NCBI GenBank assembly: GCA_005776395.1
Contig: SXPJ01000073.1
Span: forward strand, 1 to 57,820
Direction: 5' to 3'
From: Bdellovibrionales bacterium
GTDB lineage: Bacteria; Bdellovibrionota; FAC87; UBA2466
Length of the DNA: 57,820 nt
The translations under genes and the position numbers were made by a program. Shown here piece after piece: positions 1 through 57,820 of the stretch. The notes beneath the pieces were generated by a model, which was not told the DNA's origin, made no database searches, and worked only from the letters and a program-made list of their open reading frames with translations. Each line of letters begins with the position of its first letter. The first letter of the stretch is position 1.

Positions 1-1
1 A

Positions 2-1144
2 TTTCAACAAGAGACCCCTCAAACAAGTGTAGGCTCTGGATTTATTATCGATAAGAAAGGGTTCATTGTTACCAATAACCACGTAGTTGAGGGTGCCAAC
101 GAAATTTTAGTGCGCTTCTCCTCGGATAAAGCTGAACTTAAGGCTAAAATTATTGGGACCGATCCCAAAACCGATCTTGCTGTACTTAAGGTTGAAGGAC
201 AAAAAGATTTAATCAATGCCGATTGGGCCGATTCAGATCAGGTCGAGGTAGGAGATTGGGCGATCGCCATCGGAAGTCCCTTTGCTTTAGATCAATCGGT
301 TACTGTAGGAATCGTAAGCGCCAAGGGCAGAAATTCAACTGGGGTCACTGAAATAGGAGGAGATCTCATTCAAACCGATGCAGCTATTAATCCTGGTAAC
401 TCAGGCGGCCCTCTTTGCGACTTAGATGGACAGGTCATGGGTGTCAATACTGCGATCTACACCCGTAGCGGTGGGTACATGGGAATCGGTTTTGCGATCC
501 CTTCAAATCTAGCTAAAGATATAGCTCAAAAACTCATCTCTAGCGGAAAAGTGACTCGTGGCTGGCTCGGAGTTTACATTCAGCCGTTAGACATGGAATT
601 AGCTACAGATTTAGGAATTAAAGAGGGGGTCGGAATTCACGAAGTTCTTGAAAATAGCCCTGCGGCTAAGGCAGGAATCACTGCTGGAGATGTCGTCATT
701 GAAATTGATGGAAAACCGGTCAAAGACGTCAATGAACTTCAACGAAAAATTGGAAATTATAAGCCCGGAGAAACCACTAAACTTAAATTAATCTCTTATA
801 ATGATAAGAAGACTCGAACTGTGAGTGTGAAAATTGGGGAACTTCCCGAAAATGAGAAGGAAATTGAAAGAGCGGCTCCAAAGGATCAAGAACCCGATAA
901 ACTTGGTTTAGTAGTTAGCCCTGATAAGAAAAAAGAAGGAATGGTCGTTGAGGGTATTCAACCCGGTTCAATTGCTGAGCAAATGCTGGGATTAGAGATC
1001 GGAGATGTCATTGTCAGATTGAACCGTCAAAATGTTAACTCAATGGCTAGTTATAAAAAGGCTCTTGGCTCTTCAAAACGAATTTATCTGGAGATCAAAC
1101 GAAAAGGCAGAACCCTGTTCTTCCAATTCGTACTCCCAGAATAA
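2..1144 (+). CDS. HtrA/DegP-family periplasmic serine protease (5' truncated by window edge)
   Basis: Trypsin-like serine protease with PDZ domains, a periplasmic protein-quality-control enzyme. The frame is open from base 2, well upstream of the first internal GTG at 110, so the gene begins outside the window. The catalytic triad is visible: His in TNNHV, Asp in TDLAVLKV and Ser in NPGNSGGPL. Two PDZ domains follow, the first starting near GWLGVYIQP and the second near KLGLVVSPD, the DegP/DegQ layout. The signal peptide is expected upstream and cannot be seen. The gene is followed 29 bases later by a PfkB kinase on the same strand. The family call is secure; DegP versus DegQ cannot be decided. 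Confidence 0.95.
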   Translation, partial: FQQETPQTSVGSGFIIDKKGFIVTNNHVVEGANEILVRFSSDKAELKAKIIGTDPKTDLAVLKVEGQKDLINADWADSDQVEVGDWAIAIGSPFALDQSVTVGIVSAKGRNSTGVTEIGGDLIQTDAAINPGNSGGPLCDLDGQVMGVNTAIYTRSGGYMGIGFAIPSNLAKDIAQKLISSGKVTRGWLGVYIQPLDMELATDLGIKEGVGIHEVLENSPAAKAGITAGDVVIEIDGKPVKDVNELQRKIGNYKPGETTKLKLISYNDKKTRTVSVKIGELPENEKEIERAAPKDQEPDKLGLVVSPDKKKEGMVVEGIQPGSIAEQMLGLEIGDVIVRLNRQNVNSMASYKKALGSSKRIYLEIKRKGRTLFFQFVLPE

Positions 1145-1173
1145 TAAAGATCTTTCAGAAAGGATTTTCTATT

Positions 1174-2091
1174 ATGTCGTCTATTCTAGCTGTGGGCTCA
1201 ATGGCTTTTGATACCATTGAAACCCCTTTTGGTGTTCAAGAAAAGGTTCTAGGTGGCTCTGTTAATCACTTTTCCCTGTCGGCCTCCTATTTTTCTAAGG
1301 TCAACTGTGTCAGCGTAGTTGGGCAAGATTTTCCTACCGATCATTTAGAACTCTTAAGAAAAAGAGGAATCGATACTCAAGGTATTAAAATTGATAAGGG
1401 CAATACCTTTCACTGGTCGGGTAAATACGGGTATGAACTTCATGAAGCTCAAACTTTAGCAACCCACTTGAATGTTTTTGAGCATTTCTCCCCCGAGGTC
1501 CCTTCCTCTTATAGGAACTCTGAATTTGTTTTTTTGGGCAATATTGTGCCCGCTTTACAAGAGAAGGTTTTATCTCAAGTAAACAACCCTAAGCTTGTTG
1601 CTATTGATACGATGAACTTTTGGATTGAGTCTCAAAGAGAGGCTTTGATTAAAGTTATTTCAAAGTGCCATTGCCTGGTCATTAATGAAGGGGAACTACG
1701 GCAACTGACCCAAAGTTTCAATATTTTAACCGCAACTAAATTAATTCGAAGTTGGGGTCCTAAGCTTATAGTCATTAAACGAGGGGAATATGGTGCCATT
1801 CTGTTTAACGATGGAGACATTTTTAGTATCCCAGGCTTACCCCTAGCTGAAGTTAAAGATCCCACTGGGGCTGGAGATACCTTTGCCGGCGGGTTTATGG
1901 GGTATATTGCCTCTCAACCCAACTTTAACCTATCGAGGTATACCTTAAGGAAAGCCATTGTTTATGGAAGTGTCATGGCCTCATTTATCGTTCAAGATTT
2001 TGGATTCAAAAATCTGCTCCCCTTAACCAAAGAAATGATTGATGAGCGATATCATCGCTTTGTTGAACTTACCGCCTTCAACTTAGGTTAA
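1174..2091 (+). CDS. PfkB-family sugar/nucleoside kinase
   Basis: ATP-dependent kinase of the ribokinase/PfkB superfamily, 305 residues, the usual length. The C-terminal PfkB signature DPTGAGDTFAGGF carries the catalytic Asp and anion hole near residue 233. The N-terminal part has the glycine-rich GGSVNHFSLSAS substrate region. An AAAGGA ribosome site precedes the ATG. The N-terminus (SMAFDTIETPFG) resembles cytoplasmic PfkB proteins of unknown sugar specificity often found in deltaproteobacteria, so the substrate cannot be named. It follows htrA closely and may be cotranscribed with it. Confidence 0.9.
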   Translation: MSSILAVGSMAFDTIETPFGVQEKVLGGSVNHFSLSASYFSKVNCVSVVGQDFPTDHLELLRKRGIDTQGIKIDKGNTFHWSGKYGYELHEAQTLATHLNVFEHFSPEVPSSYRNSEFVFLGNIVPALQEKVLSQVNNPKLVAIDTMNFWIESQREALIKVISKCHCLVINEGELRQLTQSFNILTATKLIRSWGPKLIVIKRGEYGAILFNDGDIFSIPGLPLAEVKDPTGAGDTFAGGFMGYIASQPNFNLSRYTLRKAIVYGSVMASFIVQDFGFKNLLPLTKEMIDERYHRFVELTAFNLG

Positions 2092-2191
2092 TCGTGTTGT
2101 CTCTTGACGGGTTAAGTCTTTATCGCTAAACAGGCCCAATTAGTAAAGTTTGTTAACTCAATTGTGGATTAGTTTTAGAGGTAGAAAAAAC

Positions 2192-2533
2192 ATGAAAAAG
2201 GCAGTAGCTAAGTCGACGGACTCAGTAAGCTTAGGAAACAAGCGAACCTGTAAAAAATGCCAAGCCAAATTCTATGACTTCAATAAAGAAGAGGTCGCAT
2301 GCCCTAAATGCAAATATGGGATGACCCAAAAAGACTTTCTTTCTACTGTTCCGCTAAAAACAGAGTCACGGAAAAAATCGATCGAAAAAATTACCACTGA
2401 AGGCCTTATGCAATCTGATGATTCCGAAGCTCCTTCTGCGGATCCCTTTGAAAGTGATGATGATCTCAGTGAAGATGCAGAAGAGACAGTAGAAGAGATC
2501 GAAGTAAGTAATGAGGATGAACACGATTACTAG
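2192..2533 (+). CDS. TIGR02300/FYDLN-type zinc-ribbon acidic protein
   Basis: Small cytoplasmic protein of 113 residues. The N-terminal half holds a CxxC...CxxC zinc ribbon (CKKCQAKFYDFNK and CPKCKYG), where FYDFNK matches the FYDLNK signature of the TIGR02300 family. The C-terminal half is very acidic and low in complexity. ATG at 2192 is chosen because GAGGT lies about 9 bases upstream; an in-frame start at 2150 would add 14 residues unlike the family. Its stop lies 8 bases from the convergent gene at 2542. The function of the family is unknown. Confidence 0.8.
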   Translation: MKKAVAKSTDSVSLGNKRTCKKCQAKFYDFNKEEVACPKCKYGMTQKDFLSTVPLKTESRKKSIEKITTEGLMQSDDSEAPSADPFESDDDLSEDAEETVEEIEVSNEDEHDY

Positions 2534-2541
2534 TTCTGGAT

Positions 2542-2772
2542 TTATTTCTTACTAGGCACATTTTTGTTACCTTTTTTAGTCTCTATAATGGAGACAGAGC
2601 TCTTATTTGTAGGCATTGGATCTACTTCCCTAAAATTTCTACGATTAGCTTTCTTTTGATAGCTCCACATTAGATATGAAAACAATGCAGCCCCAAAAAG
2701 CCACACAGCGATAAATATATCTTTTTTTGTTAACTGATTAACAAACTCCACTAGAAATTTGTCGTTTCTCAT
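2542..2772 (-). CDS. small single-pass membrane protein of the Tad-like locus
   Basis: 76-residue protein with one hydrophobic segment (IFIAVWLFGAALFSYLMW) and a basic, Lys-rich C-terminal tail, so probably inner-membrane with a cytoplasmic tail. The ATG at 2772 has a strong GGGAGGGG site that overlaps the stop of the upstream PEGA gene. A TTG start at 2790 is possible in frame but lies on that coding end. It is the last gene of a compact seven-gene minus-strand run. I recognise no family; a role with the pilin-like neighbours is only inferred from position. Confidence 0.55.
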   Translation of the reverse strand: MRNDKFLVEFVNQLTKKDIFIAVWLFGAALFSYLMWSYQKKANRRNFREVDPMPTNKSSVSIIETKKGNKNVPSKK

Positions 2773-2780
2773 TCCCCTCC

Positions 2781-4064
2781 CTACTCCCAATCACTATTTA
2801 CTGCAGAGGGATTTTTGTTCTGAGTTGAAAAGTAAGTGATGGCCCCCCCTAAAAGAGCCCCTCCTACAATTCCCCAAAAAATTGGAGAGTTCAGCCAACG
2901 CTTCTTCCTCGAGCCTTCATCGATATCACTACTTAGAGATCTAGAAAAATCCGGGTTCCCCAAAACACCCACTTGAAGATGGGTTGCCAATAATTTGTGC
3001 TTTTCAAAAATAGCTAAAGCAGCATCCGTAACAATCGGGCCAGTCGGCAAACCTGAATCAGACTCCATGTCAGCAAGCCTTAATGGATGGCTCAAAAGGA
3101 TCTCATCAAAATCTCGCCCTGGCGTATACAAAAACAACTTAAATCGATCCTGGACTGGCTCAATGAGAATCATTGATTTGCTTTGATGATTTTTGTCTAA
3201 ATCTGTCTCAGTTATCGTAGATGGGTCTTTCGACTTTTGAAGAACTACCTTTACTTTTTTCCTGCCGGCCCCCGAACAAACCACATTCTCTTTTCCACTC
3301 TCATAACCCGGGGATTGAATCTCGATATGATGTAAATTTCCAGGTACCAGAGCTACCTCTTTTGAATTACCGATAGAAAAACCATTAACTTTTATAATCG
3401 ATGGAGAGGTCTTAGTTTCAATGCTGATGATACAACTCCTAACCTGACTAGCTTTTACCTTAGATACAAATCCTTCAAAGGCCTCCGAGTTAAAACCAAT
3501 CGCATTTGAATCATCCCACTCTTCAATCAAAGGAACTTGTCCTTTGGGTTGTATTTTTATCGCCCGCTCAACAGCAGTACGAGTCGAAGGCAAATCATTC
3601 TGACTCCAATAGTAGGCCGCCTCCGAGATAAGAGAAGTTTGAATTTCTGGTCCCAACTCACTCTTACTCGAAGCTGTTTGCCTCAACTCCTTCATTTCAC
3701 TTAAGAGAGTTTTTAAGGAATTGCTCCCCTCCCCAGCCAATAATGCTTTTCGAAGTTTTTCTGACGATTCAGACAGGTTTAACCTAAGCTTATCCAGACC
3801 AAGATTTCTCTTGTTGATCGACTTTGAGGAAAGAGCAACTTGAACATCTAGTGAATCAATGTTTTCAACCCACTTTTGTACCCGCCTTATTAACTCGGGA
3901 TAAATGGCTTCATGGCTTGAACTCCAATGACCTGTTTTATTTATACTAACCCATCGAATCGAGTTTGGAGTATTCGCAGCTAAAACAGAAAAAGGGAAAC
4001 ATTGCATCATCACCAGAACGATTCCTATTGCTCGATGCACCATTCTTAACCTTCCATGCATCAT
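2781..4064 (-). CDS. exported PEGA-domain protein with C-terminal membrane segment
   Basis: 427 residues. An N-terminal signal sequence ends near VLAANTP. The first half is predicted helical (about residues 55-170). A PEGA-like beta domain follows (IIKVNGFSIGNS ... GNLHHIEIQSPGYES), a fold usually found in surface or envelope proteins. Near the C-terminus there is a glycine-rich transmembrane segment (WGIVGGALLGGAITYF). The start overlaps the cpaB-like stop by four bases (ATGA), which implies translational coupling. It probably acts in the envelope with the Tad-like pilin proteins; its precise role is unknown. Confidence 0.65.
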   Translation of the reverse strand: MMHGRLRMVHRAIGIVLVMMQCFPFSVLAANTPNSIRWVSINKTGHWSSSHEAIYPELIRRVQKWVENIDSLDVQVALSSKSINKRNLGLDKLRLNLSESSEKLRKALLAGEGSNSLKTLLSEMKELRQTASSKSELGPEIQTSLISEAAYYWSQNDLPSTRTAVERAIKIQPKGQVPLIEEWDDSNAIGFNSEAFEGFVSKVKASQVRSCIISIETKTSPSIIKVNGFSIGNSKEVALVPGNLHHIEIQSPGYESGKENVVCSGAGRKKVKVVLQKSKDPSTITETDLDKNHQSKSMILIEPVQDRFKLFLYTPGRDFDEILLSHPLRLADMESDSGLPTGPIVTDAALAIFEKHKLLATHLQVGVLGNPDFSRSLSSDIDEGSRKKRWLNSPIFWGIVGGALLGGAITYFSTQNKNPSAVNSDWE

Positions 4065-4780
4065 GTTCCCTCCGTAATTACTTCTACTTTAACCCTTTTT
4101 AATCTTCCCCGCTTGGCTTTCTTTAACGCTCTGCGCGTACTTTTCTCCTTGGGATTTCTAACAGCTAAAACGATCTTTCCTACTCTTGAATTCCTTTCCA
4201 CCCACTCTATTTCATCTGGAGTCAGGGCTACTACTACTCCTGGCAAATCTTGCCGCCGCTCGACAGACAAAACTAGAGCATTTTCAGTAAGGATTAAGGA
4301 ATCTTTACTATCCATGAGTGGTTTAAGAATCAAATCGACTTTAGAGCCCGGAAAAACCATCTCAAAAGAATGGGTCTCTATGAAATAGGCTCTACGACCC
4401 GAGGGAATCTCGGGAATTTTTAAACCATGGCTATTAGATTCAATCAGGTCTGAAATAATGGGGCTGCCCTGCTTAACACTTTTAATCAATCGTTGCCCTT
4501 GAACTAAAAAAAGCTCCTGATCAGTAAAGGCTCTCATTCCATCTGGTAATGAGATCCGAGAGATAGGAACGGTACTTAAGTCTGATAAGGTCACCAAATC
4601 TCCTTCATCTAGATCTCTCATGGCTACTAAGACTCTTAGATCTTTTACCGAGGTCGAACTCACAGAAAAAATATTTCTACTCTCCCAAGCTGCAACTATT
4701 GCTATAAGCACAGAAAGAGCTACCGCAAATCGTTTTGGATTAACTTGGAGGAATTTTAGTACTAGTCTTAATTTATCCAT
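4061..4780 (-). CDS. cpaB: CpaB/SAF-domain Flp pilus assembly protein
   Basis: 239-residue inner-membrane-anchored periplasmic protein. One transmembrane segment (VALSVLIAIVAAW) is followed by a SAF domain (LVAMRDLDEGDLVTLSDL) and an RcpC/CpaB-like domain (GRRAYFIETHSFEMVFPGSKVDLIL). CpaB proteins belong to Tad/Flp pilus machines. ATG at 4780 is chosen over the in-frame GTG at 4840 because GGAG lies about 8 bases upstream and the TM segment then sits at the usual distance. Its 5' end overlaps a 59-codon gene by 13 bases. The C-terminus is unusually basic (KKAKRGRLKRVKVE). Confidence 0.8.
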   Translation of the reverse strand: MDKLRLVLKFLQVNPKRFAVALSVLIAIVAAWESRNIFSVSSTSVKDLRVLVAMRDLDEGDLVTLSDLSTVPISRISLPDGMRAFTDQELFLVQGQRLIKSVKQGSPIISDLIESNSHGLKIPEIPSGRRAYFIETHSFEMVFPGSKVDLILKPLMDSKDSLILTENALVLSVERRQDLPGVVVALTPDEIEWVERNSRVGKIVLAVRNPKEKSTRRALKKAKRGRLKRVKVEVITEGT

Positions 4781-4947
4781 GCTTGTTCTCCATCGTAAGC
4801 GATTCTCTCTTTTTGTAGTTTCTCTATTTTTTTTCGCCACAACTTAACAATTTGAACATGGCCACAGAAAAATACAAAAACCAGTAATTGAATCAATAGC
4901 AGGGTCTCAAACATTAAAATCCCTTTCTTATTTCTCAATACGCTCAT
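4768..4947 (-). CDS. 59-residue prepilin-like (TadE-type) small protein
   Basis: A 59-codon reading frame starting MSVLRNKKG, with an AGGA site 6 bases upstream that overlaps the preceding stop. A short basic leader ends in Gly, followed by ILMFE and a hydrophobic stretch (TLLLIQLLVFVFF). Counting from that Gly, Glu is at +5, which is the prepilin-peptidase cleavage signature of type IV pilin-like and TadE/F proteins. The rest is a short charged tail. The gene ends 13 bases inside cpaB. Its tight fit between neighbours and the Gly/Glu+5 motif argue that it is real and encodes a minor pseudopilin. Confidence 0.65.
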   Translation of the reverse strand: MSVLRNKKGILMFETLLLIQLLVFVFFCGHVQIVKLWRKKIEKLQKERIAYDGEQAWIN

Positions 4948-4955
4948 TAAACTTC

Positions 4956-5552
4956 CTAATTTAGACTTAATTTATAATTCCATTTTTTTCCGTTAACTAA
5001 ACTTTCTCCTACTAGTTTTATCCAAATCGCCGGTATCCACGATCTATTTCCAACTCGTAGAAAAGTATCTTTTATTGCATGATCTATTTCCCAATGACTC
5101 CCTAAATGACAAACTGGACAATTCTTTTCAATTAATGGAGCCCTTTCTGCTCTCTGCTTTTGAACGACAGAGATTCCAAATCTTCTCAATTCAGAATTAG
5201 CCATTAGACTAGCTCTGGCCCAATTCACATTTGCAATGGTCTTAGCACCTTTGTGTATTTCAGAGATCGCTCTTTCCAAGCTAACATCCTGAGCAATTAA
5301 ATTCGGAGTCGCTATTCCCATTACCACGGCTAAATGAATGGGATGGTGGATAACTTCCATCAATGAGACGGTGCGATTAGCTTTTACTAAAAAATTAAGT
5401 GTTGTTCGATCCTGTCGTCCTAAAATAATAGCCGCATTGTCTAGGGCTATAGTTGTTTTCTGTCTCAAGAAAGAATTATTAAAGAGTTCATGAGTCCAAA
5501 CAGGCGCTAGACCTAAGATTGTGACTAGTGCAGCAAGAACGGAAATCGACAT
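4956..5552 (-). CDS. TadG-like exported protein with a CPVCH motif
   Basis: 198 residues with an N-terminal hydrophobic segment (SISVLAALVTILGLAPVW), so membrane-anchored or exported. The middle is helical and ends in NCPVCHLGSHW, a single CxxCH that could bind heme c, or be a metal or disulfide site. The start overlaps the upstream TadE-like gene by 28 bases and has a GAGGT site. Position after Flp and TadE suggests a TadF/TadG-like minor component, but no family is securely recognised. Heme binding is not claimed, because the remaining sequence shows no cytochrome features. Confidence 0.5.
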   Translation of the reverse strand: MSISVLAALVTILGLAPVWTHELFNNSFLRQKTTIALDNAAIILGRQDRTTLNFLVKANRTVSLMEVIHHPIHLAVVMGIATPNLIAQDVSLERAISEIHKGAKTIANVNWARASLMANSELRRFGISVVQKQRAERAPLIEKNCPVCHLGSHWEIDHAIKDTFLRVGNRSWIPAIWIKLVGESLVNGKKWNYKLSLN

Positions 5553-5932
5553 TGCTCAGTTACCTCGAAATAAACCTTTGTTAATTCCGGTTTCTCTCTG
5601 AAGGAGAGCAAAGCTGGATATCTTACATGGAATTTGCTGATGCCATCGCCCACTGATGCTATTTTGTATTCATCTCTTGAAACATTAATTCGACCGTTAT
5701 TATCCGATGTCCAATTAGATAAAAGGTTTAATAAAGATTGAACTTCTGTCTCAACTCTTACCAATTCCAATCCTAAAATCCGTCCCCTTACAGCTTCACA
5801 AGCTACTAGCTGAAGAGTTAGCCCACTCCATATTCTACGAATTAATTCAATCTGCGTAATAATAACAAAGGTAACTATCAACAATACTAAAGCCCCTTCA
5901 AGAATGACACTTCCCCGGATTTTTGATCTCAT
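5525..5932 (-). CDS. TadE-like pseudopilin
   Basis: 135-residue protein with a short basic leader (MRSKIRG), then SVILEGALVLLIVTFVIITQIEL. The Gly followed by Glu at +5 and a hydrophobic helix is the TadE/TadF prepilin arrangement. The remaining 100 residues are a predicted periplasmic domain with one Cys near the end (TEQCRFP). The gene starts 6 bases after the Flp stop. By family it would be a minor pilin processed by a prepilin peptidase, which is not encoded in this window. Confidence 0.65.
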   Translation of the reverse strand: MRSKIRGSVILEGALVLLIVTFVIITQIELIRRIWSGLTLQLVACEAVRGRILGLELVRVETEVQSLLNLLSNWTSDNNGRINVSRDEYKIASVGDGISKFHVRYPALLSFREKPELTKVYFEVTEQCRFPFLLH

Positions 5933-5937
5933 GAAAA

Positions 5938-6180
5938 CTATTTGCCTTGAGATCGTGATGACTCAGAATAATCATCCATCCCTCTAAGCTTAAAGGACTC
6001 AGCCTGAACTTGTGACATCGGAACCTGAGCACCTTTGCCAGTTATAGCGTTGGATATTTTGGCGTATTGAGCCTTAATATTTTGTCCAACAATAGAGACA
6101 ACCGCAATACTGCTAACCGTCACCAAACATAATAAGATTAAATACTCAACCAATCCTTGTCCTGAATTCTTTTTTAACAT
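5938..6180 (-). CDS. flp: Flp-type major pilin
   Basis: 80-residue prepilin of the Flp/Tad class: MLKKNSG, then QGLVEYLILLCLVTVSSIAVV. Cleavage after Gly places Glu at +5 and Tyr at +6, the Glu-Tyr hallmark of Flp pilins. The mature part ends in a polar tail typical of Flp subunits. An AGAGGTGA site precedes the ATG. It is the first gene of the minus-strand cluster and is divergent from cardiolipin synthase across 134 bases, which must hold its promoter. No TadA ATPase, TadBC platform or RcpA secretin is present nearby. Confidence 0.8.
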   Translation of the reverse strand: MLKKNSGQGLVEYLILLCLVTVSSIAVVSIVGQNIKAQYAKISNAITGKGAQVPMSQVQAESFKLRGMDDYSESSRSQGK

Positions 6181-6314
6181 CTTTCACCTCTAATAAGCTT
6201 TTTGCGATGAGTATGCCAACAATAGAGGCTTTCCTAGTCCTAAGAATAGCTTTGCGAGGACCGAAATCTCAACTTTTGGTTACATTTTTCGAATAGATTG
6301 ATAAATCATTAAAT

Positions 6315-7730
6315 ATGTTTTCGGGATTGTATTACGCTTTAGGGATAGTTTTAGCCTCTGCAGCTCTAATTCACCTGTTAATTCATAAACGAGAGCCCAT
6401 TTCTACTATCAGCTGGGGGCTTTCTGTTATTTTAGTCCCTTTACTAGGCCCTACTCTTTACTTCACTTTTGGGCCTGAAAGGTTAATTAGGCAGGCATCA
6501 AAAAGAAAGAGACTCATTTCAGTCCCACCTTCGAAACTTCTAAATCAGCCTCTCAATCTCTCCGTTCCAAGTCCATCTCAAACAGAAGAGAATTCATTTT
6601 TTAAATTCACCCAAAACATCTCCCATTTTCCTATTTCAGATGGAAACAAGGTTTTATTTCTACAGGATCCTCAAGAGGCCTTGAGCGCCATGATCTGTGC
6701 AATTGAACTAGCGAAAACATATATACATCTCGAATATTACATCATCGCTTCAGATTCGATTACAGAGCACATCTTTGAATCTCTAATTTCAGCTCGAAAA
6801 CGCGGAGTTGAAATAAGAATCCTCTATGATTCTATTGGTTCCTTATCTCTTAAGCGATTTCACTTTAAAAAACTAAAACAGGCAGGAATTCAGATCTCAG
6901 GATTTCTACCGTTTTCCTTATTACCTCAAAGAATCAATTTGAATTTTAGAAACCACAGAAAGATTCTAGTTATTGATGGAAAAACTGCTTTTACCGGTGG
7001 AAGCAACTTAGGAAAAGAGTACTTAGGAAAACCATGGAATCATCAATGGCGAGACTTTTCAATCCAGCTTTGGGGTCCTGTTTGTCTTCAACTGCAGGAG
7101 GTCTTCAGAGAGGATTGGACATTTACGACAAAAGAGGATCTAACTCACGACAAGTATTTTCCCTCTCCCAAAAGCGAAGGAAACGCCCGAATTCAAGTGT
7201 TAGACAGTGGCCCAGACACCTCGTTCAAAGCTCTTCATCGCGCTATTTTCTGGGGAATTACCTCAGCTGAAAATAGGATTTCAATGATGACCCCTTATTT
7301 CATTCCAGATACCGCCATGCTCACAGCTCTTGAAGTCGCTGCACTAAAAGGAGTTGATCTTAAAATTATCCTTCCGCAAAAAAATGATCAAAGACTAGTA
7401 AAGTTTGCCTCTCGATCTTTTTACAACGACCTTTTAAAATCCGGTGTGAAAATTTATGAATTTGAGCCCAAAATCCTACATGCCAAACTGATGACAATTG
7501 ATAATAACTTCACTTTAATCGGCTCTGGAAATATGGACATAAGAAGCTTTAGGCTCAACTTTGAAATCACGCTGTTAATTCAAGACCGAGAAGTCACTCA
7601 ACAGGCCCAAAACTTTTTTGATGAGGACTTAAAAAAGTCGATGCATATCACTCAAGAACAATTTACAAAACGAGGACTCCACAGAGAAATAATTGAAAAT
7701 GCCTGTAGAATTTTAGCCCCTATATTGTAA
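6315..7730 (+). CDS. cls: cardiolipin synthase (PLD superfamily)
   Basis: 471 residues, normal for bacterial Cls. Two N-terminal transmembrane helices (PLDc_N type) are followed by two phospholipase-D active sites: NHRKILVIDGKTAFTGGSN and LHAKLMTIDNNFTLIGSGN, both HxK(x4)D with downstream Gly/Ser/Asn. It condenses phosphatidylglycerol (or PG plus PE) to cardiolipin in the inner membrane. The gene stands alone between divergent flp and a convergent hypothetical gene only 3 bases away. Confidence 0.93.
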   Translation: MFSGLYYALGIVLASAALIHLLIHKREPISTISWGLSVILVPLLGPTLYFTFGPERLIRQASKRKRLISVPPSKLLNQPLNLSVPSPSQTEENSFFKFTQNISHFPISDGNKVLFLQDPQEALSAMICAIELAKTYIHLEYYIIASDSITEHIFESLISARKRGVEIRILYDSIGSLSLKRFHFKKLKQAGIQISGFLPFSLLPQRINLNFRNHRKILVIDGKTAFTGGSNLGKEYLGKPWNHQWRDFSIQLWGPVCLQLQEVFREDWTFTTKEDLTHDKYFPSPKSEGNARIQVLDSGPDTSFKALHRAIFWGITSAENRISMMTPYFIPDTAMLTALEVAALKGVDLKIILPQKNDQRLVKFASRSFYNDLLKSGVKIYEFEPKILHAKLMTIDNNFTLIGSGNMDIRSFRLNFEITLLIQDREVTQQAQNFFDEDLKKSMHITQEQFTKRGLHREIIENACRILAPIL

Positions 7731-7733
7731 TAA

Positions 7734-8243
7734 CTAATGAGTATGGTTAGAGCGACTCACTTGAAGAAACTCAGTAAGATAATGGCGGGCTACCTGTTCA
7801 GGCAGAATCATGGAATCAAGAAAATACCATTTTACTTCGTGAAAGGTTTCAAAACGAGCTTCGATTAAACCTGAGAAAACAACACTATTAATGCCCATCT
7901 CACCACTGTCTTCACGAATGCATTGAAGATGAATGGCACCAGGCTGAGCTCCTACAACTCTTAAATTAATACGATTTCTGCTAATCGTGAAGGTGTTAAA
8001 ATTTTCCCCCTGTGCAACAATCTTAAGTCTCAAGAAAGTGTCATCAACTCTTGCGTTGAATAATCTCGTTAAATACTCAAAGTAATAAAAAAGACTGCGA
8101 ACAAAAAAACTGGTCTCATTATTCATGACCTCTTCTTTTGCATTACACAGATCCAATGAAGACTTTTCACCTGATAAGATCAAGCACTCCTGATCTGCCA
8201 AGTTTTCTACCCACTTGATTGTTTTATCGCTTGTAAACATCAA
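7734..8243 (-). CDS. hypothetical cytoplasmic protein
   Basis: 169 residues, no signal peptide and no clear membrane helix. The protein looks globular, with a central beta-rich stretch (DDTFLRLKIVAQGENFNTFTISRNRINLRVV) and a Tyr/Phe-rich region (FFVRSLFYYFEYLTRLF). I do not recognise a family. It is convergent with cls and has its own upstream region of more than 300 bases shared with the end of the phaR-like gene. Confidence 0.5.
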   Translation of the reverse strand: MMFTSDKTIKWVENLADQECLILSGEKSSLDLCNAKEEVMNNETSFFVRSLFYYFEYLTRLFNARVDDTFLRLKIVAQGENFNTFTISRNRINLRVVGAQPGAIHLQCIREDSGEMGINSVVFSGLIEARFETFHEVKWYFLDSMILPEQVARHYLTEFLQVSRSNHTH

Positions 8244-8456
8244 ACAACACCCTAGAATTTTTAGCAGAAAGACCTAAACGGTAAGAACTCCCCCATCATA
8301 AGGCCGTGGTCAGTAATATTCTTAACCATAGAAAATAAGTGGAAGTTTTATTACTGCTTTAGGCTTCCTATCTAGTAGGCATGCACACCACAGCAAGTGA
8401 AAACTCCTGGTTAAGAACTTGTAAGGTTAGAATAATTCTCACTCACAAACCAGACA

Positions 8457-8494
8457 GGGGAGCTACTTCTATTATATAGAAAAAGTAGCCCCCC
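8457..8494. terminator. hairpin in the 320-base gap between phaR-like gene and 8243
   Basis: The 8244-8565 interval has no convincing gene. Its clearest element is an inverted repeat: GGGG-A-GCTACTT at 8457-8468 pairs with AAGTAGC-C-CCCC at 8483-8494 (11 pairs, one A.C mismatch, 14-base loop). It lies about 70 bases downstream of the phaR-like stop and is a possible transcription terminator for that gene. There is no adjacent U-tract in the minus direction, so the assignment is tentative. Confidence 0.4.
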
Positions 8495-8565
8495 ATCCAA
8501 GATGCTTTTTTAAAACTTTTAATGATTATCCGGTTGGAGCTAAATGAGCTTAATCTAACAAAGAA

Positions 8566-8988
8566 TTAGACCTCAGCAGTTTTCACAGCTGGAATCGCTT
8601 CCTTAGGAGCTCCTACAGTAGCCTTACGTTCAATAGCATCTAACTTGGTAGTTAAGTCACGAACCTGGGTTTCTAAAGCTCGGACAACTTCCATTTGATT
8701 GCCATCAGACGACTTAGCTAGGAACGAACTAAATGAACCGTCCCCTTGTTGGATAATATGTCGAAGAGTGGAAATAGGTACTGGACTCTCGGAACGCTTC
8801 TGTTTTTCAAAAATAATTTGGGTCAATGTAGCCGCAGTAATATCTTTTTGATTGCGGTTATCAACGACCATTACCTCTTCGCCCTGTTGAATCATCTCTG
8901 CGATTTCATCGAGAGTTACATAGCAACTCGCATCTGTATCGTAGAGTTTTCGGTTTTGATAACGCTTAATAATTTTAGCCTTCTCCAT
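8566..8988 (-). CDS. phaR: PHB/PHA accumulation regulator-like DNA-binding protein (PhaR family)
   Basis: 140 residues. The N-terminus IIKRYQNRKLYDTDASCYVTLDEIAEMI is the conserved PHB_acc_N domain, which binds DNA and in PHA producers represses phasin genes. The family C-terminal region follows (AATLTQIIFEKQ), then a coiled-coil-like tail ending in Ala/Lys-rich sequence. ATG at 8988 is chosen for its GGGGGT site 5 bases upstream and because family members start a few residues before the IIKRY motif; the longer frame from 9048 adds 20 atypical residues. No PHA synthase is nearby, so the target genes are unknown. Confidence 0.85.
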   Translation of the reverse strand: MEKAKIIKRYQNRKLYDTDASCYVTLDEIAEMIQQGEEVMVVDNRNQKDITAATLTQIIFEKQKRSESPVPISTLRHIIQQGDGSFSSFLAKSSDGNQMEVVRALETQVRDLTTKLDAIERKATVGAPKEAIPAVKTAEV

Positions 8989-9312
8989 TTTTACCCCCAA
9001 CCTGAAAGGTGTTATAGCCATTTGTTTTCTTGATAATTCCAACTTCAAGTCTAGAAACCAATACGCCCCCCGAAGAAGGTTCCTAATTGACTAAAAAATT
9101 GAAATAACCAAGTTTATCAGGATGTGCTCGTTGACAGAGTCTCCTTAAGACAACAGGAATGATTCTGAACTACTACCAAACACTACCGATTCAGATTGTA
9201 TTTTTGGCCGAGTGACCCAACCTGTCAACCTTATTCTTTGGGGATGACTTTTACTAAGCTGGAAGCAGACCCAAACCTTAAATATAATAACCACTATATA
9301 TACAGTGACTTA

Positions 9313-9738
9313 CTATGATAACTGCCCTTTGAGAAGTGTTTTAAGATCCAAATTAGATTCTTTTTGAAGCCTAATTTTGGTGTTCTCTAGATAGGCTACG
9401 GAAGGAATCTCTTCCTTTTCCGAACTAAAATAGATCGCCTCTTTTAACTCACTCTCCTCTTGAGTTAAGGGGAATCCTCCCCCGATCGCTCTACTACTCT
9501 TTAAAAGTCGATTAGCCTGTTCAACGACGCAATCGACCTCTTTTATTTTCTCCTGAAAAGCATCGTGAAACTTATGAAGTTCTGTTTCCAATTGCTGAAT
9601 TCGTGATTCAAGCTGTCGAACAAGCTCCTTAAAATCACGGTCAGCTGTTTTAGTCGAAGATCTTTTCTGAACCCACCCAAAGAAAATGAAAGCACCTACA
9701 AAAGCAAGATTAAGACTCCACTGAGCGATGTCCATCAT
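9313..9738 (-). CDS. membrane-anchored coiled-coil protein downstream of pilQ
   Basis: 141 residues. An N-terminal membrane helix (WSLNLAFVGAFIFFGWV) is followed by a long coiled coil (KELVRQLESRIQQLETELHKFHDAFQEKIKEV), and a C-terminal part that ends with a short amphipathic helix. It lies 30 bases after pilQ and is probably the last gene of the pilMNOPQ operon. No family recognised. A structural role near the pilus secretin is possible but based only on position. Confidence 0.6.
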   Translation of the reverse strand: MMDIAQWSLNLAFVGAFIFFGWVQKRSSTKTADRDFKELVRQLESRIQQLETELHKFHDAFQEKIKEVDCVVEQANRLLKSSRAIGGGFPLTQEESELKEAIYFSSEKEEIPSVAYLENTKIRLQKESNLDLKTLLKGQLS

Positions 9739-9768
9739 AGAGGATTTGCCTTCCTTGATTTACCTAAA

Positions 9769-11847
9769 TTAAAAATTTCGTTTAAAAGATTCTTCTGCAT
9801 TTAAAATCTTGGCTGTTAAAAAAATTAAAATCTCATTTTTAGTTTCTTTAATCTCTTTGCTTGAAAATAACATTCCTATCAACGGCAGCCTCATAAGACC
9901 AGGGACTCCGTTATGACTCGTACTTGCGGTGCTGGAAAAGGCTCCTCCTATAACTGCAGTATCGCCGTTCTCTAGGAGAACTTGAGTCTGTATACTTCTT
10001 TTATCAATAGAAACACTAGCTCCTCCACCGGCCTTCTGGGGCACCTCATTCTTAATATTAACTGTCATAGAGATTGATCCATCTCCTGAAACAATGGGGG
10101 TTGCTTCTAATGACAGAGTCGTGTCAATTCCCTGAAGAGTTTTCTGAGGAACCTGACCTGCGACTGCCTGTTGTTGCACTTCATAAAAGGCCGAAAGGGT
10201 CTGAGTGAATGTAGCTTTTTGATTCTGGTTAACTGAGACTGAAGGATTAGCTAAAACTCTAGTTTCTCCCTCAAGCTCGGCTAGACCTATTTTTGCTTCT
10301 AACTTCGCAAAATCGGAACTTTTAATACTAATCGTGGTGTTATTAGGCGTAAAATCAAAATTATTATCTAGAATATTAAGCCCCGTAGTATTTTGAGCCA
10401 ATCTGAGAGCATTCATACCGAAAGCTCTCGAGAAATCCGACTTCATTTCAACCACTTTTGCAGAGACAGAAACAATAGGGGGCTGAGTATCTAATATAGC
10501 GTAAAGTTTTTGAAGTTTTCCAACAACTTTATCAATATCTCGGACAATAATACTATTAGATCGTTCATCAACTTCAAGACTTCCTCTTTCACTCAATAGG
10601 GTTTTACCTTTAGGAGCAAGCTCCTGTGCTTTTGCGTAGCTCACAGGAATCAATACTGTTCTGAGAGCTTCTGCTTTAATTTTAGATTGCTCAACCCCGA
10701 TAAACTCCTCTTTTTCAGCTTTTAGTGCAGCTAAAGTTGCAACTCTTAAAACATTACCCTGTCGAACATAGCCAAGTTTTTTACTCTGCAAAACAATAGC
10801 AAACGCCTGATCCCAAGGAATGTTTTCAAGGCTAATTGAACCCACTTTTCCAGTAACATCCTCACCAATAACAATATTGTAGCCGCTACTTCTGCCAATT
10901 AACCTAATGACATCTTGAATATCGGTATTTTTAATTTCAAGTCTCTCAATAGGCTTACCAAAAAACTCCTGATTTGATGAATAGTTACTTTCTTCAGGTA
11001 TTAACTTTCTCCTATCATCACCTAAAGACACTCGAGACTCACCGAGACTATCTGGAGATGGAAAATCAACATACATCCCCGTTTCAGTATTGGTAATCGA
11101 TGGAATCTTATCTTCACGAAGCTGAATGATAAGTTTTGCAGTCGGAACTTTACTTTGTGGAACCTGCAACAATGTAAATAAGGCGATAGGGCTCGCAAAC
11201 TCACTCGTATCATAAGCCCGCTCAAGCCGCTCTGGGACTGAGGTATTCTCAAATACGTAGACCACTTGCTTCATAGATCTGTTTTTAAATTCCTTATAGC
11301 GTAGCTTTGCCCGTGAGCTTATAAAGACCCTAGAAACATCCCCCTCCATCTTAAATTCCAAATTAATAATCTCATTTTTTATTTTCGAGCCAGAGTCAAA
11401 ACCTGACTTTACTGAGCTATTCATTGAGGGGGAGATTTCCTTAATCTTACTCTCTTTGGAATCGACCGTATTAACTTCAGCTCTATCTTGGGGACTCTTC
11501 TCGGATAGAACAGCCTCAGCTACAAGTGATTTTTCAATGGGCTTTTTTATTTCAAACTCAGAACTATCCAATTCAGGAAACTCAGATTCAGAACTATTTT
11601 CTTTAGAACTCAGTGAGTCCTGAGGTTTTGCGACCTCCTTTTCACTCTCAAGACTTTGCTCAAGCTCTTGCAATGACTCTAAGTCCAAGTCTCTACTAGA
11701 TTCAACTTGAGCACTTGCTTTGTTGTTGTTTTTATTTGCAGCCCAAACAGTCTGGTTACTAAACACCAGTACCCCCAAGCACAAAACCAGAATTGCAACG
11801 ACTGATATTTTCATTTTTTTTATTTTAGTCGATTTAGAGTGGGTCAT
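9769..11847 (-). CDS. pilQ: type IV pilus secretin PilQ
   Basis: Outer-membrane channel through which the type IV pilus exits. 692 residues: a signal-like hydrophobic segment (ISVVAILVLCLGVLVFS), an acidic low-complexity linker, an AMIN domain (about 155-260), an STN/secretin N domain (IERLEIKNTDIQDVIRLIG ... GKVGSISLENIPWDQAF), an N1-type domain, and a secretin domain with VLANPSVSVNQNQKA and the terminal GVPGLMRLPLIGMLFSS signature. ATG at 11847 has AAGGAG six bases upstream; the GTG at 11853 lies in that site. Last core gene of pilMNOPQ. Confidence 0.95.
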   Translation of the reverse strand: MTHSKSTKIKKMKISVVAILVLCLGVLVFSNQTVWAANKNNNKASAQVESSRDLDLESLQELEQSLESEKEVAKPQDSLSSKENSSESEFPELDSSEFEIKKPIEKSLVAEAVLSEKSPQDRAEVNTVDSKESKIKEISPSMNSSVKSGFDSGSKIKNEIINLEFKMEGDVSRVFISSRAKLRYKEFKNRSMKQVVYVFENTSVPERLERAYDTSEFASPIALFTLLQVPQSKVPTAKLIIQLREDKIPSITNTETGMYVDFPSPDSLGESRVSLGDDRRKLIPEESNYSSNQEFFGKPIERLEIKNTDIQDVIRLIGRSSGYNIVIGEDVTGKVGSISLENIPWDQAFAIVLQSKKLGYVRQGNVLRVATLAALKAEKEEFIGVEQSKIKAEALRTVLIPVSYAKAQELAPKGKTLLSERGSLEVDERSNSIIVRDIDKVVGKLQKLYAILDTQPPIVSVSAKVVEMKSDFSRAFGMNALRLAQNTTGLNILDNNFDFTPNNTTISIKSSDFAKLEAKIGLAELEGETRVLANPSVSVNQNQKATFTQTLSAFYEVQQQAVAGQVPQKTLQGIDTTLSLEATPIVSGDGSISMTVNIKNEVPQKAGGGASVSIDKRSIQTQVLLENGDTAVIGGAFSSTASTSHNGVPGLMRLPLIGMLFSSKEIKETKNEILIFLTAKILNAEESFKRNF

Positions 11848-11885
11848 ATTCACTCCTTCAATATTTTAATATTTGGTCTGAATTT

Positions 11886-12524
11886 TTATTTTTCAAACTT
11901 TCCCATTGCTTCATCTAACTCTTTTTCTAGTTCATTAGGCATGTTTAAGATCTTTTGAACATTAGTAGAAATGTCATCTTGTTTAGATTCTTTAACAGCC
12001 CCTGAGTCTACACTTACATTTCCTTTTCTTGTTTTCTTTGAAGATGTCGAAGCCTTTATTTTTTCAGTCTCTTCTATTTGAACGTCCGTGGCTAATCCTG
12101 AATTATCAGAGGGCAATGACAAAACTCTTTCAACTAGACTCACACTGCCTAAATAGTTAAATGTTTGCTGTGTAAATATAATTTCAGTTTTTAAAATTCG
12201 GCTCAAAGTAGCTCGTTCACGTCCTACGGTCTCACCTTCATAAATAATGAAGGTCTGTCCATCTGGGGCCTCAACCATGGCTCTGCTTTTTCCTGAAAGA
12301 CGAATGATAGCCTTTAAACTTAACTGGTCTAAATCATACTTTTCAGTGGGGTAAATTGCTGATATTTTTCTGCCGGCTGAAGTTATATTTAGAACTTTAA
12401 ATGGATCTCTTTTACCTACAGGGTTGTAAACAATGGCTGCTTTTTTATCGGACGAATCCCCAAAGGCCACGGTAGCTATTAAAATAATCACTAACAACCT
12501 GATAGTATTTGCTAGATTTTTCAT
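11886..12524 (-). CDS. pilP: type IV pilus assembly protein PilP
   Basis: 212-residue exported protein linking the inner-membrane PilMNO subcomplex to the secretin. The N-terminal hydrophobic signal is LLVIILIATVAFG, with no lipobox Cys visible, unlike classical PilP lipoproteins. Family features follow: YNPVGKRDPFKV, LKAIIRLSGKSRAMVEAPDGQTFIIYEGETVG, the conserved PilP beta-domain. The Lys/Glu-rich C-terminal tail is a lineage extension. Its start overlaps pilO by four bases. Confidence 0.9.
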   Translation of the reverse strand: MKNLANTIRLLVIILIATVAFGDSSDKKAAIVYNPVGKRDPFKVLNITSAGRKISAIYPTEKYDLDQLSLKAIIRLSGKSRAMVEAPDGQTFIIYEGETVGRERATLSRILKTEIIFTQQTFNYLGSVSLVERVLSLPSDNSGLATDVQIEETEKIKASTSSKKTRKGNVSVDSGAVKESKQDDISTNVQKILNMPNELEKELDEAMGKFEK

Positions 12525-13117
12525 TCGGAAAACCTATAGGTTTTAAGGACAACCTGCGTATCTACCTTTGTAATATTAGAGGCGAGCGTTCTTTTATCTT
12601 CGGTAGATTGACTTAACATTTTAAGGCTTTCTACATTTAAAATTCTTTTTAATCTTGAAATCTGGTCAAAAAACATAACAGTCTGAGAAAATCCCCCTTG
12701 CATCTGAAGCTCAATAGTCGTGGTTTGAAAAAAAGAGTTCTTTGCCTCTTCCTGTTCTGACTTAACATTTGAATCCTTAGCAGGCTTAAATGACTCTATT
12801 TCAACTCCACTGTTTCTCGCTAATACATTTAACCTAGCTAATAATTTTGATAGCTCTAGATTTCTAGGGATAAATTCGAGAGCCTCTTCAAATTCAGCAT
12901 TGGTCTTTTTTAATTTGCTTTTTATTTCTGTAATTCCTTCAGCGAAATCTTTAAATTTATTCAGTTCGTTCTTTGCCGTCTCCAGCTCCTGTTTTTTCGT
13001 GATAATTTCTTGTTCCATTCCGGCTTGATCCACAGAATAAAAATCGTAAAACTCATACCCCCCCCACAACACCCCAAGAGATAAGACTAAAAGTGCTAAT
13101 TTTAGTTTTTCATTCAT
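12521..13117 (-). CDS. pilO: type IV pilus inner-membrane protein PilO
   Basis: 198 residues with one N-terminal transmembrane segment (LALLVLSLGVLWGGYEFY), a periplasmic coiled coil (IITKKQELETAKNELNKFKDF) and a PilO ferredoxin-like domain (ELSKLLARLNVLARNSGVEIESFKP). PilO pairs with PilN to form the alignment subcomplex. The four-base overlap with pilP and order M-N-O-P-Q support the call. An 84-base gap separates it from pilN. Confidence 0.9.
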   Translation of the reverse strand: MNEKLKLALLVLSLGVLWGGYEFYDFYSVDQAGMEQEIITKKQELETAKNELNKFKDFAEGITEIKSKLKKTNAEFEEALEFIPRNLELSKLLARLNVLARNSGVEIESFKPAKDSNVKSEQEEAKNSFFQTTTIELQMQGGFSQTVMFFDQISRLKRILNVESLKMLSQSTEDKRTLASNITKVDTQVVLKTYRFSE

Positions 13118-13201
13118 GATTAAGTCACCTGCTTAGAGTTTCCCCTAAATACTTAAAGACGGAACTCTTACTTTGAAGCTTTAGAATCATTAGTCACTAT
13201 T

Positions 13202-13846
13202 CTAGTTTCCAACACTCGATTTTGGAGTGGCGTAAATTAAAAAGGACTTAACAGTTCCGGATTGTTCCCCATTTTTTTGAGTTGATACTCCATCCAGCAT
13301 CACCTTCTCAAGATAGATAGATGAATTAAGTTTATCCACAAACTCTGCAACATCTTCACTTGAATATCCCAGGCCGGTCAGTTGAAGCTGATTTGTTGGA
13401 GATAGCGTCATGTCAATATTGGTCAACCAAACACGTTGAGGAAGTAACTGTCCTATAGCATCTAAAATGTTAACAGGACCTGTCCTTGAAGATTGAAGTT
13501 GTTTCACAACATTCAAACGCTGACTCACCCGATTTTCTTGTTCCTCAATACTTTTCATCTCAGCTTGATAGGTTTCATATTTACTTGTTTCGGACTTTAC
13601 GACATTAACCTCGGAACTTATTGCTGTTATATTAGCCTTATGCAGAGCCTCTACATGATCTCGATACTTCAAAAAAAATAGATGGGGCAGAGCCGCAACT
13701 GCAAAAAACGCCACTGATAAGATAAGAGAACTGAAATTCAGGTTAATTTTAGATGGTTTAAATTTTTGAAGTTCTTTTAAGCCTAACTTACCTAGGTCCT
13801 CGCCCTTGCGCATTCCTCCGCTTTTTTTCAGATTAATTCTAATCAT
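13202..13846 (-). CDS. pilN: type IV pilus inner-membrane protein PilN
   Basis: 214 residues. The short cytoplasmic N-terminus contains the PilM-binding motif (IRINLKKS, variant of INLLPWR), then a transmembrane helix (SSLILSVAFFAVAALPHLFF), a coiled coil and the PilN periplasmic domain (LLPQRVWLTNIDMTLSPTNQLQLTGLG). It starts 2 bases after the pilM stop, so coupling is likely. Family and gene order agree. Confidence 0.92.
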   Translation of the reverse strand: MIRINLKKSGGMRKGEDLGKLGLKELQKFKPSKINLNFSSLILSVAFFAVAALPHLFFLKYRDHVEALHKANITAISSEVNVVKSETSKYETYQAEMKSIEEQENRVSQRLNVVKQLQSSRTGPVNILDAIGQLLPQRVWLTNIDMTLSPTNQLQLTGLGYSSEDVAEFVDKLNSSIYLEKVMLDGVSTQKNGEQSGTVKSFLIYATPKSSVGN

Positions 13847-13848
13847 GA

Positions 13849-14931
13849 TTAATCCCCAGGCTTTCTCAGCGCTAATCCAACTGCAACAGTGCCCAAACAG
13901 CTAAGGTCTTCTAACATTTTCATGTTAGATTTGGACCTTGGAACAATTAAATTCTTAATGGGGTTTAAAGGCTCGATTTGTTCAGGATATTTATCATGAA
14001 GCATTTCAATTAATCCCGGTGTTTTAGAGCCCCCCCCACAATAAAATATTTTCCGTAAAGACCGCTCCCCCATCTGGGCTAAAAAAACATCGATATTCTT
14101 CTGAACTTCCGAACTGAGATGGGCATTGTAATCTTGAATGATGGGGCTAACTAACGCAGAGTCTGACTCTGTCAGTTTAATAACCTCAGCCTGATCAAAA
14201 TTTTCTCCAAGTCGTTCGCTAATTAATTGAGAATACCCGCTTCCACAAGAACTTATCTTGGTGGTAAACACCGTACTTTCTCTTTCAATAAATGATAATT
14301 TTGTTGAGCCTGCACCGAAATCAATGACCACATTGGTTTCACCTGCAGTTAAATCGGATAGTTCGGAAGTGTAATTAAACTCAAATGCATTACCTAGAGC
14401 AAAGGCCTGATAATCAACAACGATCGGATTGAGTCCAGCTCTCTCAATAATTCCCGTAAAGCTCTGAATATAATCTTTTTTAACAGCTACCAATAATACT
14501 TCAATTGTCGATTCAGTTCCCGCAACAACTTTTTGAACGGTATTCCCTACGACCGCAAAATCTATCGAACACTCTTCAATATTAAAGGGAATATATTGTT
14601 CAGCCTCCCAATAAATCTGTTCTTCAATGTCTTTTTTCGCCATTTTAGGCATGTGAATAGGCTTACTTAAAACAGAATTCCCAAAGATTCCTACACTCAC
14701 ATTGGAAGTGCTAAAACTTTTACCTGAAAAAAGCTTCTTGAGTGCACCAATAATGGCAAGATCATTTTTAACAGTGCCCTCTGGAGTTATAGTGCCCCAA
14801 GGGAGAGAAATTCTATTATAGGCGATTAAAGAAACTTTTTTGCCAATACTTACCTCTACAGCTTTGATACCAGAAACTCCGATATCAAGCCCAACGACAG
14901 TTTTTGAAAAAATGGATTTTAAAAGGTCCAT
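13849..14931 (-). CDS. pilM: type IV pilus assembly ATPase-like protein PilM
   Basis: 360-residue actin-like cytoplasmic protein. The nucleotide-binding fold is visible: VVGLDIGVSGIKAVEV at the N-terminus, VVIDFGAGSTKLSF in the middle and IFYCGGGSKTPGL near the end. PilM caps the cytoplasmic tail of PilN. First gene of the pilMNOPQ operon; a gap of about 145 bases upstream separates it from the RDD gene on the same strand and may hold the promoter. Confidence 0.93.
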   Translation of the reverse strand: MDLLKSIFSKTVVGLDIGVSGIKAVEVSIGKKVSLIAYNRISLPWGTITPEGTVKNDLAIIGALKKLFSGKSFSTSNVSVGIFGNSVLSKPIHMPKMAKKDIEEQIYWEAEQYIPFNIEECSIDFAVVGNTVQKVVAGTESTIEVLLVAVKKDYIQSFTGIIERAGLNPIVVDYQAFALGNAFEFNYTSELSDLTAGETNVVIDFGAGSTKLSFIERESTVFTTKISSCGSGYSQLISERLGENFDQAEVIKLTESDSALVSPIIQDYNAHLSSEVQKNIDVFLAQMGERSLRKIFYCGGGSKTPGLIEMLHDKYPEQIEPLNPIKNLIVPRSKSNMKMLEDLSCLGTVAVGLALRKPGD

Positions 14932-15077
14932 TTCAAATTACCCGCAGAGATGTAGAAAGCTTTTTCTTTCTACTTTCTGATTTAAAATGATTGTTGAAAA
15001 AGGGGAGAAACTCTTTGAACTACTTAATTAATTATATCAAGAACTGTATCCGGATTCTACTTATGGAATTCAATTAA

Positions 15078-15563
15078 CTACCGCATTGCGTCGATTCCAT
15101 CTTGAAAGTGTTCAACAACCTGTGTATTTCCCATCACATCCCCTAAGCGAACCCCAGAATCTAGTGTCAACAATAAGTAAATTTCCAAACAAAATACAGG
15201 AACAAATATAAACTGACTTAAAACCCCAACCACTGGAAATGGTAAACAAAACAAGCTCAAAATACAGGGAACATTGCGAAGAGTGGAGTGCAAAACAGAA
15301 CAAGGAAGCCCTGAGTCATATTCAATAACTTGAAGTCCAATAATTTTTTTTCCAATACTCTGCCCCTCTCCCAGAGAGTCTTGAATCGCAGCGTAAATCA
15401 AAGCTCCTAACCACCCTAAGGGCCACCCAATGACCTTTCCCATAAAAAATAGAATCGCAATAATAGTCAGATCGATACCCTTTGCCACGATGCGCTGAAA
15501 ACTTGAAACCCTTCGCTCCCCTAGAAGAATTCGACTCTTACGACTATTTTTCAATGATTCCAT
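15078..15563 (-). CDS. RDD-family membrane protein
   Basis: 161 residues. The RDD signature is present (SSFQRIVAKGIDLTII), then hydrophobic segments around FFMGKVIGWPLGWLGALIYAAI, the typical GQSIGKKIIGLQV motif, and a last membrane pair (FIFVPVFCLEIYLLLTL) followed by RLGDVMGNTQVV. RDD proteins are inner-membrane proteins, some linked to ion exchange, mostly of unknown function. It is divergent from ssb and lies upstream of pilM. Confidence 0.85.
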   Translation of the reverse strand: MESLKNSRKSRILLGERRVSSFQRIVAKGIDLTIIAILFFMGKVIGWPLGWLGALIYAAIQDSLGEGQSIGKKIIGLQVIEYDSGLPCSVLHSTLRNVPCILSLFCLPFPVVGVLSQFIFVPVFCLEIYLLLTLDSGVRLGDVMGNTQVVEHFQDGIDAMR

Positions 15564-15583
15564 ATAAAGCTCCCTTAACTTTC

Positions 15584-15612
15584 TTGACTCAAGTGTAGCC
15601 TGTCTTTAAGAG
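15584..15612 (+). promoter_or_regulatory. probable sigma-70 promoter of ssb
   Basis: TTGACT at 15584-15589 and TAAGAG at 15607-15612 are separated by 17 bases and lie 30 bases before the ssb ATG. The -35 box is close to consensus and the -10 is weak (3 of 6). It is the only good candidate between the divergent RDD and ssb genes. Confidence 0.45.
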
Positions 15613-15641
15613 TGAATACACAAAGATTCATTGGAGGAAAC

Positions 15642-16097
15642 ATGGCTAGTGGTGTCAATAAAGTATTACTAATTGGTCGGCTTGGGGGAGATCCTGAGGT
15701 CCGGTACACAACTAACGGAGGCGCTGTTGCTAATTTTAATTTAGCTACTAACGAAAATTGGACAGATAAAAATGGCCAAAAACAGGAGCGAACTGAATGG
15801 CACAGAGTTGTGATTTGGGGGAAAATGGCTGAGCTTTGTGGTCAGTACCTTTCAAAAGGGCGCCAAGCTTATGTCGAAGGCCGACTTCAAACTCGAGAAT
15901 GGAATGATAAAGAAGGTAACAAACGTTACACAACTGAAATCATTGCCCAGAACATTCAGTTTTTAGGTGGCCCAGGAGAAAGAGCTTCATCTTCATCGGT
16001 AAGTAATGACTTTGCGCCATCCACTGGAATAGATAACGCTCTAGGTAGTGATCAAAATTCAGCTGGAGGAATGGCGGACGATGAGGTCCCCTTTTAA
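15642..16097 (+). CDS. ssb: single-stranded DNA-binding protein
   Basis: 151 residues. OB-fold N-terminal domain: [61 protein letters not shown] Ser/Gly-rich linker leads to the acidic tail DDEVPF, the canonical interaction tip for recombination and repair proteins. ATG at 15642 is chosen for GGAGG upstream; the longer frame from 15612 adds atypical residues. The stop TAA at 16095-16097 lies in a TTAA that also forms the hemW stop on the other strand. Confidence 0.97.
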
Positions 16098-17269
16098 ACA
16101 TCAACTAGTCGTTCCGTAACTAAATCCGCAAGAAGTCTACCCTTGCGGGTAAGCATTAAAAGATTGCCCTCTTGGGTCAATAGCCCCTCTTTCAAAAAGA
16201 GAGAAAACTGTTTGGCCGAAGAGGGATCATACCCATATCTTTTATAAAACCTTTCTAAATCAATTCCTGAATTTTTCCTCAGCTCTAAAAATGTGGCCTC
16301 CAACCAAGTTTGGCTCTGGGTGGAGCTTTCAAACGAAACCTCTTCAAAGTGTGTTTGTTTTAGGTATTTCCCGAAATCAGACCACTGTTTTCGATGATGA
16401 AATACCCCCTCTTTATAAAAGCGACTAGCCGCAGAAGGGCCAAGCCCCAAAAAGTCCCCTCCTGACCAATACAAGAGATTATGTTCACAAGAGGCAGAGG
16501 GTTTGGCAAAATTAGAAATCTCATACTGTTCGAATCCTAATGACTGCAATCGCTCAACCATTTTTTCGTATAAATCCGCAACAAAATCATCCTTAGGAAG
16601 CTTAGAGAAAAGAGAATGGCCCGGTTTTAAGGTTAAATTATAACTACTGACATGAGTAGGCCCTAAAGAAGCCACCTCAACAAGATCCTCTAGCATTTGC
16701 GATTCGCTCTGACCTGGAATCGCAAAAATGAGATCTAAATTAAAGTTAACATAACCCCATTGTTTTAAGAGTGCAGCAGCCCGATAAATCGATTCTCTTG
16801 ATCCTAACCTTTCTAAGTTTTTTAAGTTTTGTTCGGAAAAGCTCTGAGCTCCAAGACTAATCCGATTAACGGGAGTTCTTAGCTTTAAGGACTCTAAAAA
16901 ACTCTCTGAGACAGTCTCAGGATTAGCCTCTATCGTAATCTCAATATCAGATGAAAACTGGAACTGATCTTCTAAGGCTTGAATAATGGTAGCTAAAAAA
17001 TTTACGGGAAGTAATGAAGGGGTTCCCCCTCCAAAAAAAAGGCTTTTAATTGGAGCAGGCTCGACTCCCCATTTTTTTAGAAATCTGTGAGACTGCCCTA
17101 TCTCAGCGCATAAAATCTCAGTAAATTTTTTAAAATCCTCAGTCTGGTATTTGGTAAAGGAATAAAAATCACAATATGAGCATTTGTGAACGCAAAAAGG
17201 AATATGAACATAAATCCCGAAGCTGTTTGTCAAGAATGGGGAGTTACTGGTAAATTGTTCAATACTCAT
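16094..17269 (-). CDS. hemW: HemW-like radical SAM protein (oxygen-independent coproporphyrinogen oxidase family)
   Basis: 391 residues. The radical SAM cluster motif CxxxCxxC lies in [26 protein letters not shown] and EANPE follow as in HemN/HemW, then the HemW C-terminal region ([15 protein letters not shown]). The short N-terminus and lack of the HemN extension fit HemW, a heme chaperone rather than coproporphyrinogen dehydrogenase. ATG at 17269 is chosen; a longer frame to 17344 would run deep into the divergent peptidase gene. The 3' end overlaps ssb by the four bases TTAA and the start overlaps the M16 start codon. Confidence 0.9.
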
Positions 17270-19904
17270 GATTGCAAAATACACATTAAAAAACGGAATT
17301 CCAGTCTTTATCGTAGAAACCCACGCCTCACCTGTCGTTAGCATTCAAGCCTGGGTGAATCGAGGCAGTGTTTATGAAAGTGAGAAAGAGGCCGGAATCT
17401 CTCACTTCTTGGAACATGCTCTTTTTAAAGGCACAAAGAAACGAGGGGTAGGTCAAATTGCCTCAGAAATTGAGAGCCGAGGTGGGGACATCAATGCTTT
17501 TACCTCTTTTGAAGAGACATGCTACTACACCACCATTGCGAGCAGATATTTTGCCGAAGGGGTCGATATTATTGCGGATGCGGTTCAGAACCCGTTGTTT
17601 GATGCTGAGGAGATGGCTAGAGAGAAAGAGGTCATTTTAGAGGAGATCAAACGAGCTTATGACTCCCCTTATAAAGTTCTTTCAATGAACCTTTGGAAGG
17701 AAAGCTTTGCAGGAACCCCTTACAGTCGCCCCGTATTAGGCTATGAATCCACGGTAAAAAATATCAACCACAAAAGCTTAAAGGCCTATTTCGACAAACA
17801 TTATCACGCGGGTACCCTAAGTCTTTTTATTGTAGGAGACATAGCAAAAGAAAAAGCTTTTGAATTGGTAAAATCTCAATTCTCAAAACTCAAAGCCCAG
17901 AAACCACGTAATATTCCGAATCTAGTTCCTAAACCTTTCCGATCCCCTAAAGTTGTTGCAGTAGGAAAAGATGTTCAAGAATCTCATCTTCAATTGGCTT
18001 GGCTTGCACCCTCAGTTACAGATTTAAGGGTACCTGCTTTCGATGTTATGTGTACCTCAATCGGCCAAGGGGAAAGCAGTCGCTTGTACCAACACCTCGT
18101 AAAAAATAAAAAAATAGCCCTTGATTGCTCTATGGGACTCGTTGCGACAGCTAAAGGTGGACTTGCTACTACTGGGTTATCGGTAATACCTGAGAATCTG
18201 GAATCGGCACTCATAGAAACCTTAGATTTCTTAGAAAAAACCGCCTCCGAGGGGATAGAGGATTCCGAATTGGAGAGAGTTAAAAGCTCGCTCGAAGCTG
18301 AGGTTGTAAGTGGAAAAGAGACCGTAGAAGGCTATGCTAGACGACTAGGATACTATTTTATCCAGTTCGGAGATCCTGATTACGAACGAAAATATCTGGA
18401 AGCGGTTCTAGCTGTAGATAAAGATCAGGCCACCCAAACGCTAAATCAGATTTTAAATTCAAAACCTATTCTATCGATGATTCATCCTAAAGATCAAAGT
18501 GTGGAGACGAAAACATTAAGATCTATCTTAGATAGAAAACGAAAGAAAATAGGTTCCAGAGTCTCTGAGCAAGTAAAATTAGAACTCAAGAAAAAGAACA
18601 GTATTCGTTTTGTAGAAAAGATTGTGACTTCGTTGCCTATTGTTTCGATGAAAATTATTTTCCCTGGGGGTTCAAGAGAAGAAAACAAAGACAACTTAGG
18701 AGTTGGCCAACTTTTTCAGAGACTTTGGGCTTCAGGAACTCCTTCGTTCTCAAGCGTTCAAATCGCCCATACTTTAGAATCACTCGGAGCCTCAATAGAT
18801 GCTTTTTCGGGAAAACACACCTTGGGATTAAGCGTAGAGTTCTTGAGCAAGCACTGGCCCATCGTCAAGCCGCTTCTCACCGATATTCTTTTAAACCCAA
18901 CCTTTCCAAAACATGAATTTGAAACTGAGAAAAATATTCTACTTAGGGAAATTAAGGCAGAACGAGATTTTCCAGGAGCCGTATGCCAATTAAATCTAAT
19001 GAAATCTATTTACGGTTCCCACCCCTATGGACGCTCCTCACTGGGAACAGAACAGTCTATTTCTAAGCTAACCCCTAAGGATCTGAAGGATTACTACCTG
19101 CGATTTGTACATAAGCAAAATGCGATTATATCCACGGTAGGAGCCTTCCAAAAAAATGTATGGGAATCTGAAATTCAAAACATTCTGGAGAAGCTGCCTG
19201 AAAATGGCCATGCCCCCCAAACAAAATTAACCATCGAATCTAAAAATAAACTACAGATTGTGACAGAAAAGAAAACACCTCTTTTTCAATCTCATCTTCT
19301 AATCGGTTTTCTAACAAATGATATTCACGATCCAGATCGGTACGCAATGAAGATTCTCTCATCTTGCCTAGCGGGCCAGGGAGGTAGACTTTTTCTAGAA
19401 TTAAGGGACAAACAGAGCCTTGCCTATACTGTTTCCCCCATGAATAGTGACACACCTGAAAAAGGCTTTTTTGGATTTTACATCGGCTGTTCACCTGAAA
19501 AACTTTTCACTGCTATTCAAGGTATGCGCCGAGAACTCGATAAAGTCTTAAACGAAACCATAAGCTCGAAAGAGCTAGAACGTGCGAAACAATTCTGGAT
19601 TGGCAGATTTGAACTCGATCTTCAACGTTTTTCATCTCAGGCTATCGTTTATGGACTCGATGAAATGTATGGACTGGGTTACGATCATGCCCTTAAGGTA
19701 TCTGAAAAAATTCGTTCGGTGACACGAGAACAGATTCAAAAAGCAGCACAAAGATTTTTAAAACCTGAACATGCAACTCTTTCAGTTGTTCACCCAGAGG
19801 AACTGGATAAATCCATAGTGGAAAGGGCCTGGATTTCTCCTAATAGCCAAATTCAGCCATCAAGTAAGACTCTTCCCGCTGTAGCTATGCCTTTGGAAAA
19901 ATAG
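17268..19904 (+). CDS. tandem M16 (pitrilysin/insulinase) zinc peptidase
   Basis: 878 residues made of two M16 units. The first carries the inverted zinc motif HFLEH (HxxEH, about residue 46) with the downstream Glu region EVILEEIKRAYD, and begins with the typical YTLKNGIPVFIVE. The second half (from about residue 440) has the M16 fold sequence (MKIIFPGGSREE ... GVGQLFQRL) but lacks HxxEH and is probably the inactive partner of the clamshell. Such fused pairs occur in several deltaproteobacterial groups. There is no obvious signal peptide. The 3' end overlaps ccsA convergently by 20 bases. Confidence 0.93.
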   Translation: MIAKYTLKNGIPVFIVETHASPVVSIQAWVNRGSVYESEKEAGISHFLEHALFKGTKKRGVGQIASEIESRGGDINAFTSFEETCYYTTIASRYFAEGVDIIADAVQNPLFDAEEMAREKEVILEEIKRAYDSPYKVLSMNLWKESFAGTPYSRPVLGYESTVKNINHKSLKAYFDKHYHAGTLSLFIVGDIAKEKAFELVKSQFSKLKAQKPRNIPNLVPKPFRSPKVVAVGKDVQESHLQLAWLAPSVTDLRVPAFDVMCTSIGQGESSRLYQHLVKNKKIALDCSMGLVATAKGGLATTGLSVIPENLESALIETLDFLEKTASEGIEDSELERVKSSLEAEVVSGKETVEGYARRLGYYFIQFGDPDYERKYLEAVLAVDKDQATQTLNQILNSKPILSMIHPKDQSVETKTLRSILDRKRKKIGSRVSEQVKLELKKKNSIRFVEKIVTSLPIVSMKIIFPGGSREENKDNLGVGQLFQRLWASGTPSFSSVQIAHTLESLGASIDAFSGKHTLGLSVEFLSKHWPIVKPLLTDILLNPTFPKHEFETEKNILLREIKAERDFPGAVCQLNLMKSIYGSHPYGRSSLGTEQSISKLTPKDLKDYYLRFVHKQNAIISTVGAFQKNVWESEIQNILEKLPENGHAPQTKLTIESKNKLQIVTEKKTPLFQSHLLIGFLTNDIHDPDRYAMKILSSCLAGQGGRLFLELRDKQSLAYTVSPMNSDTPEKGFFGFYIGCSPEKLFTAIQGMRRELDKVLNETISSKELERAKQFWIGRFELDLQRFSSQAIVYGLDEMYGLGYDHALKVSEKIRSVTREQIQKAAQRFLKPEHATLSVVHPEELDKSIVERAWISPNSQIQPSSKTLPAVAMPLEK

Positions 19905-21570
19905 TGCTGTCCAAATTGTGAGTCGATTTAGCCTTCTTGTAGTTTAAATATCCCACAACTATGAAGGCGACCTGGATACCCACATAGCCCATGACCCAGC
20001 CCATGCCCCCAGAACCAAATCCGTAGGAATGTAAGCCCACCCCGAGAACAAAGTTAACACCATACCAGGCCATTAAAACGCCCAAAAAAGAGACAACTGT
20101 AGTAGCTGCGAATCCAAATCCCTTCAGCCATCCGGTAAATCTTCCATGGAGAACAGCCAAATAAAGAAGCAAAGCAATCAACGCCCAAACCTCTTTAGGA
20201 TCCCATCCCCAGAATCGCCCCCAAGAGTAATCGGCCCAAAACCCCCCAAGAATATTCCCAGCCGCAAGAAGAATGACACCTATCTGCATAGCCCTATACA
20301 TATAGAGTGAATAATTTTGGATATGGGCGGTATGAGTGGGGCGAAATACATAATAACCCATCACCACATTGCCCAAACATAGCGACAATGCAAAAGCTGC
20401 ATAGCTAAGGGTAATAGTTAAAACATGAATCGTAAGCCAATAGTTACTCCTTAATACAGGTTCAAGAGGGTTAATGCTTGGATCTAAAACTAAGGGAATA
20501 TTGTCAGCTAAAATAAGACCGACAATAGCAAAAACTGAAGCTGCAGTCGGGATTACACTGTTTCGGTAGGCCCACCAAATCAGCATAGCGAAGAAGACAC
20601 ATCCCCAAGTGACCCAGATCACCGATTCGTACATATTGGTAACTGGAGGTCTCCCAGCAATTAAACACCGAAGAATAAAGCCATAAGCATGAACAGCTAA
20701 TCCAGTCACCATAGCTAGAAGACCGACTGTTTGAAAAATACTTTTACGTCCGATCCAATAAAGCATGAGGCTAATAAAACCCATTACATAAATAATCCAC
20801 GACAAGCGAAAAGGGCGCAGACAATTGTAATGCATCTCTCTTCTTAATATTTTTTTCTCAGGATATACCCCCCTAGCCAAATCTTCTGACAACATTACTG
20901 CAAGCTTTTGGCTGGAGCTATTCCAAAGGCTAACGTCTTTATTTAAAAACCCTTCGACCATGCTCTTCAGCGTGATGGCAAACCTTTCAGTGACATCAGA
21001 GGCATAGGGCAATCCCCCTTGAATATTCAAACTAGTAATAGGAAACCAACTTGCGGCTCCGCCTTCAGGATTAGGAAGAATAGTAAAGGATTGTCCCGTA
21101 AAAACATCCCCGATAAGTTCCAATTGATTTTCAACTATTACAGCTTTTTTTTCGTTTTCTGAAAGTCTCTCTTTATTTCTTGATTTGGCGCTAGCCTCTT
21201 TTAAAACTCGTCTTAATCCTTCATTGCCTTGAAGCTCATTAAACGAAAAAAAAGACTTTTCAGGATCAAGTCCCATCTCTTTTTTTAAGATCTGATGATT
21301 AATTCGAACTATCTCTTCATTTTCCCATTCGCGATCGAAGTTAAACAACCACCCCACTAAACATTCAACCGGCCCCTTGCCTTTCCACTCTCTTTTTCCA
21401 GTTACAAACTGAAGAGACTCAGAAGCAAAAGTATCTAAAGGTTTAATTCGGCCACGATGTTGGATCGCAATTTCAGCCAAAGGTTGGAAGTCAAATCCCG
21501 GTCTATTTTCAGGAGTTGCATTCCCAGCTAGTGAAAAGAAAAAGAAGGAAAATAATAGTATTTTACTCAT
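19885..21570 (-). CDS. ccsA: CcsA/ResC-type cytochrome c biogenesis protein
   Basis: 561-residue polytopic protein of system II cytochrome c maturation, which exports heme and attaches it to apocytochromes. An N-terminal signal-like segment and a periplasmic region of about 230 residues are followed by at least eight membrane helices. The heme-handling WWD-like motif appears as WADYSWGRFWGWDPKEVWALI near residue 455, and the conserved HVLTITLSYAAF is upstream. The start overlaps resB by four bases. Soluble N-terminal domains of this type are seen in fused or NrfI-like Ccs proteins. Confidence 0.92.
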   Translation of the reverse strand: MSKILLFSFFFFSLAGNATPENRPGFDFQPLAEIAIQHRGRIKPLDTFASESLQFVTGKREWKGKGPVECLVGWLFNFDREWENEEIVRINHQILKKEMGLDPEKSFFSFNELQGNEGLRRVLKEASAKSRNKERLSENEKKAVIVENQLELIGDVFTGQSFTILPNPEGGAASWFPITSLNIQGGLPYASDVTERFAITLKSMVEGFLNKDVSLWNSSSQKLAVMLSEDLARGVYPEKKILRREMHYNCLRPFRLSWIIYVMGFISLMLYWIGRKSIFQTVGLLAMVTGLAVHAYGFILRCLIAGRPPVTNMYESVIWVTWGCVFFAMLIWWAYRNSVIPTAASVFAIVGLILADNIPLVLDPSINPLEPVLRSNYWLTIHVLTITLSYAAFALSLCLGNVVMGYYVFRPTHTAHIQNYSLYMYRAMQIGVILLAAGNILGGFWADYSWGRFWGWDPKEVWALIALLLYLAVLHGRFTGWLKGFGFAATTVVSFLGVLMAWYGVNFVLGVGLHSYGFGSGGMGWVMGYVGIQVAFIVVGYLNYKKAKSTHNLDSTIFPKA

Positions 21571-23414
21571 CGAGATTGCTCCTTTCTCTTAAAAATAAGA
21601 GAGAGATAGTGAGGATTCATATAAAACATGGTTAAAATTCCAAGGCACATAATGAGCGACCCCAAATACTTGATCATTCTACCGGGATCAAAATTTACCG
21701 AAAAAACTGAAACTGGAGGACGCCCCTCCTCTATAGAGTAACTGGCCTGATAGAAGGTATAGCCCCCATACTTGAGAGGCTCATTCATACTAATATTAGC
21801 TTTTTGCTCAGTTCCATTAGAAGGATCCTTAACTACCACATCACTTTCATAACTTGCGGCCTTTGTCGTTCCAGGATCAGTGCCGATTTTAAATTTTTCA
21901 AGAAAAATAGAAAAAGGGAGGTTAAGTTTTTTTCTAATAAACTGAATAAAAAGTTCTCTTCCTGCTATGTTGATAAGCTTTCCTTGCCCTTCAAATAGCC
22001 ACCAGCCCGAGGATTCATCTGACTGGATAGAGGCAAGATTTCTATTTGACTCAACTATGTGAATAGCACTTAAATAATTATCTCCACTTCCGGAGATAAA
22101 CTCGATTGAACGTGGAATCGTTTGCTCAACTGCATTAGGCAGCCACTCCTGAATTTTAAATTGCAAATCCATCCATCCCGTTGGCGTAATTACCCCAGGT
22201 AAAATCTCCCCCTTAGCCTTAACCCAACCCTCTTTACCCTGGGTTCGATAATAGAGCTTTGAACCCTCTACTGTTTGGGCGAAGGCAAGCTGTCCACGCT
22301 GATTTCCCACAATTGCGAGAGAGGGATTATTATTCTTAGCTATCTCCATTCTAAACTTAAACCCTAGAGCTTTCTTTTTACTGTGAGCTCCATGCAAGGT
22401 GGAGAACTCAGGAAAATTGGCAAAAATCGTGTGTTTTTCTACAGCTTCGGAATCAGAGCTATTTGCTTCTCGGATCGTTAAATGCAGTGCTGGATTAATA
22501 GGGTCGTTCGAACGATTAAGCAATCGATTATTCTCAACCACAGCATGAGGGAGATACTCATCGACTCGCACCTCGTATTGCCCACCAGCAAATGGAACAA
22601 AGCCACGTTGAACTTCTGATATTGTAAATCGATATTCTTTTCCTTTTAAGTTAGCAATTAAAAATCCCGGAGAGGGGGGTAGAGATTTACTAACCTTGGG
22701 AGCTAGAAATTTCTTTAAGTCTTCACCCGAATGAAGAGTCTGAAATGTTACAAGTGCGGGGCCTAAATTAATTTCTGTAGGCTTTGAGGGATGCTGAGCA
22801 AAAATAGCCTCTTCTAAGCGAAATTTTGAGTTAAATAACTCAAATCGAACAGCAGGAGATCCAAGACCGGAAATGGGGCTTTCTCCTAATTTTCTCTCAG
22901 CTACTGCTCTTGGCACAAACCTATCCACAGTAATTTGGCTATCATCTCCGAAATTAACAGAAAGAATTTTGGAAATATTTTCCCGATAGTTTTCTGTGAT
23001 AGTAAACTCTTTTTTTACATTCTTTGCCTCATCAGTCACAGATAGCACTAAATTATTCAGCGTAATTTCATTTTCCTGACTGGCTTCAGTGACCGGCATA
23101 TTGGCATCAACACCCCATTTTTGAGTTAAAAATGAACCTATCAAAAGAGTAATAATTCCCAGATGAGTTAAAACAAAACCGGTCTGACTCTTTTTCCAGG
23201 GAAATCGCGCCAGAGCCGCGCATAATACATTTAAGCCCAATAAAAAGAGAACCCCTCCGAACCAGGGGGTTCCATAAACCAACACATAAACCGCCCGAGT
23301 TCCATAAAGTGATTCGAGACAGGTCGCAACTGTCAAAACAAGAGCTAACAGCAAAATAGAAATAACCGCCAACTTGAGGGATGAAAAAAACTTAAATAGG
23401 GGGAATTTCATCAT
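21567..23414 (-). CDS. resB: ResB/Ccs1-type cytochrome c biogenesis protein
   Basis: 615 residues. Three N-terminal helices (SLKLAVISILLLALVLTVAT, WFGGVLFLLGLNVLCAAL, TGFVLTHLGIITLLIGSFL) with FFSSLKLA and a large periplasmic domain ending in a final helix (YLGSLIMCLGILTMFYM) are the ResB layout, including the conserved PLKYGGYTFYQASY. It holds apocytochrome for the CcsA heme channel. ATG at 23414 is used; the longer frame to 23516 overlaps ygfZ and has no family match in that extension. Confidence 0.9.
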   Translation of the reverse strand: MMKFPLFKFFSSLKLAVISILLLALVLTVATCLESLYGTRAVYVLVYGTPWFGGVLFLLGLNVLCAALARFPWKKSQTGFVLTHLGIITLLIGSFLTQKWGVDANMPVTEASQENEITLNNLVLSVTDEAKNVKKEFTITENYRENISKILSVNFGDDSQITVDRFVPRAVAERKLGESPISGLGSPAVRFELFNSKFRLEEAIFAQHPSKPTEINLGPALVTFQTLHSGEDLKKFLAPKVSKSLPPSPGFLIANLKGKEYRFTISEVQRGFVPFAGGQYEVRVDEYLPHAVVENNRLLNRSNDPINPALHLTIREANSSDSEAVEKHTIFANFPEFSTLHGAHSKKKALGFKFRMEIAKNNNPSLAIVGNQRGQLAFAQTVEGSKLYYRTQGKEGWVKAKGEILPGVITPTGWMDLQFKIQEWLPNAVEQTIPRSIEFISGSGDNYLSAIHIVESNRNLASIQSDESSGWWLFEGQGKLINIAGRELFIQFIRKKLNLPFSIFLEKFKIGTDPGTTKAASYESDVVVKDPSNGTEQKANISMNEPLKYGGYTFYQASYSIEEGRPPVSVFSVNFDPGRMIKYLGSLIMCLGILTMFYMNPHYLSLIFKRKEQSR

Positions 23415-23439
23415 AGTTGTCTCTTTATTTAAAAAAAAT

Positions 23440-24495
23440 CTAGACTGCGAGTTTAGCTTGCAATCCCTCGGGTGTTGTCCAAATATCCTTGGACTCCCAG
23501 AACTCTTTTCGAACAAACATTAAACCCACAGCCATTTCCGGTTCAGAAGGGCTCTTTTCAAAAGAGACCAGTTCTCCTACCTCTTTTCCATTTAATAAAA
23601 AAGATAACGGAAGAAGGCTAGTTTTTAATGCTTCACCCCATAGGGTAACACGTTGAAGCTTACGGTTCACCTGTCCATATGTAAAAATTCTTTCAACCAC
23701 CTCTTGCCCCGGATAGCATCCCTTGTTTCGAGCCACAGCTTCGTTAAAATCCCCCTCTAAAATGATATCCTTTTCATTTAATTCAATTCCCGCAGAGGGT
23801 ACGGCGGCCTGAAGTCTAAAAAACTCAAAAAGTCGACGGCCTAGAAGCTGATGCCCCTTTTTTAGCCCTTTTTCAATAAACTCTGTTGCCTCGGATGACT
23901 TTATTTCAACCCAAAAAAGAGAGTCTCTTCGGACATCTTTCCATGAATAAAAATTGCACCCTTGCCAAATCACCGATTGAACTTGAAGCGATGGAAGAGT
24001 TGAATCTACACCCAATTCCAAAGCTAAAACTCCATTTTCGCTCCAACAACCAAAAATAGTAATTTCATCCGATAAATCTTTAACTAAAAATTGTTCAGCG
24101 AAATGGAACTGTTCGATATGTTCTAGAACACGTTCTTTAAGGCTTTCTAAAATCAAGAATTGAAACGTTTCGGCTCTTACCTTTCTAAAAACACCCAGAG
24201 CAATAACTCCACCCCGTCCGGTAAGAAATGCCCCATGAACAGTAGTATTAAAATTTAAACTCTTAAATTGAACCGTGGTCATTCTCTGGAGATAATCTTG
24301 AGCCTCTTTGCCTTCGATCTGAATAACAACATGATCTGAAAGATCAAAAATTCCACCAGAAGATTTCGCGATAGCAAAATCTTCTAAATACCCATTCACT
24401 TCCCAAGGAACACTCATGCCATTAAAAAAGGCTTTTTTTTTCGGTGAACAAAGACCTTTAACTAGCGTTAGTGATTGTTTTTCTGTTTTAGACAT
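23440..24495 (-). CDS. ygfZ: YgfZ/GcvT-like tetrahydrofolate-binding Fe-S repair protein
   Basis: 351 residues. The diagnostic motif KGCYPGQEVVER (K-G-C-Y-x-G-Q-E) is present near residue 255, with the N-terminal GcvT-like fold (DYLQRMTTVQFKSL). YgfZ supports iron-sulfur cluster assembly or repair in a folate-dependent way. It overlaps the DUF971 gene by 28 bases and lies beside mrp, another Fe-S carrier, so the run mrp-DUF971-ygfZ looks like an Fe-S maintenance operon placed upstream of the cytochrome c genes. Confidence 0.9.
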   Translation of the reverse strand: MSKTEKQSLTLVKGLCSPKKKAFFNGMSVPWEVNGYLEDFAIAKSSGGIFDLSDHVVIQIEGKEAQDYLQRMTTVQFKSLNFNTTVHGAFLTGRGGVIALGVFRKVRAETFQFLILESLKERVLEHIEQFHFAEQFLVKDLSDEITIFGCWSENGVLALELGVDSTLPSLQVQSVIWQGCNFYSWKDVRRDSLFWVEIKSSEATEFIEKGLKKGHQLLGRRLFEFFRLQAAVPSAGIELNEKDIILEGDFNEAVARNKGCYPGQEVVERIFTYGQVNRKLQRVTLWGEALKTSLLPLSFLLNGKEVGELVSFEKSPSEPEMAVGLMFVRKEFWESKDIWTTPEGLQAKLAV

Positions 24496-24815
24496 GGATC
24501 ACACTCACATTGGGAGCGAAGTTGCTCAAAAGTAAAAATCCCAGTGTTGTGCCCATCTGACCAGTTAATCTGAAGAGCGTAACGTCCAACCGTTTCCATT
24601 TTTTTAGGCCGAATATCTTGGGGCACAGTTTCATCTTTTAGAATCTTTTCTCGAGTCCATTCATCGATACAGTTGGCACAACGACAACTTAACCTGATGT
24701 TTCTAACAAAATATTTAGACTCATGGCCATCATTCCAAGTGATTCCTAGAGTTTGAGGAGCTAATTGATTGAGTGCTGTCGGAGCCAATGGAATTTTCAT
24801 TGTATTTACTGCCAT
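24468..24815 (-). CDS. DUF971 (GBBH-like N) small protein
   Basis: 115 residues. Two beta-rich halves each begin with a W-x-DGH element (ITWNDGHESKYF, INWSDGHNTGIF), the DUF971 pattern. Two CxCxxC clusters are visible, SCRCANC and QCECDPC, which could bind a metal or Fe-S cluster. It overlaps both mrp upstream and ygfZ downstream, so it is cotranscribed with Fe-S genes. DUF971 is commonly found beside Mrp, consistent with a Fe-S related role. Confidence 0.85.
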   Translation of the reverse strand: MAVNTMKIPLAPTALNQLAPQTLGITWNDGHESKYFVRNIRLSCRCANCIDEWTREKILKDETVPQDIRPKKMETVGRYALQINWSDGHNTGIFTFEQLRSQCECDPCLKQKNNH

Positions 24816-25915
24816 TCTAGAGTTAAGGGCTTAAACTGCCCCACGCTTTGAGCTTGATAAACTGAAAGCTGGGCCGCCACATCTCCTGCAAGTTTTTTAT
24901 ATAATTTAGAAACCTCTGATTCTGGGTGAGCCGAAACGATTGGAGTTCCTTTATCTCCTCCCTCAGCCACTCGAGGATCAAGGGGAATAGAACCTAATAA
25001 TGAAACACCCATCTCTTGTGCAATCTTATCCCCTCCTCCTCTTCGAAAAATAGGAGTCACTTCGCTGCAATGGCCACAAACAAAACCTGCCATATTCTCA
25101 ACCACTCCAAGAATAGGCACTTTAACGTTTTGGAACATCCGTAGCCCTTTACGAGCATCTAATAAACTAACTTCCTGAGGAGTCGTTACAATCAATGCTC
25201 CTGATAGAGGTGCACTTTGAGAGATCGATAACTGGGCATCCCCAGTTCCTGGAGGCATATCAATCAACAAATAGTCGAGTTCACCCCAATTAACTTGAGT
25301 CAAAAACTGAGTCAAAGCTCCATGAATCATAGGCCCGCGCCAGATCACAGGTTGATTCTCAGGAACTAAAAATCCCATCGACATCACTTTAATCCCGTTT
25401 TTAACTACAGGCTCAATACGCCCTGCTTCAGTGATAGGTTTTTCTTTGGTTCCTATCATGAGGGGGATGCTAGGACCGTAAATGTCGGCATCTAATAACC
25501 CAACCCTAGCCCCCGTTTCAGAAAGAGCTACAGCTAAGTTTAAAGTCACAGTGCTTTTTCCAACTCCACCTTTTCCACTAGCAACTGCAATAACATTTCT
25601 AACTCCGGGGATAATAACTCTGTTACCTTGAGTCGCGGTCGATCTCACATTGGCCGTCATTTTCACATCAACTTCAGTAACCCCTGGAATAGCCTTCACC
25701 TTTTCCAGACACTGAGCCTTAAGCTGGTCTTTAACAGGACAGGCTGGAGTTGTAAGTTCAACATCGAAGGAGATCTTCCCCGAATTGATCTTTAAATTTT
25801 TAACAAAACCTAAAGAAACGATATCTCGATGTAAATCGGGATCATTTACCTCTCCCAATACTTTGAGAACCGCTGCTTCAGAAACCTGATTAAATTCTTT
25901 ATTCTTGAAAAACAC
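24806..25915 (-). CDS. mrp: Mrp/ApbC/NBP35-type Fe-S carrier ATPase
   Basis: 369 residues. An N-terminal MIP18/DUF59 domain (VLKVLGEVNDPDLHRDIVSLGFV ... TTPACPVKD) is fused to a P-loop ATPase with the deviant Walker A GKGGVGKST, the DADIYGPS switch and the MPPGTGDAQLS motif. The CGHCSE pair in the C-terminal part is the bridging cluster site (CxxC). It delivers Fe-S clusters in the cytoplasm. First gene of the run mrp-DUF971-ygfZ-resB-ccsA, divergent from the hydrolase at 26056. Confidence 0.95.
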   Translation of the reverse strand: MFFKNKEFNQVSEAAVLKVLGEVNDPDLHRDIVSLGFVKNLKINSGKISFDVELTTPACPVKDQLKAQCLEKVKAIPGVTEVDVKMTANVRSTATQGNRVIIPGVRNVIAVASGKGGVGKSTVTLNLAVALSETGARVGLLDADIYGPSIPLMIGTKEKPITEAGRIEPVVKNGIKVMSMGFLVPENQPVIWRGPMIHGALTQFLTQVNWGELDYLLIDMPPGTGDAQLSISQSAPLSGALIVTTPQEVSLLDARKGLRMFQNVKVPILGVVENMAGFVCGHCSEVTPIFRRGGGDKIAQEMGVSLLGSIPLDPRVAEGGDKGTPIVSAHPESEVSKLYKKLAGDVAAQLSVYQAQSVGQFKPLTLEWQ

Positions 25916-26055
25916 GCCTGTTTGTAGCCTGAATTTAACTAAAAGAAAAGCGCCTTTAGGGGATAGAAAAATACAAATTCAACTGAGCGCTTCGCGTCAA
26001 AACAGTTAAATATTCAACTACTTAACCTACTAGAGACACGATAAAATAAATCCAT

Positions 26056-27864
26056 ATGAAAAATCATTTATTCCTTCTCGTTTTAGCTCTCAGTCTAACT
26101 CTATTTTCAACTACCCACGCAAATTCTCTAGAGTGTAGGAAGACAATCTCAAAACTTACATCCCCAAAAAGTCAGAGAGACCTCTCAAAAGATCCCGTGG
26201 GGCTGATAACTGCAGAAGAAAATCTGGTTAAAAGTGGTCCCATCTACAAAAGATGGGATAATGATCTTCAGACTAGTATCTACTCTACGATAGCAGAGCC
26301 GAGAAAAGATGGTTCAGTCCCCTTAGTTCCTAAAGATGCAAAAGCAGTGCTTATATTTTTCCATGGATCTGGAACCGCAAAAGCAAGTGGAAAAAACTTT
26401 GCTGAAAATCAAAACATTCTAAGACCTCTGGGAATTGCCGGAGTCTCCTTGGATTTGCCATTTCATGGAGACAACAAAGGCAGTGAAAAATTAAAGAACA
26501 TGGATCAGTTCATGGACTGGATTCACCAATTTGTTAAAAAAGTAAAAACAGAAGCAGATGAGACAGGTAAAAAAACTCCTATCTACATGATGGGACACAG
26601 CTTCGGTCCGAGCGTAATACAGGAATACGTTGAACGTTATCCTAAAGATATCACCGACTTTCTTTTAATGTCTCCCGCTGGAGATTTTCATCCAGCGCTT
26701 AAATACACCTATGAAAAGATCACAACTCCAGGAGAAAAATATCTAGAGGGGGAACCTGTTATTGAAAATGCACCTGGAGGGGAATGGGCAGGTGGATTAG
26801 AAGGGCAATTTACATGGCACAAAAAAAAGCCCTTCGACCGAATGCCTGGTCGAATGTTAATTGGGGAAAAAGACGAGTGGTGGCCCGGAAACAAAGAACT
26901 TGCAGCTAAAGTAGGAGTCAAACAACCCTATGAGTTTGAAGAGCCCTTAAAATATTTTCAAAGTAAATACCCAAAAATGCAGATTACAACTATTCCGAAT
27001 ACAGGACATATGCTCTTCGAAGCCAAGACAAAAGAGGGAGAAAATATTGTAAGGAAAACAATTCTAGACTTAATAGGCATCCCCGAAAAAGATCGAAACG
27101 CTCCTGGAATTCCTATAAGTCCCGCCGAAAAAGTGGCCCTGCTCTATCAAACCTCTCCGGTTTTCAGAGATTGGCTTGGAAGTAAATATCCTCACTCTTT
27201 TAACAATCCCATACGAACCGCAGGAGTATTGAAAGATTGGGAAAATAGCAAATTAGCTGCCTGGAAAAAGATTTTGGAACGTATGCCTCAAGATTATCCG
27301 GAATTTACAAAGGCCAGAGGTTACTCTGTAGCTCTAGCAACAGCTAGAGCCAAGCTTTTGGATCCCTCCTTAGATGGAGTGGGTGTTAAACTCCAGAAAG
27401 ATTTTTTGGCTTACTTGAAGGGGGATGAGAAACAGAAGACCGAGCTGCTTCTCAAAAGTGACTCTGAAGCCCCAAAAACACTAAAAATACAGCAAACTCT
27501 CCTTGATAAAGGATGGGCCCCTACAAAATCTGGCTCCACCGGGCCTCTTACTCAAGAGTTCTTTGAAAAAAAGATTCTTGAAAAAGGGGCAACAAATCTA
27601 AAGAGGCTTTCAGTTGGAGATAAGTTGGTACAACTAACTTACGAAGTGGAAGGAAAGACCTACCAGAATGTTGTCTTGGCCTACACTGAAAAAGAACTTC
27701 AAGACAAAGTAAATCAACTCTATTTAAGAGCTTATGAACTAAATAATTACGCGACTCCTGGTGACGTTATTGAGATTTTAGACCTTGGAGTCAAATGGAA
27801 GTTTACAGCCAAAGATAAAGCAACTGTGACTAATCTTCAGATTAGCGAACAAATAAACCCTTAA
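26056..27864 (+). CDS. secreted alpha/beta hydrolase with large C-terminal extension
   Basis: 602 residues. A cleavable signal peptide (LFLLVLALSLTLFSTTHA) precedes an alpha/beta-hydrolase core: oxyanion region FFHGSG, nucleophile elbow GHSFGPS (Ser near residue 186), acid region around GEKDEWW and His in NTGHMLF near residue 320. The C-terminal 260 residues match no family I recognise and are helical and charged. The likely location is periplasm or outside, perhaps as a lipase/esterase. It ends 20 bases from the convergent kinase gene. Confidence 0.8.
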   Translation: MKNHLFLLVLALSLTLFSTTHANSLECRKTISKLTSPKSQRDLSKDPVGLITAEENLVKSGPIYKRWDNDLQTSIYSTIAEPRKDGSVPLVPKDAKAVLIFFHGSGTAKASGKNFAENQNILRPLGIAGVSLDLPFHGDNKGSEKLKNMDQFMDWIHQFVKKVKTEADETGKKTPIYMMGHSFGPSVIQEYVERYPKDITDFLLMSPAGDFHPALKYTYEKITTPGEKYLEGEPVIENAPGGEWAGGLEGQFTWHKKKPFDRMPGRMLIGEKDEWWPGNKELAAKVGVKQPYEFEEPLKYFQSKYPKMQITTIPNTGHMLFEAKTKEGENIVRKTILDLIGIPEKDRNAPGIPISPAEKVALLYQTSPVFRDWLGSKYPHSFNNPIRTAGVLKDWENSKLAAWKKILERMPQDYPEFTKARGYSVALATARAKLLDPSLDGVGVKLQKDFLAYLKGDEKQKTELLLKSDSEAPKTLKIQQTLLDKGWAPTKSGSTGPLTQEFFEKKILEKGATNLKRLSVGDKLVQLTYEVEGKTYQNVVLAYTEKELQDKVNQLYLRAYELNNYATPGDVIEILDLGVKWKFTAKDKATVTNLQISEQINP

Positions 27865-27884
27865 TGATTCAATTGAGATGAGAC

Positions 27885-29033
27885 CTATTTTGCTTTGATA
27901 GATGAACTGTTTTTTTGAATGATGGGTTTAGCTTTTGGATAAAATTTGATTTCAGCAGTATTCGAGATCCTTAGGAAATAGCCAACCGATCCCCCTAAAA
28001 TCAACGATATAAGCGCAGTCACAAGAAGAGCCCAGGGTATTCTTTTAAAAAAACTACGCTCTTGAACCCACTCCGAATATTGAATAGCCGGACTGATCAA
28101 CGCTTCTTGATCCAGATACTTCAGAATCACATCAGAAGTACGTGTGTTTTTTTCAGCTCCTAAAAATTGCTCTAGTTCCGAAATTACCTTTTTCACATCG
28201 GAGTACCTATCTTCAGGATGCTTTTGCAAACACTTCTCAATAATTTTGTCCAATTTTTTAGGTATAGCAGAATTCATCTTTCGAGCTGGAATATATTTAG
28301 TTTCTCTTATTCTCTGAAATACTGTCTCTTTTTCAGCCTCTTTAAATGGACGGGTTCCCGTAAGCATTTCATAAAGTGTAATTCCCAATAAAAATATATC
28401 CGCAGCAGGAGTAATAGGATCTCCTAAAACTTGCTCAGGGGAAAGATAACTCGGAGAACCCACCATCATTCCAGGTCGAGTTAACGAAGTGTTTTCAATG
28501 TCCATTACAATACCAAAATCCATCAGTTTGACCTCACCCCGAGTAGTCAATCTGATATTGGCCGGTTTTATATCTCGATGAATCAAATGATAAGCATGAA
28601 TATAACTCACTCCACGAGCTACATTTAAAAGAATAGAGGCCGCAATTTCAGGGGGTAAATTACCCACTTTTTGAGTCACCGTAGAGAGATCGATGCCTTC
28701 AATGTATTCCATTAATAAAAAAGAATCTTTGCCCGATTCAACAAAGTCATAAACGTGGGCGATATTTTGATGAAGCACTGAAGCCAACGCCTTTGCCTCA
28801 CGACGAAATCGCTCTAAAGTTTCGGGATTGGTAAAAAGTTCTTCTTTTAATTTTTTAACGACAATATACCGCCCCAATGACGGTTGACGAGCTTGAAATA
28901 TGTGAGCCATTCCCCCAGAAGCAATTTTTTTGACTTCGTCTAAAACTCCACGAAGCCGTGCCACTTTTTCTTCTGGCGAAAAAATATCTGTAGAAGATAT
29001 CGTGTTTGTTTTTTGCTCTTGTGTATCCATCAA
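27885..29033 (-). CDS. membrane-anchored Hanks-type Ser/Thr protein kinase
   Basis: 382 residues. Kinase subdomains are visible: glycine loop (IASGGMAHIFQA), VVKKLKE with the catalytic Lys, HRDIKPANIRL catalytic loop, DFGIV magnesium motif, GSPSYLSPEQ P+1 region. After the kinase domain there is a juxtamembrane stretch and one transmembrane helix (WALLVTALISLILGGSVGYFL), then a short basic tail with no sensor domain. Such PknB-like kinases signal at the membrane. Its upstream region holds the structured RNA and terminator described at 29158-29324. Confidence 0.93.
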   Translation of the reverse strand: MMDTQEQKTNTISSTDIFSPEEKVARLRGVLDEVKKIASGGMAHIFQARQPSLGRYIVVKKLKEELFTNPETLERFRREAKALASVLHQNIAHVYDFVESGKDSFLLMEYIEGIDLSTVTQKVGNLPPEIAASILLNVARGVSYIHAYHLIHRDIKPANIRLTTRGEVKLMDFGIVMDIENTSLTRPGMMVGSPSYLSPEQVLGDPITPAADIFLLGITLYEMLTGTRPFKEAEKETVFQRIRETKYIPARKMNSAIPKKLDKIIEKCLQKHPEDRYSDVKKVISELEQFLGAEKNTRTSDVILKYLDQEALISPAIQYSEWVQERSFFKRIPWALLVTALISLILGGSVGYFLRISNTAEIKFYPKAKPIIQKNSSSIKAK

Positions 29034-29122
29034 TTGAAGTTGTTCTCGTGGTGCAAATTAATAATTAATGCTATCACGAGTTTTCAATCAACTCATCCTT
29101 TACCTAAAATAGATATTTAAAT

Positions 29123-29154
29123 GGGGGACTCCAAACTTTCGTTTGAAATCCCCC
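29123..29154. other. second hairpin just beyond the terminator
   Basis: GGGGGA (29123-29128) pairs with TCCCCC (29149-29154), and inside it CAAAC (29132-29136) pairs with GTTTG (29141-29145) around a TTTC loop, with a 3x3 internal loop between. It lies immediately after the U-tract of the minus-strand terminator and about 90 bases before the kinase start. It could be part of the kinase leader or a backup termination element. Confidence 0.45.
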
Positions 29155-29157
29155 CAC

Positions 29158-29191
29158 AAAAAAGCCGCTATTTTCACCCTGAAAATAGCGG
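29158..29191 (-). terminator. intrinsic terminator of the structured RNA
   Basis: A perfect 12-base-pair stem, CCGCTATTTTCA (29165-29176) with TGAAAATAGCGG (29180-29191), has a CCC/GGG three-base loop and is followed on the minus strand by GC and six T (29158-29163). This is a textbook Rho-independent terminator for transcription coming from higher coordinates. Confidence 0.85.
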
Positions 29192-29324
29192 ATGAGAGAG
29201 GAGTAGTGGTACCACGAAAGAGTCTCTGTAAAACCCCTTCGTGCTGCCCTACGGCAGTCGGCTGCTAGAGACTTTATCTCCAGCAAAGCACATCCGATTT
29301 TCCCTTCTTATTCTCTCATCGGAT
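29158..29324 (-). ncRNA. probable structured non-coding RNA or 3' leader, unclassified
   Basis: About 165 bases between the stop of a small membrane-protein gene and the terminator above. Read on the minus strand it can form a closing helix (ATGAGAG at 29192-29198 with CTCTCAT at 29313-29319, plus-strand bases), and inside it three strong hairpins: GCTGGAGA/TCTCTAGC, CTGCC/GGCAG, and an 11-pair stem beginning CACGAA and ending TTCGTG. An alternative 7-pair stem (ATCCGAT with ATCGGAT) competes with the closing helix. I could not match it to 6S, tmRNA, RNase P, SRP or a known riboswitch. It may be a free RNA, a 3' UTR or a leader of the kinase gene. Confidence 0.45.
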
Positions 29325-29615
29325 CTATTCTTTTTCCCCTTGGCTCCGATCTGTTTCAGTTGCAAACTGATCCGACCATTCTAAAACCTGGCTTAACTTA
29401 TCCGAACTCAAGGAGTCCTTGTAATCCATTTTTTCCCCAGTAGCTGCCTGCTGAAAAACCAGTGAATCGGCCTCCCGTTGCCCTCTAAATTTAGATTCTC
29501 CAGCCCTTGCCCTCATCGGAATTAATAGAATAAAAGCTCCAATGATAATGGAGAAAAAAATGAGTTCCAAAATCTGAGCAACTTTTATGTTATGACTCCG
29601 ATGCTGATAAATCAC
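29325..29615 (-). CDS. small single-pass membrane protein
   Basis: 96 residues with one hydrophobic helix (ILELIFFSIIIGAFILLIP) and a charged soluble tail. The GTG at 29615 is chosen because AGGGGG lies 8 bases upstream; the frame can be extended to 29672 without a good ribosome site. No family recognised. The structured RNA begins right at its stop codon. The upstream interval 29616-29867 contains no other gene; a TTGACA box at 29797-29802 on the minus strand with a weak -10 about 17 bases further could be its promoter. Confidence 0.5.
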   Translation of the reverse strand: MIYQHRSHNIKVAQILELIFFSIIIGAFILLIPMRARAGESKFRGQREADSLVFQQAATGEKMDYKDSLSSDKLSQVLEWSDQFATETDRSQGEKE

Positions 29616-29867
29616 AATGCTTGTCCCCCTTGAGGAATCCCCTCTGCTCTCTATCTCAAATCCTATTAGCAAGCCTGTGCCATAAGAGAGTGACTTACAA
29701 AGCTACAATGAATAAAATTCTTAACCCACTGAACTAATTATATTTTTTTGAGTTACCTATGGGATGGGGGGCTTAATCGTTTAGACTTTGGACAATTGTC
29801 AAATTGTTAGACACCCCTACAAAAGTTCGTCACATTTAATTTAGTTTTAAAAAGCTAAGTTCAGTCA

Positions 29868-31109
29868 TTAGATCTCTTGTTGCCACAACTCACTTAAGGT
29901 TTCACGGCGGCGAATAACTTCAACCCCTTTTCCTGAAACCAATACTTCGGCACTGCGAACCCGAGTATTGTAATTAGATGACATAGTAGAACCATAAGCT
30001 CCGGCAGTTTTGACAAAAAGCAAATCCCCAGTTTCTAAAGGGGTTAAGGATCTTCTTAATCCTAGGAAATCGCCGGTCTCACAAACAGGGCCCACAATAT
30101 CAGTAACTAAGGGAGTTCCTTTCTTTGCTATTACCGGAACAATATCATGATAGGCTTCATACAAACATGGACGGATCAAATCATTCATCGCGGCATCCAC
30201 TATTGTAAAATGGCGCTCCCGATTCTGTTTGCAATGAATAACTTCAGTAAGTAACCCACCTGCCGCCCCCACAATGGCCCTTCCTGGCTCTAAATAAAGT
30301 TTAAATGGACTTCCCCTCCAAATTTTCAGCAGTGTTTCTCCATATTGAGCAATTGAGGGGGCAAGTTCATCTTTCTTATACGAGATTCCAAGACCTCCTC
30401 CCATATCGACACGAGAGATTGGATACCCTAATTCTTTAAGTTGAAAAGCTAGCTCTTTTAATCGAACCGCAGCCTTCTCAAAGCTATGAAGTTCAGTGAT
30501 CTGACTTCCAATATGACAAGCCAGCCCGTGTATTTGAATTAGCGGGTGTGCTTTCAAATGGTGAAGCATTTCAGTTATTAATTCATCTGCGATTCCAAAT
30601 TTAGTTTGATACAAACCGGTAGCAATATAGGGATTGGTTTTAACATTAATATTAGGATTCACCCTTAAATTTATAGAAACTATTTTTCTTTTTTCTTCAG
30701 CTATTTTTTTTATAAGTAGTAGTTCGCTCAGAGACTCCACATTAATAGCCGCAATTCCCACATCTACCGCGCGCTCGATTTCACCTTTATTTTTCCCGAC
30801 GCCTGAAAAAACTATTTTAGTTGGAGAAACTCCAGCTTTCAGAGAACGTTCAAACTCTCCTTGAGAGACCACATCGGCCCCCAAACCAAGCTCAAAAATT
30901 GTCTTAAGAATTGTTAGATTATAATTGGCTTTAACCGCATAACAGATCTCGGTCGAATGTTCTGAGAAAGAACTAATAAATTGTCTGCAGTTCTCTTGAA
31001 TAACTGATTTTGAGTAAACGTAAAGTGGCGTTCCAAATTTTCTAGCCAAATCCCTTAAAGGAATTCCCTCACAGTAAAGCTCTCCATTTTCTTCTGAAAA
31101 AGAACTCAC
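29868..31109 (-). CDS. lysA: diaminopimelate decarboxylase
   Basis: 413 residues, PLP-dependent fold III decarboxylase that makes L-lysine from meso-diaminopimelate. The PLP lysine lies in CYAVKANYN near residue 59. Other family motifs are GLACHIGSQI, the Gly-rich MGGGLGISY and YLEPGRAIVG, the C-terminal active-site CETGDFLG, and AYGSTMSSNYN. The start overlaps the glycosyltransferase gene by four bases. The function call is secure. Confidence 0.95.
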   Translation of the reverse strand: MSSFSEENGELYCEGIPLRDLARKFGTPLYVYSKSVIQENCRQFISSFSEHSTEICYAVKANYNLTILKTIFELGLGADVVSQGEFERSLKAGVSPTKIVFSGVGKNKGEIERAVDVGIAAINVESLSELLLIKKIAEEKRKIVSINLRVNPNINVKTNPYIATGLYQTKFGIADELITEMLHHLKAHPLIQIHGLACHIGSQITELHSFEKAAVRLKELAFQLKELGYPISRVDMGGGLGISYKKDELAPSIAQYGETLLKIWRGSPFKLYLEPGRAIVGAAGGLLTEVIHCKQNRERHFTIVDAAMNDLIRPCLYEAYHDIVPVIAKKGTPLVTDIVGPVCETGDFLGLRRSLTPLETGDLLFVKTAGAYGSTMSSNYNTRVRSAEVLVSGKGVEVIRRRETLSELWQQEI

Positions 31110-32260
31110 TTTTGAGCTGCCTCCGCAATTCGAATGAGATGAATCTTAGGGTTCATCTCAAAGGAAAACCTCTCATAGAGAAAATCTAAAAGCTGACTCG
31201 AGTTTAGAGCCTCTTTGACAGCCTCAGATTTCAATTGTTCAGGAAATAGAAATCGAGGAATAGCCCCCTCAAGGCTCGAGGTTTTGGGAACACAGGTTGT
31301 TATACTGGGAACTCGATAATAAAGGGCCTCTAAAAACTTAACAGGAAAAGCTCCATGAGAGGTTGACTCAGGTCGATAGAGCATTAAGTTTAAATTTATT
31401 TTTTTCCATAGAGCCCCTAATTGTGCCCTTGGAACCCATGGAAAATAGATAAAATTTTTATACCTTTTCCAAGTTTCAATTTTTTTCAGCCCAAACGAAT
31501 CGGTTCGTCCGCAAAGCACAAACCCCCAATCAGGAAGAGAACGAATAAAATCTTCAAACATAAGTAGATCAAAGCCCTGACTAAAAAATGAACCGATATA
31601 CCCCATTGTTTTTTTTGGAAAATTATCTGGAAAATAGAACTCACTATTCTCACAAAAACTAGGAAGTGTCATATCCACAGGAGGAAACAAAATTATAGTT
31701 TTACTTGAATGGCTCTTTTCAAAAAGTTTTTTTGTAAAATCATTTTGAGTTGCAATCACTTTGGCTTTACTACTTAATTGTCCGTCAGGAGAATGGAGAT
31801 AGGGATCATCAAACACAGAGAAAACATCCACATAGGGTAATTTAGCTACCACTCTCTCATCTAGGCCACTTTGAACCCAAAGAAAGGGCTCAGTTCCCAA
31901 CTTTAACTTTTTTTTCAATGCCCTAAGTTGAAAGTTAGGATTTAAGGCCTCAATAAATGGAACTCGTCTCAACGGCAAACAAGGAAGCTGTGAAAGGTTT
32001 AATATTGGAGAGTTCCATGTCTTAACAGGGGGATTCCTTTTCCAATGAGCTCCATCAAGCCAATAAACTGGGATCCCAGAGTCGGTCAAAACCTTAGCTA
32101 AACTCTGCTGAACAAAACCATGACTATCCCAAAAACGATAATGCTGGCTAACAAAAATAACCGGGGATCTCTTTTTGAAAAATTTTAGCGAAGATTCGAA
32201 TCGCAAATTAAATTCCGATTCGTTGTCTGAGATAGACTCTCTTGTTAGAAAAGATGGCAT
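31106..32260 (-). CDS. GT-B type glycosyltransferase-like protein
   Basis: 384 residues, no signal peptide. The C-terminal half has a group-1 glycosyltransferase pattern: a Gly-rich loop MGYIGSFFSQGFD, WGFVLCGRTDS, then YFPWVPRAQLGALWKKINLNLMLY and the acceptor/donor helix PVKFLEALYYRVPSITT with Glu in the usual nucleotide-sugar position. The N-terminal half resembles UDP-galactopyranose/teichuronic-type transferases only loosely. It is translationally coupled to lysA, an uncommon pairing; the substrate is unknown. Confidence 0.7.
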   Translation of the reverse strand: MPSFLTRESISDNESEFNLRFESSLKFFKKRSPVIFVSQHYRFWDSHGFVQQSLAKVLTDSGIPVYWLDGAHWKRNPPVKTWNSPILNLSQLPCLPLRRVPFIEALNPNFQLRALKKKLKLGTEPFLWVQSGLDERVVAKLPYVDVFSVFDDPYLHSPDGQLSSKAKVIATQNDFTKKLFEKSHSSKTIILFPPVDMTLPSFCENSEFYFPDNFPKKTMGYIGSFFSQGFDLLMFEDFIRSLPDWGFVLCGRTDSFGLKKIETWKRYKNFIYFPWVPRAQLGALWKKINLNLMLYRPESTSHGAFPVKFLEALYYRVPSITTCVPKTSSLEGAIPRFLFPEQLKSEAVKEALNSSQLLDFLYERFSFEMNPKIHLIRIAEAAQK

Positions 32261-32313
32261 AGCAAGTATACTTATAATTATACAAGGCTTAACAACTCAG
32301 TTTTAGACTTATT

Positions 32314-33648
32314 TTAGGTAGATTCGATAACCTCTTCCTCAGGTTCTGGCATCGGGAAGGTTAAAAGCCCGAGCTTTGCGTTATAAGATAGAATTTCTGC
32401 ATAACGGCCAAATGCCACCAATGTATCAAAAAGATTATCAAGCTTCTCATTGGGAAAGTAGGTCTGAAGCTTAGCAATAACAGTTTCCCGTTCAATCGAC
32501 TTTTCAGAGGTCTCCTCAAGCCAAGACATTAAAGTTTGAAATATACGCAAAGATTTTACTTGATTTGAAAAAAGCTCTTTTCGTAAAGCGGTATCGGCTC
32601 TCATAAATCTTTTTCCAAACTCAGTAAATGTGACCGTTTGTTTAGGAGTATCCACAAAATCTAAAAGCTCAGCTGTTTTAGTGACTGCTAAACAATGGCC
32701 AAACTCACTAGCTGTCTCAGTAGAAAGTTTAAAAATATCCATTTTTCCACCGGCATTATCAAGAACCTCAAGAAGCCCTATGATCTCACTAGGCCCCACA
32801 TGAGGGATGTTTTCAAGCCCTTGATACCACGCGGGTTGAATCAAGGCTGGTCTATCCATCTCTTCGGGAATAAGAGCCTCTGTAATTACGGCATGAATCA
32901 CATCAACCAGCTCTTGGAGTTTGGGATCTTTCGGATCCCTGGGGTAGGCCAATGGGTTATTGAGGACGGTTCTAATGTGCCCCGGATCTGTTCCAAAAAC
33001 CACAATTCTTTGGGCCATTACTACGGCTTCATAAATATTATGAGTCACCAAAAGAACGCTTTTAATAGCTTTAGATTTTTCGCTCCAAATATCAATAACC
33101 TCAGCCCTTAAGTTCTCGGCAGTCAAAACATCGAGAGCACTAAAGGGCTCATCCAAACACAGAACTTCAGGACGAACAGCCAAAGCACGCGCAATCCCAA
33201 CTCTTTGTCTCATTCCACCTGAAAGCTCCCTGGGATAAGCCTCTTCGAACCCCCCAAGCCCCACTAAATCGACAGCCTCATTAACACGATTATTAATTTG
33301 TCGACGAGTAAGTTCGAGAGAGTGAAGTCCTAGAGCCACATTTTGCTTTACTGTGTACCATGGTAATAGAACAAAGCTCTGAAATACCATGGCAATTTTT
33401 TCATTAATACCCTTAAGAGTCTTGCCGTGAGTGTAAACAGTTCCTTCGGTTGGTGTGATAAGACCCGACATAATTTTTAGTGTGGTTGTTTTTCCACAAC
33501 CCGAAGGACCAAGGAATGCAATAATTTCTCCGTTATTAATTGAGACGTTAATATTTTTTAAAACCTGGAGTTCGCTTTTCATGGCAGTTTGAAAGGTATG
33601 AGAAACCCTTTCTAAAACCAACAGCTGCTCTTTTTGTACGTTACCCAT
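32314..33648 (-). CDS. ABC transporter ATPase, nitrate/sulfonate/taurine (NitT/TauT) type with C-terminal AAA-associated domain
   Basis: 444 residues. Walker A GPSGCGKTT, Q-loop FQSFVLLPWYTV, signature LSGGMRQRVGIARALA and Walker B LCLDEPFSAL are intact. After residue 260 comes an extra ~180-residue domain (ILSYNAKLGLLTFP at the end) of the ABC 'AAA-associated' C-terminal type found with double permeases. It starts 3 bases after the permease stop, with its ribosome site inside the permease end. No substrate-binding protein is encoded in the window. Confidence 0.88.
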   Translation of the reverse strand: MGNVQKEQLLVLERVSHTFQTAMKSELQVLKNINVSINNGEIIAFLGPSGCGKTTTLKIMSGLITPTEGTVYTHGKTLKGINEKIAMVFQSFVLLPWYTVKQNVALGLHSLELTRRQINNRVNEAVDLVGLGGFEEAYPRELSGGMRQRVGIARALAVRPEVLCLDEPFSALDVLTAENLRAEVIDIWSEKSKAIKSVLLVTHNIYEAVVMAQRIVVFGTDPGHIRTVLNNPLAYPRDPKDPKLQELVDVIHAVITEALIPEEMDRPALIQPAWYQGLENIPHVGPSEIIGLLEVLDNAGGKMDIFKLSTETASEFGHCLAVTKTAELLDFVDTPKQTVTFTEFGKRFMRADTALRKELFSNQVKSLRIFQTLMSWLEETSEKSIERETVIAKLQTYFPNEKLDNLFDTLVAFGRYAEILSYNAKLGLLTFPMPEPEEEVIEST

Positions 33649-33651
33649 GAA

Positions 33652-35424
33652 CTACTCCAACCGATATTTAGTCTCAGCTAATTTATATAGACTACCCCAA
33701 AGAAGACGATTCAGTAAAACAACTACTGATATCATAACAACAATACCCGTCGCTAACTGAGGGAAATTACCCAGACGGGCCGCCTCAGTAATAGAGGCCC
33801 CAACACCAGTAGCTACCAACTTCTGGTCCCCTTGCTGTACTAATTCAGCTACAATACTTGCATTCCAAGCTCCTCCTGCTGCAGTAATCCATCCGTTAAC
33901 TAGAGATGGAAAAACAGATGGAATAATAATGGCTTTCCATTGTTGAAATCCAGTTAATCTAAACAGTAATCCCAAATCAATAAGTTCTCTAGGAATCAAC
34001 GTAGCCCCGCTAATTACATTAAAAAGAATGTACCACTGCGAAGCTAGTAACATGAGAGCAATGCTGCCCCACTCAAAGTTAACACCTAAACGAACCATAA
34101 CAAGAGTTAAAATAGGAAAGATCATAGGTGCAGGAAATGAAGCAACTATCTGAACCAAAGGTTGAAGTCTTCGCGTCCACACAGGATGAGTTCCAATAAA
34201 AACCCCTGCTGGAATGGTCCAGAGACTCCCGACTACCACTGCAGTCGTGACCCGCAAGAAAGTAAACATTGTATTTTTGAGTTGAAATAACCAATCTGAT
34301 AACTTGGTTTCCGAAATAAGATAGTACATATGCTTTCCAGCCCAAATACAAAAGACTAGCCCTAAAATAACAAATGCCCATCTTAAAAAATGAAGCAAGA
34401 ATAGGTTAAACTTATTCTTCTGGGTAAAGCGTTTAATCAATTTTTTAGAATTTTTGTTCTTTCTAAATCTTTGCTCTATATTTTTCTGCATCGAGGCTCT
34501 TAACTCAAAATACTTCTCGAGAAGATGAGACTTCTCCATCAGCTCTAGGACCATAGATCCTGCTCCCTCTTGGGAGGTTCTTGTTTTTTTATCATGTTGA
34601 AACTTTTCAGACCATACTACCAAAGGCGCCCAAAGAACCCTATCCACTATAAAAATAAGAGTAAACATGACAAAAATACCGAGTGCTACGGCACTATAGT
34701 CATGTTTGTCGTAGGCCACCGCCATATAAGAACCGATTCCCGGTAATCTAAAATCTTGATCCCCCAAAGTGAAAGATTCAATCACCATCAAAAAGAACCA
34801 GCCACCTGCCATTGAAAGCATACTATTCCATAGTAATCCATTCATCCCATAAGGAATCTCAACCGTTCTAAAAACTTGCCACTTATTTAAACGAAACATT
34901 GAGGTCATGTCCCGCACATCCTGAGGTACGCCTCGAACCGAAGAATAGAAACTAAAAACTAAGTTCCAGCCTTCCCCGGTAAAGATCATTAAAACTGCAG
35001 CGAGTTCCAGTCCTAAATTGCTGTTTGGGAATAATCTAACTAGAGCCAATACAAACCCAGGCATAAAACCCAGTACCGGTATGCTTTGTAAAATATCGAG
35101 TAATGAAATGAGAATCGGCTCTAGACGACGAGATTTGGCTGCCACATAACCATAAGTAAAAGTAAAAAGTAGGGATAGAAAATAGGCAGCAAAAACCCTA
35201 ACCAGAGAAAAAAAGGAGTACCGAAGGAGATTTTTTAATCCTAGTTGAATTTCCGTTTTGGGATGATAGGGCTGAACCCATTCATGGGTTACCCCCAACA
35301 TTCCGTAAATAAAAAGTAAAATTCCGAAAAACAAAAAAATATCGACTGGGGATAACACACGACTCAATTTGATGCGGGGTCTAAAAATGGCCACCAGAAG
35401 TCTCCAAGCTCTATAAACTTCCAA
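33652..35424 (-). CDS. double-length ABC permease, NitT/TauT type
   Basis: 590 residues made of two BPD_transp_1 permease units joined by a charged linker (about residues 280-345). The first unit has the EAA-like loop DMTSMFRLNKWQVFRTVEIPYG, the second LGLLFRLTGFQQWKAIIIPSVFP; each unit has five to six helices. The frame opens with TTG at 35424; a GTG at 35394 with GGAG seven bases upstream may be the true start. Together with the ATPase it forms an inner-membrane importer of unknown substrate. Confidence 0.85.
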   Translation of the reverse strand: MEVYRAWRLLVAIFRPRIKLSRVLSPVDIFLFFGILLFIYGMLGVTHEWVQPYHPKTEIQLGLKNLLRYSFFSLVRVFAAYFLSLLFTFTYGYVAAKSRRLEPILISLLDILQSIPVLGFMPGFVLALVRLFPNSNLGLELAAVLMIFTGEGWNLVFSFYSSVRGVPQDVRDMTSMFRLNKWQVFRTVEIPYGMNGLLWNSMLSMAGGWFFLMVIESFTLGDQDFRLPGIGSYMAVAYDKHDYSAVALGIFVMFTLIFIVDRVLWAPLVVWSEKFQHDKKTRTSQEGAGSMVLELMEKSHLLEKYFELRASMQKNIEQRFRKNKNSKKLIKRFTQKNKFNLFLLHFLRWAFVILGLVFCIWAGKHMYYLISETKLSDWLFQLKNTMFTFLRVTTAVVVGSLWTIPAGVFIGTHPVWTRRLQPLVQIVASFPAPMIFPILTLVMVRLGVNFEWGSIALMLLASQWYILFNVISGATLIPRELIDLGLLFRLTGFQQWKAIIIPSVFPSLVNGWITAAGGAWNASIVAELVQQGDQKLVATGVGASITEAARLGNFPQLATGIVVMISVVVLLNRLLWGSLYKLAETKYRLE

Positions 35425-35489
35425 GTTCTATCATAACGCAATGGGAGTTCGGAGGGGATTTTATTAGCTCTTTAGGAGTTTAATTTATC

Positions 35490-35834
35490 TTATCGACAGA
35501 GAAAGCACTCGCTAGGAGTCAGGCAGAGCGAAAAATCTCCATCGGGACTAAGATTTAAGGCCATATTAGAGGGTTGATTTTGAGGCCAGTTAAGGAAACT
35601 TACATTATAGCTCTCTCTGGAGGTAGAGGCCGAAATATATTTACTTGCAATACCTTCCCAGGTGGCACCATTGTCCGACATTACTTTCAACTCACGCGTG
35701 GTTCGATCTAGTTCAGCCTTAAGGGTTCGATTTAAAGCTATTCGAGCGGTACAAGTTATCTTATCAGGTAACGACTTAGCGTGAACTGAGAGACTAAAAA
35801 ACGTGAAAGCTAAAACAGCTAAAATATTTTTCAT
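35490..35834 (-). CDS. small secreted protein, unrecognised
   Basis: 114 residues with a clear signal peptide (ILAVLAFTFFSLSVHAKS). The mature part has four Cys (ITCTARIAL, SLCLTPSECFLCR), three of them at the C-terminus, suggesting disulfides in the periplasm. An AGGAGAT-like site precedes the ATG. No family recognised. The interval 35835-36013 downstream of the next gene holds nothing clear. Confidence 0.55.
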   Translation of the reverse strand: MKNILAVLAFTFFSLSVHAKSLPDKITCTARIALNRTLKAELDRTTRELKVMSDNGATWEGIASKYISASTSRESYNVSFLNWPQNQPSNMALNLSPDGDFSLCLTPSECFLCR

Positions 35835-36013
35835 TTAGATCTCCTAAAAAAATAACCCGCTTTTTTAATTAAGTGTATCTTGAAAGAACCCTGGGAGCTA
35901 TCTTTAAAATTTGAAATTTGATCGTAAGATTTTTCTTCGCTCGTTAATAAATTATATAGGAATGTAGGCTACGCTTTGGTTAGTAGACTACGTACTAAAT
36001 AAAAAAGGCTATC

Positions 36014-36505
36014 TCAGTTCGGTTCCCCTGGTTCGCCAGACTCCCTGCTTCCTCCTGGCTCATCATCATTGCAAGCATTTCCTGCATTTGGCTTGAGACT
36101 TACTATCCAGTCTTCTATGACTTTAAGTGTTTCGGTGGAAACCTTCGCCTCTGGCGAAGGGGGCATTTTTCCTTCTTTCATAATAGACAGAAAAAAGCTT
36201 TGTTTTGGGCAACCGGGTTTAATGAGAAGACGCATACTTCCATGTTCATGAACATGTCCGTCTGCCTCAATAATTTTGCTGATGTCTCCTAATGCGACAT
36301 TACGGTTGACTGTAGCGGCTTGAGCATGGCACCTCACACAACTAACATTTACAAAATTGCGTTGAATACTCTGGGTAGTTGCTTCTAACTTCCTCCTGTC
36401 TATTGCTTTGATCTCTGTTCGATTGCACCCAATAAGAATAAATAAAAGGGAAACGGCAAGAACACCGAATCCCTTAAGAATTACAAAAGACCTTTTATTG
36501 ATCAT
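36014..36505 (-). CDS. c-type cytochrome lipoprotein (single CxxCH)
   Basis: 163 residues. A hydrophobic signal ends in the lipobox-like LLFILIGC, so probably lipid-anchored. One heme c site, SCVRCHAQAAT, and a downstream Met in EGKMPPSPE that fits the distal axial ligand of a mono-heme cytochrome of the planctomycete/DUF type. The C-terminal tail is low-complexity (Gly, Glu, Ser, Pro). ATG at 36505 is chosen; it overlaps the upstream gene by 11 bases. The protein would mature through the CcsA/ResB system encoded at 19.9-23.4 kb. Confidence 0.75.
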   Translation of the reverse strand: MINKRSFVILKGFGVLAVSLLFILIGCNRTEIKAIDRRKLEATTQSIQRNFVNVSCVRCHAQAATVNRNVALGDISKIIEADGHVHEHGSMRLLIKPGCPKQSFFLSIMKEGKMPPSPEAKVSTETLKVIEDWIVSLKPNAGNACNDDEPGGSRESGEPGEPN

Positions 36506-36782
36506 GGCACTCGATAGCCGCATCATGTTTATGGCAGAGATAATTAAACTCCATCGTCATGCCTTCATGATTAACGTAGATCTTAACTTTAGAGTCTTCT
36601 CCGGACTTCCAAGATTTATAACCCATAAAGTGTTCTACATGCCCCGTATTTGCCCTTCTAAAGTTATCGACCGCAATTTTAGTGGCCGCATGCAGCTCAT
36701 CAATGGAAAAGGCCGCCCACGCAACCTGGCTATTCGCAACGAATGAAAAAGCTGAGAGAAGAAAAAGTAAATATTTTTTCAT
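36495..36782 (-). CDS. small secreted protein, His-rich C-terminus
   Basis: 95 residues. Signal peptide YLLFLLSAFSFVANSQVAWAA, then a short mature domain with two Cys and several His (GHVEHFMGYKSW, CHKHDAAIECHD). No family recognised. It overlaps the downstream cytochrome gene by 11 bases, so both are translated together and probably share a periplasmic role. A 17-base palindrome lies 37 bases upstream of the ATG. Confidence 0.6.
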   Translation of the reverse strand: MKKYLLFLLSAFSFVANSQVAWAAFSIDELHAATKIAVDNFRRANTGHVEHFMGYKSWKSGEDSKVKIYVNHEGMTMEFNYLCHKHDAAIECHDQ

Positions 36783-36818
36783 TTTGATAACTCCTAGTTA
36801 AATTCTGCTAGAGACTAT

Positions 36819-36857
36819 TTTTTAATCGCTTGTGCTCTATGCAAAAGCAATTAAAAA
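36819..36857. promoter_or_regulatory. long palindrome in the divergent region 36783-37065
   Basis: TTTTTAATCGCTTGTGC (36819-36835) and GCAAAAGCAATTAAAAA (36841-36857) are inverted repeats with 15 of 17 positions matching and a TCTAT spacer. T-tract before and A-tract after argue against a terminator and for a protein-binding site. It sits between the secreted His-rich protein gene and the divergent gene at 37066. The rest of this 283-base interval shows nothing else clear. Confidence 0.5.
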
Positions 36858-37065
36858 GACTACACACCTTGCAAACTAACACTCCAAATATTGGATGGCA
36901 ATATACCCCAGCAGGGGACGATTACCTCTGCGCTTAAAGCAGTTGAGACCCTCATTATCGAAAAGTTAAGAGGTTGGTAACGGTGTTAAATCGATAGAAT
37001 ATTTTAAAAAGGGTAGGTTGCGATTGATCTCCGTACGAGATATAGATGTGACGAATGTAGGAAGT

Positions 37066-38781
37066 ATGAACATAATAAGAAAAGAAAAAAAAGAGGGATG
37101 TGATTTTTTTATTTTATTAATTTTGATTGGATTTTTCATACAAAGCCAAGCATTCTCAGCTGAACTAAAACAGGGGCGTTATTTTGGTTTTATAGAACTT
37201 GGACCTACAAAGGATAAAATTGCCGTTGTGTCGGATTTTTATCTACAATCTCCAGAGGATCTAAAGTTATTTCCAGCTCTTCATGCCACCCTCAAGCTGA
37301 CCCTAGGTGGCTTTAATACCCATGAGTATATAACGGAGACTTTTAATACCGTTCGATATGACTTCGAAAATGGCATCCTCGCATTAAACGATCCCAAAAA
37401 CGACATCGTAATCACAGCCGAAGTTAAATCGATAAACGGCAACCCGAATATTGAAGGAGATATCTTCTTAAGATCTTCAGCTGTCTTTGGAAAACTTTCT
37501 TTAGCTTACGAAACGGATGAGCCAGAGGGAGATCGAATGGAACGTAACCTTGACGCTAGCTCCTTCATTCCTCTTCTAGACGGACAATACGAAGGGAATT
37601 GCCAGGGCGAACGTGCTGTACTCCAACTGCAGACTGTCAGAGGTCTCAAAACTGTTTGGCAAGCAGAAGAGGAGGCCAGTTCTTTAAGCCAATATTATGG
37701 AATAAGTGGGCGATTAGGACTTGAAAATTCCATCATGTGTGGCGATCTACCCAAGGGTATGTGGTGCACCTACTTCACTTATGGTGGAGGATCATACAAC
37801 GCCTATCAGGGAAAATTACAATTAAAAGGCCCTTCAGCAACCGACGAATGTACAGTTCAGGGAGACACGCTAAAGTGCCAAATTCGTCGAAGAGATTGGA
37901 ATAAAGACTGCACATTTAAAAAAACAGCCCCTCAAATTAAAGATGCTAAATTTTATACTCGTAGATTTCATTTGAGTCCCACCACGGAACAGTTGAAAGA
38001 TCTTCCTTTAGCCAAGCCCCCCGAAAACTCAGAACTTTCCAACGCCGTCCGAGGAATATTTGCGGGTTATGTTCATAATGAAATAACGAATTCCTACCAG
38101 TATATACAGCTTAATGTAATACCGTTTTCATTTACTGAAAATCCTCACAATCCGAACCAAATGATGATTTCGAGCACTGCGACCCTTCATCTAGGAAAAG
38201 ATATTTCGAGCCCATTCATTACACAAATGTTTGAGCCGCGATCCTTTTACATTCGTCCAGGCTTTACTCTTAACGGTCCTAATACGGATACTTTCATTAA
38301 TATTTCTCAGTGGAAAAAAGGCTTTATTCGTGGAGATCTTTACTCTCATGCTTTTGGTCGAGTAGGTACCGTTCAACTCATTAAAGGAACACCCCCGGCA
38401 GCCCCTGAGGAGGCAGAAATCGTACGCTCTTTTGTAGGAGAGTTCGAGGGGCCTCTTGATAGCAGTGGAGTCTCTGCAAAGCTAAGATGGTTTCGATTTT
38501 TGTTTCCAGTACAGCCCAATGATTTAACCGATCATCTCATTCGATTTTCTGGCTCTTACACCCCCGTCCTTGGGCTCGCTCCTGTGCATACTATTGATCG
38601 CGGTACCTTCGATCCTTTCACCGGGGTCTTGGGTTGGATTATTGAAAAAGATGGTGCTGCCACATTTTCAAATGGTTCGATGGATAAGAATGGCAATGCT
38701 CAAATGTATTGGCCGCCGGCACCCGGTGTATTTGGAGCTTACATGAACGACTATGAGACCGAAACATTCAGGCGAAAATGA
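37066..38781 (+). CDS. large secreted beta-rich protein, unrecognised
   Basis: 571 residues from ATG 37066, which has a TAGGA site; a TTG at 37018 is in frame. A hydrophobic signal (FFILLILIGFFIQSQAFSA) precedes a mature protein that is almost entirely predicted beta strand. It contains at least three repeats of a unit with G-x-Y/F-x-G and L-x-L patterns (for example LDGQYEGNC, VRGIFAGYV, VGEFEGPLD). No known family. It is followed 48 bases later by the multicopper oxidase and may be part of the same operon. Confidence 0.6.
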   Translation: MNIIRKEKKEGCDFFILLILIGFFIQSQAFSAELKQGRYFGFIELGPTKDKIAVVSDFYLQSPEDLKLFPALHATLKLTLGGFNTHEYITETFNTVRYDFENGILALNDPKNDIVITAEVKSINGNPNIEGDIFLRSSAVFGKLSLAYETDEPEGDRMERNLDASSFIPLLDGQYEGNCQGERAVLQLQTVRGLKTVWQAEEEASSLSQYYGISGRLGLENSIMCGDLPKGMWCTYFTYGGGSYNAYQGKLQLKGPSATDECTVQGDTLKCQIRRRDWNKDCTFKKTAPQIKDAKFYTRRFHLSPTTEQLKDLPLAKPPENSELSNAVRGIFAGYVHNEITNSYQYIQLNVIPFSFTENPHNPNQMMISSTATLHLGKDISSPFITQMFEPRSFYIRPGFTLNGPNTDTFINISQWKKGFIRGDLYSHAFGRVGTVQLIKGTPPAAPEEAEIVRSFVGEFEGPLDSSGVSAKLRWFRFLFPVQPNDLTDHLIRFSGSYTPVLGLAPVHTIDRGTFDPFTGVLGWIIEKDGAATFSNGSMDKNGNAQMYWPPAPGVFGAYMNDYETETFRRK

Positions 38782-38829
38782 GATGCCTATGCAAAAGTTA
38801 TCTGATTTGGATTTCAATAGAGGTTTCAA

Positions 38830-39912
38830 GTGATTAATAAAGTATCGCGACGATCTTTTCTCTCAGGCCTTGGGGCGCTTTCCATTCCATTGCTCAAGGC
38901 TCAAACAGGAAAAGCCCATGGAAATGAGGCCGCCGTCGATGAGACCCCACTCAGCAGAAACGAAAGTTATCTTCCAGTAGCAACTCCCGGAATTAAGACA
39001 CTCCCCTACACCATGGATGGAGGAGTAAAAGTCTTTCGACTCATCGCTGAACCTGTCATTACTCAGTTTCAGGACATGAGTGATCCTCATGGAATGAAGC
39101 GAAGACCCATCATGGGATGGGGTTACAATGGATCTATTATAGGGCCTACCATTGAAGCTGTAGAAGGAGATGTTGTTCGAATTCATGTAGAAAATCGTCT
39201 AAAGGAACCTACAACCGTTCATTGGCACGGAATTCACCTTCCCATTGAGATGGATGGAGTTCCTGGTTTTTCCCAACAGCCGATTGAGCCTGGACAAACT
39301 TTCACATACGAGTTTCCGCTCATTCAGCATGGAACCTATTTTTATCATCCGCACTTTATGGGGGCTAAGCAAGTTGGACTTGGGATGAGTGGTTTTTTTA
39401 TTATCCATCCTAAGGATCCCAAACCTTACCAAATTGTCGATAGGGACTATGCTTACTTTTTGCAAGTTTGGATGATTCATCCGGGAAGCCCAATTCCAGA
39501 TACAATGGAGATGACCGAGTTTAATTATTTTACGATGAATGGAACCCCGGGACCAGATATCGTTCCAATGACGGCTAAACTTGGAGAAAAAGTTAGAATC
39601 AGAGTGGCGAATTTAAGCATGATGACCCATCCAATCCATCTCCATGGCCATAGCTATAAAATCACAGAACATGGTGCGGGTTTCTTGCCTCCCCACCAAC
39701 ATATTCTTGCAAACACAGAAAATATTAGCGCTGCTGAGGAGCGTACATTTGAGTTTACGGCTGAACGTAAAGGAAAGTGGCTCTTTCACTGCCATTTCAT
39801 GCATCATACTATGAACGACATGCACCGCATCTCTATTCCTGGAATGGGGGGACATGCCACTCATGCTGGAATGGACATGGGTGGAATGCACACCTGGATT
39901 GAAATTACTTAA
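38830..39912 (+). CDS. Tat-exported multicopper oxidase
   Basis: 360 residues. A twin-arginine signal (SRRSFLSGLGALSIPLL) directs export of the folded enzyme. All four copper motifs are present: HWHGIHLP, HGTYFYHPH, HPIHLHGHS and HCHFMHH, so type 1, 2 and 3 sites can form. It is shorter than three-domain laccases (about 500 residues), which suggests a two-domain or compact form. The C-terminus is rich in Met, His and Gly (MGGHATHAGMDMGGMH), as in copper-handling proteins. The GTG start has AGAGGT upstream. Likely role: periplasmic cuprous oxidase or copper tolerance. Confidence 0.9.
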   Translation: MINKVSRRSFLSGLGALSIPLLKAQTGKAHGNEAAVDETPLSRNESYLPVATPGIKTLPYTMDGGVKVFRLIAEPVITQFQDMSDPHGMKRRPIMGWGYNGSIIGPTIEAVEGDVVRIHVENRLKEPTTVHWHGIHLPIEMDGVPGFSQQPIEPGQTFTYEFPLIQHGTYFYHPHFMGAKQVGLGMSGFFIIHPKDPKPYQIVDRDYAYFLQVWMIHPGSPIPDTMEMTEFNYFTMNGTPGPDIVPMTAKLGEKVRIRVANLSMMTHPIHLHGHSYKITEHGAGFLPPHQHILANTENISAAEERTFEFTAERKGKWLFHCHFMHHTMNDMHRISIPGMGGHATHAGMDMGGMHTWIEIT

Positions 39913-39936
39913 CTTAAAAACACGAGGTATAAAACA

Positions 39937-40302
39937 ATGAGCAAAACCAATTTAATACTAATGGTACTTACCGGAATTTTTGTTGCTACCCCTTTTGCAT
40001 TCGCTGACGATACAAATGTCTATATAAGACTTTATGAAAAAAGAGTTGAGTTTGCGAAAGCCGATGTAAAGAAACAGGAAGCTGAAACCTCCTATCAATT
40101 GGCAAGTTTGGCTCGAGCGCGCTACCTCGTAGAGAAGAACGCTATAACACAGCAAGAGTTTGAACGCATTGAAGCTGATTACAAGAAAAGCTTAGCCGAA
40201 GAAGATGTACTAAGAGCGAAAGTGGGAGAGGAAGAAGCGACACTCGACGTCGTTAAGCAACTTGTTCAGAATAGCCAACCCGTTCCGCTTTGTCGCGATT
40301 AA
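39937..40302 (+). CDS. periplasmic helical-hairpin protein
   Basis: 121 residues: signal peptide (LILMVLTGIFVATPFAFA) followed by one long helical hairpin rich in Ala, Glu and Lys (KADVKKQEAETSYQLASLARARYLVEK ... ITQQEFERIEADYKKSLAEEDVLRAK). The pattern resembles the coiled-coil hairpin of membrane-fusion or outer-membrane efflux proteins, but without lipoyl or barrel domains. It lies 24 bases after the multicopper oxidase, so it is probably in its operon. The function is unknown; binding to the oxidase or to an efflux partner is possible. Confidence 0.6.
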   Translation: MSKTNLILMVLTGIFVATPFAFADDTNVYIRLYEKRVEFAKADVKKQEAETSYQLASLARARYLVEKNAITQQEFERIEADYKKSLAEEDVLRAKVGEEEATLDVVKQLVQNSQPVPLCRD

Positions 40303-40308
40303 AGCGCA

Positions 40309-40974
40309 ATGTGTCCTTGGGAAGGTTTTTGTCAGGCAACGCTATCTTTTTGTGAAGCGGTTCTTTGCTCGTGGATTAGACAACCAGGAAATACCTATTC
40401 GAGTCTTGCTTATATTATCGTAGGCATCTTACTCCTTCGAAATTCCCACATACAAGGCACACTAAGTGGAAAGCACTTCGGCTTCACTTCGATAATTCTA
40501 GGACTGGGATCCTTTATTTACCATGCAACCGGCACGTGCCTAGGGGGAGAGTTAGATTATTTGGGAATGTTTCTAGTCACAGGGCTTCTCACTGGCCTGA
40601 ATTGTCGAAGGCTGTTTGGAATCTCTTGGCGCCTCACATATTCTATTGTTTTTATAATCACTGTTGCACTGCATGCTCTAGCCTGTTTATTTCCCCATGC
40701 TGCAAGAGTTCTTTTCGCCTTGGGTAGTCCATGCTGCTTGTTAGAAATCGTTCTTTGGCTTCGTAAAAAATTCCCGACACGATATAAAGCGTATGGGTTA
40801 AGTTGGGGAATAATAAGTATCGCATTTGTTTTTTGGATGCTCGATCAAAGTAGTTTTTGCAACCCTGAATATCACTGGTTGAATGGGCACGTGGTTTGGC
40901 ATCTATTAACTGCCGCCTCTTTTATTCCACTCACGGTCTTTTACTTACAGTTTCCTAGCCTACAAAAGAAATGA
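40309..40974 (+). CDS. CREST-family (alkaline ceramidase-like) membrane hydrolase
   Basis: 221 residues with about seven membrane helices. The CREST/ceramidase pattern is visible: a Glu-containing N-terminus (CEAVLCSWIRQPGNTYSSLAY), SFIYHATGTCLGGELDYLGM with Ser, His and Asp, and a C-terminal HWLNGHVVWHLLTA carrying the His pair that would bind zinc. Family members are amide hydrolases acting on lipids. It starts 6 bases after the helical-hairpin gene and completes the multicopper oxidase operon. The substrate in this organism is unknown. Confidence 0.75.
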   Translation: MCPWEGFCQATLSFCEAVLCSWIRQPGNTYSSLAYIIVGILLLRNSHIQGTLSGKHFGFTSIILGLGSFIYHATGTCLGGELDYLGMFLVTGLLTGLNCRRLFGISWRLTYSIVFIITVALHALACLFPHAARVLFALGSPCCLLEIVLWLRKKFPTRYKAYGLSWGIISIAFVFWMLDQSSFCNPEYHWLNGHVVWHLLTAASFIPLTVFYLQFPSLQKK

Positions 40975-41018
40975 GGTTCTCCGCCCAGCAAACCAGTTTT
41001 CACTAAACATACTCGTCC

Positions 41019-41555
41019 CTAAAATGCAGGACAATCTAAGTGCTTCTTTTGAAGAGAAAATTCTTCTAGGTTTATCTCCTTTGCCTCCTCCTCCCAAAGC
41101 TGAACGGGAATTTCGCGATAAAAGATTCGTTTTCTAGCAATGAGAGTAGAGTTCACTACAAAGTTATCATCTTCTATTCTGATATTACCTTTTCCAGTAT
41201 CAAACAACATAGAGAACGTAAGATAATTCCATTTCCAGGCTTTGCCTTGAAGCTTCCCAGTTCCTGATAGTGTGCCTTTAAAGTTCGGAGCGTTTGAAAT
41301 TTGCAAAATCTTATTTCCCTGAACCTTCATATAAACTGGATATACACTTGCTGCTGATCCATTGCGTTTTACGCAGGCAATCTCTGTGATGAGATTATTT
41401 TTGGGATTTATCGTCTTCTCAACTACCATTTCTTCCTGTGACTCTTTCCCCGTTTTCAAATCAATGACCCTTGCGGTTCCTGAATAATATAGGGTCGAAG
41501 ATGCTTTGACGGCTGGGGAGACTAAAATGGCCAATATTAAAATAAAGCGGAACAT
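41019..41555 (-). CDS. secreted beta-rich protein, unrecognised
   Basis: 178 residues with a signal peptide (FRFILILAILVSPAVKA). The mature part reads as alternating beta strands (TLYYSGTARVIDLKTG, LSGTGKLQGKAWKWNYLTFSMLF), similar in composition to DUF1579-like or lipocalin-type domains, but I cannot assign a family. It is convergent with the CREST gene and lies downstream of the AraC regulator on the same strand. Confidence 0.55.
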   Translation of the reverse strand: MFRFILILAILVSPAVKASSTLYYSGTARVIDLKTGKESQEEMVVEKTINPKNNLITEIACVKRNGSAASVYPVYMKVQGNKILQISNAPNFKGTLSGTGKLQGKAWKWNYLTFSMLFDTGKGNIRIEDDNFVVNSTLIARKRIFYREIPVQLWEEEAKEINLEEFSLQKKHLDCPAF

Positions 41556-41624
41556 ATACTATCTCCTTAATAATGCACTAAAGTAGACTGGAGATTCCGA
41601 CCCGTATTGGAAGATTCCGACAGT

Positions 41625-42488
41625 TTAGGCCCTTGGCGATAATATTTCCGTGGGGCATTTACCAGTAAGGGCCCTAAAGTCATTGATGAGGTGCGCCTGA
41701 TCGTAATACCCCATTTCAAGCGCCAGATTTGACCAATCGATAGCTTGGCCTTCCAAAATACTTTTCGCTGTATCTTGAAAACGTTGGATACGAATCCACA
41801 TTCTTGGACTTACTCCTACACACTTCTGAAAGAGCCTTTGAATCTTCCTTTCATTCATACTGGGGAAAGATTTTAAAAGATCGTTACAATTTTTTATTCC
41901 TTCTTCTTGGACAGTAAAAGCTAAGATTTCATGCACCAGCTGTAATTCTTCTGGTGGATGTTTAGGAATATAACGAAGAAAAACTTCATCCCATTGTTTT
42001 GTTTTTTCTAAAAAGGAAAGAGAAGAGAGGGCTATCTCTTCAAACTGGTGATGGCTATCAGGAAAAATATCGGAAAGCGGTAAAACCTTATCTACTAGCT
42101 CTGAACCATTTTTTTTGTAAAAAGGAAAAAATCCTCCAGGAGTAAATTGCACTCCCAAGTTTCGATTTTTGCCTGTAATAGGAAAAGAGAAGGCATTTTC
42201 TCTAACTCCAACTACTTTTGAACCTAAGCTTCCTTGAGTAGGGTTTGCCTCAAATACCAAATTTACACATCCACTTGGCACAACTTGAATTGGAACTTGT
42301 TTTCCCCCTAAGTCCCAACTCATATCCCAATAAGAGCAAATGTAAGGTCGGAGAGCTTCATTAGGTTCAAGTTCCACGATTTTAGCAGGAGCCTCGGGAG
42401 TTCTTTTCCCTTGGAAGATCACTCCCTCGGGAACCCAAAAAAAGCGGCTCACATGATTTGATAAGTAAATTTTTCCTTCAATTCCCAT
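41625..42488 (-). CDS. AraC-family transcriptional regulator with DUF6597-like sensor
   Basis: 287 residues. The N-terminal half (PNEALRPYICSYWDMSW, VPSGCVNLVF, VQFTPGGFFPFY) matches the small-ligand sensor domain common in short AraC proteins, and the C-terminal half holds the HTH_18 domain (NERKIQRLFQKCVGVSPRMWIRIQRFQ ... WSNLALEMGYYDQAHLINDFRALTGKCP). It is likely to regulate itself or the neighbouring secreted protein. It marks the end of the well-conserved part of the window. Confidence 0.88.
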   Translation of the reverse strand: MGIEGKIYLSNHVSRFFWVPEGVIFQGKRTPEAPAKIVELEPNEALRPYICSYWDMSWDLGGKQVPIQVVPSGCVNLVFEANPTQGSLGSKVVGVRENAFSFPITGKNRNLGVQFTPGGFFPFYKKNGSELVDKVLPLSDIFPDSHHQFEEIALSSLSFLEKTKQWDEVFLRYIPKHPPEELQLVHEILAFTVQEEGIKNCNDLLKSFPSMNERKIQRLFQKCVGVSPRMWIRIQRFQDTAKSILEGQAIDWSNLALEMGYYDQAHLINDFRALTGKCPTEILSPRA

Positions 42489-42629
42489 TGGACGAGCACT
42501 ATATACCAGTTTTAGCTTTCAAAATAGCCCCCTACTCTTCAAAACAAAGTGCCATAGACTTCCTTTCATACCAGAATCTAGGGTTCGGGATCTAGTTAGT
42601 CTCCGGATTATGGTGTAACCCCTTTATAG

Positions 42630-42950
42630 GGAGGCACTATACCCTTTCCTCCTGCGCTGGCCCATTTTTTACTTTGGAAAAAGGAACCCCAGAGTACCGC
42701 AGTCCCGCCCGAAATTGATGTTCTTCCAAAGATCCATATTCAGGCTCAGGGCAGCACTGGTGCTACCTCCAAAGATAATTTTGGGGGTGGCGGAAGTGGT
42801 CTCGTTGAGGCTCTCTTGGCCATGCTCATGTCCGATAAGATCGCGAATACGGATAAATTTGAACAAACTCCGATAACTGAAGAAGCCGCCGAGATTCGCC
42901 GTCAACTAATCAAGCAGATGAATACGGCGAAACAGGCGAAAGAGGCATAG
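42630..42950 (+). pseudogene. C-terminal fragment, SPFH/flotillin-like
   Basis: A frame of about 106 codons open from 42630 to the TAG at 42948 with no plausible start or ribosome site. The sequence looks like a true protein end: PPEIDVLPKI, a glycine linker (GGGGSGLVEALLAMLMSDK) and a charged helical tail (EEAAEIRRQLIKQMNTAKQAKEA). It resembles C-termini of SPFH/flotillin-type proteins. A matching N-terminal-like piece is on the opposite strand at 43065-43250. The assignment is tentative. Confidence 0.45.
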
Positions 42951-42983
42951 TCACCCAAGCATTATAACTGATTGAGTAAACTG

Positions 42984-43082
42984 ATGAGTGAGACAACTAT
43001 TAACTTTAGAGGTGTTGGCAAACGCTTCGGAACCAACACGGCGCTCGACGACGTAAACCTCTCATTACCAGCAGTTGCCTAG
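42984..43082 (+). pseudogene. N-terminal stub of an ABC-type ATPase
   Basis: ATG at 42984 and 32 codons: SETTINFRGVGKRFGTNTAL, then DDVNLSLP, which is the classic first beta sheet of an ABC ATP-binding protein, cut off before the Walker A motif. The frame ends at a TAG (43080-43082) after sequence that appears foreign to the gene. It is therefore the 5' remnant of a deleted transporter gene. Confidence 0.5.
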
Positions 43083-43250
43083 ACGATTTACGATAATCGC
43101 AAATTGAACCAAGTTTATGGCGTATGTTCCTTCTCGGATAATTTTTCTTTGAGATCCCTTCTGTCCGCCTATTTCTGACGTGAGAAAGGTCCGCGTATTT
43201 TGAAAATAGGTATCTGGTGGGTTGGCAACAAGTATCTGTGTGGGTGGCAA
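43065..43250 (-). pseudogene. N-terminal-region fragment of an SPFH/flotillin-like protein
   Basis: 61 codons. The stretch EIGGQKGSQRKIIREGTYAINLVQFAII resembles the 'LREGTYAIN...F' region of prokaryotic SPFH/flotillin proteins, with an upstream PDTYFQNTRTFL. The frame ends shortly afterwards in unrelated sequence. It lies in the opposite orientation to the C-terminal-like fragment at 42630, so the parental gene was apparently inverted and deleted. From 43251 to 43427 I see no gene I can support; a plus-strand frame (43200-43448) overlaps but lacks a credible start and family. Confidence 0.4.
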
Positions 43251-43427
43251 TGGTCTGCCGTCTCTGAAGAAGACATAGCCAATTTAATCAAAATGGCAGT
43301 CCCTCTAACGATGCTCGCTCTCACCTCTCAAAATATCGGATTAATCATCTCTGCTGTACGGACCGCGCAGATTGAACTCATTGCCAGTTCTAAGATGTCA
43401 AGGGGGGAGACTCGCATATGGAATTTT

Positions 43428-44570
43428 TCAAACAGAAAATTCCAGTAAAAAAGATTTAGGGTCTTTTTCGAAATCCGGATAATTAACAAAATCAATAACG
43501 ATCGTCTTAGCTTTTTTAAATCTCTCTCTAAAAAACCCTATTCCGCTAGCAACTCTCTTTTTTGATTTAATCTCGATTCCGATAGGGCAACCCTCAACGA
43601 TAACGACATAATCAATTTCTTTATTTCCATCGCGCCAATAAAAAACCTCTTCAAACGAATCAATAAGACACTTTCCGACAACAGCTTCAAACACAAAACC
43701 TTGTTCCTCTGGAGTAAGTTCTCGATTCAGAAAAAGACGGGTAAACGCAGGAGCAGAAGGAATTAATTTAGGAGAAGATGTCCGTGAACGTTTATGAGTA
43801 TATTTAAATACGAGCCTTATAAGGTAGGCCTGAGCGCAAAGTTCAAGATAATGTTTGATCTGATCAACATTACCTGCCTCCTGGAGTTGCCCTAAAAACT
43901 TATTATAACTCATCTCCTGAGCTGGGTACTGACAGGCCAAATAGAATGTTTGCCTAAATAGAGCTGGTTTCTTAATAGTAACAAAGCGAAAAATATCTCG
44001 GTTGACCACGGAATCAAAAACCGAATCCATGAGATATCGTCTCAATCTCTCTGGCTCTTTTAATAGCGCATATGAAGCAGGATATCCGCCATAATTAAGG
44101 AATTGTTCAAAATTCAAACCAAACGCCGCTTTAGATTCAAGAAAACCCCAGTGTCGAACAGGAATGATTTCAAACCTCCCAGCCAGAGATTCATTAACTC
44201 CTTGTGTGAGTTTCAGGGAACTGGACCCCAGAAGAATCCAATGCATTTGTTTTTTTAGACGCTTTTGCTTGTCCCAGGCTAACTTTACAAGTTCACTCCA
44301 CCCATCGATCTTTTGTATTTCATCAAAAACAAGAATCTTAATCTTCTGCTCTTCAGCCCTTTGAACTTGAGTCAGAAACCAGTCCGAAGTGTGAATAGCA
44401 TCCTCACATTCGTGATAAAGATACCGTCCTGAAAACCTTTTCTCTAAAACAGCTTGTACCCCCGTCGTTTTACCCACTTGACGGGGACCCATCACAAGGT
44501 GAATGAAACGAGGATTTTCCTTCAATCTGCTTGCAAGAATTATTTCAAAGGCCCGTTGATGATGTTTCAT
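43428..44570 (-). CDS. AAA_14/DUF4143 ATPase
   Basis: 380 residues. Walker A GPRQVGKTT and Walker B ILVFDEIQKI are intact, with a sensor region ILLGSSS. The C-terminal half is the DUF4143 type, with the nuclease-like end FYWRDGNKEIDYVV and GIEIKSKK, the D-E-x-K pattern of a PD-(D/E)xK fold. Genes of this kind are frequent in islands and are thought to act in conflict or stress responses, but their role is unproven. There is no ribosome site: two palindromes abut the start codon. Confidence 0.88.
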   Translation of the reverse strand: MKHHQRAFEIILASRLKENPRFIHLVMGPRQVGKTTGVQAVLEKRFSGRYLYHECEDAIHTSDWFLTQVQRAEEQKIKILVFDEIQKIDGWSELVKLAWDKQKRLKKQMHWILLGSSSLKLTQGVNESLAGRFEIIPVRHWGFLESKAAFGLNFEQFLNYGGYPASYALLKEPERLRRYLMDSVFDSVVNRDIFRFVTIKKPALFRQTFYLACQYPAQEMSYNKFLGQLQEAGNVDQIKHYLELCAQAYLIRLVFKYTHKRSRTSSPKLIPSAPAFTRLFLNRELTPEEQGFVFEAVVGKCLIDSFEEVFYWRDGNKEIDYVVIVEGCPIGIEIKSKKRVASGIGFFRERFKKAKTIVIDFVNYPDFEKDPKSFLLEFSV

Positions 44571-44617
44571 TTTTAGAATGTTAACATTCTATTTTTAGAA
44601 TGTAAACATTCTAAAAA
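44569..44617. promoter_or_regulatory. tandem 22-bp palindromic operators upstream of the AAA ATPase
   Basis: The 22 bases 44569-44590 are repeated at 44591-44612 with one difference. Each copy contains a 16-base palindrome: AGAATGTTAACATTCT (44575-44590, perfect) and AGAATGTAAACATTCT (44597-44612, one central mismatch), the second flanked by T5 and A5. The first copy touches the ATG, so a bound dimer would block both transcription and ribosome access. Autoregulation by the ATPase or an unlinked repressor is inferred. Confidence 0.7.
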
Positions 44618-44670
44618 TAACACAGCTGATAGATTCCACGTTATCAGGCTAGTGAATCAACATTTTTTAA

Positions 44671-45183
44671 AAGCTTAGGGATTATTGGACTCTACTGAAA
44701 AAAAATCGTGGACTTCTTTCACTAATGCGACGGCATGAGAAATGTTTGAAACCCGAACAAAAAGTAAAATTAGAAGGTTACCTCAGTCTTAATCCGGTAC
44801 TAAAAGAACTTTATGATTTTAAATAAAAACTCTGTGCACTTCTGGGATTAAAATCTAAAAACAAAACTTATCTTAGGCCTGTGGTTCATGACCTTATCGA
44901 GATGATCGGTCAGCTTCGTCAAACCACGCTTGAACCCCTGCAGACTTTGGGAGAAACATTAGATAAGTGGAAAGAGGAGATTGGTCGTAAAGTTTCTAAA
45001 TCCGAAAATTCGTCTTGAGAGCATTTCCATTTTGCTATGGAAACCTTCGGTAATACCATTGGATCTTGAAAAGCGGAGTTTTCAAATTATCGATTAAGGG
45101 TACTTGCACATTGTGGTTGGAATGGGGTATTTGCTATCAGAAATCAACCTCACCAAGGGGCGATTCCCCCGTCAATGGCGTAG
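44671..45183 (+). pseudogene. ISL3-family transposase remnant with internal inversion
   Basis: Plus-strand frame with ISL3-like middle sequence (NRGLLSLMRRHEKCLKPEQKV ... LDKWKEEIGR), interrupted by an in-frame TAA (codon at about 44824). The next conserved block, SNGITEGFHSKMEMLSRRIFGF, is encoded on the minus strand within about 44990-45077, and the plus-strand frame resumes with NYRLRVLAHCGWNGVF and ends at TAG 45181-45183. The N-terminal half of the transposase is missing. The element is dead. Confidence 0.75.
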
Positions 45184-45186
45184 AGC

Positions 45187-45208
45187 CTGGAATCACAACC
45201 TTTAAATG
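45187..45208. repeat. 22-bp exact repeat, left copy
   Basis: A 22-base sequence starting CTGGAATCACAACC and ending TTTAAATG, located 3 bases after the ISL3 remnant stop. The identical sequence recurs in the same orientation at 57664-57685, near the right edge of the window. It may be a mobile-element end. Confidence 0.7.
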
Positions 45209-45280
45209 GTCGGGGTGGCGGGAATTGTTCACCGCTTCGCAAGTATTCGGGATCATTTAGTGAAGTAAATCATAACAACA

Positions 45281-45357
45281 ACTTGCTGGGCTATGACCTC
45301 TGCCAAGATCCGCTGATATCCACCGAAATCCGGTGAGACTGCCTGCAAGTGCCTGCA
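45281..45357. repeat. left att-like site of the island
   Basis: A 77-bp sequence that aligns without gaps to 56496-56572 with about 51 identical positions. Conserved blocks are ACTTGCT at the start, CCAAGATC at +22, GAAAT at +44, and TGCAAGTGNNTGCA at the end. The spacing between all blocks is the same in both copies. It lies just left of the first cargo gene and is read as attL of an integrated element. The rest of 45184-45399 holds no gene. Confidence 0.55.
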
Positions 45358-45399
45358 AAACCGGCAGCGGTGTACGACACCACACCCTGTGCATCAAAG

Positions 45400-46068
45400 T
45401 CATTTTCTGCCCTTGCCTTCAAGATTGTTTGGAAAGATTGAATCTGGTCGTGTTCGAATATAAGTCCTTCCCCCTTTTTCAGCGACTACACCGTCTATTT
45501 CCAAGGATAAAGTTCCCTTTATAGTTTCAGATGGTGATAGCCATCCGAGATCTTCAACTAGGTAAGCAATTATTCTTTGTTTCTTATCACGTTCAACATC
45601 GATAATTTTCTTTGCAGGTCCGAGAAATTCCTCCTCACCATGGCGAAATCCTTCAATGCGTTGAATAGCGTCCATCAGACGTTCCAATTCTTGGGAACTC
45701 AAATCGCTCACAGTTCTCTGCAAATCAATACCAGTGAAATCTTTTAGAAGTTTCCGATATCGTTTGACGTCATTTTCCTTTTTGGGAGCATAGAATGCCA
45801 CAAGGCGGAATAAAGTAGTGGTAGGGTAACTTGTTTGGAGAACTTTCTTTAATGCATTTCGTCCAGTTCTAAGGTCAGGAAATACAGCAAATCCTCCAGT
45901 TCGGCCAATCGAGCCAAATGAGCGAGCTTTTCCTCCGCTTACTATATTTCCAGGGTTATTGTTACGCCAAGCCCACGTTCCATTTCGGCGAATCATTCTG
46001 TTACCATTTGAATCAATATAAATAACAGAACTTTTTTTTCCTTCGATTGCCCCAATAAACACTGTCAA
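45400..46068 (-). CDS. RNNNPGN lysozyme-like / DUF3892-like two-domain protein, copy 1
   Basis: 222 residues, no signal peptide. The N-terminal domain carries WRNNNPGNI, SFGSIGRTGGFAVFPDLRTGRNAL and YAPKKENDVKRY, the pattern of phage structural/lytic P5-like domains. The C-terminal part (IAYLVEDLGWLSPSETIKG, EIDGVVAEKGGRTYIRTRPD) resembles DUF3892. The paralogue at 49250-49861 shares most of this but lacks the RTRPD tail. It is the last gene of the first three-gene module. Peptidoglycan targeting is inferred from the domain only. Confidence 0.65.
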   Translation of the reverse strand: MTVFIGAIEGKKSSVIYIDSNGNRMIRRNGTWAWRNNNPGNIVSGGKARSFGSIGRTGGFAVFPDLRTGRNALKKVLQTSYPTTTLFRLVAFYAPKKENDVKRYRKLLKDFTGIDLQRTVSDLSSQELERLMDAIQRIEGFRHGEEEFLGPAKKIIDVERDKKQRIIAYLVEDLGWLSPSETIKGTLSLEIDGVVAEKGGRTYIRTRPDSIFPNNLEGKGRK

Positions 46069-46082
46069 CTCCTACCAGTGAT

Positions 46083-46544
46083 TCACTTTTTTACTCGATA
46101 GCTTTTTACATCCATTAGAATCTTTAGATGATGATGCCCACTCCACGCGTGAAATAGAATTCCAGTTAATTTTATAGGTCGTCCAATATAGTTTTCCAAT
46201 ATTTGTTGGTCCCGACCACTGTGAATCACTAACTGGATTTCTCGCACATTGGTTTCCGTTTCATTATTGGAAGTGGGATCCTTATCATCTAGCACTGTAA
46301 CAGGACGCTTTAGTTGAATCAGCCATATGGTTTCTGCCAGATCTCCTCGTTTCACGCTCTCGTAATTAGGTGGTCCGGGGTAGACGCGGGTTTGCAAAAT
46401 TCCATCGAGCGTCGTGTTAGCAGGTCCATAATAAAATAGAGCTGGCTTGGCTGCTGCTGTAGCGAATATTGGAACGAGGCTGATTAGAAGAAAAATAATT
46501 GACCTGATTTGTAGATTTACTTTCAATACCTTTACCGTCTTCAT
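46083..46544 (-). CDS. exported DUF4431-like protein, copy 1
   Basis: 153 residues with a signal peptide (IIFLLISLVPIFATAAA). The mature part shows the DUF4431-like pattern: PNYESVKRGDLAETIWLIQL, NETETNVREIQLV, GILFHAWSGHHHLKILM. Members are periplasmic proteins of unknown function, sometimes next to envelope toxins. The paralogue is at 49872-50309. It starts 11 bases after the DUF1917-like gene, so it is cotranscribed. It might protect the envelope from its lysozyme-like neighbour, but this is speculation. Confidence 0.65.
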   Translation of the reverse strand: MKTVKVLKVNLQIRSIIFLLISLVPIFATAAAKPALFYYGPANTTLDGILQTRVYPGPPNYESVKRGDLAETIWLIQLKRPVTVLDDKDPTSNNETETNVREIQLVIHSGRDQQILENYIGRPIKLTGILFHAWSGHHHLKILMDVKSYRVKK

Positions 46545-46555
46545 ACATTCCCCAT

Positions 46556-46966
46556 TTATTCGTAGAAGACCGATACTCGGCTCTTCGTATTGCTCGCATA
46601 TACCCCATTTTCAGTAGCCTGGTCTGATTTATATGAAAGCTTTTTTATGAATCCCAACTCCCGAAGTCTTGCTCTTACCCGCATCACATCTTCCATATCA
46701 TCAAAGTCATAGGTATAAATGCAGATTACCTTTATCCAAGCATTCCTAGCCAAGCCATTTGTTTTGGCGGTGGCGGCCTTTGACGCAATTCCTAGCAGGC
46801 CCGATACTGTTTCTTCTGCTATGAGATTCCATGTCTGATCGAGCTTTTGAAATGGGACGAATAGAAGCCATTTACCCGAGCGTTCTGTCCAGGCGCGATC
46901 CAATCTTGGATTGACAGCATGGACCCAATACTGATTTCTCATTTTCGATGGAGAAAGGGTAATCAA
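46556..46966 (-). CDS. DUF1917 / phosphothreonine-lyase-like protein, copy 1
   Basis: 136 residues, cytoplasmic. It contains WTERSGKWLLFVPFQKLDQTW, GIASKAATAK, VICIYTYDFDDMEDVMRVR and KLSYKSDQAT, matching the small 'putative phosphothreonine lyase' (DUF1917) family. The start is TTG at 46966, whose TTGA overlaps the TGA that ends a stub of the helicase reading frame. In the second copy the same junction is GTGA. The paralogue at 50324-50731 shares a majority of residues. Confidence 0.7.
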   Translation of the reverse strand: MITLSPSKMRNQYWVHAVNPRLDRAWTERSGKWLLFVPFQKLDQTWNLIAEETVSGLLGIASKAATAKTNGLARNAWIKVICIYTYDFDDMEDVMRVRARLRELGFIKKLSYKSDQATENGVYASNTKSRVSVFYE

Positions 46967-47013
46967 ACGGCACCCGTTTCGGCTGGAATGGCCATCAAAC
47001 TTTTCCGTAGTTG
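46963..47013 (-). pseudogene. 3' stub of the TOTE primase-helicase gene
   Basis: Sixteen codons, QLRKSLMAIPAETGAV then TGA, align with the last residues of the intact helicase (QKVRTNLMALSTEVGVR). It lies directly upstream of the first DUF1917-like gene and in the same overlap geometry as in the intact operon. The rest of the helicase gene is gone and the PIN toxin frame runs into this stub. Confidence 0.65.
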
Positions 47014-47199
47014 TTAACAGGACATAGGCATTTCCAAAACAGCGGTTTTGGAGCGAATCGTTCTCAGATATTCATCCAAAATCGAGTCCGAAACAAGAAG
47101 AACAATTTTCTGTTTCTCCCAAAGCGTAAGGATTTTTAGCGGCGTTCCACCCCAGAAAATGCCAGAGGCGAGGACGTTGGTATCAAGAACGACTTTCAT
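47014..47199 (-). pseudogene. truncated PIN-domain toxin
   Basis: 61 codons: KVVLDTNVLASGIFWGGTPLKIL carries the first catalytic Asp of PIN ribonucleases, and SDSILDEYLR the conserved Glu, as in the first part of VapC-like toxins. Family members are about 130-150 residues; here the frame ends at TAA just where the helicase stub begins, so the remaining acidic residues are lost. It overlaps the AbrB antitoxin gene by 17 bases and is presumably inactive. Confidence 0.75.
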
Positions 47200-47452
47200 T
47201 ACGGACCTTCTTGATAGCCTTCGATATATCAGATCTCTTCAAGCCCGCTGCTCTTGCCGCCGTTCGACTCTTTTTAAGAAGCCTTTCAAACGTGTCGGCT
47301 GCAGGGACTTCCACCGGCTTGAGTAATAGCGTATTGCCATCGGTGTATACGGCAAGTGGGGTTCCAGTAGTCAACCCCAAACTCTTTCTGAATTCATTGG
47401 GAATCACCACCTGTCCCTTTGAGGACATGTTTGTCATGAGAACTTTCTTCAT
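47183..47452 (-). CDS. AbrB/MazE-family antitoxin
   Basis: 89 residues. N-terminal SpoVT/AbrB DNA-binding fold: SSKGQVVIPNEFRKSLGLTTGTPLAVYTDG, then a C-terminal toxin-binding helix region rich in Lys/Arg. The ATG has GGAGG seven bases upstream. Its toxin partner (47014-47199) is truncated, leaving an orphan antitoxin that may still bind the operator at 47464-47482. An AbrB-PIN pair is a common type II toxin-antitoxin module. Confidence 0.85.
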   Translation of the reverse strand: MKKVLMTNMSSKGQVVIPNEFRKSLGLTTGTPLAVYTDGNTLLLKPVEVPAADTFERLLKKSRTAARAAGLKRSDISKAIKKVRNESRS

Positions 47453-47463
47453 GGGACCTCCAT

Positions 47464-47482
47464 ATGTAAGATAGTCTTACAT
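47464..47482. promoter_or_regulatory. operator of the AbrB-PIN module
   Basis: Perfect inverted repeat ATGTAAG (47464-47470) - ATAGT - CTTACAT (47476-47482), 12 bases upstream of the antitoxin ATG. Its position and symmetry fit an autorepression site for the AbrB dimer. Confidence 0.6.
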
Positions 47483-47559
47483 TCTTACTTTACCTGTGGG
47501 TGGGTCTTAGTGCAACGCAATTGTTCCTTTATCTTGGTCCTCCCCCACCCAAAATGAGT

Positions 47560-47917
47560 CTAGAGCTCCTTTATAGACCATCCCTCAACCCAGCGAAGTC
47601 TTGCCAGCTCGCTCAAATTGATCTCTGATCTAGCCCACATAACCCGATGCTCTTGCGCCACGGTCATTGGTTCGACCACTATGGCGCCGCCCCGATTTTA
47701 TCCAACGCTGGTGAACGATTTCAATAACTCGATCCTTTTGGGGATCGACCACGCGGTACACGAGCGCAGAAACCGGAGGGCCATAAACTGTCGAACCGTC
47801 GAGAGAGCTCGTAACTATATTTCCTTCAAAATACTGAACCTCTCTTTGCGGAAGCTGATCGGCCATGGCGACTCCTGAAAATATTAAAGAAAATCCCAGT
47901 AAGATAGTTTTTTTCAT
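47560..47917 (-). pseudogene. frameshifted small exported protein
   Basis: Signal peptide ILLGFSLIFSGVAMADQ, then a 70-residue domain ending ...IEIVHQRWIKSG, after which the original frame becomes Arg/Gly-rich and stops (TAG at 47630). The +1 frame continues with GAIVVEPMTVAQEHRVMWAR and LSELARLRWVEGWSIKEL to a TAG at 47560. Removing one base from the CCCC run at 47690-47693 (GGGG on the coding strand) would join the two into a protein of about 118 residues. Could be a pseudogene, a phase-variable tract or a sequencing error. No family recognised. Confidence 0.55.
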
Positions 47918-47981
47918 CGTTCTTCTCCAAACCTAAAAATAATGAATTGCTGCATTCTCATAGAAATCAAATCTCGCAAAC

Positions 47982-48989
47982 TTAGTTCCACTGTGAGGGT
48001 CTCATGGCCGTGAAAGTTCGTCTTGGTGGCAAATCTGTTTTTAAGCCATTCCATTTGTTGTCCATCGCCATTCTTACGATTCGTCGGAGAGTTAAGTGAG
48101 GAAGGTCAGCTTCAACACTCTTTTCAAACTCCTCACCCTCCTGCATGTACGCTGGTTGAATTGCCTCAAGAACAAAGGCGTCTTCTTCTATGATGTCAGA
48201 TGGGCCACTCGACCATCTCAGGTGGGGGCCATTGGGATCGAAATTCTGGACCAAGTAGTCGATGCGGCATTCTTCTTCACCAATAGGAGTAACAAAAAAA
48301 TTCATGTAATAGACTCCATTTGGCATGGGCCAAACAAATCGAATGTGCCCAGGTAGGTTAAACGCCATCGTGCTGGCGCCTTGGGGAATTGGTTGCTCAT
48401 CCGATGTTGCCGGTGGAGAAAAAACTACACATCCCAACTCCGTCATCCGCACTTCACTTTTGTCAGATATGAGCCCAAATTTCTGAGCTGCAATAGTCGC
48501 TGGATGTTTGGGGTGAGCAAAATATACGTGGGCTCCATCGAAAGTGATTTCAAGAGCGCGCAAAAAATTGCACTTTACACGTCGCGAACCTTGAATCCAT
48601 TTGCCTTCAGCAAATTCGGGAATTGCCGGTATTTGCTTTTTCTCCGTATCTCCTAACCAGACCCAGATATAGCCATCCTTCTCTTCACAAGAAAAATTGG
48701 GGACATGGTAAACTTTTGATATCTGCTTGTCTGGAGTTTGCGAGGGTATCTTTACACATTGACCGGCTCCATCGTACTGCCACCCGTGATAGCCGCAGGC
48801 AATATTGCCTTCACAAACTTGGCCTTTTGAGAGAGGGAAACCACGATGGCAGCAACGATCCTTAAGAGCTTGCGATCTACCATTCCCATCGCGAAAAAGA
48901 ACAATTTTTTCATTGAGAATTTCGGTTCCAAGTGGCTTATCTTTTAATTCGGCTGTAGAGCAGCCAACGAACCAATTATTTCTAAACAT
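47982..48989 (-). CDS. Rieske non-heme iron oxygenase, alpha-subunit type
   Basis: 335 residues. The Rieske cluster ligands are in CCHRGFPLSKG (C-x-H) and CGYHGWQYD (C-x-x-H) near residues 46-70. The mononuclear iron site is suggested by DGAHVYFAHPKH (H-x4-H) near residue 152, preceded by the bridging Asp. Length and pattern fit vanillate-demethylase or pheophorbide-oxygenase-like enzymes, which use a separate reductase not seen here. Substrate unknown. A nested palindrome lies 29 bases upstream of the ATG. Confidence 0.88.
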   Translation of the reverse strand: MFRNNWFVGCSTAELKDKPLGTEILNEKIVLFRDGNGRSQALKDRCCHRGFPLSKGQVCEGNIACGYHGWQYDGAGQCVKIPSQTPDKQISKVYHVPNFSCEEKDGYIWVWLGDTEKKQIPAIPEFAEGKWIQGSRRVKCNFLRALEITFDGAHVYFAHPKHPATIAAQKFGLISDKSEVRMTELGCVVFSPPATSDEQPIPQGASTMAFNLPGHIRFVWPMPNGVYYMNFFVTPIGEEECRIDYLVQNFDPNGPHLRWSSGPSDIIEEDAFVLEAIQPAYMQEGEEFEKSVEADLPHLTLRRIVRMAMDNKWNGLKTDLPPRRTFTAMRPSQWN

Positions 48990-49017
48990 CGCTCCCCAAA
49001 ATTTTTCAAAATCTAAA

Positions 49018-49055
49018 GTTACGGTTGTTACGAAAAAAATCGTAACTATCGTAAC
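49018..49055. promoter_or_regulatory. nested palindromic operator upstream of the Rieske oxygenase
   Basis: Two inverted pairs share one centre: GTTACG (49018-49023) with CGTAAC (49050-49055), and GTTACGA (49027-49033) with TCGTAAC (49040-49046), separated by GTT/TAT and an A6 core. The unit GTTACG thus occurs four times in 38 bases. It lies between a possible minus-strand -10 (TTTATA, about 49063-49068) and the oxygenase start, a location typical of a repressor site. Confidence 0.65.
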
Positions 49056-49083
49056 TTCCCTATAAACTATCTAACATATTGAA

Positions 49084-49287
49084 TCAACTGTATTTATAAC
49101 CTACGTGGTGGGCTATCCCTGCTTTTCTGAAGGCAAATCCGGGGCATGGGGTTAGACCTTTCCGTTCCAACGCTTGAAGAATGCCCCTGACCATTGAGTG
49201 ATCCCACCAAACGTTGCCATTCCGATTTTTGATGTTCTGTTGGATCAGCTCACGAGCTGCACCTTGAAGCTGCTTTCTGTGCGACAA
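49084..49287 (-). pseudogene. 3' gene fragment fused to the second RNNNPGN gene
   Basis: A frame that begins with no ribosome site inside the end of the RNNNPGN copy and runs through ELIQQNIKNRNGNVWWDHS, MVRGILQALERKGLTPCPGFAFRKAG to a stop at 49084. Composition is protein-like, but I recognise no family. It probably is the tail of another gene joined by recombination, which removed the RTRPD tail of the RNNNPGN protein. Confidence 0.35.
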
Positions 49288-49861
49288 CCCCGTCTATTTC
49301 CCCGGACAATATACCATTTACCGTTTGAAGTGGCGTAAGCAGACCAATACCCTCGACTAAATAGCCTATGATGCGATTTTTCTTATCTCGTTGGACATCA
49401 ATGATTTTTTTGGCAACTTCCAAGAATTCCTCTGTCCCGAGTTCAAAACCTTCTATCCGCTGAATGGCATCCAACAGCTTTTCCATTTCTTTTGAATTCA
49501 GGCTATGCACAGCCCTTTTTAGATCGAACCCGGTGAGCTTTTTTAAAAGCTTACGATAGTTTTCAGTGTCATTTTCTTGAGGAGGAGCGTATTTTTCAAC
49601 TAAGCGAAACAGACTCCAGTGCAAATATGTGCTTTGTAAAAGTCCCTTTAATGCCGCCCTGCCTGTTTGATAATCTGGAAAGACCGCAAAGCCTCCTGCA
49701 ACTCCGATAGAGCCCAATGATCGAGACTTGGTTCCTTTCCTCATGTTTCCTGGATTGTTATTCCTCCAGGTCCATTTCCCACCGCTTCGGATCATTCTGG
49801 TTCCATTTTCTGTAATATAAATGACAGAGTTCTTCTTGCCTTGAATTGCCCGGACAAACAT
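49250..49861 (-). CDS. RNNNPGN lysozyme-like protein, copy 2 (C-terminus altered)
   Basis: 203 residues, no signal peptide. WRNNNPGNMRKG, LGSIGVAGGFAVFPDYQTG, YAPPQENDTENYRKLLKK and the following helix are shared with the copy at 45400. The DUF3892-like end starts (IIGYLVEGIGLLTPLQTVNG, EIDGVVAQK) but then diverges to AASRCSS and stops, missing the GRTYIRTRPD tail of copy 1. Last gene of the Xre-RES-TOTE operon, 10 bases after the DUF4431-like gene. It may still be functional, since the lytic-like domain is complete. Confidence 0.65.
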   Translation of the reverse strand: MFVRAIQGKKNSVIYITENGTRMIRSGGKWTWRNNNPGNMRKGTKSRSLGSIGVAGGFAVFPDYQTGRAALKGLLQSTYLHWSLFRLVEKYAPPQENDTENYRKLLKKLTGFDLKRAVHSLNSKEMEKLLDAIQRIEGFELGTEEFLEVAKKIIDVQRDKKNRIIGYLVEGIGLLTPLQTVNGILSGEIDGVVAQKAASRCSS

Positions 49862-49871
49862 CTTCTAGCCC

Positions 49872-50309
49872 TCACTGATCCAATGTCTTACAAACTTTGA
49901 GATCCATCAAGATTCTGGCGTGGTGGTGCCCGGTATGTTGATGAAACAAAGTGCCTGTACATGAAATTTCTCTTCCAAGAGACCTTCTTAATAATTTGAA
50001 GTCTCTATCTTTGCCCGTTACTAGTTGAATCACTCTGACTCCACTTTCAGTTTCATTTACAGAAGTAGGATCGCCATCCTTACCATCATAAAAGACAGTT
50101 ATTGGCTTAGGTAATGTTAGTAACCAGGCTTTCTCCGCCTTATCCCCATTTTTGATACTTTCATAATTGGGTGCCCCTGGGAAAACTTTCTTGTGTAATA
50201 CACCTTTCATTGTGGTAGTAGTGGGATCAAATAGATAAATATCTTGTTTCAAATTCGAAAATACCGCTCCGTGACAAACTAAAGCAACAAATAAAAGCAA
50301 AATCCTCAT
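49872..50309 (-). CDS. exported DUF4431-like protein, copy 2
   Basis: 145 residues. Signal peptide ILLLFVALVCHGAVFS; mature domain with PNYESIKNGDKAEKAWLLTL, NETESGVRVIQLV and TGTLFHQHTGHHHARILM, the same layout as copy 1 at 46083. AGGAGG precedes the ATG. Two extra Cys distinguish it from copy 1. It is cotranscribed with the DUF1917-like gene 14 bases upstream. Function unknown; periplasmic location is clear. Confidence 0.65.
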   Translation of the reverse strand: MRILLLFVALVCHGAVFSNLKQDIYLFDPTTTTMKGVLHKKVFPGAPNYESIKNGDKAEKAWLLTLPKPITVFYDGKDGDPTSVNETESGVRVIQLVTGKDRDFKLLRRSLGREISCTGTLFHQHTGHHHARILMDLKVCKTLDQ

Positions 50310-50323
50310 AATTTTAATACCTC

Positions 50324-50731
50324 CTATTCGAAAAATAGTGAAACACGATTATTACCAGTTGAATAAATTCGTTGTTCTGTAGCTTGATCGGTTTTGTAAG
50401 AAAGTTTTTTCTCGAAGCCAATCGTCCTTAGTCGCTTTCGAACTCTCATCACATCTTCTACATCGCTCAAATCATACGTATAAACGCAAACAACTTTGAT
50501 CCAAGAATTTTTTGCTATTGGATTTGGCTTTGCTGTTGCTGCCTTAGATTCAATGCCCAACTGTCCAGCTACGGTTTCCTCTGCGATAAGCTTCCAAGTT
50601 TGATCAAGTTTTTGGAAGGGCACAAAAAGTAGCCACTTTCCCGAACGTTCCGTCCATGGATGTGGTGGATTTGAGTTTACCGTGTGAATCCAATACTCGT
50701 TCCTCACTTTGGATGGGGGGAGAGCAATCAC
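50324..50731 (-). CDS. DUF1917 / phosphothreonine-lyase-like protein, copy 2
   Basis: 135 residues, cytoplasmic. The block WTERSGKWLLFVPFQKLDQT is identical to copy 1, followed by AEETVAGQLGIESKAATAK, VVCVYTYDLSDVEDVMRVR and KLSYKTDQATEQ. The GTG start overlaps the helicase stop (GTGA), so the two are translationally coupled. The family name rests on similarity to phosphothreonine lyase folds; activity is unproven. Confidence 0.72.
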   Translation of the reverse strand: MIALPPSKVRNEYWIHTVNSNPPHPWTERSGKWLLFVPFQKLDQTWKLIAEETVAGQLGIESKAATAKPNPIAKNSWIKVVCVYTYDLSDVEDVMRVRKRLRTIGFEKKLSYKTDQATEQRIYSTGNNRVSLFFE

Positions 50732-53226
50732 CTAACACCAACTTCCGTGGAAAGGGCCATCAAATTAGTGCGTACTTTCTGGACTCCCATTAGATTTGAG
50801 GGTTCCTCTATCTCATAACCCATCTTTCGATAGGTTTTGATCCGATTCCTATACATTTTAAGCAACATCGCATTCCAAGAATCGACAAAATCAATAATTT
50901 GCACTCTAGATTTGCCTTCAACTAACCGGTGAATTCGACCCGCATATTGAATCATTCGGCCTTCGAAAGAAAGAGGTGTTGCTAAGATCAATGTGTCAAG
51001 TTCAGGCAGATCAAAGCCTTCACCAACGAGGGAAGCAGTGGACATCAAAACCACTGGCTTTTGTTGATGGCGAAATTCCTTCACTTGGCTTATTGCGCTT
51101 TGTCTTTTCTTGTTACTCAAACTGCCATCGAGTCTAACTATTTCAAGGGACGTGGCTGGGCAGGCAAATTCAAATTCCCTCTTTAAATCCAAGGCAAGTG
51201 CATCTAGGTGTTCCTTCCTATCGGATATAAGCAAAGGAAATCCATTCTTGCTGACTTCAGCAATGGCTTTCTTTGCCACAAGTGTATTCCTTGTAGAATT
51301 ATTAGTGAGATGGTGGATTAAGACGTGATAGGGTGGCGCCTGCCCGGCGTCTTCCGGAAGCTGAAAACCCGTTTCATAAATGGTAACGGTTTTTTTAAGA
51401 ATACCCCCGTCAGCTGACTTAATCTCATGCCTGATGGGACCGCACTGATGGAAGAGAATCTTTTCTAGGCCATCTTTGCGATACGGCGTGGCAGTAAGGC
51501 CTAGAACATACCTTGCCGGGATCTGTTTCAGGATGGCTTCAAATGAGGTAGCCGGAATGTGATGGCACTCATCAACGATAATTTGAGAGTATCGCTGGCT
51601 AATCTCGTTCAAGTCTTCGATTCGAGTCAGAGATTGCAATGTTCCTAAATCAATTCGCCCGGTAGCTTTCTTTGCATTGTTGTTTAGGGTTCCTATCTCC
51701 TTTTGAGGGATTGCAAGGAAAGAGGAAATTTTTTCTTTCCATTGATCAAATATTTGTCTGCGGTTTACTAATACAAGCGTTGATACCTTTCGTTCTGCGA
51801 TCAAAGCGCAAGCCATCACGGTCTTTCCTGCGCCAGGGGGCGCCGAAAGGATACCGATATCAGACGACTTGCAATTTTTGATGGCTGTTCGCTGAAGGTC
51901 CGTAAGTTGGCCTGTGAATTCAACCTTAATCTTGCGCCGAGCAACGCGTTCATCTCTGATAATCATTTTGGCACCGGCCAAGGTCAATACTCCTGTGACT
52001 GCATCGAGAACTCCTCTGGGTAGTAGCATGTCGTCCGTGCGCATTTCACCCGAAAAAATAAAGCGCGGATGAGGGTAGGTTTGCATTCTCATTCGTTGTT
52101 TTTTATAGAATTCAGGGTTGGGAAAGCTGGCAGTTTTTTTAAGTTTAGAAACCACTTTCCCAGGCAGATTGGCCAATGGGATTGAAAGCATAGGTCCAAA
52201 AGTAATTTCAATCGTCATTCCATCTAGTAGATGACGTTCACTGGGTGCAGCAATACTAGTTTCCAAAATCGCTTTATCTGTAATCCAGGCGATATCATCG
52301 AAGGCATCTGCTTTAGAACTAGGCTGTACTTTCGGTAACCATTTATCGAGTATTTCGCGCGCATCGGCAAATGAAAGGGTTCGAATTTGACTCAAATATC
52401 GCCACTGGTCTTGGATTGGGGTGAGAGTATCATCCAAGAAACAACTGTTACCGGATTGGCGGGGAATTTTTTGTAATGGCAAGGCAATAAGATTTCCAAA
52501 CCCTCCTTTCGGTAGATAATCTTGAGCAGGAAAAAATCGATCGTAAGAATCAAGGCTCAAACGAATATTAGACTCTGAGCATTTTGCTAAAATGATAGTG
52601 CCAATAGAACGGGCCATTCTAGCGGGAATGGGATCTTGAAAAAAAATCCAAGCGTGAGCTCCATTTCCTGACCGCGATCGCTCAATAGCCACGTCTATTC
52701 CTAGCTCTCGCGCAGTTTGCTTATATGCTAACGCATCACCTTCCCAACCAGCTTCATCAAAATCAGAGGCCAGAAAAACACAGGTGTCATCTTCACGAAT
52801 TGCATAGGTTCCGATGGTAGATACGCCCTTTAAATGGGATTCAACCGCCAGTTCATCGAGATGCGAAAATTTCTGGTGTTTGCAATCTGCACATTTAATC
52901 TCGGGCTTTTTGCAAATGGGTTTAACCCATTCATTTTCGCAGACCGGCGAGTAACCTTGCTTGCTCGTTTTTTTACTTTCCCAACGCTTGGGAAAGATAC
53001 CCTCCCTGCAACGAAAGAGTTTGAGAAAAAGGGAAATCTTTTCCTCTGAGCTAATAGGGACAATGTCTAGCACCCCCCGTCCTAACAACGGTGGCAGTTC
53101 GGAAGGCAAGGGAGTTGAATGCTGTTTCACTTTGATAGTTTTAATTTGAGATAATAAGGATTGGCGTTCTGTATCTAGAGCAGCGAGTCTTCGTTCCAGG
53201 GATTCGAGTGTATTTTCAGAACTCAT
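50728..53226 (-). CDS. TOTE-type archaeo-eukaryotic primase fused to SF2 helicase
   Basis: 832 residues. A coiled-coil start (1-35) is followed by a putative zinc site (C96, C105, C112, C115), and an AEP primase domain with DFDE (155-158; the D-x-D metal site), SGNGAHAWIFF (His near 191) and SLDSYDRFF (third acid near 226), plus GGFGNLIALPLQ, as in the TOTE conflict-system primase family. The C-terminal half is an SF2 helicase: PPGAGKT (463-469), DECHH (552-556), TATPYR (579-584), QYAGRIHR (760-767). It overlaps both RES upstream (ATGA) and DUF1917 downstream. Likely role: DNA-directed conflict or defence effector. Confidence 0.85.
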   Translation of the reverse strand: MSSENTLESLERRLAALDTERQSLLSQIKTIKVKQHSTPLPSELPPLLGRGVLDIVPISSEEKISLFLKLFRCREGIFPKRWESKKTSKQGYSPVCENEWVKPICKKPEIKCADCKHQKFSHLDELAVESHLKGVSTIGTYAIREDDTCVFLASDFDEAGWEGDALAYKQTARELGIDVAIERSRSGNGAHAWIFFQDPIPARMARSIGTIILAKCSESNIRLSLDSYDRFFPAQDYLPKGGFGNLIALPLQKIPRQSGNSCFLDDTLTPIQDQWRYLSQIRTLSFADAREILDKWLPKVQPSSKADAFDDIAWITDKAILETSIAAPSERHLLDGMTIEITFGPMLSIPLANLPGKVVSKLKKTASFPNPEFYKKQRMRMQTYPHPRFIFSGEMRTDDMLLPRGVLDAVTGVLTLAGAKMIIRDERVARRKIKVEFTGQLTDLQRTAIKNCKSSDIGILSAPPGAGKTVMACALIAERKVSTLVLVNRRQIFDQWKEKISSFLAIPQKEIGTLNNNAKKATGRIDLGTLQSLTRIEDLNEISQRYSQIIVDECHHIPATSFEAILKQIPARYVLGLTATPYRKDGLEKILFHQCGPIRHEIKSADGGILKKTVTIYETGFQLPEDAGQAPPYHVLIHHLTNNSTRNTLVAKKAIAEVSKNGFPLLISDRKEHLDALALDLKREFEFACPATSLEIVRLDGSLSNKKRQSAISQVKEFRHQQKPVVLMSTASLVGEGFDLPELDTLILATPLSFEGRMIQYAGRIHRLVEGKSRVQIIDFVDSWNAMLLKMYRNRIKTYRKMGYEIEEPSNLMGVQKVRTNLMALSTEVGVR

Positions 53227-54113
53227 TGAATAAATCTCATCCAGCTCGCAGAGTCCATTCGCCTGTTGGTAACTTCGGGTGGAATAACGCCCTGCAGTTC
53301 AATCGCGCATTGAGAACCTTCGAAGTTTTTAGGAAAAATAGCTAGACATTTCTTCCCAGTTTTCTTGGATTTATACAGAATTCCCTGTAAGCCAGCGGAT
53401 TCTATGATTTGCCCAAAGATTTGAGAGTTGGATGGAGTATCTGCTTGTTGAGGGAAACGTCTCCAATTAGGATCCAATAGGGAATTATAAAGGGCATCCA
53501 CATTTGTAATTACCGATTGGGCCTCGATCTTATAATGCTTCGCCATTTCAGAAATTTTTTTTGGGATCTTGAAACCCTTGGTGATACTGACAAACTCCAT
53601 AAGGGCCTTTTTATTCTCAACATCAAAGATGGCATCTAGCTTTCCAGAAATACTAACGATAGAGATCGGCTCTGTCTCCGATAAAGTAAGCTCAGGAGCT
53701 GTGACCCCCCGCAGTTTTTGATCTTCAGAAAGACCAAATTTTTCCATGTACGCTGTTTTTCTATCCTCCGCCAAATAAAGCGCAGGGAACTTTGAGAACT
53801 TGCTCTCATCGATGTCACCGATGTTAAATCGTCCCCCTGGTGGGCTGGCAATACTCCCGATTGCTGATAAAGGATTAAGTGTAAATGCGTATGTTACAAC
53901 CCGTTGCCAATCCTCAAATTCGTAGGGTTGAGAGTTTAGAATGAAAAGTTTTTTGAGGTCGTCGAAAACTTGCGCTCTTTGGTGTGCAAGAACGGAATAG
54001 ACATTCCAATAATACTCCAGCACTTGGTTCTTGATGTTCTCCCACTGTTTGATGTCATGGACAGAAAATTTGTCCAGAAGGTAGAGTGGAGATTTGTTTA
54101 TTTTCTTTTTCAT
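53223..54113 (-). CDS. RES-domain toxin
   Basis: 296 residues. The RES core is visible: SPPGGRFNIGDIDES with Arg, LYLAEDRKTAYMEKFG with the Glu, and a C-terminal Ser/Asn region (TPSNSQIFGQIIESAGLQGILYKS). RES toxins deplete NAD+. The protein is longer than a minimal RES toxin because of an N-terminal helical extension of about 90 residues. It lies 13 bases after the antitoxin and four bases into the helicase start, so toxin and primase-helicase are made together, an unusual linkage. Confidence 0.82.
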   Translation of the reverse strand: MKKKINKSPLYLLDKFSVHDIKQWENIKNQVLEYYWNVYSVLAHQRAQVFDDLKKLFILNSQPYEFEDWQRVVTYAFTLNPLSAIGSIASPPGGRFNIGDIDESKFSKFPALYLAEDRKTAYMEKFGLSEDQKLRGVTAPELTLSETEPISIVSISGKLDAIFDVENKKALMEFVSITKGFKIPKKISEMAKHYKIEAQSVITNVDALYNSLLDPNWRRFPQQADTPSNSQIFGQIIESAGLQGILYKSKKTGKKCLAIFPKNFEGSQCAIELQGVIPPEVTNRRMDSASWMRFIQ

Positions 54114-54126
54114 CGAAAAAATTTCA

Positions 54127-54519
54127 CTAGGGCGAGATCCCAGCTAGAGCGGATTGAACAAATTTCAAAAGTTTTTTATACCGCCCGTAACGGATCATTT
54201 CTCTAGGAGCAATATTGCCAAGCAACGGATTGGGTAATTGAAACCAAAGTGCCGTTTTTTGAACGTCTCCTTTGAAGTAACCTGCCACCAATTCGCAAAT
54301 CACGGCAATTTCGGTAAGTCGTTGTTCTAGCTCTTGGGGAATTCTTTCATCATAACGGATCGATGATTTGGGAAGAGTTGTGGCTTTGGCCACGTCAGTT
54401 TGATCGAACTTCAAAAAATCCACTACCCGTTTGGGTTCTAGCTTGGATTTTTCAAAGAACTTTAAATAATCATGGTTGGGCACATTGCTAAAAACCTGTG
54501 CAGATGAGGATGAACGCAT
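54127..54519 (-). CDS. Xre/MbcA/ParS-type antitoxin
   Basis: 130 residues. The C-terminal toxin-binding domain is clear: RLTEIAVICELVAGYFKGDVQKTALWFQLPNPLLGNIAPREMI, the MbcA/ParS/Xre (DUF2384) pattern that places a tail in the RES active site. The N-terminal part contains an HTH-like helix pair (VVDFLKFDQTDVAKATTLPKSSIRY). First gene of the operon; AT-rich DNA upstream (54520-54682, about 20% GC in places) should carry the autoregulated promoter. Confidence 0.85.
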   Translation of the reverse strand: MRSSSSAQVFSNVPNHDYLKFFEKSKLEPKRVVDFLKFDQTDVAKATTLPKSSIRYDERIPQELEQRLTEIAVICELVAGYFKGDVQKTALWFQLPNPLLGNIAPREMIRYGRYKKLLKFVQSALAGISP

Positions 54520-54682
54520 ATGGGATCTCCTATAAAACCTCTATTTGCCAAATTAATACCATATTATAACCATAAAATAACCAAAAATTATGCAAGTGTG
54601 TAGATTAATTATTTTAAATACTTACAAATTATATAAAACAATTTGATGTGCCAAAAGATAAGCGGTTTTAGATTTTAGTAGG

Positions 54683-55111
54683 TCAATTCTGTCTAAGAAG
54701 TTCACCCACTGTTAACTCTTCTCGGACTGGTATCAAGGACTCAAGGTGAGGAGGCTGCACCCAAGTATAACTATCATTTTCAGTTCTGAATTCGAGAATC
54801 ACATTATCGCCTTTGGCATGAACCGAGAGGCTTTCGCACTCGTATTTAGAGATGACCTTAAGATGGACCAATTTACTGGGAATTCGGCACATGAACAAAC
54901 GCGTCCCCCAGTTGGCATAATATTGAAATACATCGTAGTAGCGTTCCATCATGGCTGTCGGGTTACCCTTGAAACCACCAAAATGGTATTCATTGGTAAA
55001 GCTCGTCGGCGTAATTTCCGCCCGTGTCGATAACTTTCGGACCGTCTGCATCTGAGCAGACGTCAGCGGTTGATCGATCGCCTGAAATTCATATTACTGA
55101 TATTCACTCAT
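54683..55111 (-). pseudogene. truncated hypothetical gene with nonsense codon 6
   Basis: ATG at 55111 is followed by SEYQ and then TAA (55094-55096), after which the same frame continues with YEFQAIDQPLTSAQ, LSTRAEITPTSFTNEYHFGG and YYANWGTRLFMCRIPSKL. This N-terminal block (YEFQAID-PLT ... NWGTR) belongs to long uncharacterised proteins common in soil bacteria; here the frame ends after 143 codons at LLRQN. A single Tyr-to-stop change and a missing 3' part make it a decayed gene. Translation from ATG 55051 would give a 122-residue piece. Confidence 0.6.
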
Positions 55112-55170
55112 AAAATTCTCTGCTTCTTTTTTAGCGTATTTATGGGGAAAGTTAAAGTTGGAATTCTCTC

Positions 55171-56322
55171 TTAATATTGATCTAAGTGGAACCTGCGTTT
55201 GTTTTTGTAGCTTCTCCAAGTTCTATCGATGCTTGAATGTCCCATCCAGATACTGATATTTTCCAAAGAATGCCCCTTCGAAAGCATGAGATCTGTAAAT
55301 CCCTTTCTGCCTGCATAGAGATCATAGCCAGCGCCAAAGTACCGGTGCACTGTTTTCGAAAGCGGTCTTCTAAAGTTTCCCGGGGAAATGATTCCAGGTC
55401 CAAATTCCTGTTCGCTATAGAGTATTGGAATCGGCTTCCATCGATCTTCGGGTGGGAGTGCCACCAGTTTTGTTTGAAAGACCTTAAGAATCCTTCTTCC
55501 CGAATTTATCCTTTCAACTGTGCATGAGCTCATCTTTTTCAAATTCTCGACTTCCTGTGGTCTTAGACCAAACCACATTGTTAAGTATAGGAAATTGAAA
55601 TGCGAGGGCCGCATTTTATCTTTCGCCCTCACAAGTATTTCCGTGGTCAGAGGTAACGACGGTCTTCTTCGTTTGGATTTTTGATAAAAACTTTCAAGTA
55701 GCAGTTGTCTTTCGTAACCTCTGGGGACCCCAACAGGGAGAAATGGCTTGGCCAGTTTCCTTGAGATGAAAAACCCCCATAGGTTCGCCGTTCTTAAGAT
55801 CGCATGGATATAATAGAGGCTTAACTGCCTTGAACGAAAATAGTCGTAGATGGTTTTCATATGAAAAAACCACTCCCATGGATCGATTCGGATAGTTTCG
55901 ATCATTTTTTGAGTCGCGTTCCAGATTGTAGATACCCGCCGGAAACTCCTTCGTCCCCGTACCGTCTTCTCATAACGGACTTGTAAAAATAGTTTTTCAA
56001 ATTCCTCGACAAACTTCTCAGGAAGAAGCGAGTCTCGCCTCAATTTTGATTCCCTTTTTTCTTTCTCAAGCCGTCTAATCCTTTCTTCCTGGTACTTGAG
56101 ATGAAGTTCGGCATTCAGTTGGCGCATTCGGACCTTTGCTTCCTCGTAACTCATCCCGGCGTGGAAACCTAAGCTTGACCAGCGATCTTTAGAAATATCC
56201 CAGGTGCGCCTGTGGCTGGGCCGGTAGGCACCTTCGATGTCTTTGCGCTTATACGATACGAACTGAACTTTCCAATTTGGGGACTTCTTGCGATGCGGCA
56301 GCGATCTAATATAGTAACCCAT
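55171..56322 (-). CDS. tyrosine recombinase (integrase) of the island
   Basis: 383 residues. An Arg/Lys-rich N-terminal part, a SAM-like core-binding domain and a catalytic domain. Catalytic residues: Arg in FGLRPQEV, Lys in VFQTKLVAL, Arg in YAGRKGFTDL, His in MGHSS and Tyr in TWRSYKN. The His normally three residues before the second Arg is replaced by Tyr. The gene starts about 175 bases inside the right att-like repeat (56496-56572), the standard place for an island integrase. Confidence 0.85.
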   Translation of the reverse strand: MGYYIRSLPHRKKSPNWKVQFVSYKRKDIEGAYRPSHRRTWDISKDRWSSLGFHAGMSYEEAKVRMRQLNAELHLKYQEERIRRLEKEKRESKLRRDSLLPEKFVEEFEKLFLQVRYEKTVRGRRSFRRVSTIWNATQKMIETIRIDPWEWFFHMKTIYDYFRSRQLSLYYIHAILRTANLWGFFISRKLAKPFLPVGVPRGYERQLLLESFYQKSKRRRPSLPLTTEILVRAKDKMRPSHFNFLYLTMWFGLRPQEVENLKKMSSCTVERINSGRRILKVFQTKLVALPPEDRWKPIPILYSEQEFGPGIISPGNFRRPLSKTVHRYFGAGYDLYAGRKGFTDLMLSKGHSLENISIWMGHSSIDRTWRSYKNKRRFHLDQY

Positions 56323-56368
56323 AGGACCTCCGATATGACTTCTTTTCGGAATATTAAAGGCGACTACC

Positions 56369-56464
56369 GCGTCTCAATCAGACGCTGTTTTTGATTCTAA
56401 GTATTTGAAAAAATTGAATGTAGAAATCGGGGCGGCGAATTGATCCTGACGTCCTAAGTATTTG
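56369..56464. other. hairpin and direct repeats between integrase and att-like site
   Basis: A stem GCGTCT (56369-56374) - CAATC - AGACGC (56380-56385) followed by TGTTTTT looks like a plus-strand terminator facing the integrase. Upstream of the integrase, the 11-base sequence CTAAGTATTTG occurs at 56397-56407 and at 56454-56464, each followed by a similar A-rich stretch with GTAGAAA. These could be accessory recombinase sites or promoter repeats. Confidence 0.5.
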
Positions 56465-56495
56465 TAACAAAAAGTAGAAACAAAGCAAATCAATA

Positions 56496-56572
56496 ACTTG
56501 CTACGGAGCGATATCTACCAAGATCTACAGAGATCGACAGAAATGTACTCTGATTGGTTGCAAGTGGTTGCA
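56496..56572. repeat. right att-like site of the island
   Basis: 77-bp partner of 45281-45357, same block order and spacing (ACTTGCT, CCAAGATC, GAAAT, TGCAAGTGNNTGCA). It ends 10 bases from the stop of the HTH antitoxin gene at 56582 and is next to the integrase. It is read as attR; the TGCAAGTG block could be the crossover core. Confidence 0.55.
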
Positions 56573-56581
56573 GTGCCAGAC

Positions 56582-57073
56582 CTACCTTGACCATTCGGTT
56601 GCCATCTTTACAGCATCAAGCTTAAGTGCTTTTGCGATCTTAAGTAACGTGAGTCGCCGAGGCATTGAGCCAGAGTTAAAAAACCGGGATAGTGAAGGCT
56701 GAGGGATGCCTGTCAACTCAGATAACTTGGTGAGTCCCCCTTTCTGATTTACTTCAATAATAAGCGAGTCTTTAAACTTACGAATGTTTTTGGCGATCTC
56801 GTCTAGATCATTAAATTTAACGTAGGGAGCCTCTGCCCGCTCGGTTTGAGCGCAGTCATCAATCATATCTTGAATATCTGCGACAATTTCACTTTTTTCC
56901 TTGGCATCACCTTCAGAGATCCACATCTTCATAAGATCGTAGACCCCATCGAAAGCGATAGCTGTTTGAACCGCTTGGGTAATAAAATTCGTTGGCAATT
57001 TTGCAGCTTTCATACTCGTCGCGATCTCAAAGAGTTCCATCTGATGATCTGGTGCAAGTTTTTCTGCTTTCAT
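56582..57073 (-). CDS. HTH (XRE-type) antitoxin
   Basis: 163 residues. The C-terminal helix-turn-helix is clear: GGLTKLSELTGIPQPSLSRFFNSGSMPRRLTLLKIAKAL. The N-terminal 90 residues (helical, ELFEIATSMKAAKLPTNFI) are probably for toxin binding. Its start overlaps the toxin stop (ATGA), and the order toxin-antitoxin is that of HigBA-like modules. It lies just outside the right att-like site and may belong to the host chromosome or to a neighbouring element. Confidence 0.75.
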   Translation of the reverse strand: MKAEKLAPDHQMELFEIATSMKAAKLPTNFITQAVQTAIAFDGVYDLMKMWISEGDAKEKSEIVADIQDMIDDCAQTERAEAPYVKFNDLDEIAKNIRKFKDSLIIEVNQKGGLTKLSELTGIPQPSLSRFFNSGSMPRRLTLLKIAKALKLDAVKMATEWSR

Positions 57074-57468
57074 GATAATCGTCCCCTTTCTGTATAAACA
57101 CCTTGGCGAATAAGTTGAAGATGTGTCTTGAAGCGAGCAAGCCTTCTTTGCTCGTATTTGGGATTTTCTTTAACATAGGCCTCACAAAGAAACGCATGCT
57201 TTAAAAGTCCCACTGGGAGCCGGATTTCTACTCTTCCATTTCCCATCTTGTCCCACTTCATTTTAAAGCCATCTTGAATTTTTTGCCCCGGAGGGCATTC
57301 AGCGATAGACCAAAATTGTTGAACACTGAATTTTGTATCATTCGGATAATTCTTAAGTCTCATGACGTCCGGGCGCATCGTTTTCTTGTATTGCTCACCT
57401 GTGAATGCCACTCGACTTTTTAAATCGAGATAAGCATCTAAAGCCCATTCAGTAATAATAATTTCCAT
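57070..57468 (-). CDS. putative toxin of a HigB/RelE-like module
   Basis: 132 residues from ATG 57468, which has GGAG eight bases upstream; the frame can extend to 57492. Sequence: IIITEWALDAYLDLKSR at the N-terminus, then a compact basic domain with Trp, Tyr and Arg (KWDKMGNGRVEIRLPVGLL, RRLARFKTHLQLIRQGVY). The length and context with the HTH partner suggest a type II toxin, but the RelE fold is not certain from sequence. A perfect operator-like palindrome overlaps the region before the start. Confidence 0.55.
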   Translation of the reverse strand: MEIIITEWALDAYLDLKSRVAFTGEQYKKTMRPDVMRLKNYPNDTKFSVQQFWSIAECPPGQKIQDGFKMKWDKMGNGRVEIRLPVGLLKHAFLCEAYVKENPKYEQRRLARFKTHLQLIRQGVYTERGRLS

Positions 57469-57480
57469 CCGTTCTCCGAT

Positions 57481-57499
57481 GTTAGCTCTCATAGCTAAC
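57481..57499. promoter_or_regulatory. operator-like palindrome of the toxin-antitoxin module
   Basis: GTTAGCT (57481-57487) - CTCAT - AGCTAAC (57493-57499), a perfect 7-base inverted repeat 12 bases upstream of the toxin ATG, next to the AT-rich -10-like region (TATATTA) at about 57505-57517. It fits autorepression by the HTH antitoxin. From 57500 to 57733 I see no supported gene. Confidence 0.55.
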
Positions 57500-57663
57500 T
57501 TATATGCCTAATATAACATAAATAACATTTATAAACAATGTAAATTATCTATTTGAAATTACACTTATTTTTTAGTTGCTTTAACCAATGCAATTTTGAC
57601 CTGGTGGGTAGTTTCGCTGGGGCCGCGCTAGCGTTACGAAAGCGTTTTTTGACCCCTAAGACT

Positions 57664-57685
57664 CTGGAATCACAACCTTTAAATG
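57664..57685. repeat. 22-bp exact repeat, right copy
   Basis: Identical to 45187-45208 and in the same orientation. Here it is followed by DNA with two copies of TGGTTTACACT (57700-57710 and 57725-57735) 25 bases apart, which look like the end of an insertion sequence on the minus strand. Confidence 0.7.
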
Positions 57686-57733
57686 TACTTCTTGGTACCT
57701 GGTTTACACTTTATACCGGGCACATGGTTTACA

Positions 57734-57820
57734 CTATTCTGCACTGTTCACACCTGTATAGTTAGGTTTAAGCCCGAAAGGATCGTCCTTTGGGGCAAAC
57801 TTTTGACTGAACTCGTCGAA
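57734..57820 (-). CDS. 3' end of a possible insertion-sequence gene (runs off window)
   Basis: A minus-strand frame open from the window edge to a TAG at 57734, 28 residues: FDEFSQKFAPKDDPFG, then LKPNYTGVNSAE. Just after the stop is DNA with the tandem TGGTTTACACT elements typical of IS ends. A transposase (for example IS481-like) is possible but the fragment is too short to be sure. Confidence 0.3.
   Translation of the reverse strand, partial: FDEFSQKFAPKDDPFGLKPNYTGVNSAE

Follow-up and report, generated by a model that had tools for sequence, protein, structure and literature searches.

The CcsR1–4 sRNAs of Rhodobacter sphaeroides present pyrimidine-rich loops that resemble an anti-Shine-Dalgarno (anti-SD) sequence. 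The closest functional parallel to the RNA family considered here is CJnc230 (FlmE) of Campylobacter jejuni, in which two stem-loops surround a conserved single-stranded anti-SD stretch; it is encoded downstream of a gene, is cut from the RpoN-dependent transcript of that gene, and represses mRNAs (PMC11187230). Anti-SD motifs of the form TTCCTCCTAA are also found in BbsR14, an sRNA of Bartonella bacilliformis (PMC7717549). Bdellovibrio bacteriovorus belongs, like the locus described here, to a broad lineage that includes predators; the authors of a study of its attack-phase sRNAs found no significant homology to them in genomes other than that of B. bacteriovorus, and the merRNA of this species holds a c-di-GMP riboswitch (PMC3627812).

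The window is the whole 57,820-nt stretch of contig SXPJ01000073.1 from a Bdellovibrionales bacterium. An RNA element on its minus strand (Table 1) is probably a member of an undescribed family of trans-acting small RNAs of the phylum with a putative mRNA-pairing seed. So read, it would be a regulator of an ordinary kind from a little-studied lineage: a new sRNA family, conserved in parts of the phylum, whose seed is unusually rigid. A trans-acting RNA is suggested by invariant unpaired letters amid changing hairpins, by the terminator, and by the paralogues and dedicated promoters. It is preferred to a cis switch because conservation is highest in an unpaired pyrimidine seed, which the earlier note on this sequence had not mentioned.

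Like CJnc230, the window RNA places a conserved anti-SD-like stretch between stem-loops, in this case ACCACUACUCCUCUCUC between P4 and P5. The window RNA ends in an intrinsic terminator. In contrast to CJnc230, the sequence and the phylum are unrelated; the CJnc230 anti-SD is CCUU within a 12-nt stretch (PMC11187230) whereas the invariant unpaired core here spans 14–17 nt, and the sigma-54 promoters of the stand-alone paralogues lie directly 5' of the RNA. The CcsR RNAs differ in having the RNA-binding protein CcaF1 as their host protein (PMC8625941), as well as in phylum and architecture, and nothing points to homology with them. The motifs of BbsR14 are within stem-loops whereas the seed of the window family is single-stranded between hairpins. 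Unlike merRNA, the window RNA has no Rfam match to the c-di-GMP riboswitch.

Table 1. Positions in the window of the RNA element, its parts and its two neighboring genes.
Feature	Positions	Strand	Description
Small ORF	29325–29615	−	One hydrophobic/signal-like segment; similar ORFs 5' of the RNA in G001, G003 and G004
Whole RNA element, sRNA-A type	29158–29324	−	~160 nt, from the small-protein stop codon to the terminator U tract; z −6.8, homologues in 12 genomes of the order, covariation
P1 hairpin AUCCGAU...AUCGGAU	29292–29324	−	7 pairs, 29324–29318 with 29298–29292; the "alternative stem" of the earlier note
P2 hairpin	29262–29286	−	Predicted in relatives despite sequence differences
P3 hairpin CUGC..GCAG	29244–29257	−	Across 11 genomes, 94.7% of cells are paired; the sequence varies little
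P4 hairpin CACGAAGGGG...CUCUUUCGUG	29213–29243	−	Two-sided changes in 6 of 8 scored pairs, 11 genomes
Single-stranded seed ACCACUACUCCUCUCUC	29194–29210	−	Between P4 and P5; identical in 12 of 12 kinase-keeping genomes of the order
P5 intrinsic terminator and U tract	29158–29191	−	12-pair stem 29191–29165, U6
Ser/Thr kinase gene	27885–29033	−	Pfam Pkinase 7.3e-53; 3' of the terminator; linkage to the RNA by ortholog search

The earlier note had described a strongly structured RNA of no known family, with three internal hairpins and a textbook terminator of 12 pairs and U6, between a small membrane-protein gene and a Ser/Thr kinase gene. All of this is borne out. The minus strand from 29324 to 29158 has a minimum free energy of −71.2 kcal/mol compared to −45.4 ± 3.8 kcal/mol for 200 dinucleotide shuffles, none of which equaled it (z = −6.8). 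The three hairpins correspond to P2, P3 and P4, and the P5 stem is followed by CUUUUUU. The 5' end of the element is immediately past the stop codon of the small ORF and the 3' end precedes the kinase gene. The small ORF, for which relatives suggest a GTG start at 29615 and whose longest form runs from 29672, has no matches in Pfam or NCBIfam and is probably the host transcript of the window RNA. An Rfam scan at both gathering and relaxed thresholds gave no match at the window locus or at the 12 relative loci; the sole Rfam match within the window is a 6S RNA gene at 8286–8463 (minus strand, 92 bits). A T-box leader, considered from a GGUACC motif, was rejected given that there is no Rfam match, the downstream gene is a kinase, and GGUACC is missing in G006, G010 and G014.

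Two further features lie toward the kinase gene. A second strong hairpin, GGGGGGAUUUCAAAC...GUUUGGAGUCCCCC, is located at ~29122–29157 (minus strand) immediately 3' of the terminator, and the hairpin at the equivalent place in G007 and G012 has a T run of its own. An inverted repeat, CTCGTG...CACGAG, lies at 29045–29080 within the kinase leader, and similar dyads occur in G001 and G003; the repeat is possibly an operator or the promoter region of the kinase.

A lack of covariation in homologues was what the earlier note had named as refuting its observation, and compensatory changes were found. Across 11 aligned relatives, 90% of the cells of P3, P4 and the terminator taken together are paired, compared to at most 60% when slid, and 13 of the 24 pairs are changed on both sides, compared to 6.7 ± 1.6 in shuffles. 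For P5 by itself, 7 of the 12 pairs are changed on both sides (11 genomes). Both P3 and P4 are absent in G010. From an alignment of segments picked by eye in seven relatives, P1 has 93.8% of cells paired versus 56% or less when slid, and two of its pairs are changed on both sides. With respect to the two competing pairings that had been proposed, the 7-pair alternative stem is P1, which covaries, while the closing helix is not supported: this pairing of 29320–29312 with 29199–29191, between the P1 loop and the seed, comes from energy prediction and is at chance level in relatives. The P1 loop is purine-rich and could pair weakly with the seed. Across 12 genomes, the 75 nt upstream are no more complementary to the seed than shuffled sequence is (mean z −0.21), and sequestration of the seed by the P1 loop was rejected as unsupported in this shuffle test. 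The alternative stem is thus probably the true hairpin of the 5' end. Exposure of the seed is also probable, although in the predicted ensembles it is only 29% unpaired in the window RNA; it is 64–100% unpaired in the stand-alone form described below.

The seed is conserved while most of the flanking helix sequence varies. Its phylum-wide core is the 14-nt pyrimidine stretch ACUACUCCUCUCUC at 29207–29194, also written (A)CUACUCCUCUCUC, with a fixed ACUA start; the complement, GAGAGAGGAGUAGU, is strongly SD-like. A first DNA search of relatives recovered the RNA from three other species within the genus and matched it partially in three more members of the family, with the conserved portion being the 3' third of the RNA. 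Within the order, ACCACTACTCCTCTCTC is unchanged and present in one copy per genome in all 12 genomes in which the kinase was found, followed by the terminator and then by the kinase. The RNA was not found in G002, G005 and G011; its loss there together with the kinase was left out of the evidence since the kinase of G005 runs off the end of its contig, and G002 and G011 have no close homologue of the nearby Mrp/ApbC gene either. From the ortholog search, linkage of the RNA to the kinase is confined to the window's order, and other families differ. A longer form of the motif matches metagenome-assembled genomes that are labelled Bdellovibrionaceae, Deltaproteobacteria, Proteobacteria or just "bacterium", and on these labels the phylum is taken to be Bdellovibrionota. 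A leader peptide read across the seed (W-Y-H-Y-S-S-L frame) was rejected, since an in-frame stop codon directly 5' of the motif in G006 and G014 shows that the seed is not a conserved reading frame. A phage origin was also rejected, as no exact seed was present in viral contigs.

Searches of 369 genomes of the phylum, made with a covariance model (R1) and a 14-nt core pattern and then with a second model (R2), placed the seed core and terminator in five to six further families, where they are not beside the kinase. The same core is followed by a terminator in f8, f14 and f16, and variant forms occur in f27, f28 and f29. Two forms can be distinguished from a reading of the listed matches, as opposed to a blind classification, and the family counts have the same basis: form A has its hairpins, seed and terminator 3' of an ORF for a small secreted protein or lipoprotein and occurs in the window's order (f1 and f2), in several genomes of f8, in two of f14 and perhaps in one of f29, and form B is a stand-alone gene of ~75 nt in which one hairpin, the seed and the terminator stand behind a sigma-54 −24/−12 promoter, seen in 18 genomes of f8, in one genome each of f16, f27 and f28, and probably in f29. 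The RNA is present in two or three copies in some genomes. A further sigma-54-driven form B copy was observed at another site in G361 (G361:C289:26697-26802, L183) and in G362 (G362:C6:12387-12497, L184). The form B gene of f8 is usually upstream of lipA, and in other families the neighbor genes are different. An alignment of 13 f8 form B genes shows no variation in the promoter boxes, in most of the CCGC/GCGG hairpin stem or in the ~20 nt surrounding the seed, and the spacer has drifted.

Other matches were set aside. Those inspected in f6 and f9 either fell at the end of a coding gene that has a terminator behind it or were exact but had no terminator; G122 (f9), which has a sigma-54-like box and a degenerate seed, was not counted among the discarded matches. 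The exact seed was not found in family f6, which we take to include Bdellovibrio. Matches in G112 have no terminator and were taken as chance. G367 was first taken as chance as well; a strong terminator-like hairpin follows the match, and this genome possibly holds a family member. With this distribution, a phylum that includes predatory bacteria would gain a fixed-seed sRNA family common to several families; the sRNAs identified earlier by RNA-seq were reported to have no homologues outside one species (PMC3627812).

The sigma-54 consensus TGGCA-N7/8-GC[A/T] is present in 24 copies, 47–79 nt 5' of the pyrimidine core (51–54 nt in most f8 copies), and a script detected the terminator in 21 of these 24 promoter-bearing copies, with the patterns and energy cut-offs of both tests having been chosen after the first examples were seen. 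The script found no terminator in G331, G052 and G337, where the T run is short or missing or a hairpin has been inserted. At G337:C77 ~2635-2788 (L110, L172), a GCAAGTCCGCGAGGACTTGG hairpin in two direct copies interrupts the form B seed. Long CU dinucleotide repeats replace the exact core before the terminator at G330:C11 ~21755-21850 (L185) and in the sRNA-A of G347 (L146 ~1259); such repeats would fit a protein that binds pyrimidines no less than an mRNA. For the window copy, no sigma-54 site was found and sigma-70-like matches are at chance level.

An RpoN domain was identified in 18 of 19 genomes. Hfq (PF17209) was matched in none of the 19, the window's genome included, and the same model matched in 5 of 14 control genomes; an Hfq-dependent sRNA was rejected on this account. 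The lack of an Hfq match, together with the sigma-54 promoters, raises the question of how sRNAs act in an apparently Hfq-less lineage and of what sigma-54 controls there.

The earlier note had seen in the competing pairings a resemblance to switching RNAs. As a cis switch or attenuator of the downstream kinase, the RNA would exchange P1 for the closing helix, with read-through of the terminator under some signal. This would account for its constant position directly 5' of the kinase within the order and for the prediction of two mutually exclusive pairings; however, the closing helix is at chance level in relatives, no predicted structure offers a competing anti-terminator for the P5 stem, and in G007 and G012 a second hairpin with its T run follows the terminator. 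Moreover, members in other families are not beside a kinase and have different downstream genes, and many have their own sigma-54 promoter. The resemblance was not upheld and a switch is very improbable. The least probable explanation gives the element no regulatory role: it would be just the 3' untranslated region of the small-protein transcript with a strong terminator. While the window element does stand immediately after a stop codon, and 3' ends commonly fold well, a terminator has no need of 14–17 invariant unpaired nucleotides across families, and the stand-alone sigma-54 copies and same-seed paralogues would be left unexplained.

A small but real probability attaches to the CU-rich stretch being a landing site for a protein, be it a pyrimidine-binding RNA chaperone, ribosomal protein S1, Rho or an unknown regulator, in which case the RNA may serve as a sponge or the motif may stabilize or process the 3' end, in place of any pairing with mRNAs. 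The motif is invariant yet lies in unpaired RNA, it has expanded into long CU repeats in G347 and G330, its reverse complement is not enriched in the genomes searched, and, as Hfq was not found, another partner may be needed. On the other hand, a pyrimidine binder of low specificity requires neither 14–17 identical letters over two families nor a fixed ACUA start to the core, and the stand-alone sigma-54 genes resemble those of regulated small RNAs.

In the preferred reading of a trans-acting sRNA, the transcript encoding a small exported or membrane protein would have the window RNA as its 3' part, ended by the intrinsic terminator before the kinase gene. The predicted architecture of the RNA is the hairpin chain P1–P4, then the unpaired seed, then the terminator. 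No promoter was identified for the window copy, which would be released from the small-protein transcript, either whole or cut 5' of P2, where a U-rich stretch may be the processing site. Acting in trans, the seed would pair with GAGAGGAG-like SD regions of mRNAs and block ribosome binding, leading to repression without Hfq. In other families, the shorter paralogue (~75 nt) has its own sigma-54 promoter and the same seed would therefore be issued under a regulated signal. A wider proposal, which we regard as doubtful, is a phylum-wide, Hfq-independent sRNA family whose unpaired seed, by its likeness to the anti-SD tail at the 3' end of 16S rRNA, would compete with the ribosome for strong SD sites; it would amount to a global translation brake under sigma-54 control, one form being cut out of a small-protein mRNA and the other made from its own promoter.

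A search for targets in four genomes of the genus found near-complements of the seed to be no commoner than the reversed pattern, a control with a bias of its own from common codon pairs and from the TAG within the pattern. Among ~29 near-complement sites, one is at what looks like a convincing ribosome-binding site, that of rpoD in G004; it is not at that level in the other three genomes and, as the gene was named by eye from its sequence, serves as a lead only. At this position (G004:C89:48308-48319, L191), the apparent rpoD ribosome-binding site carries AGAGGAGUAGUC, a near-perfect complement of the seed.
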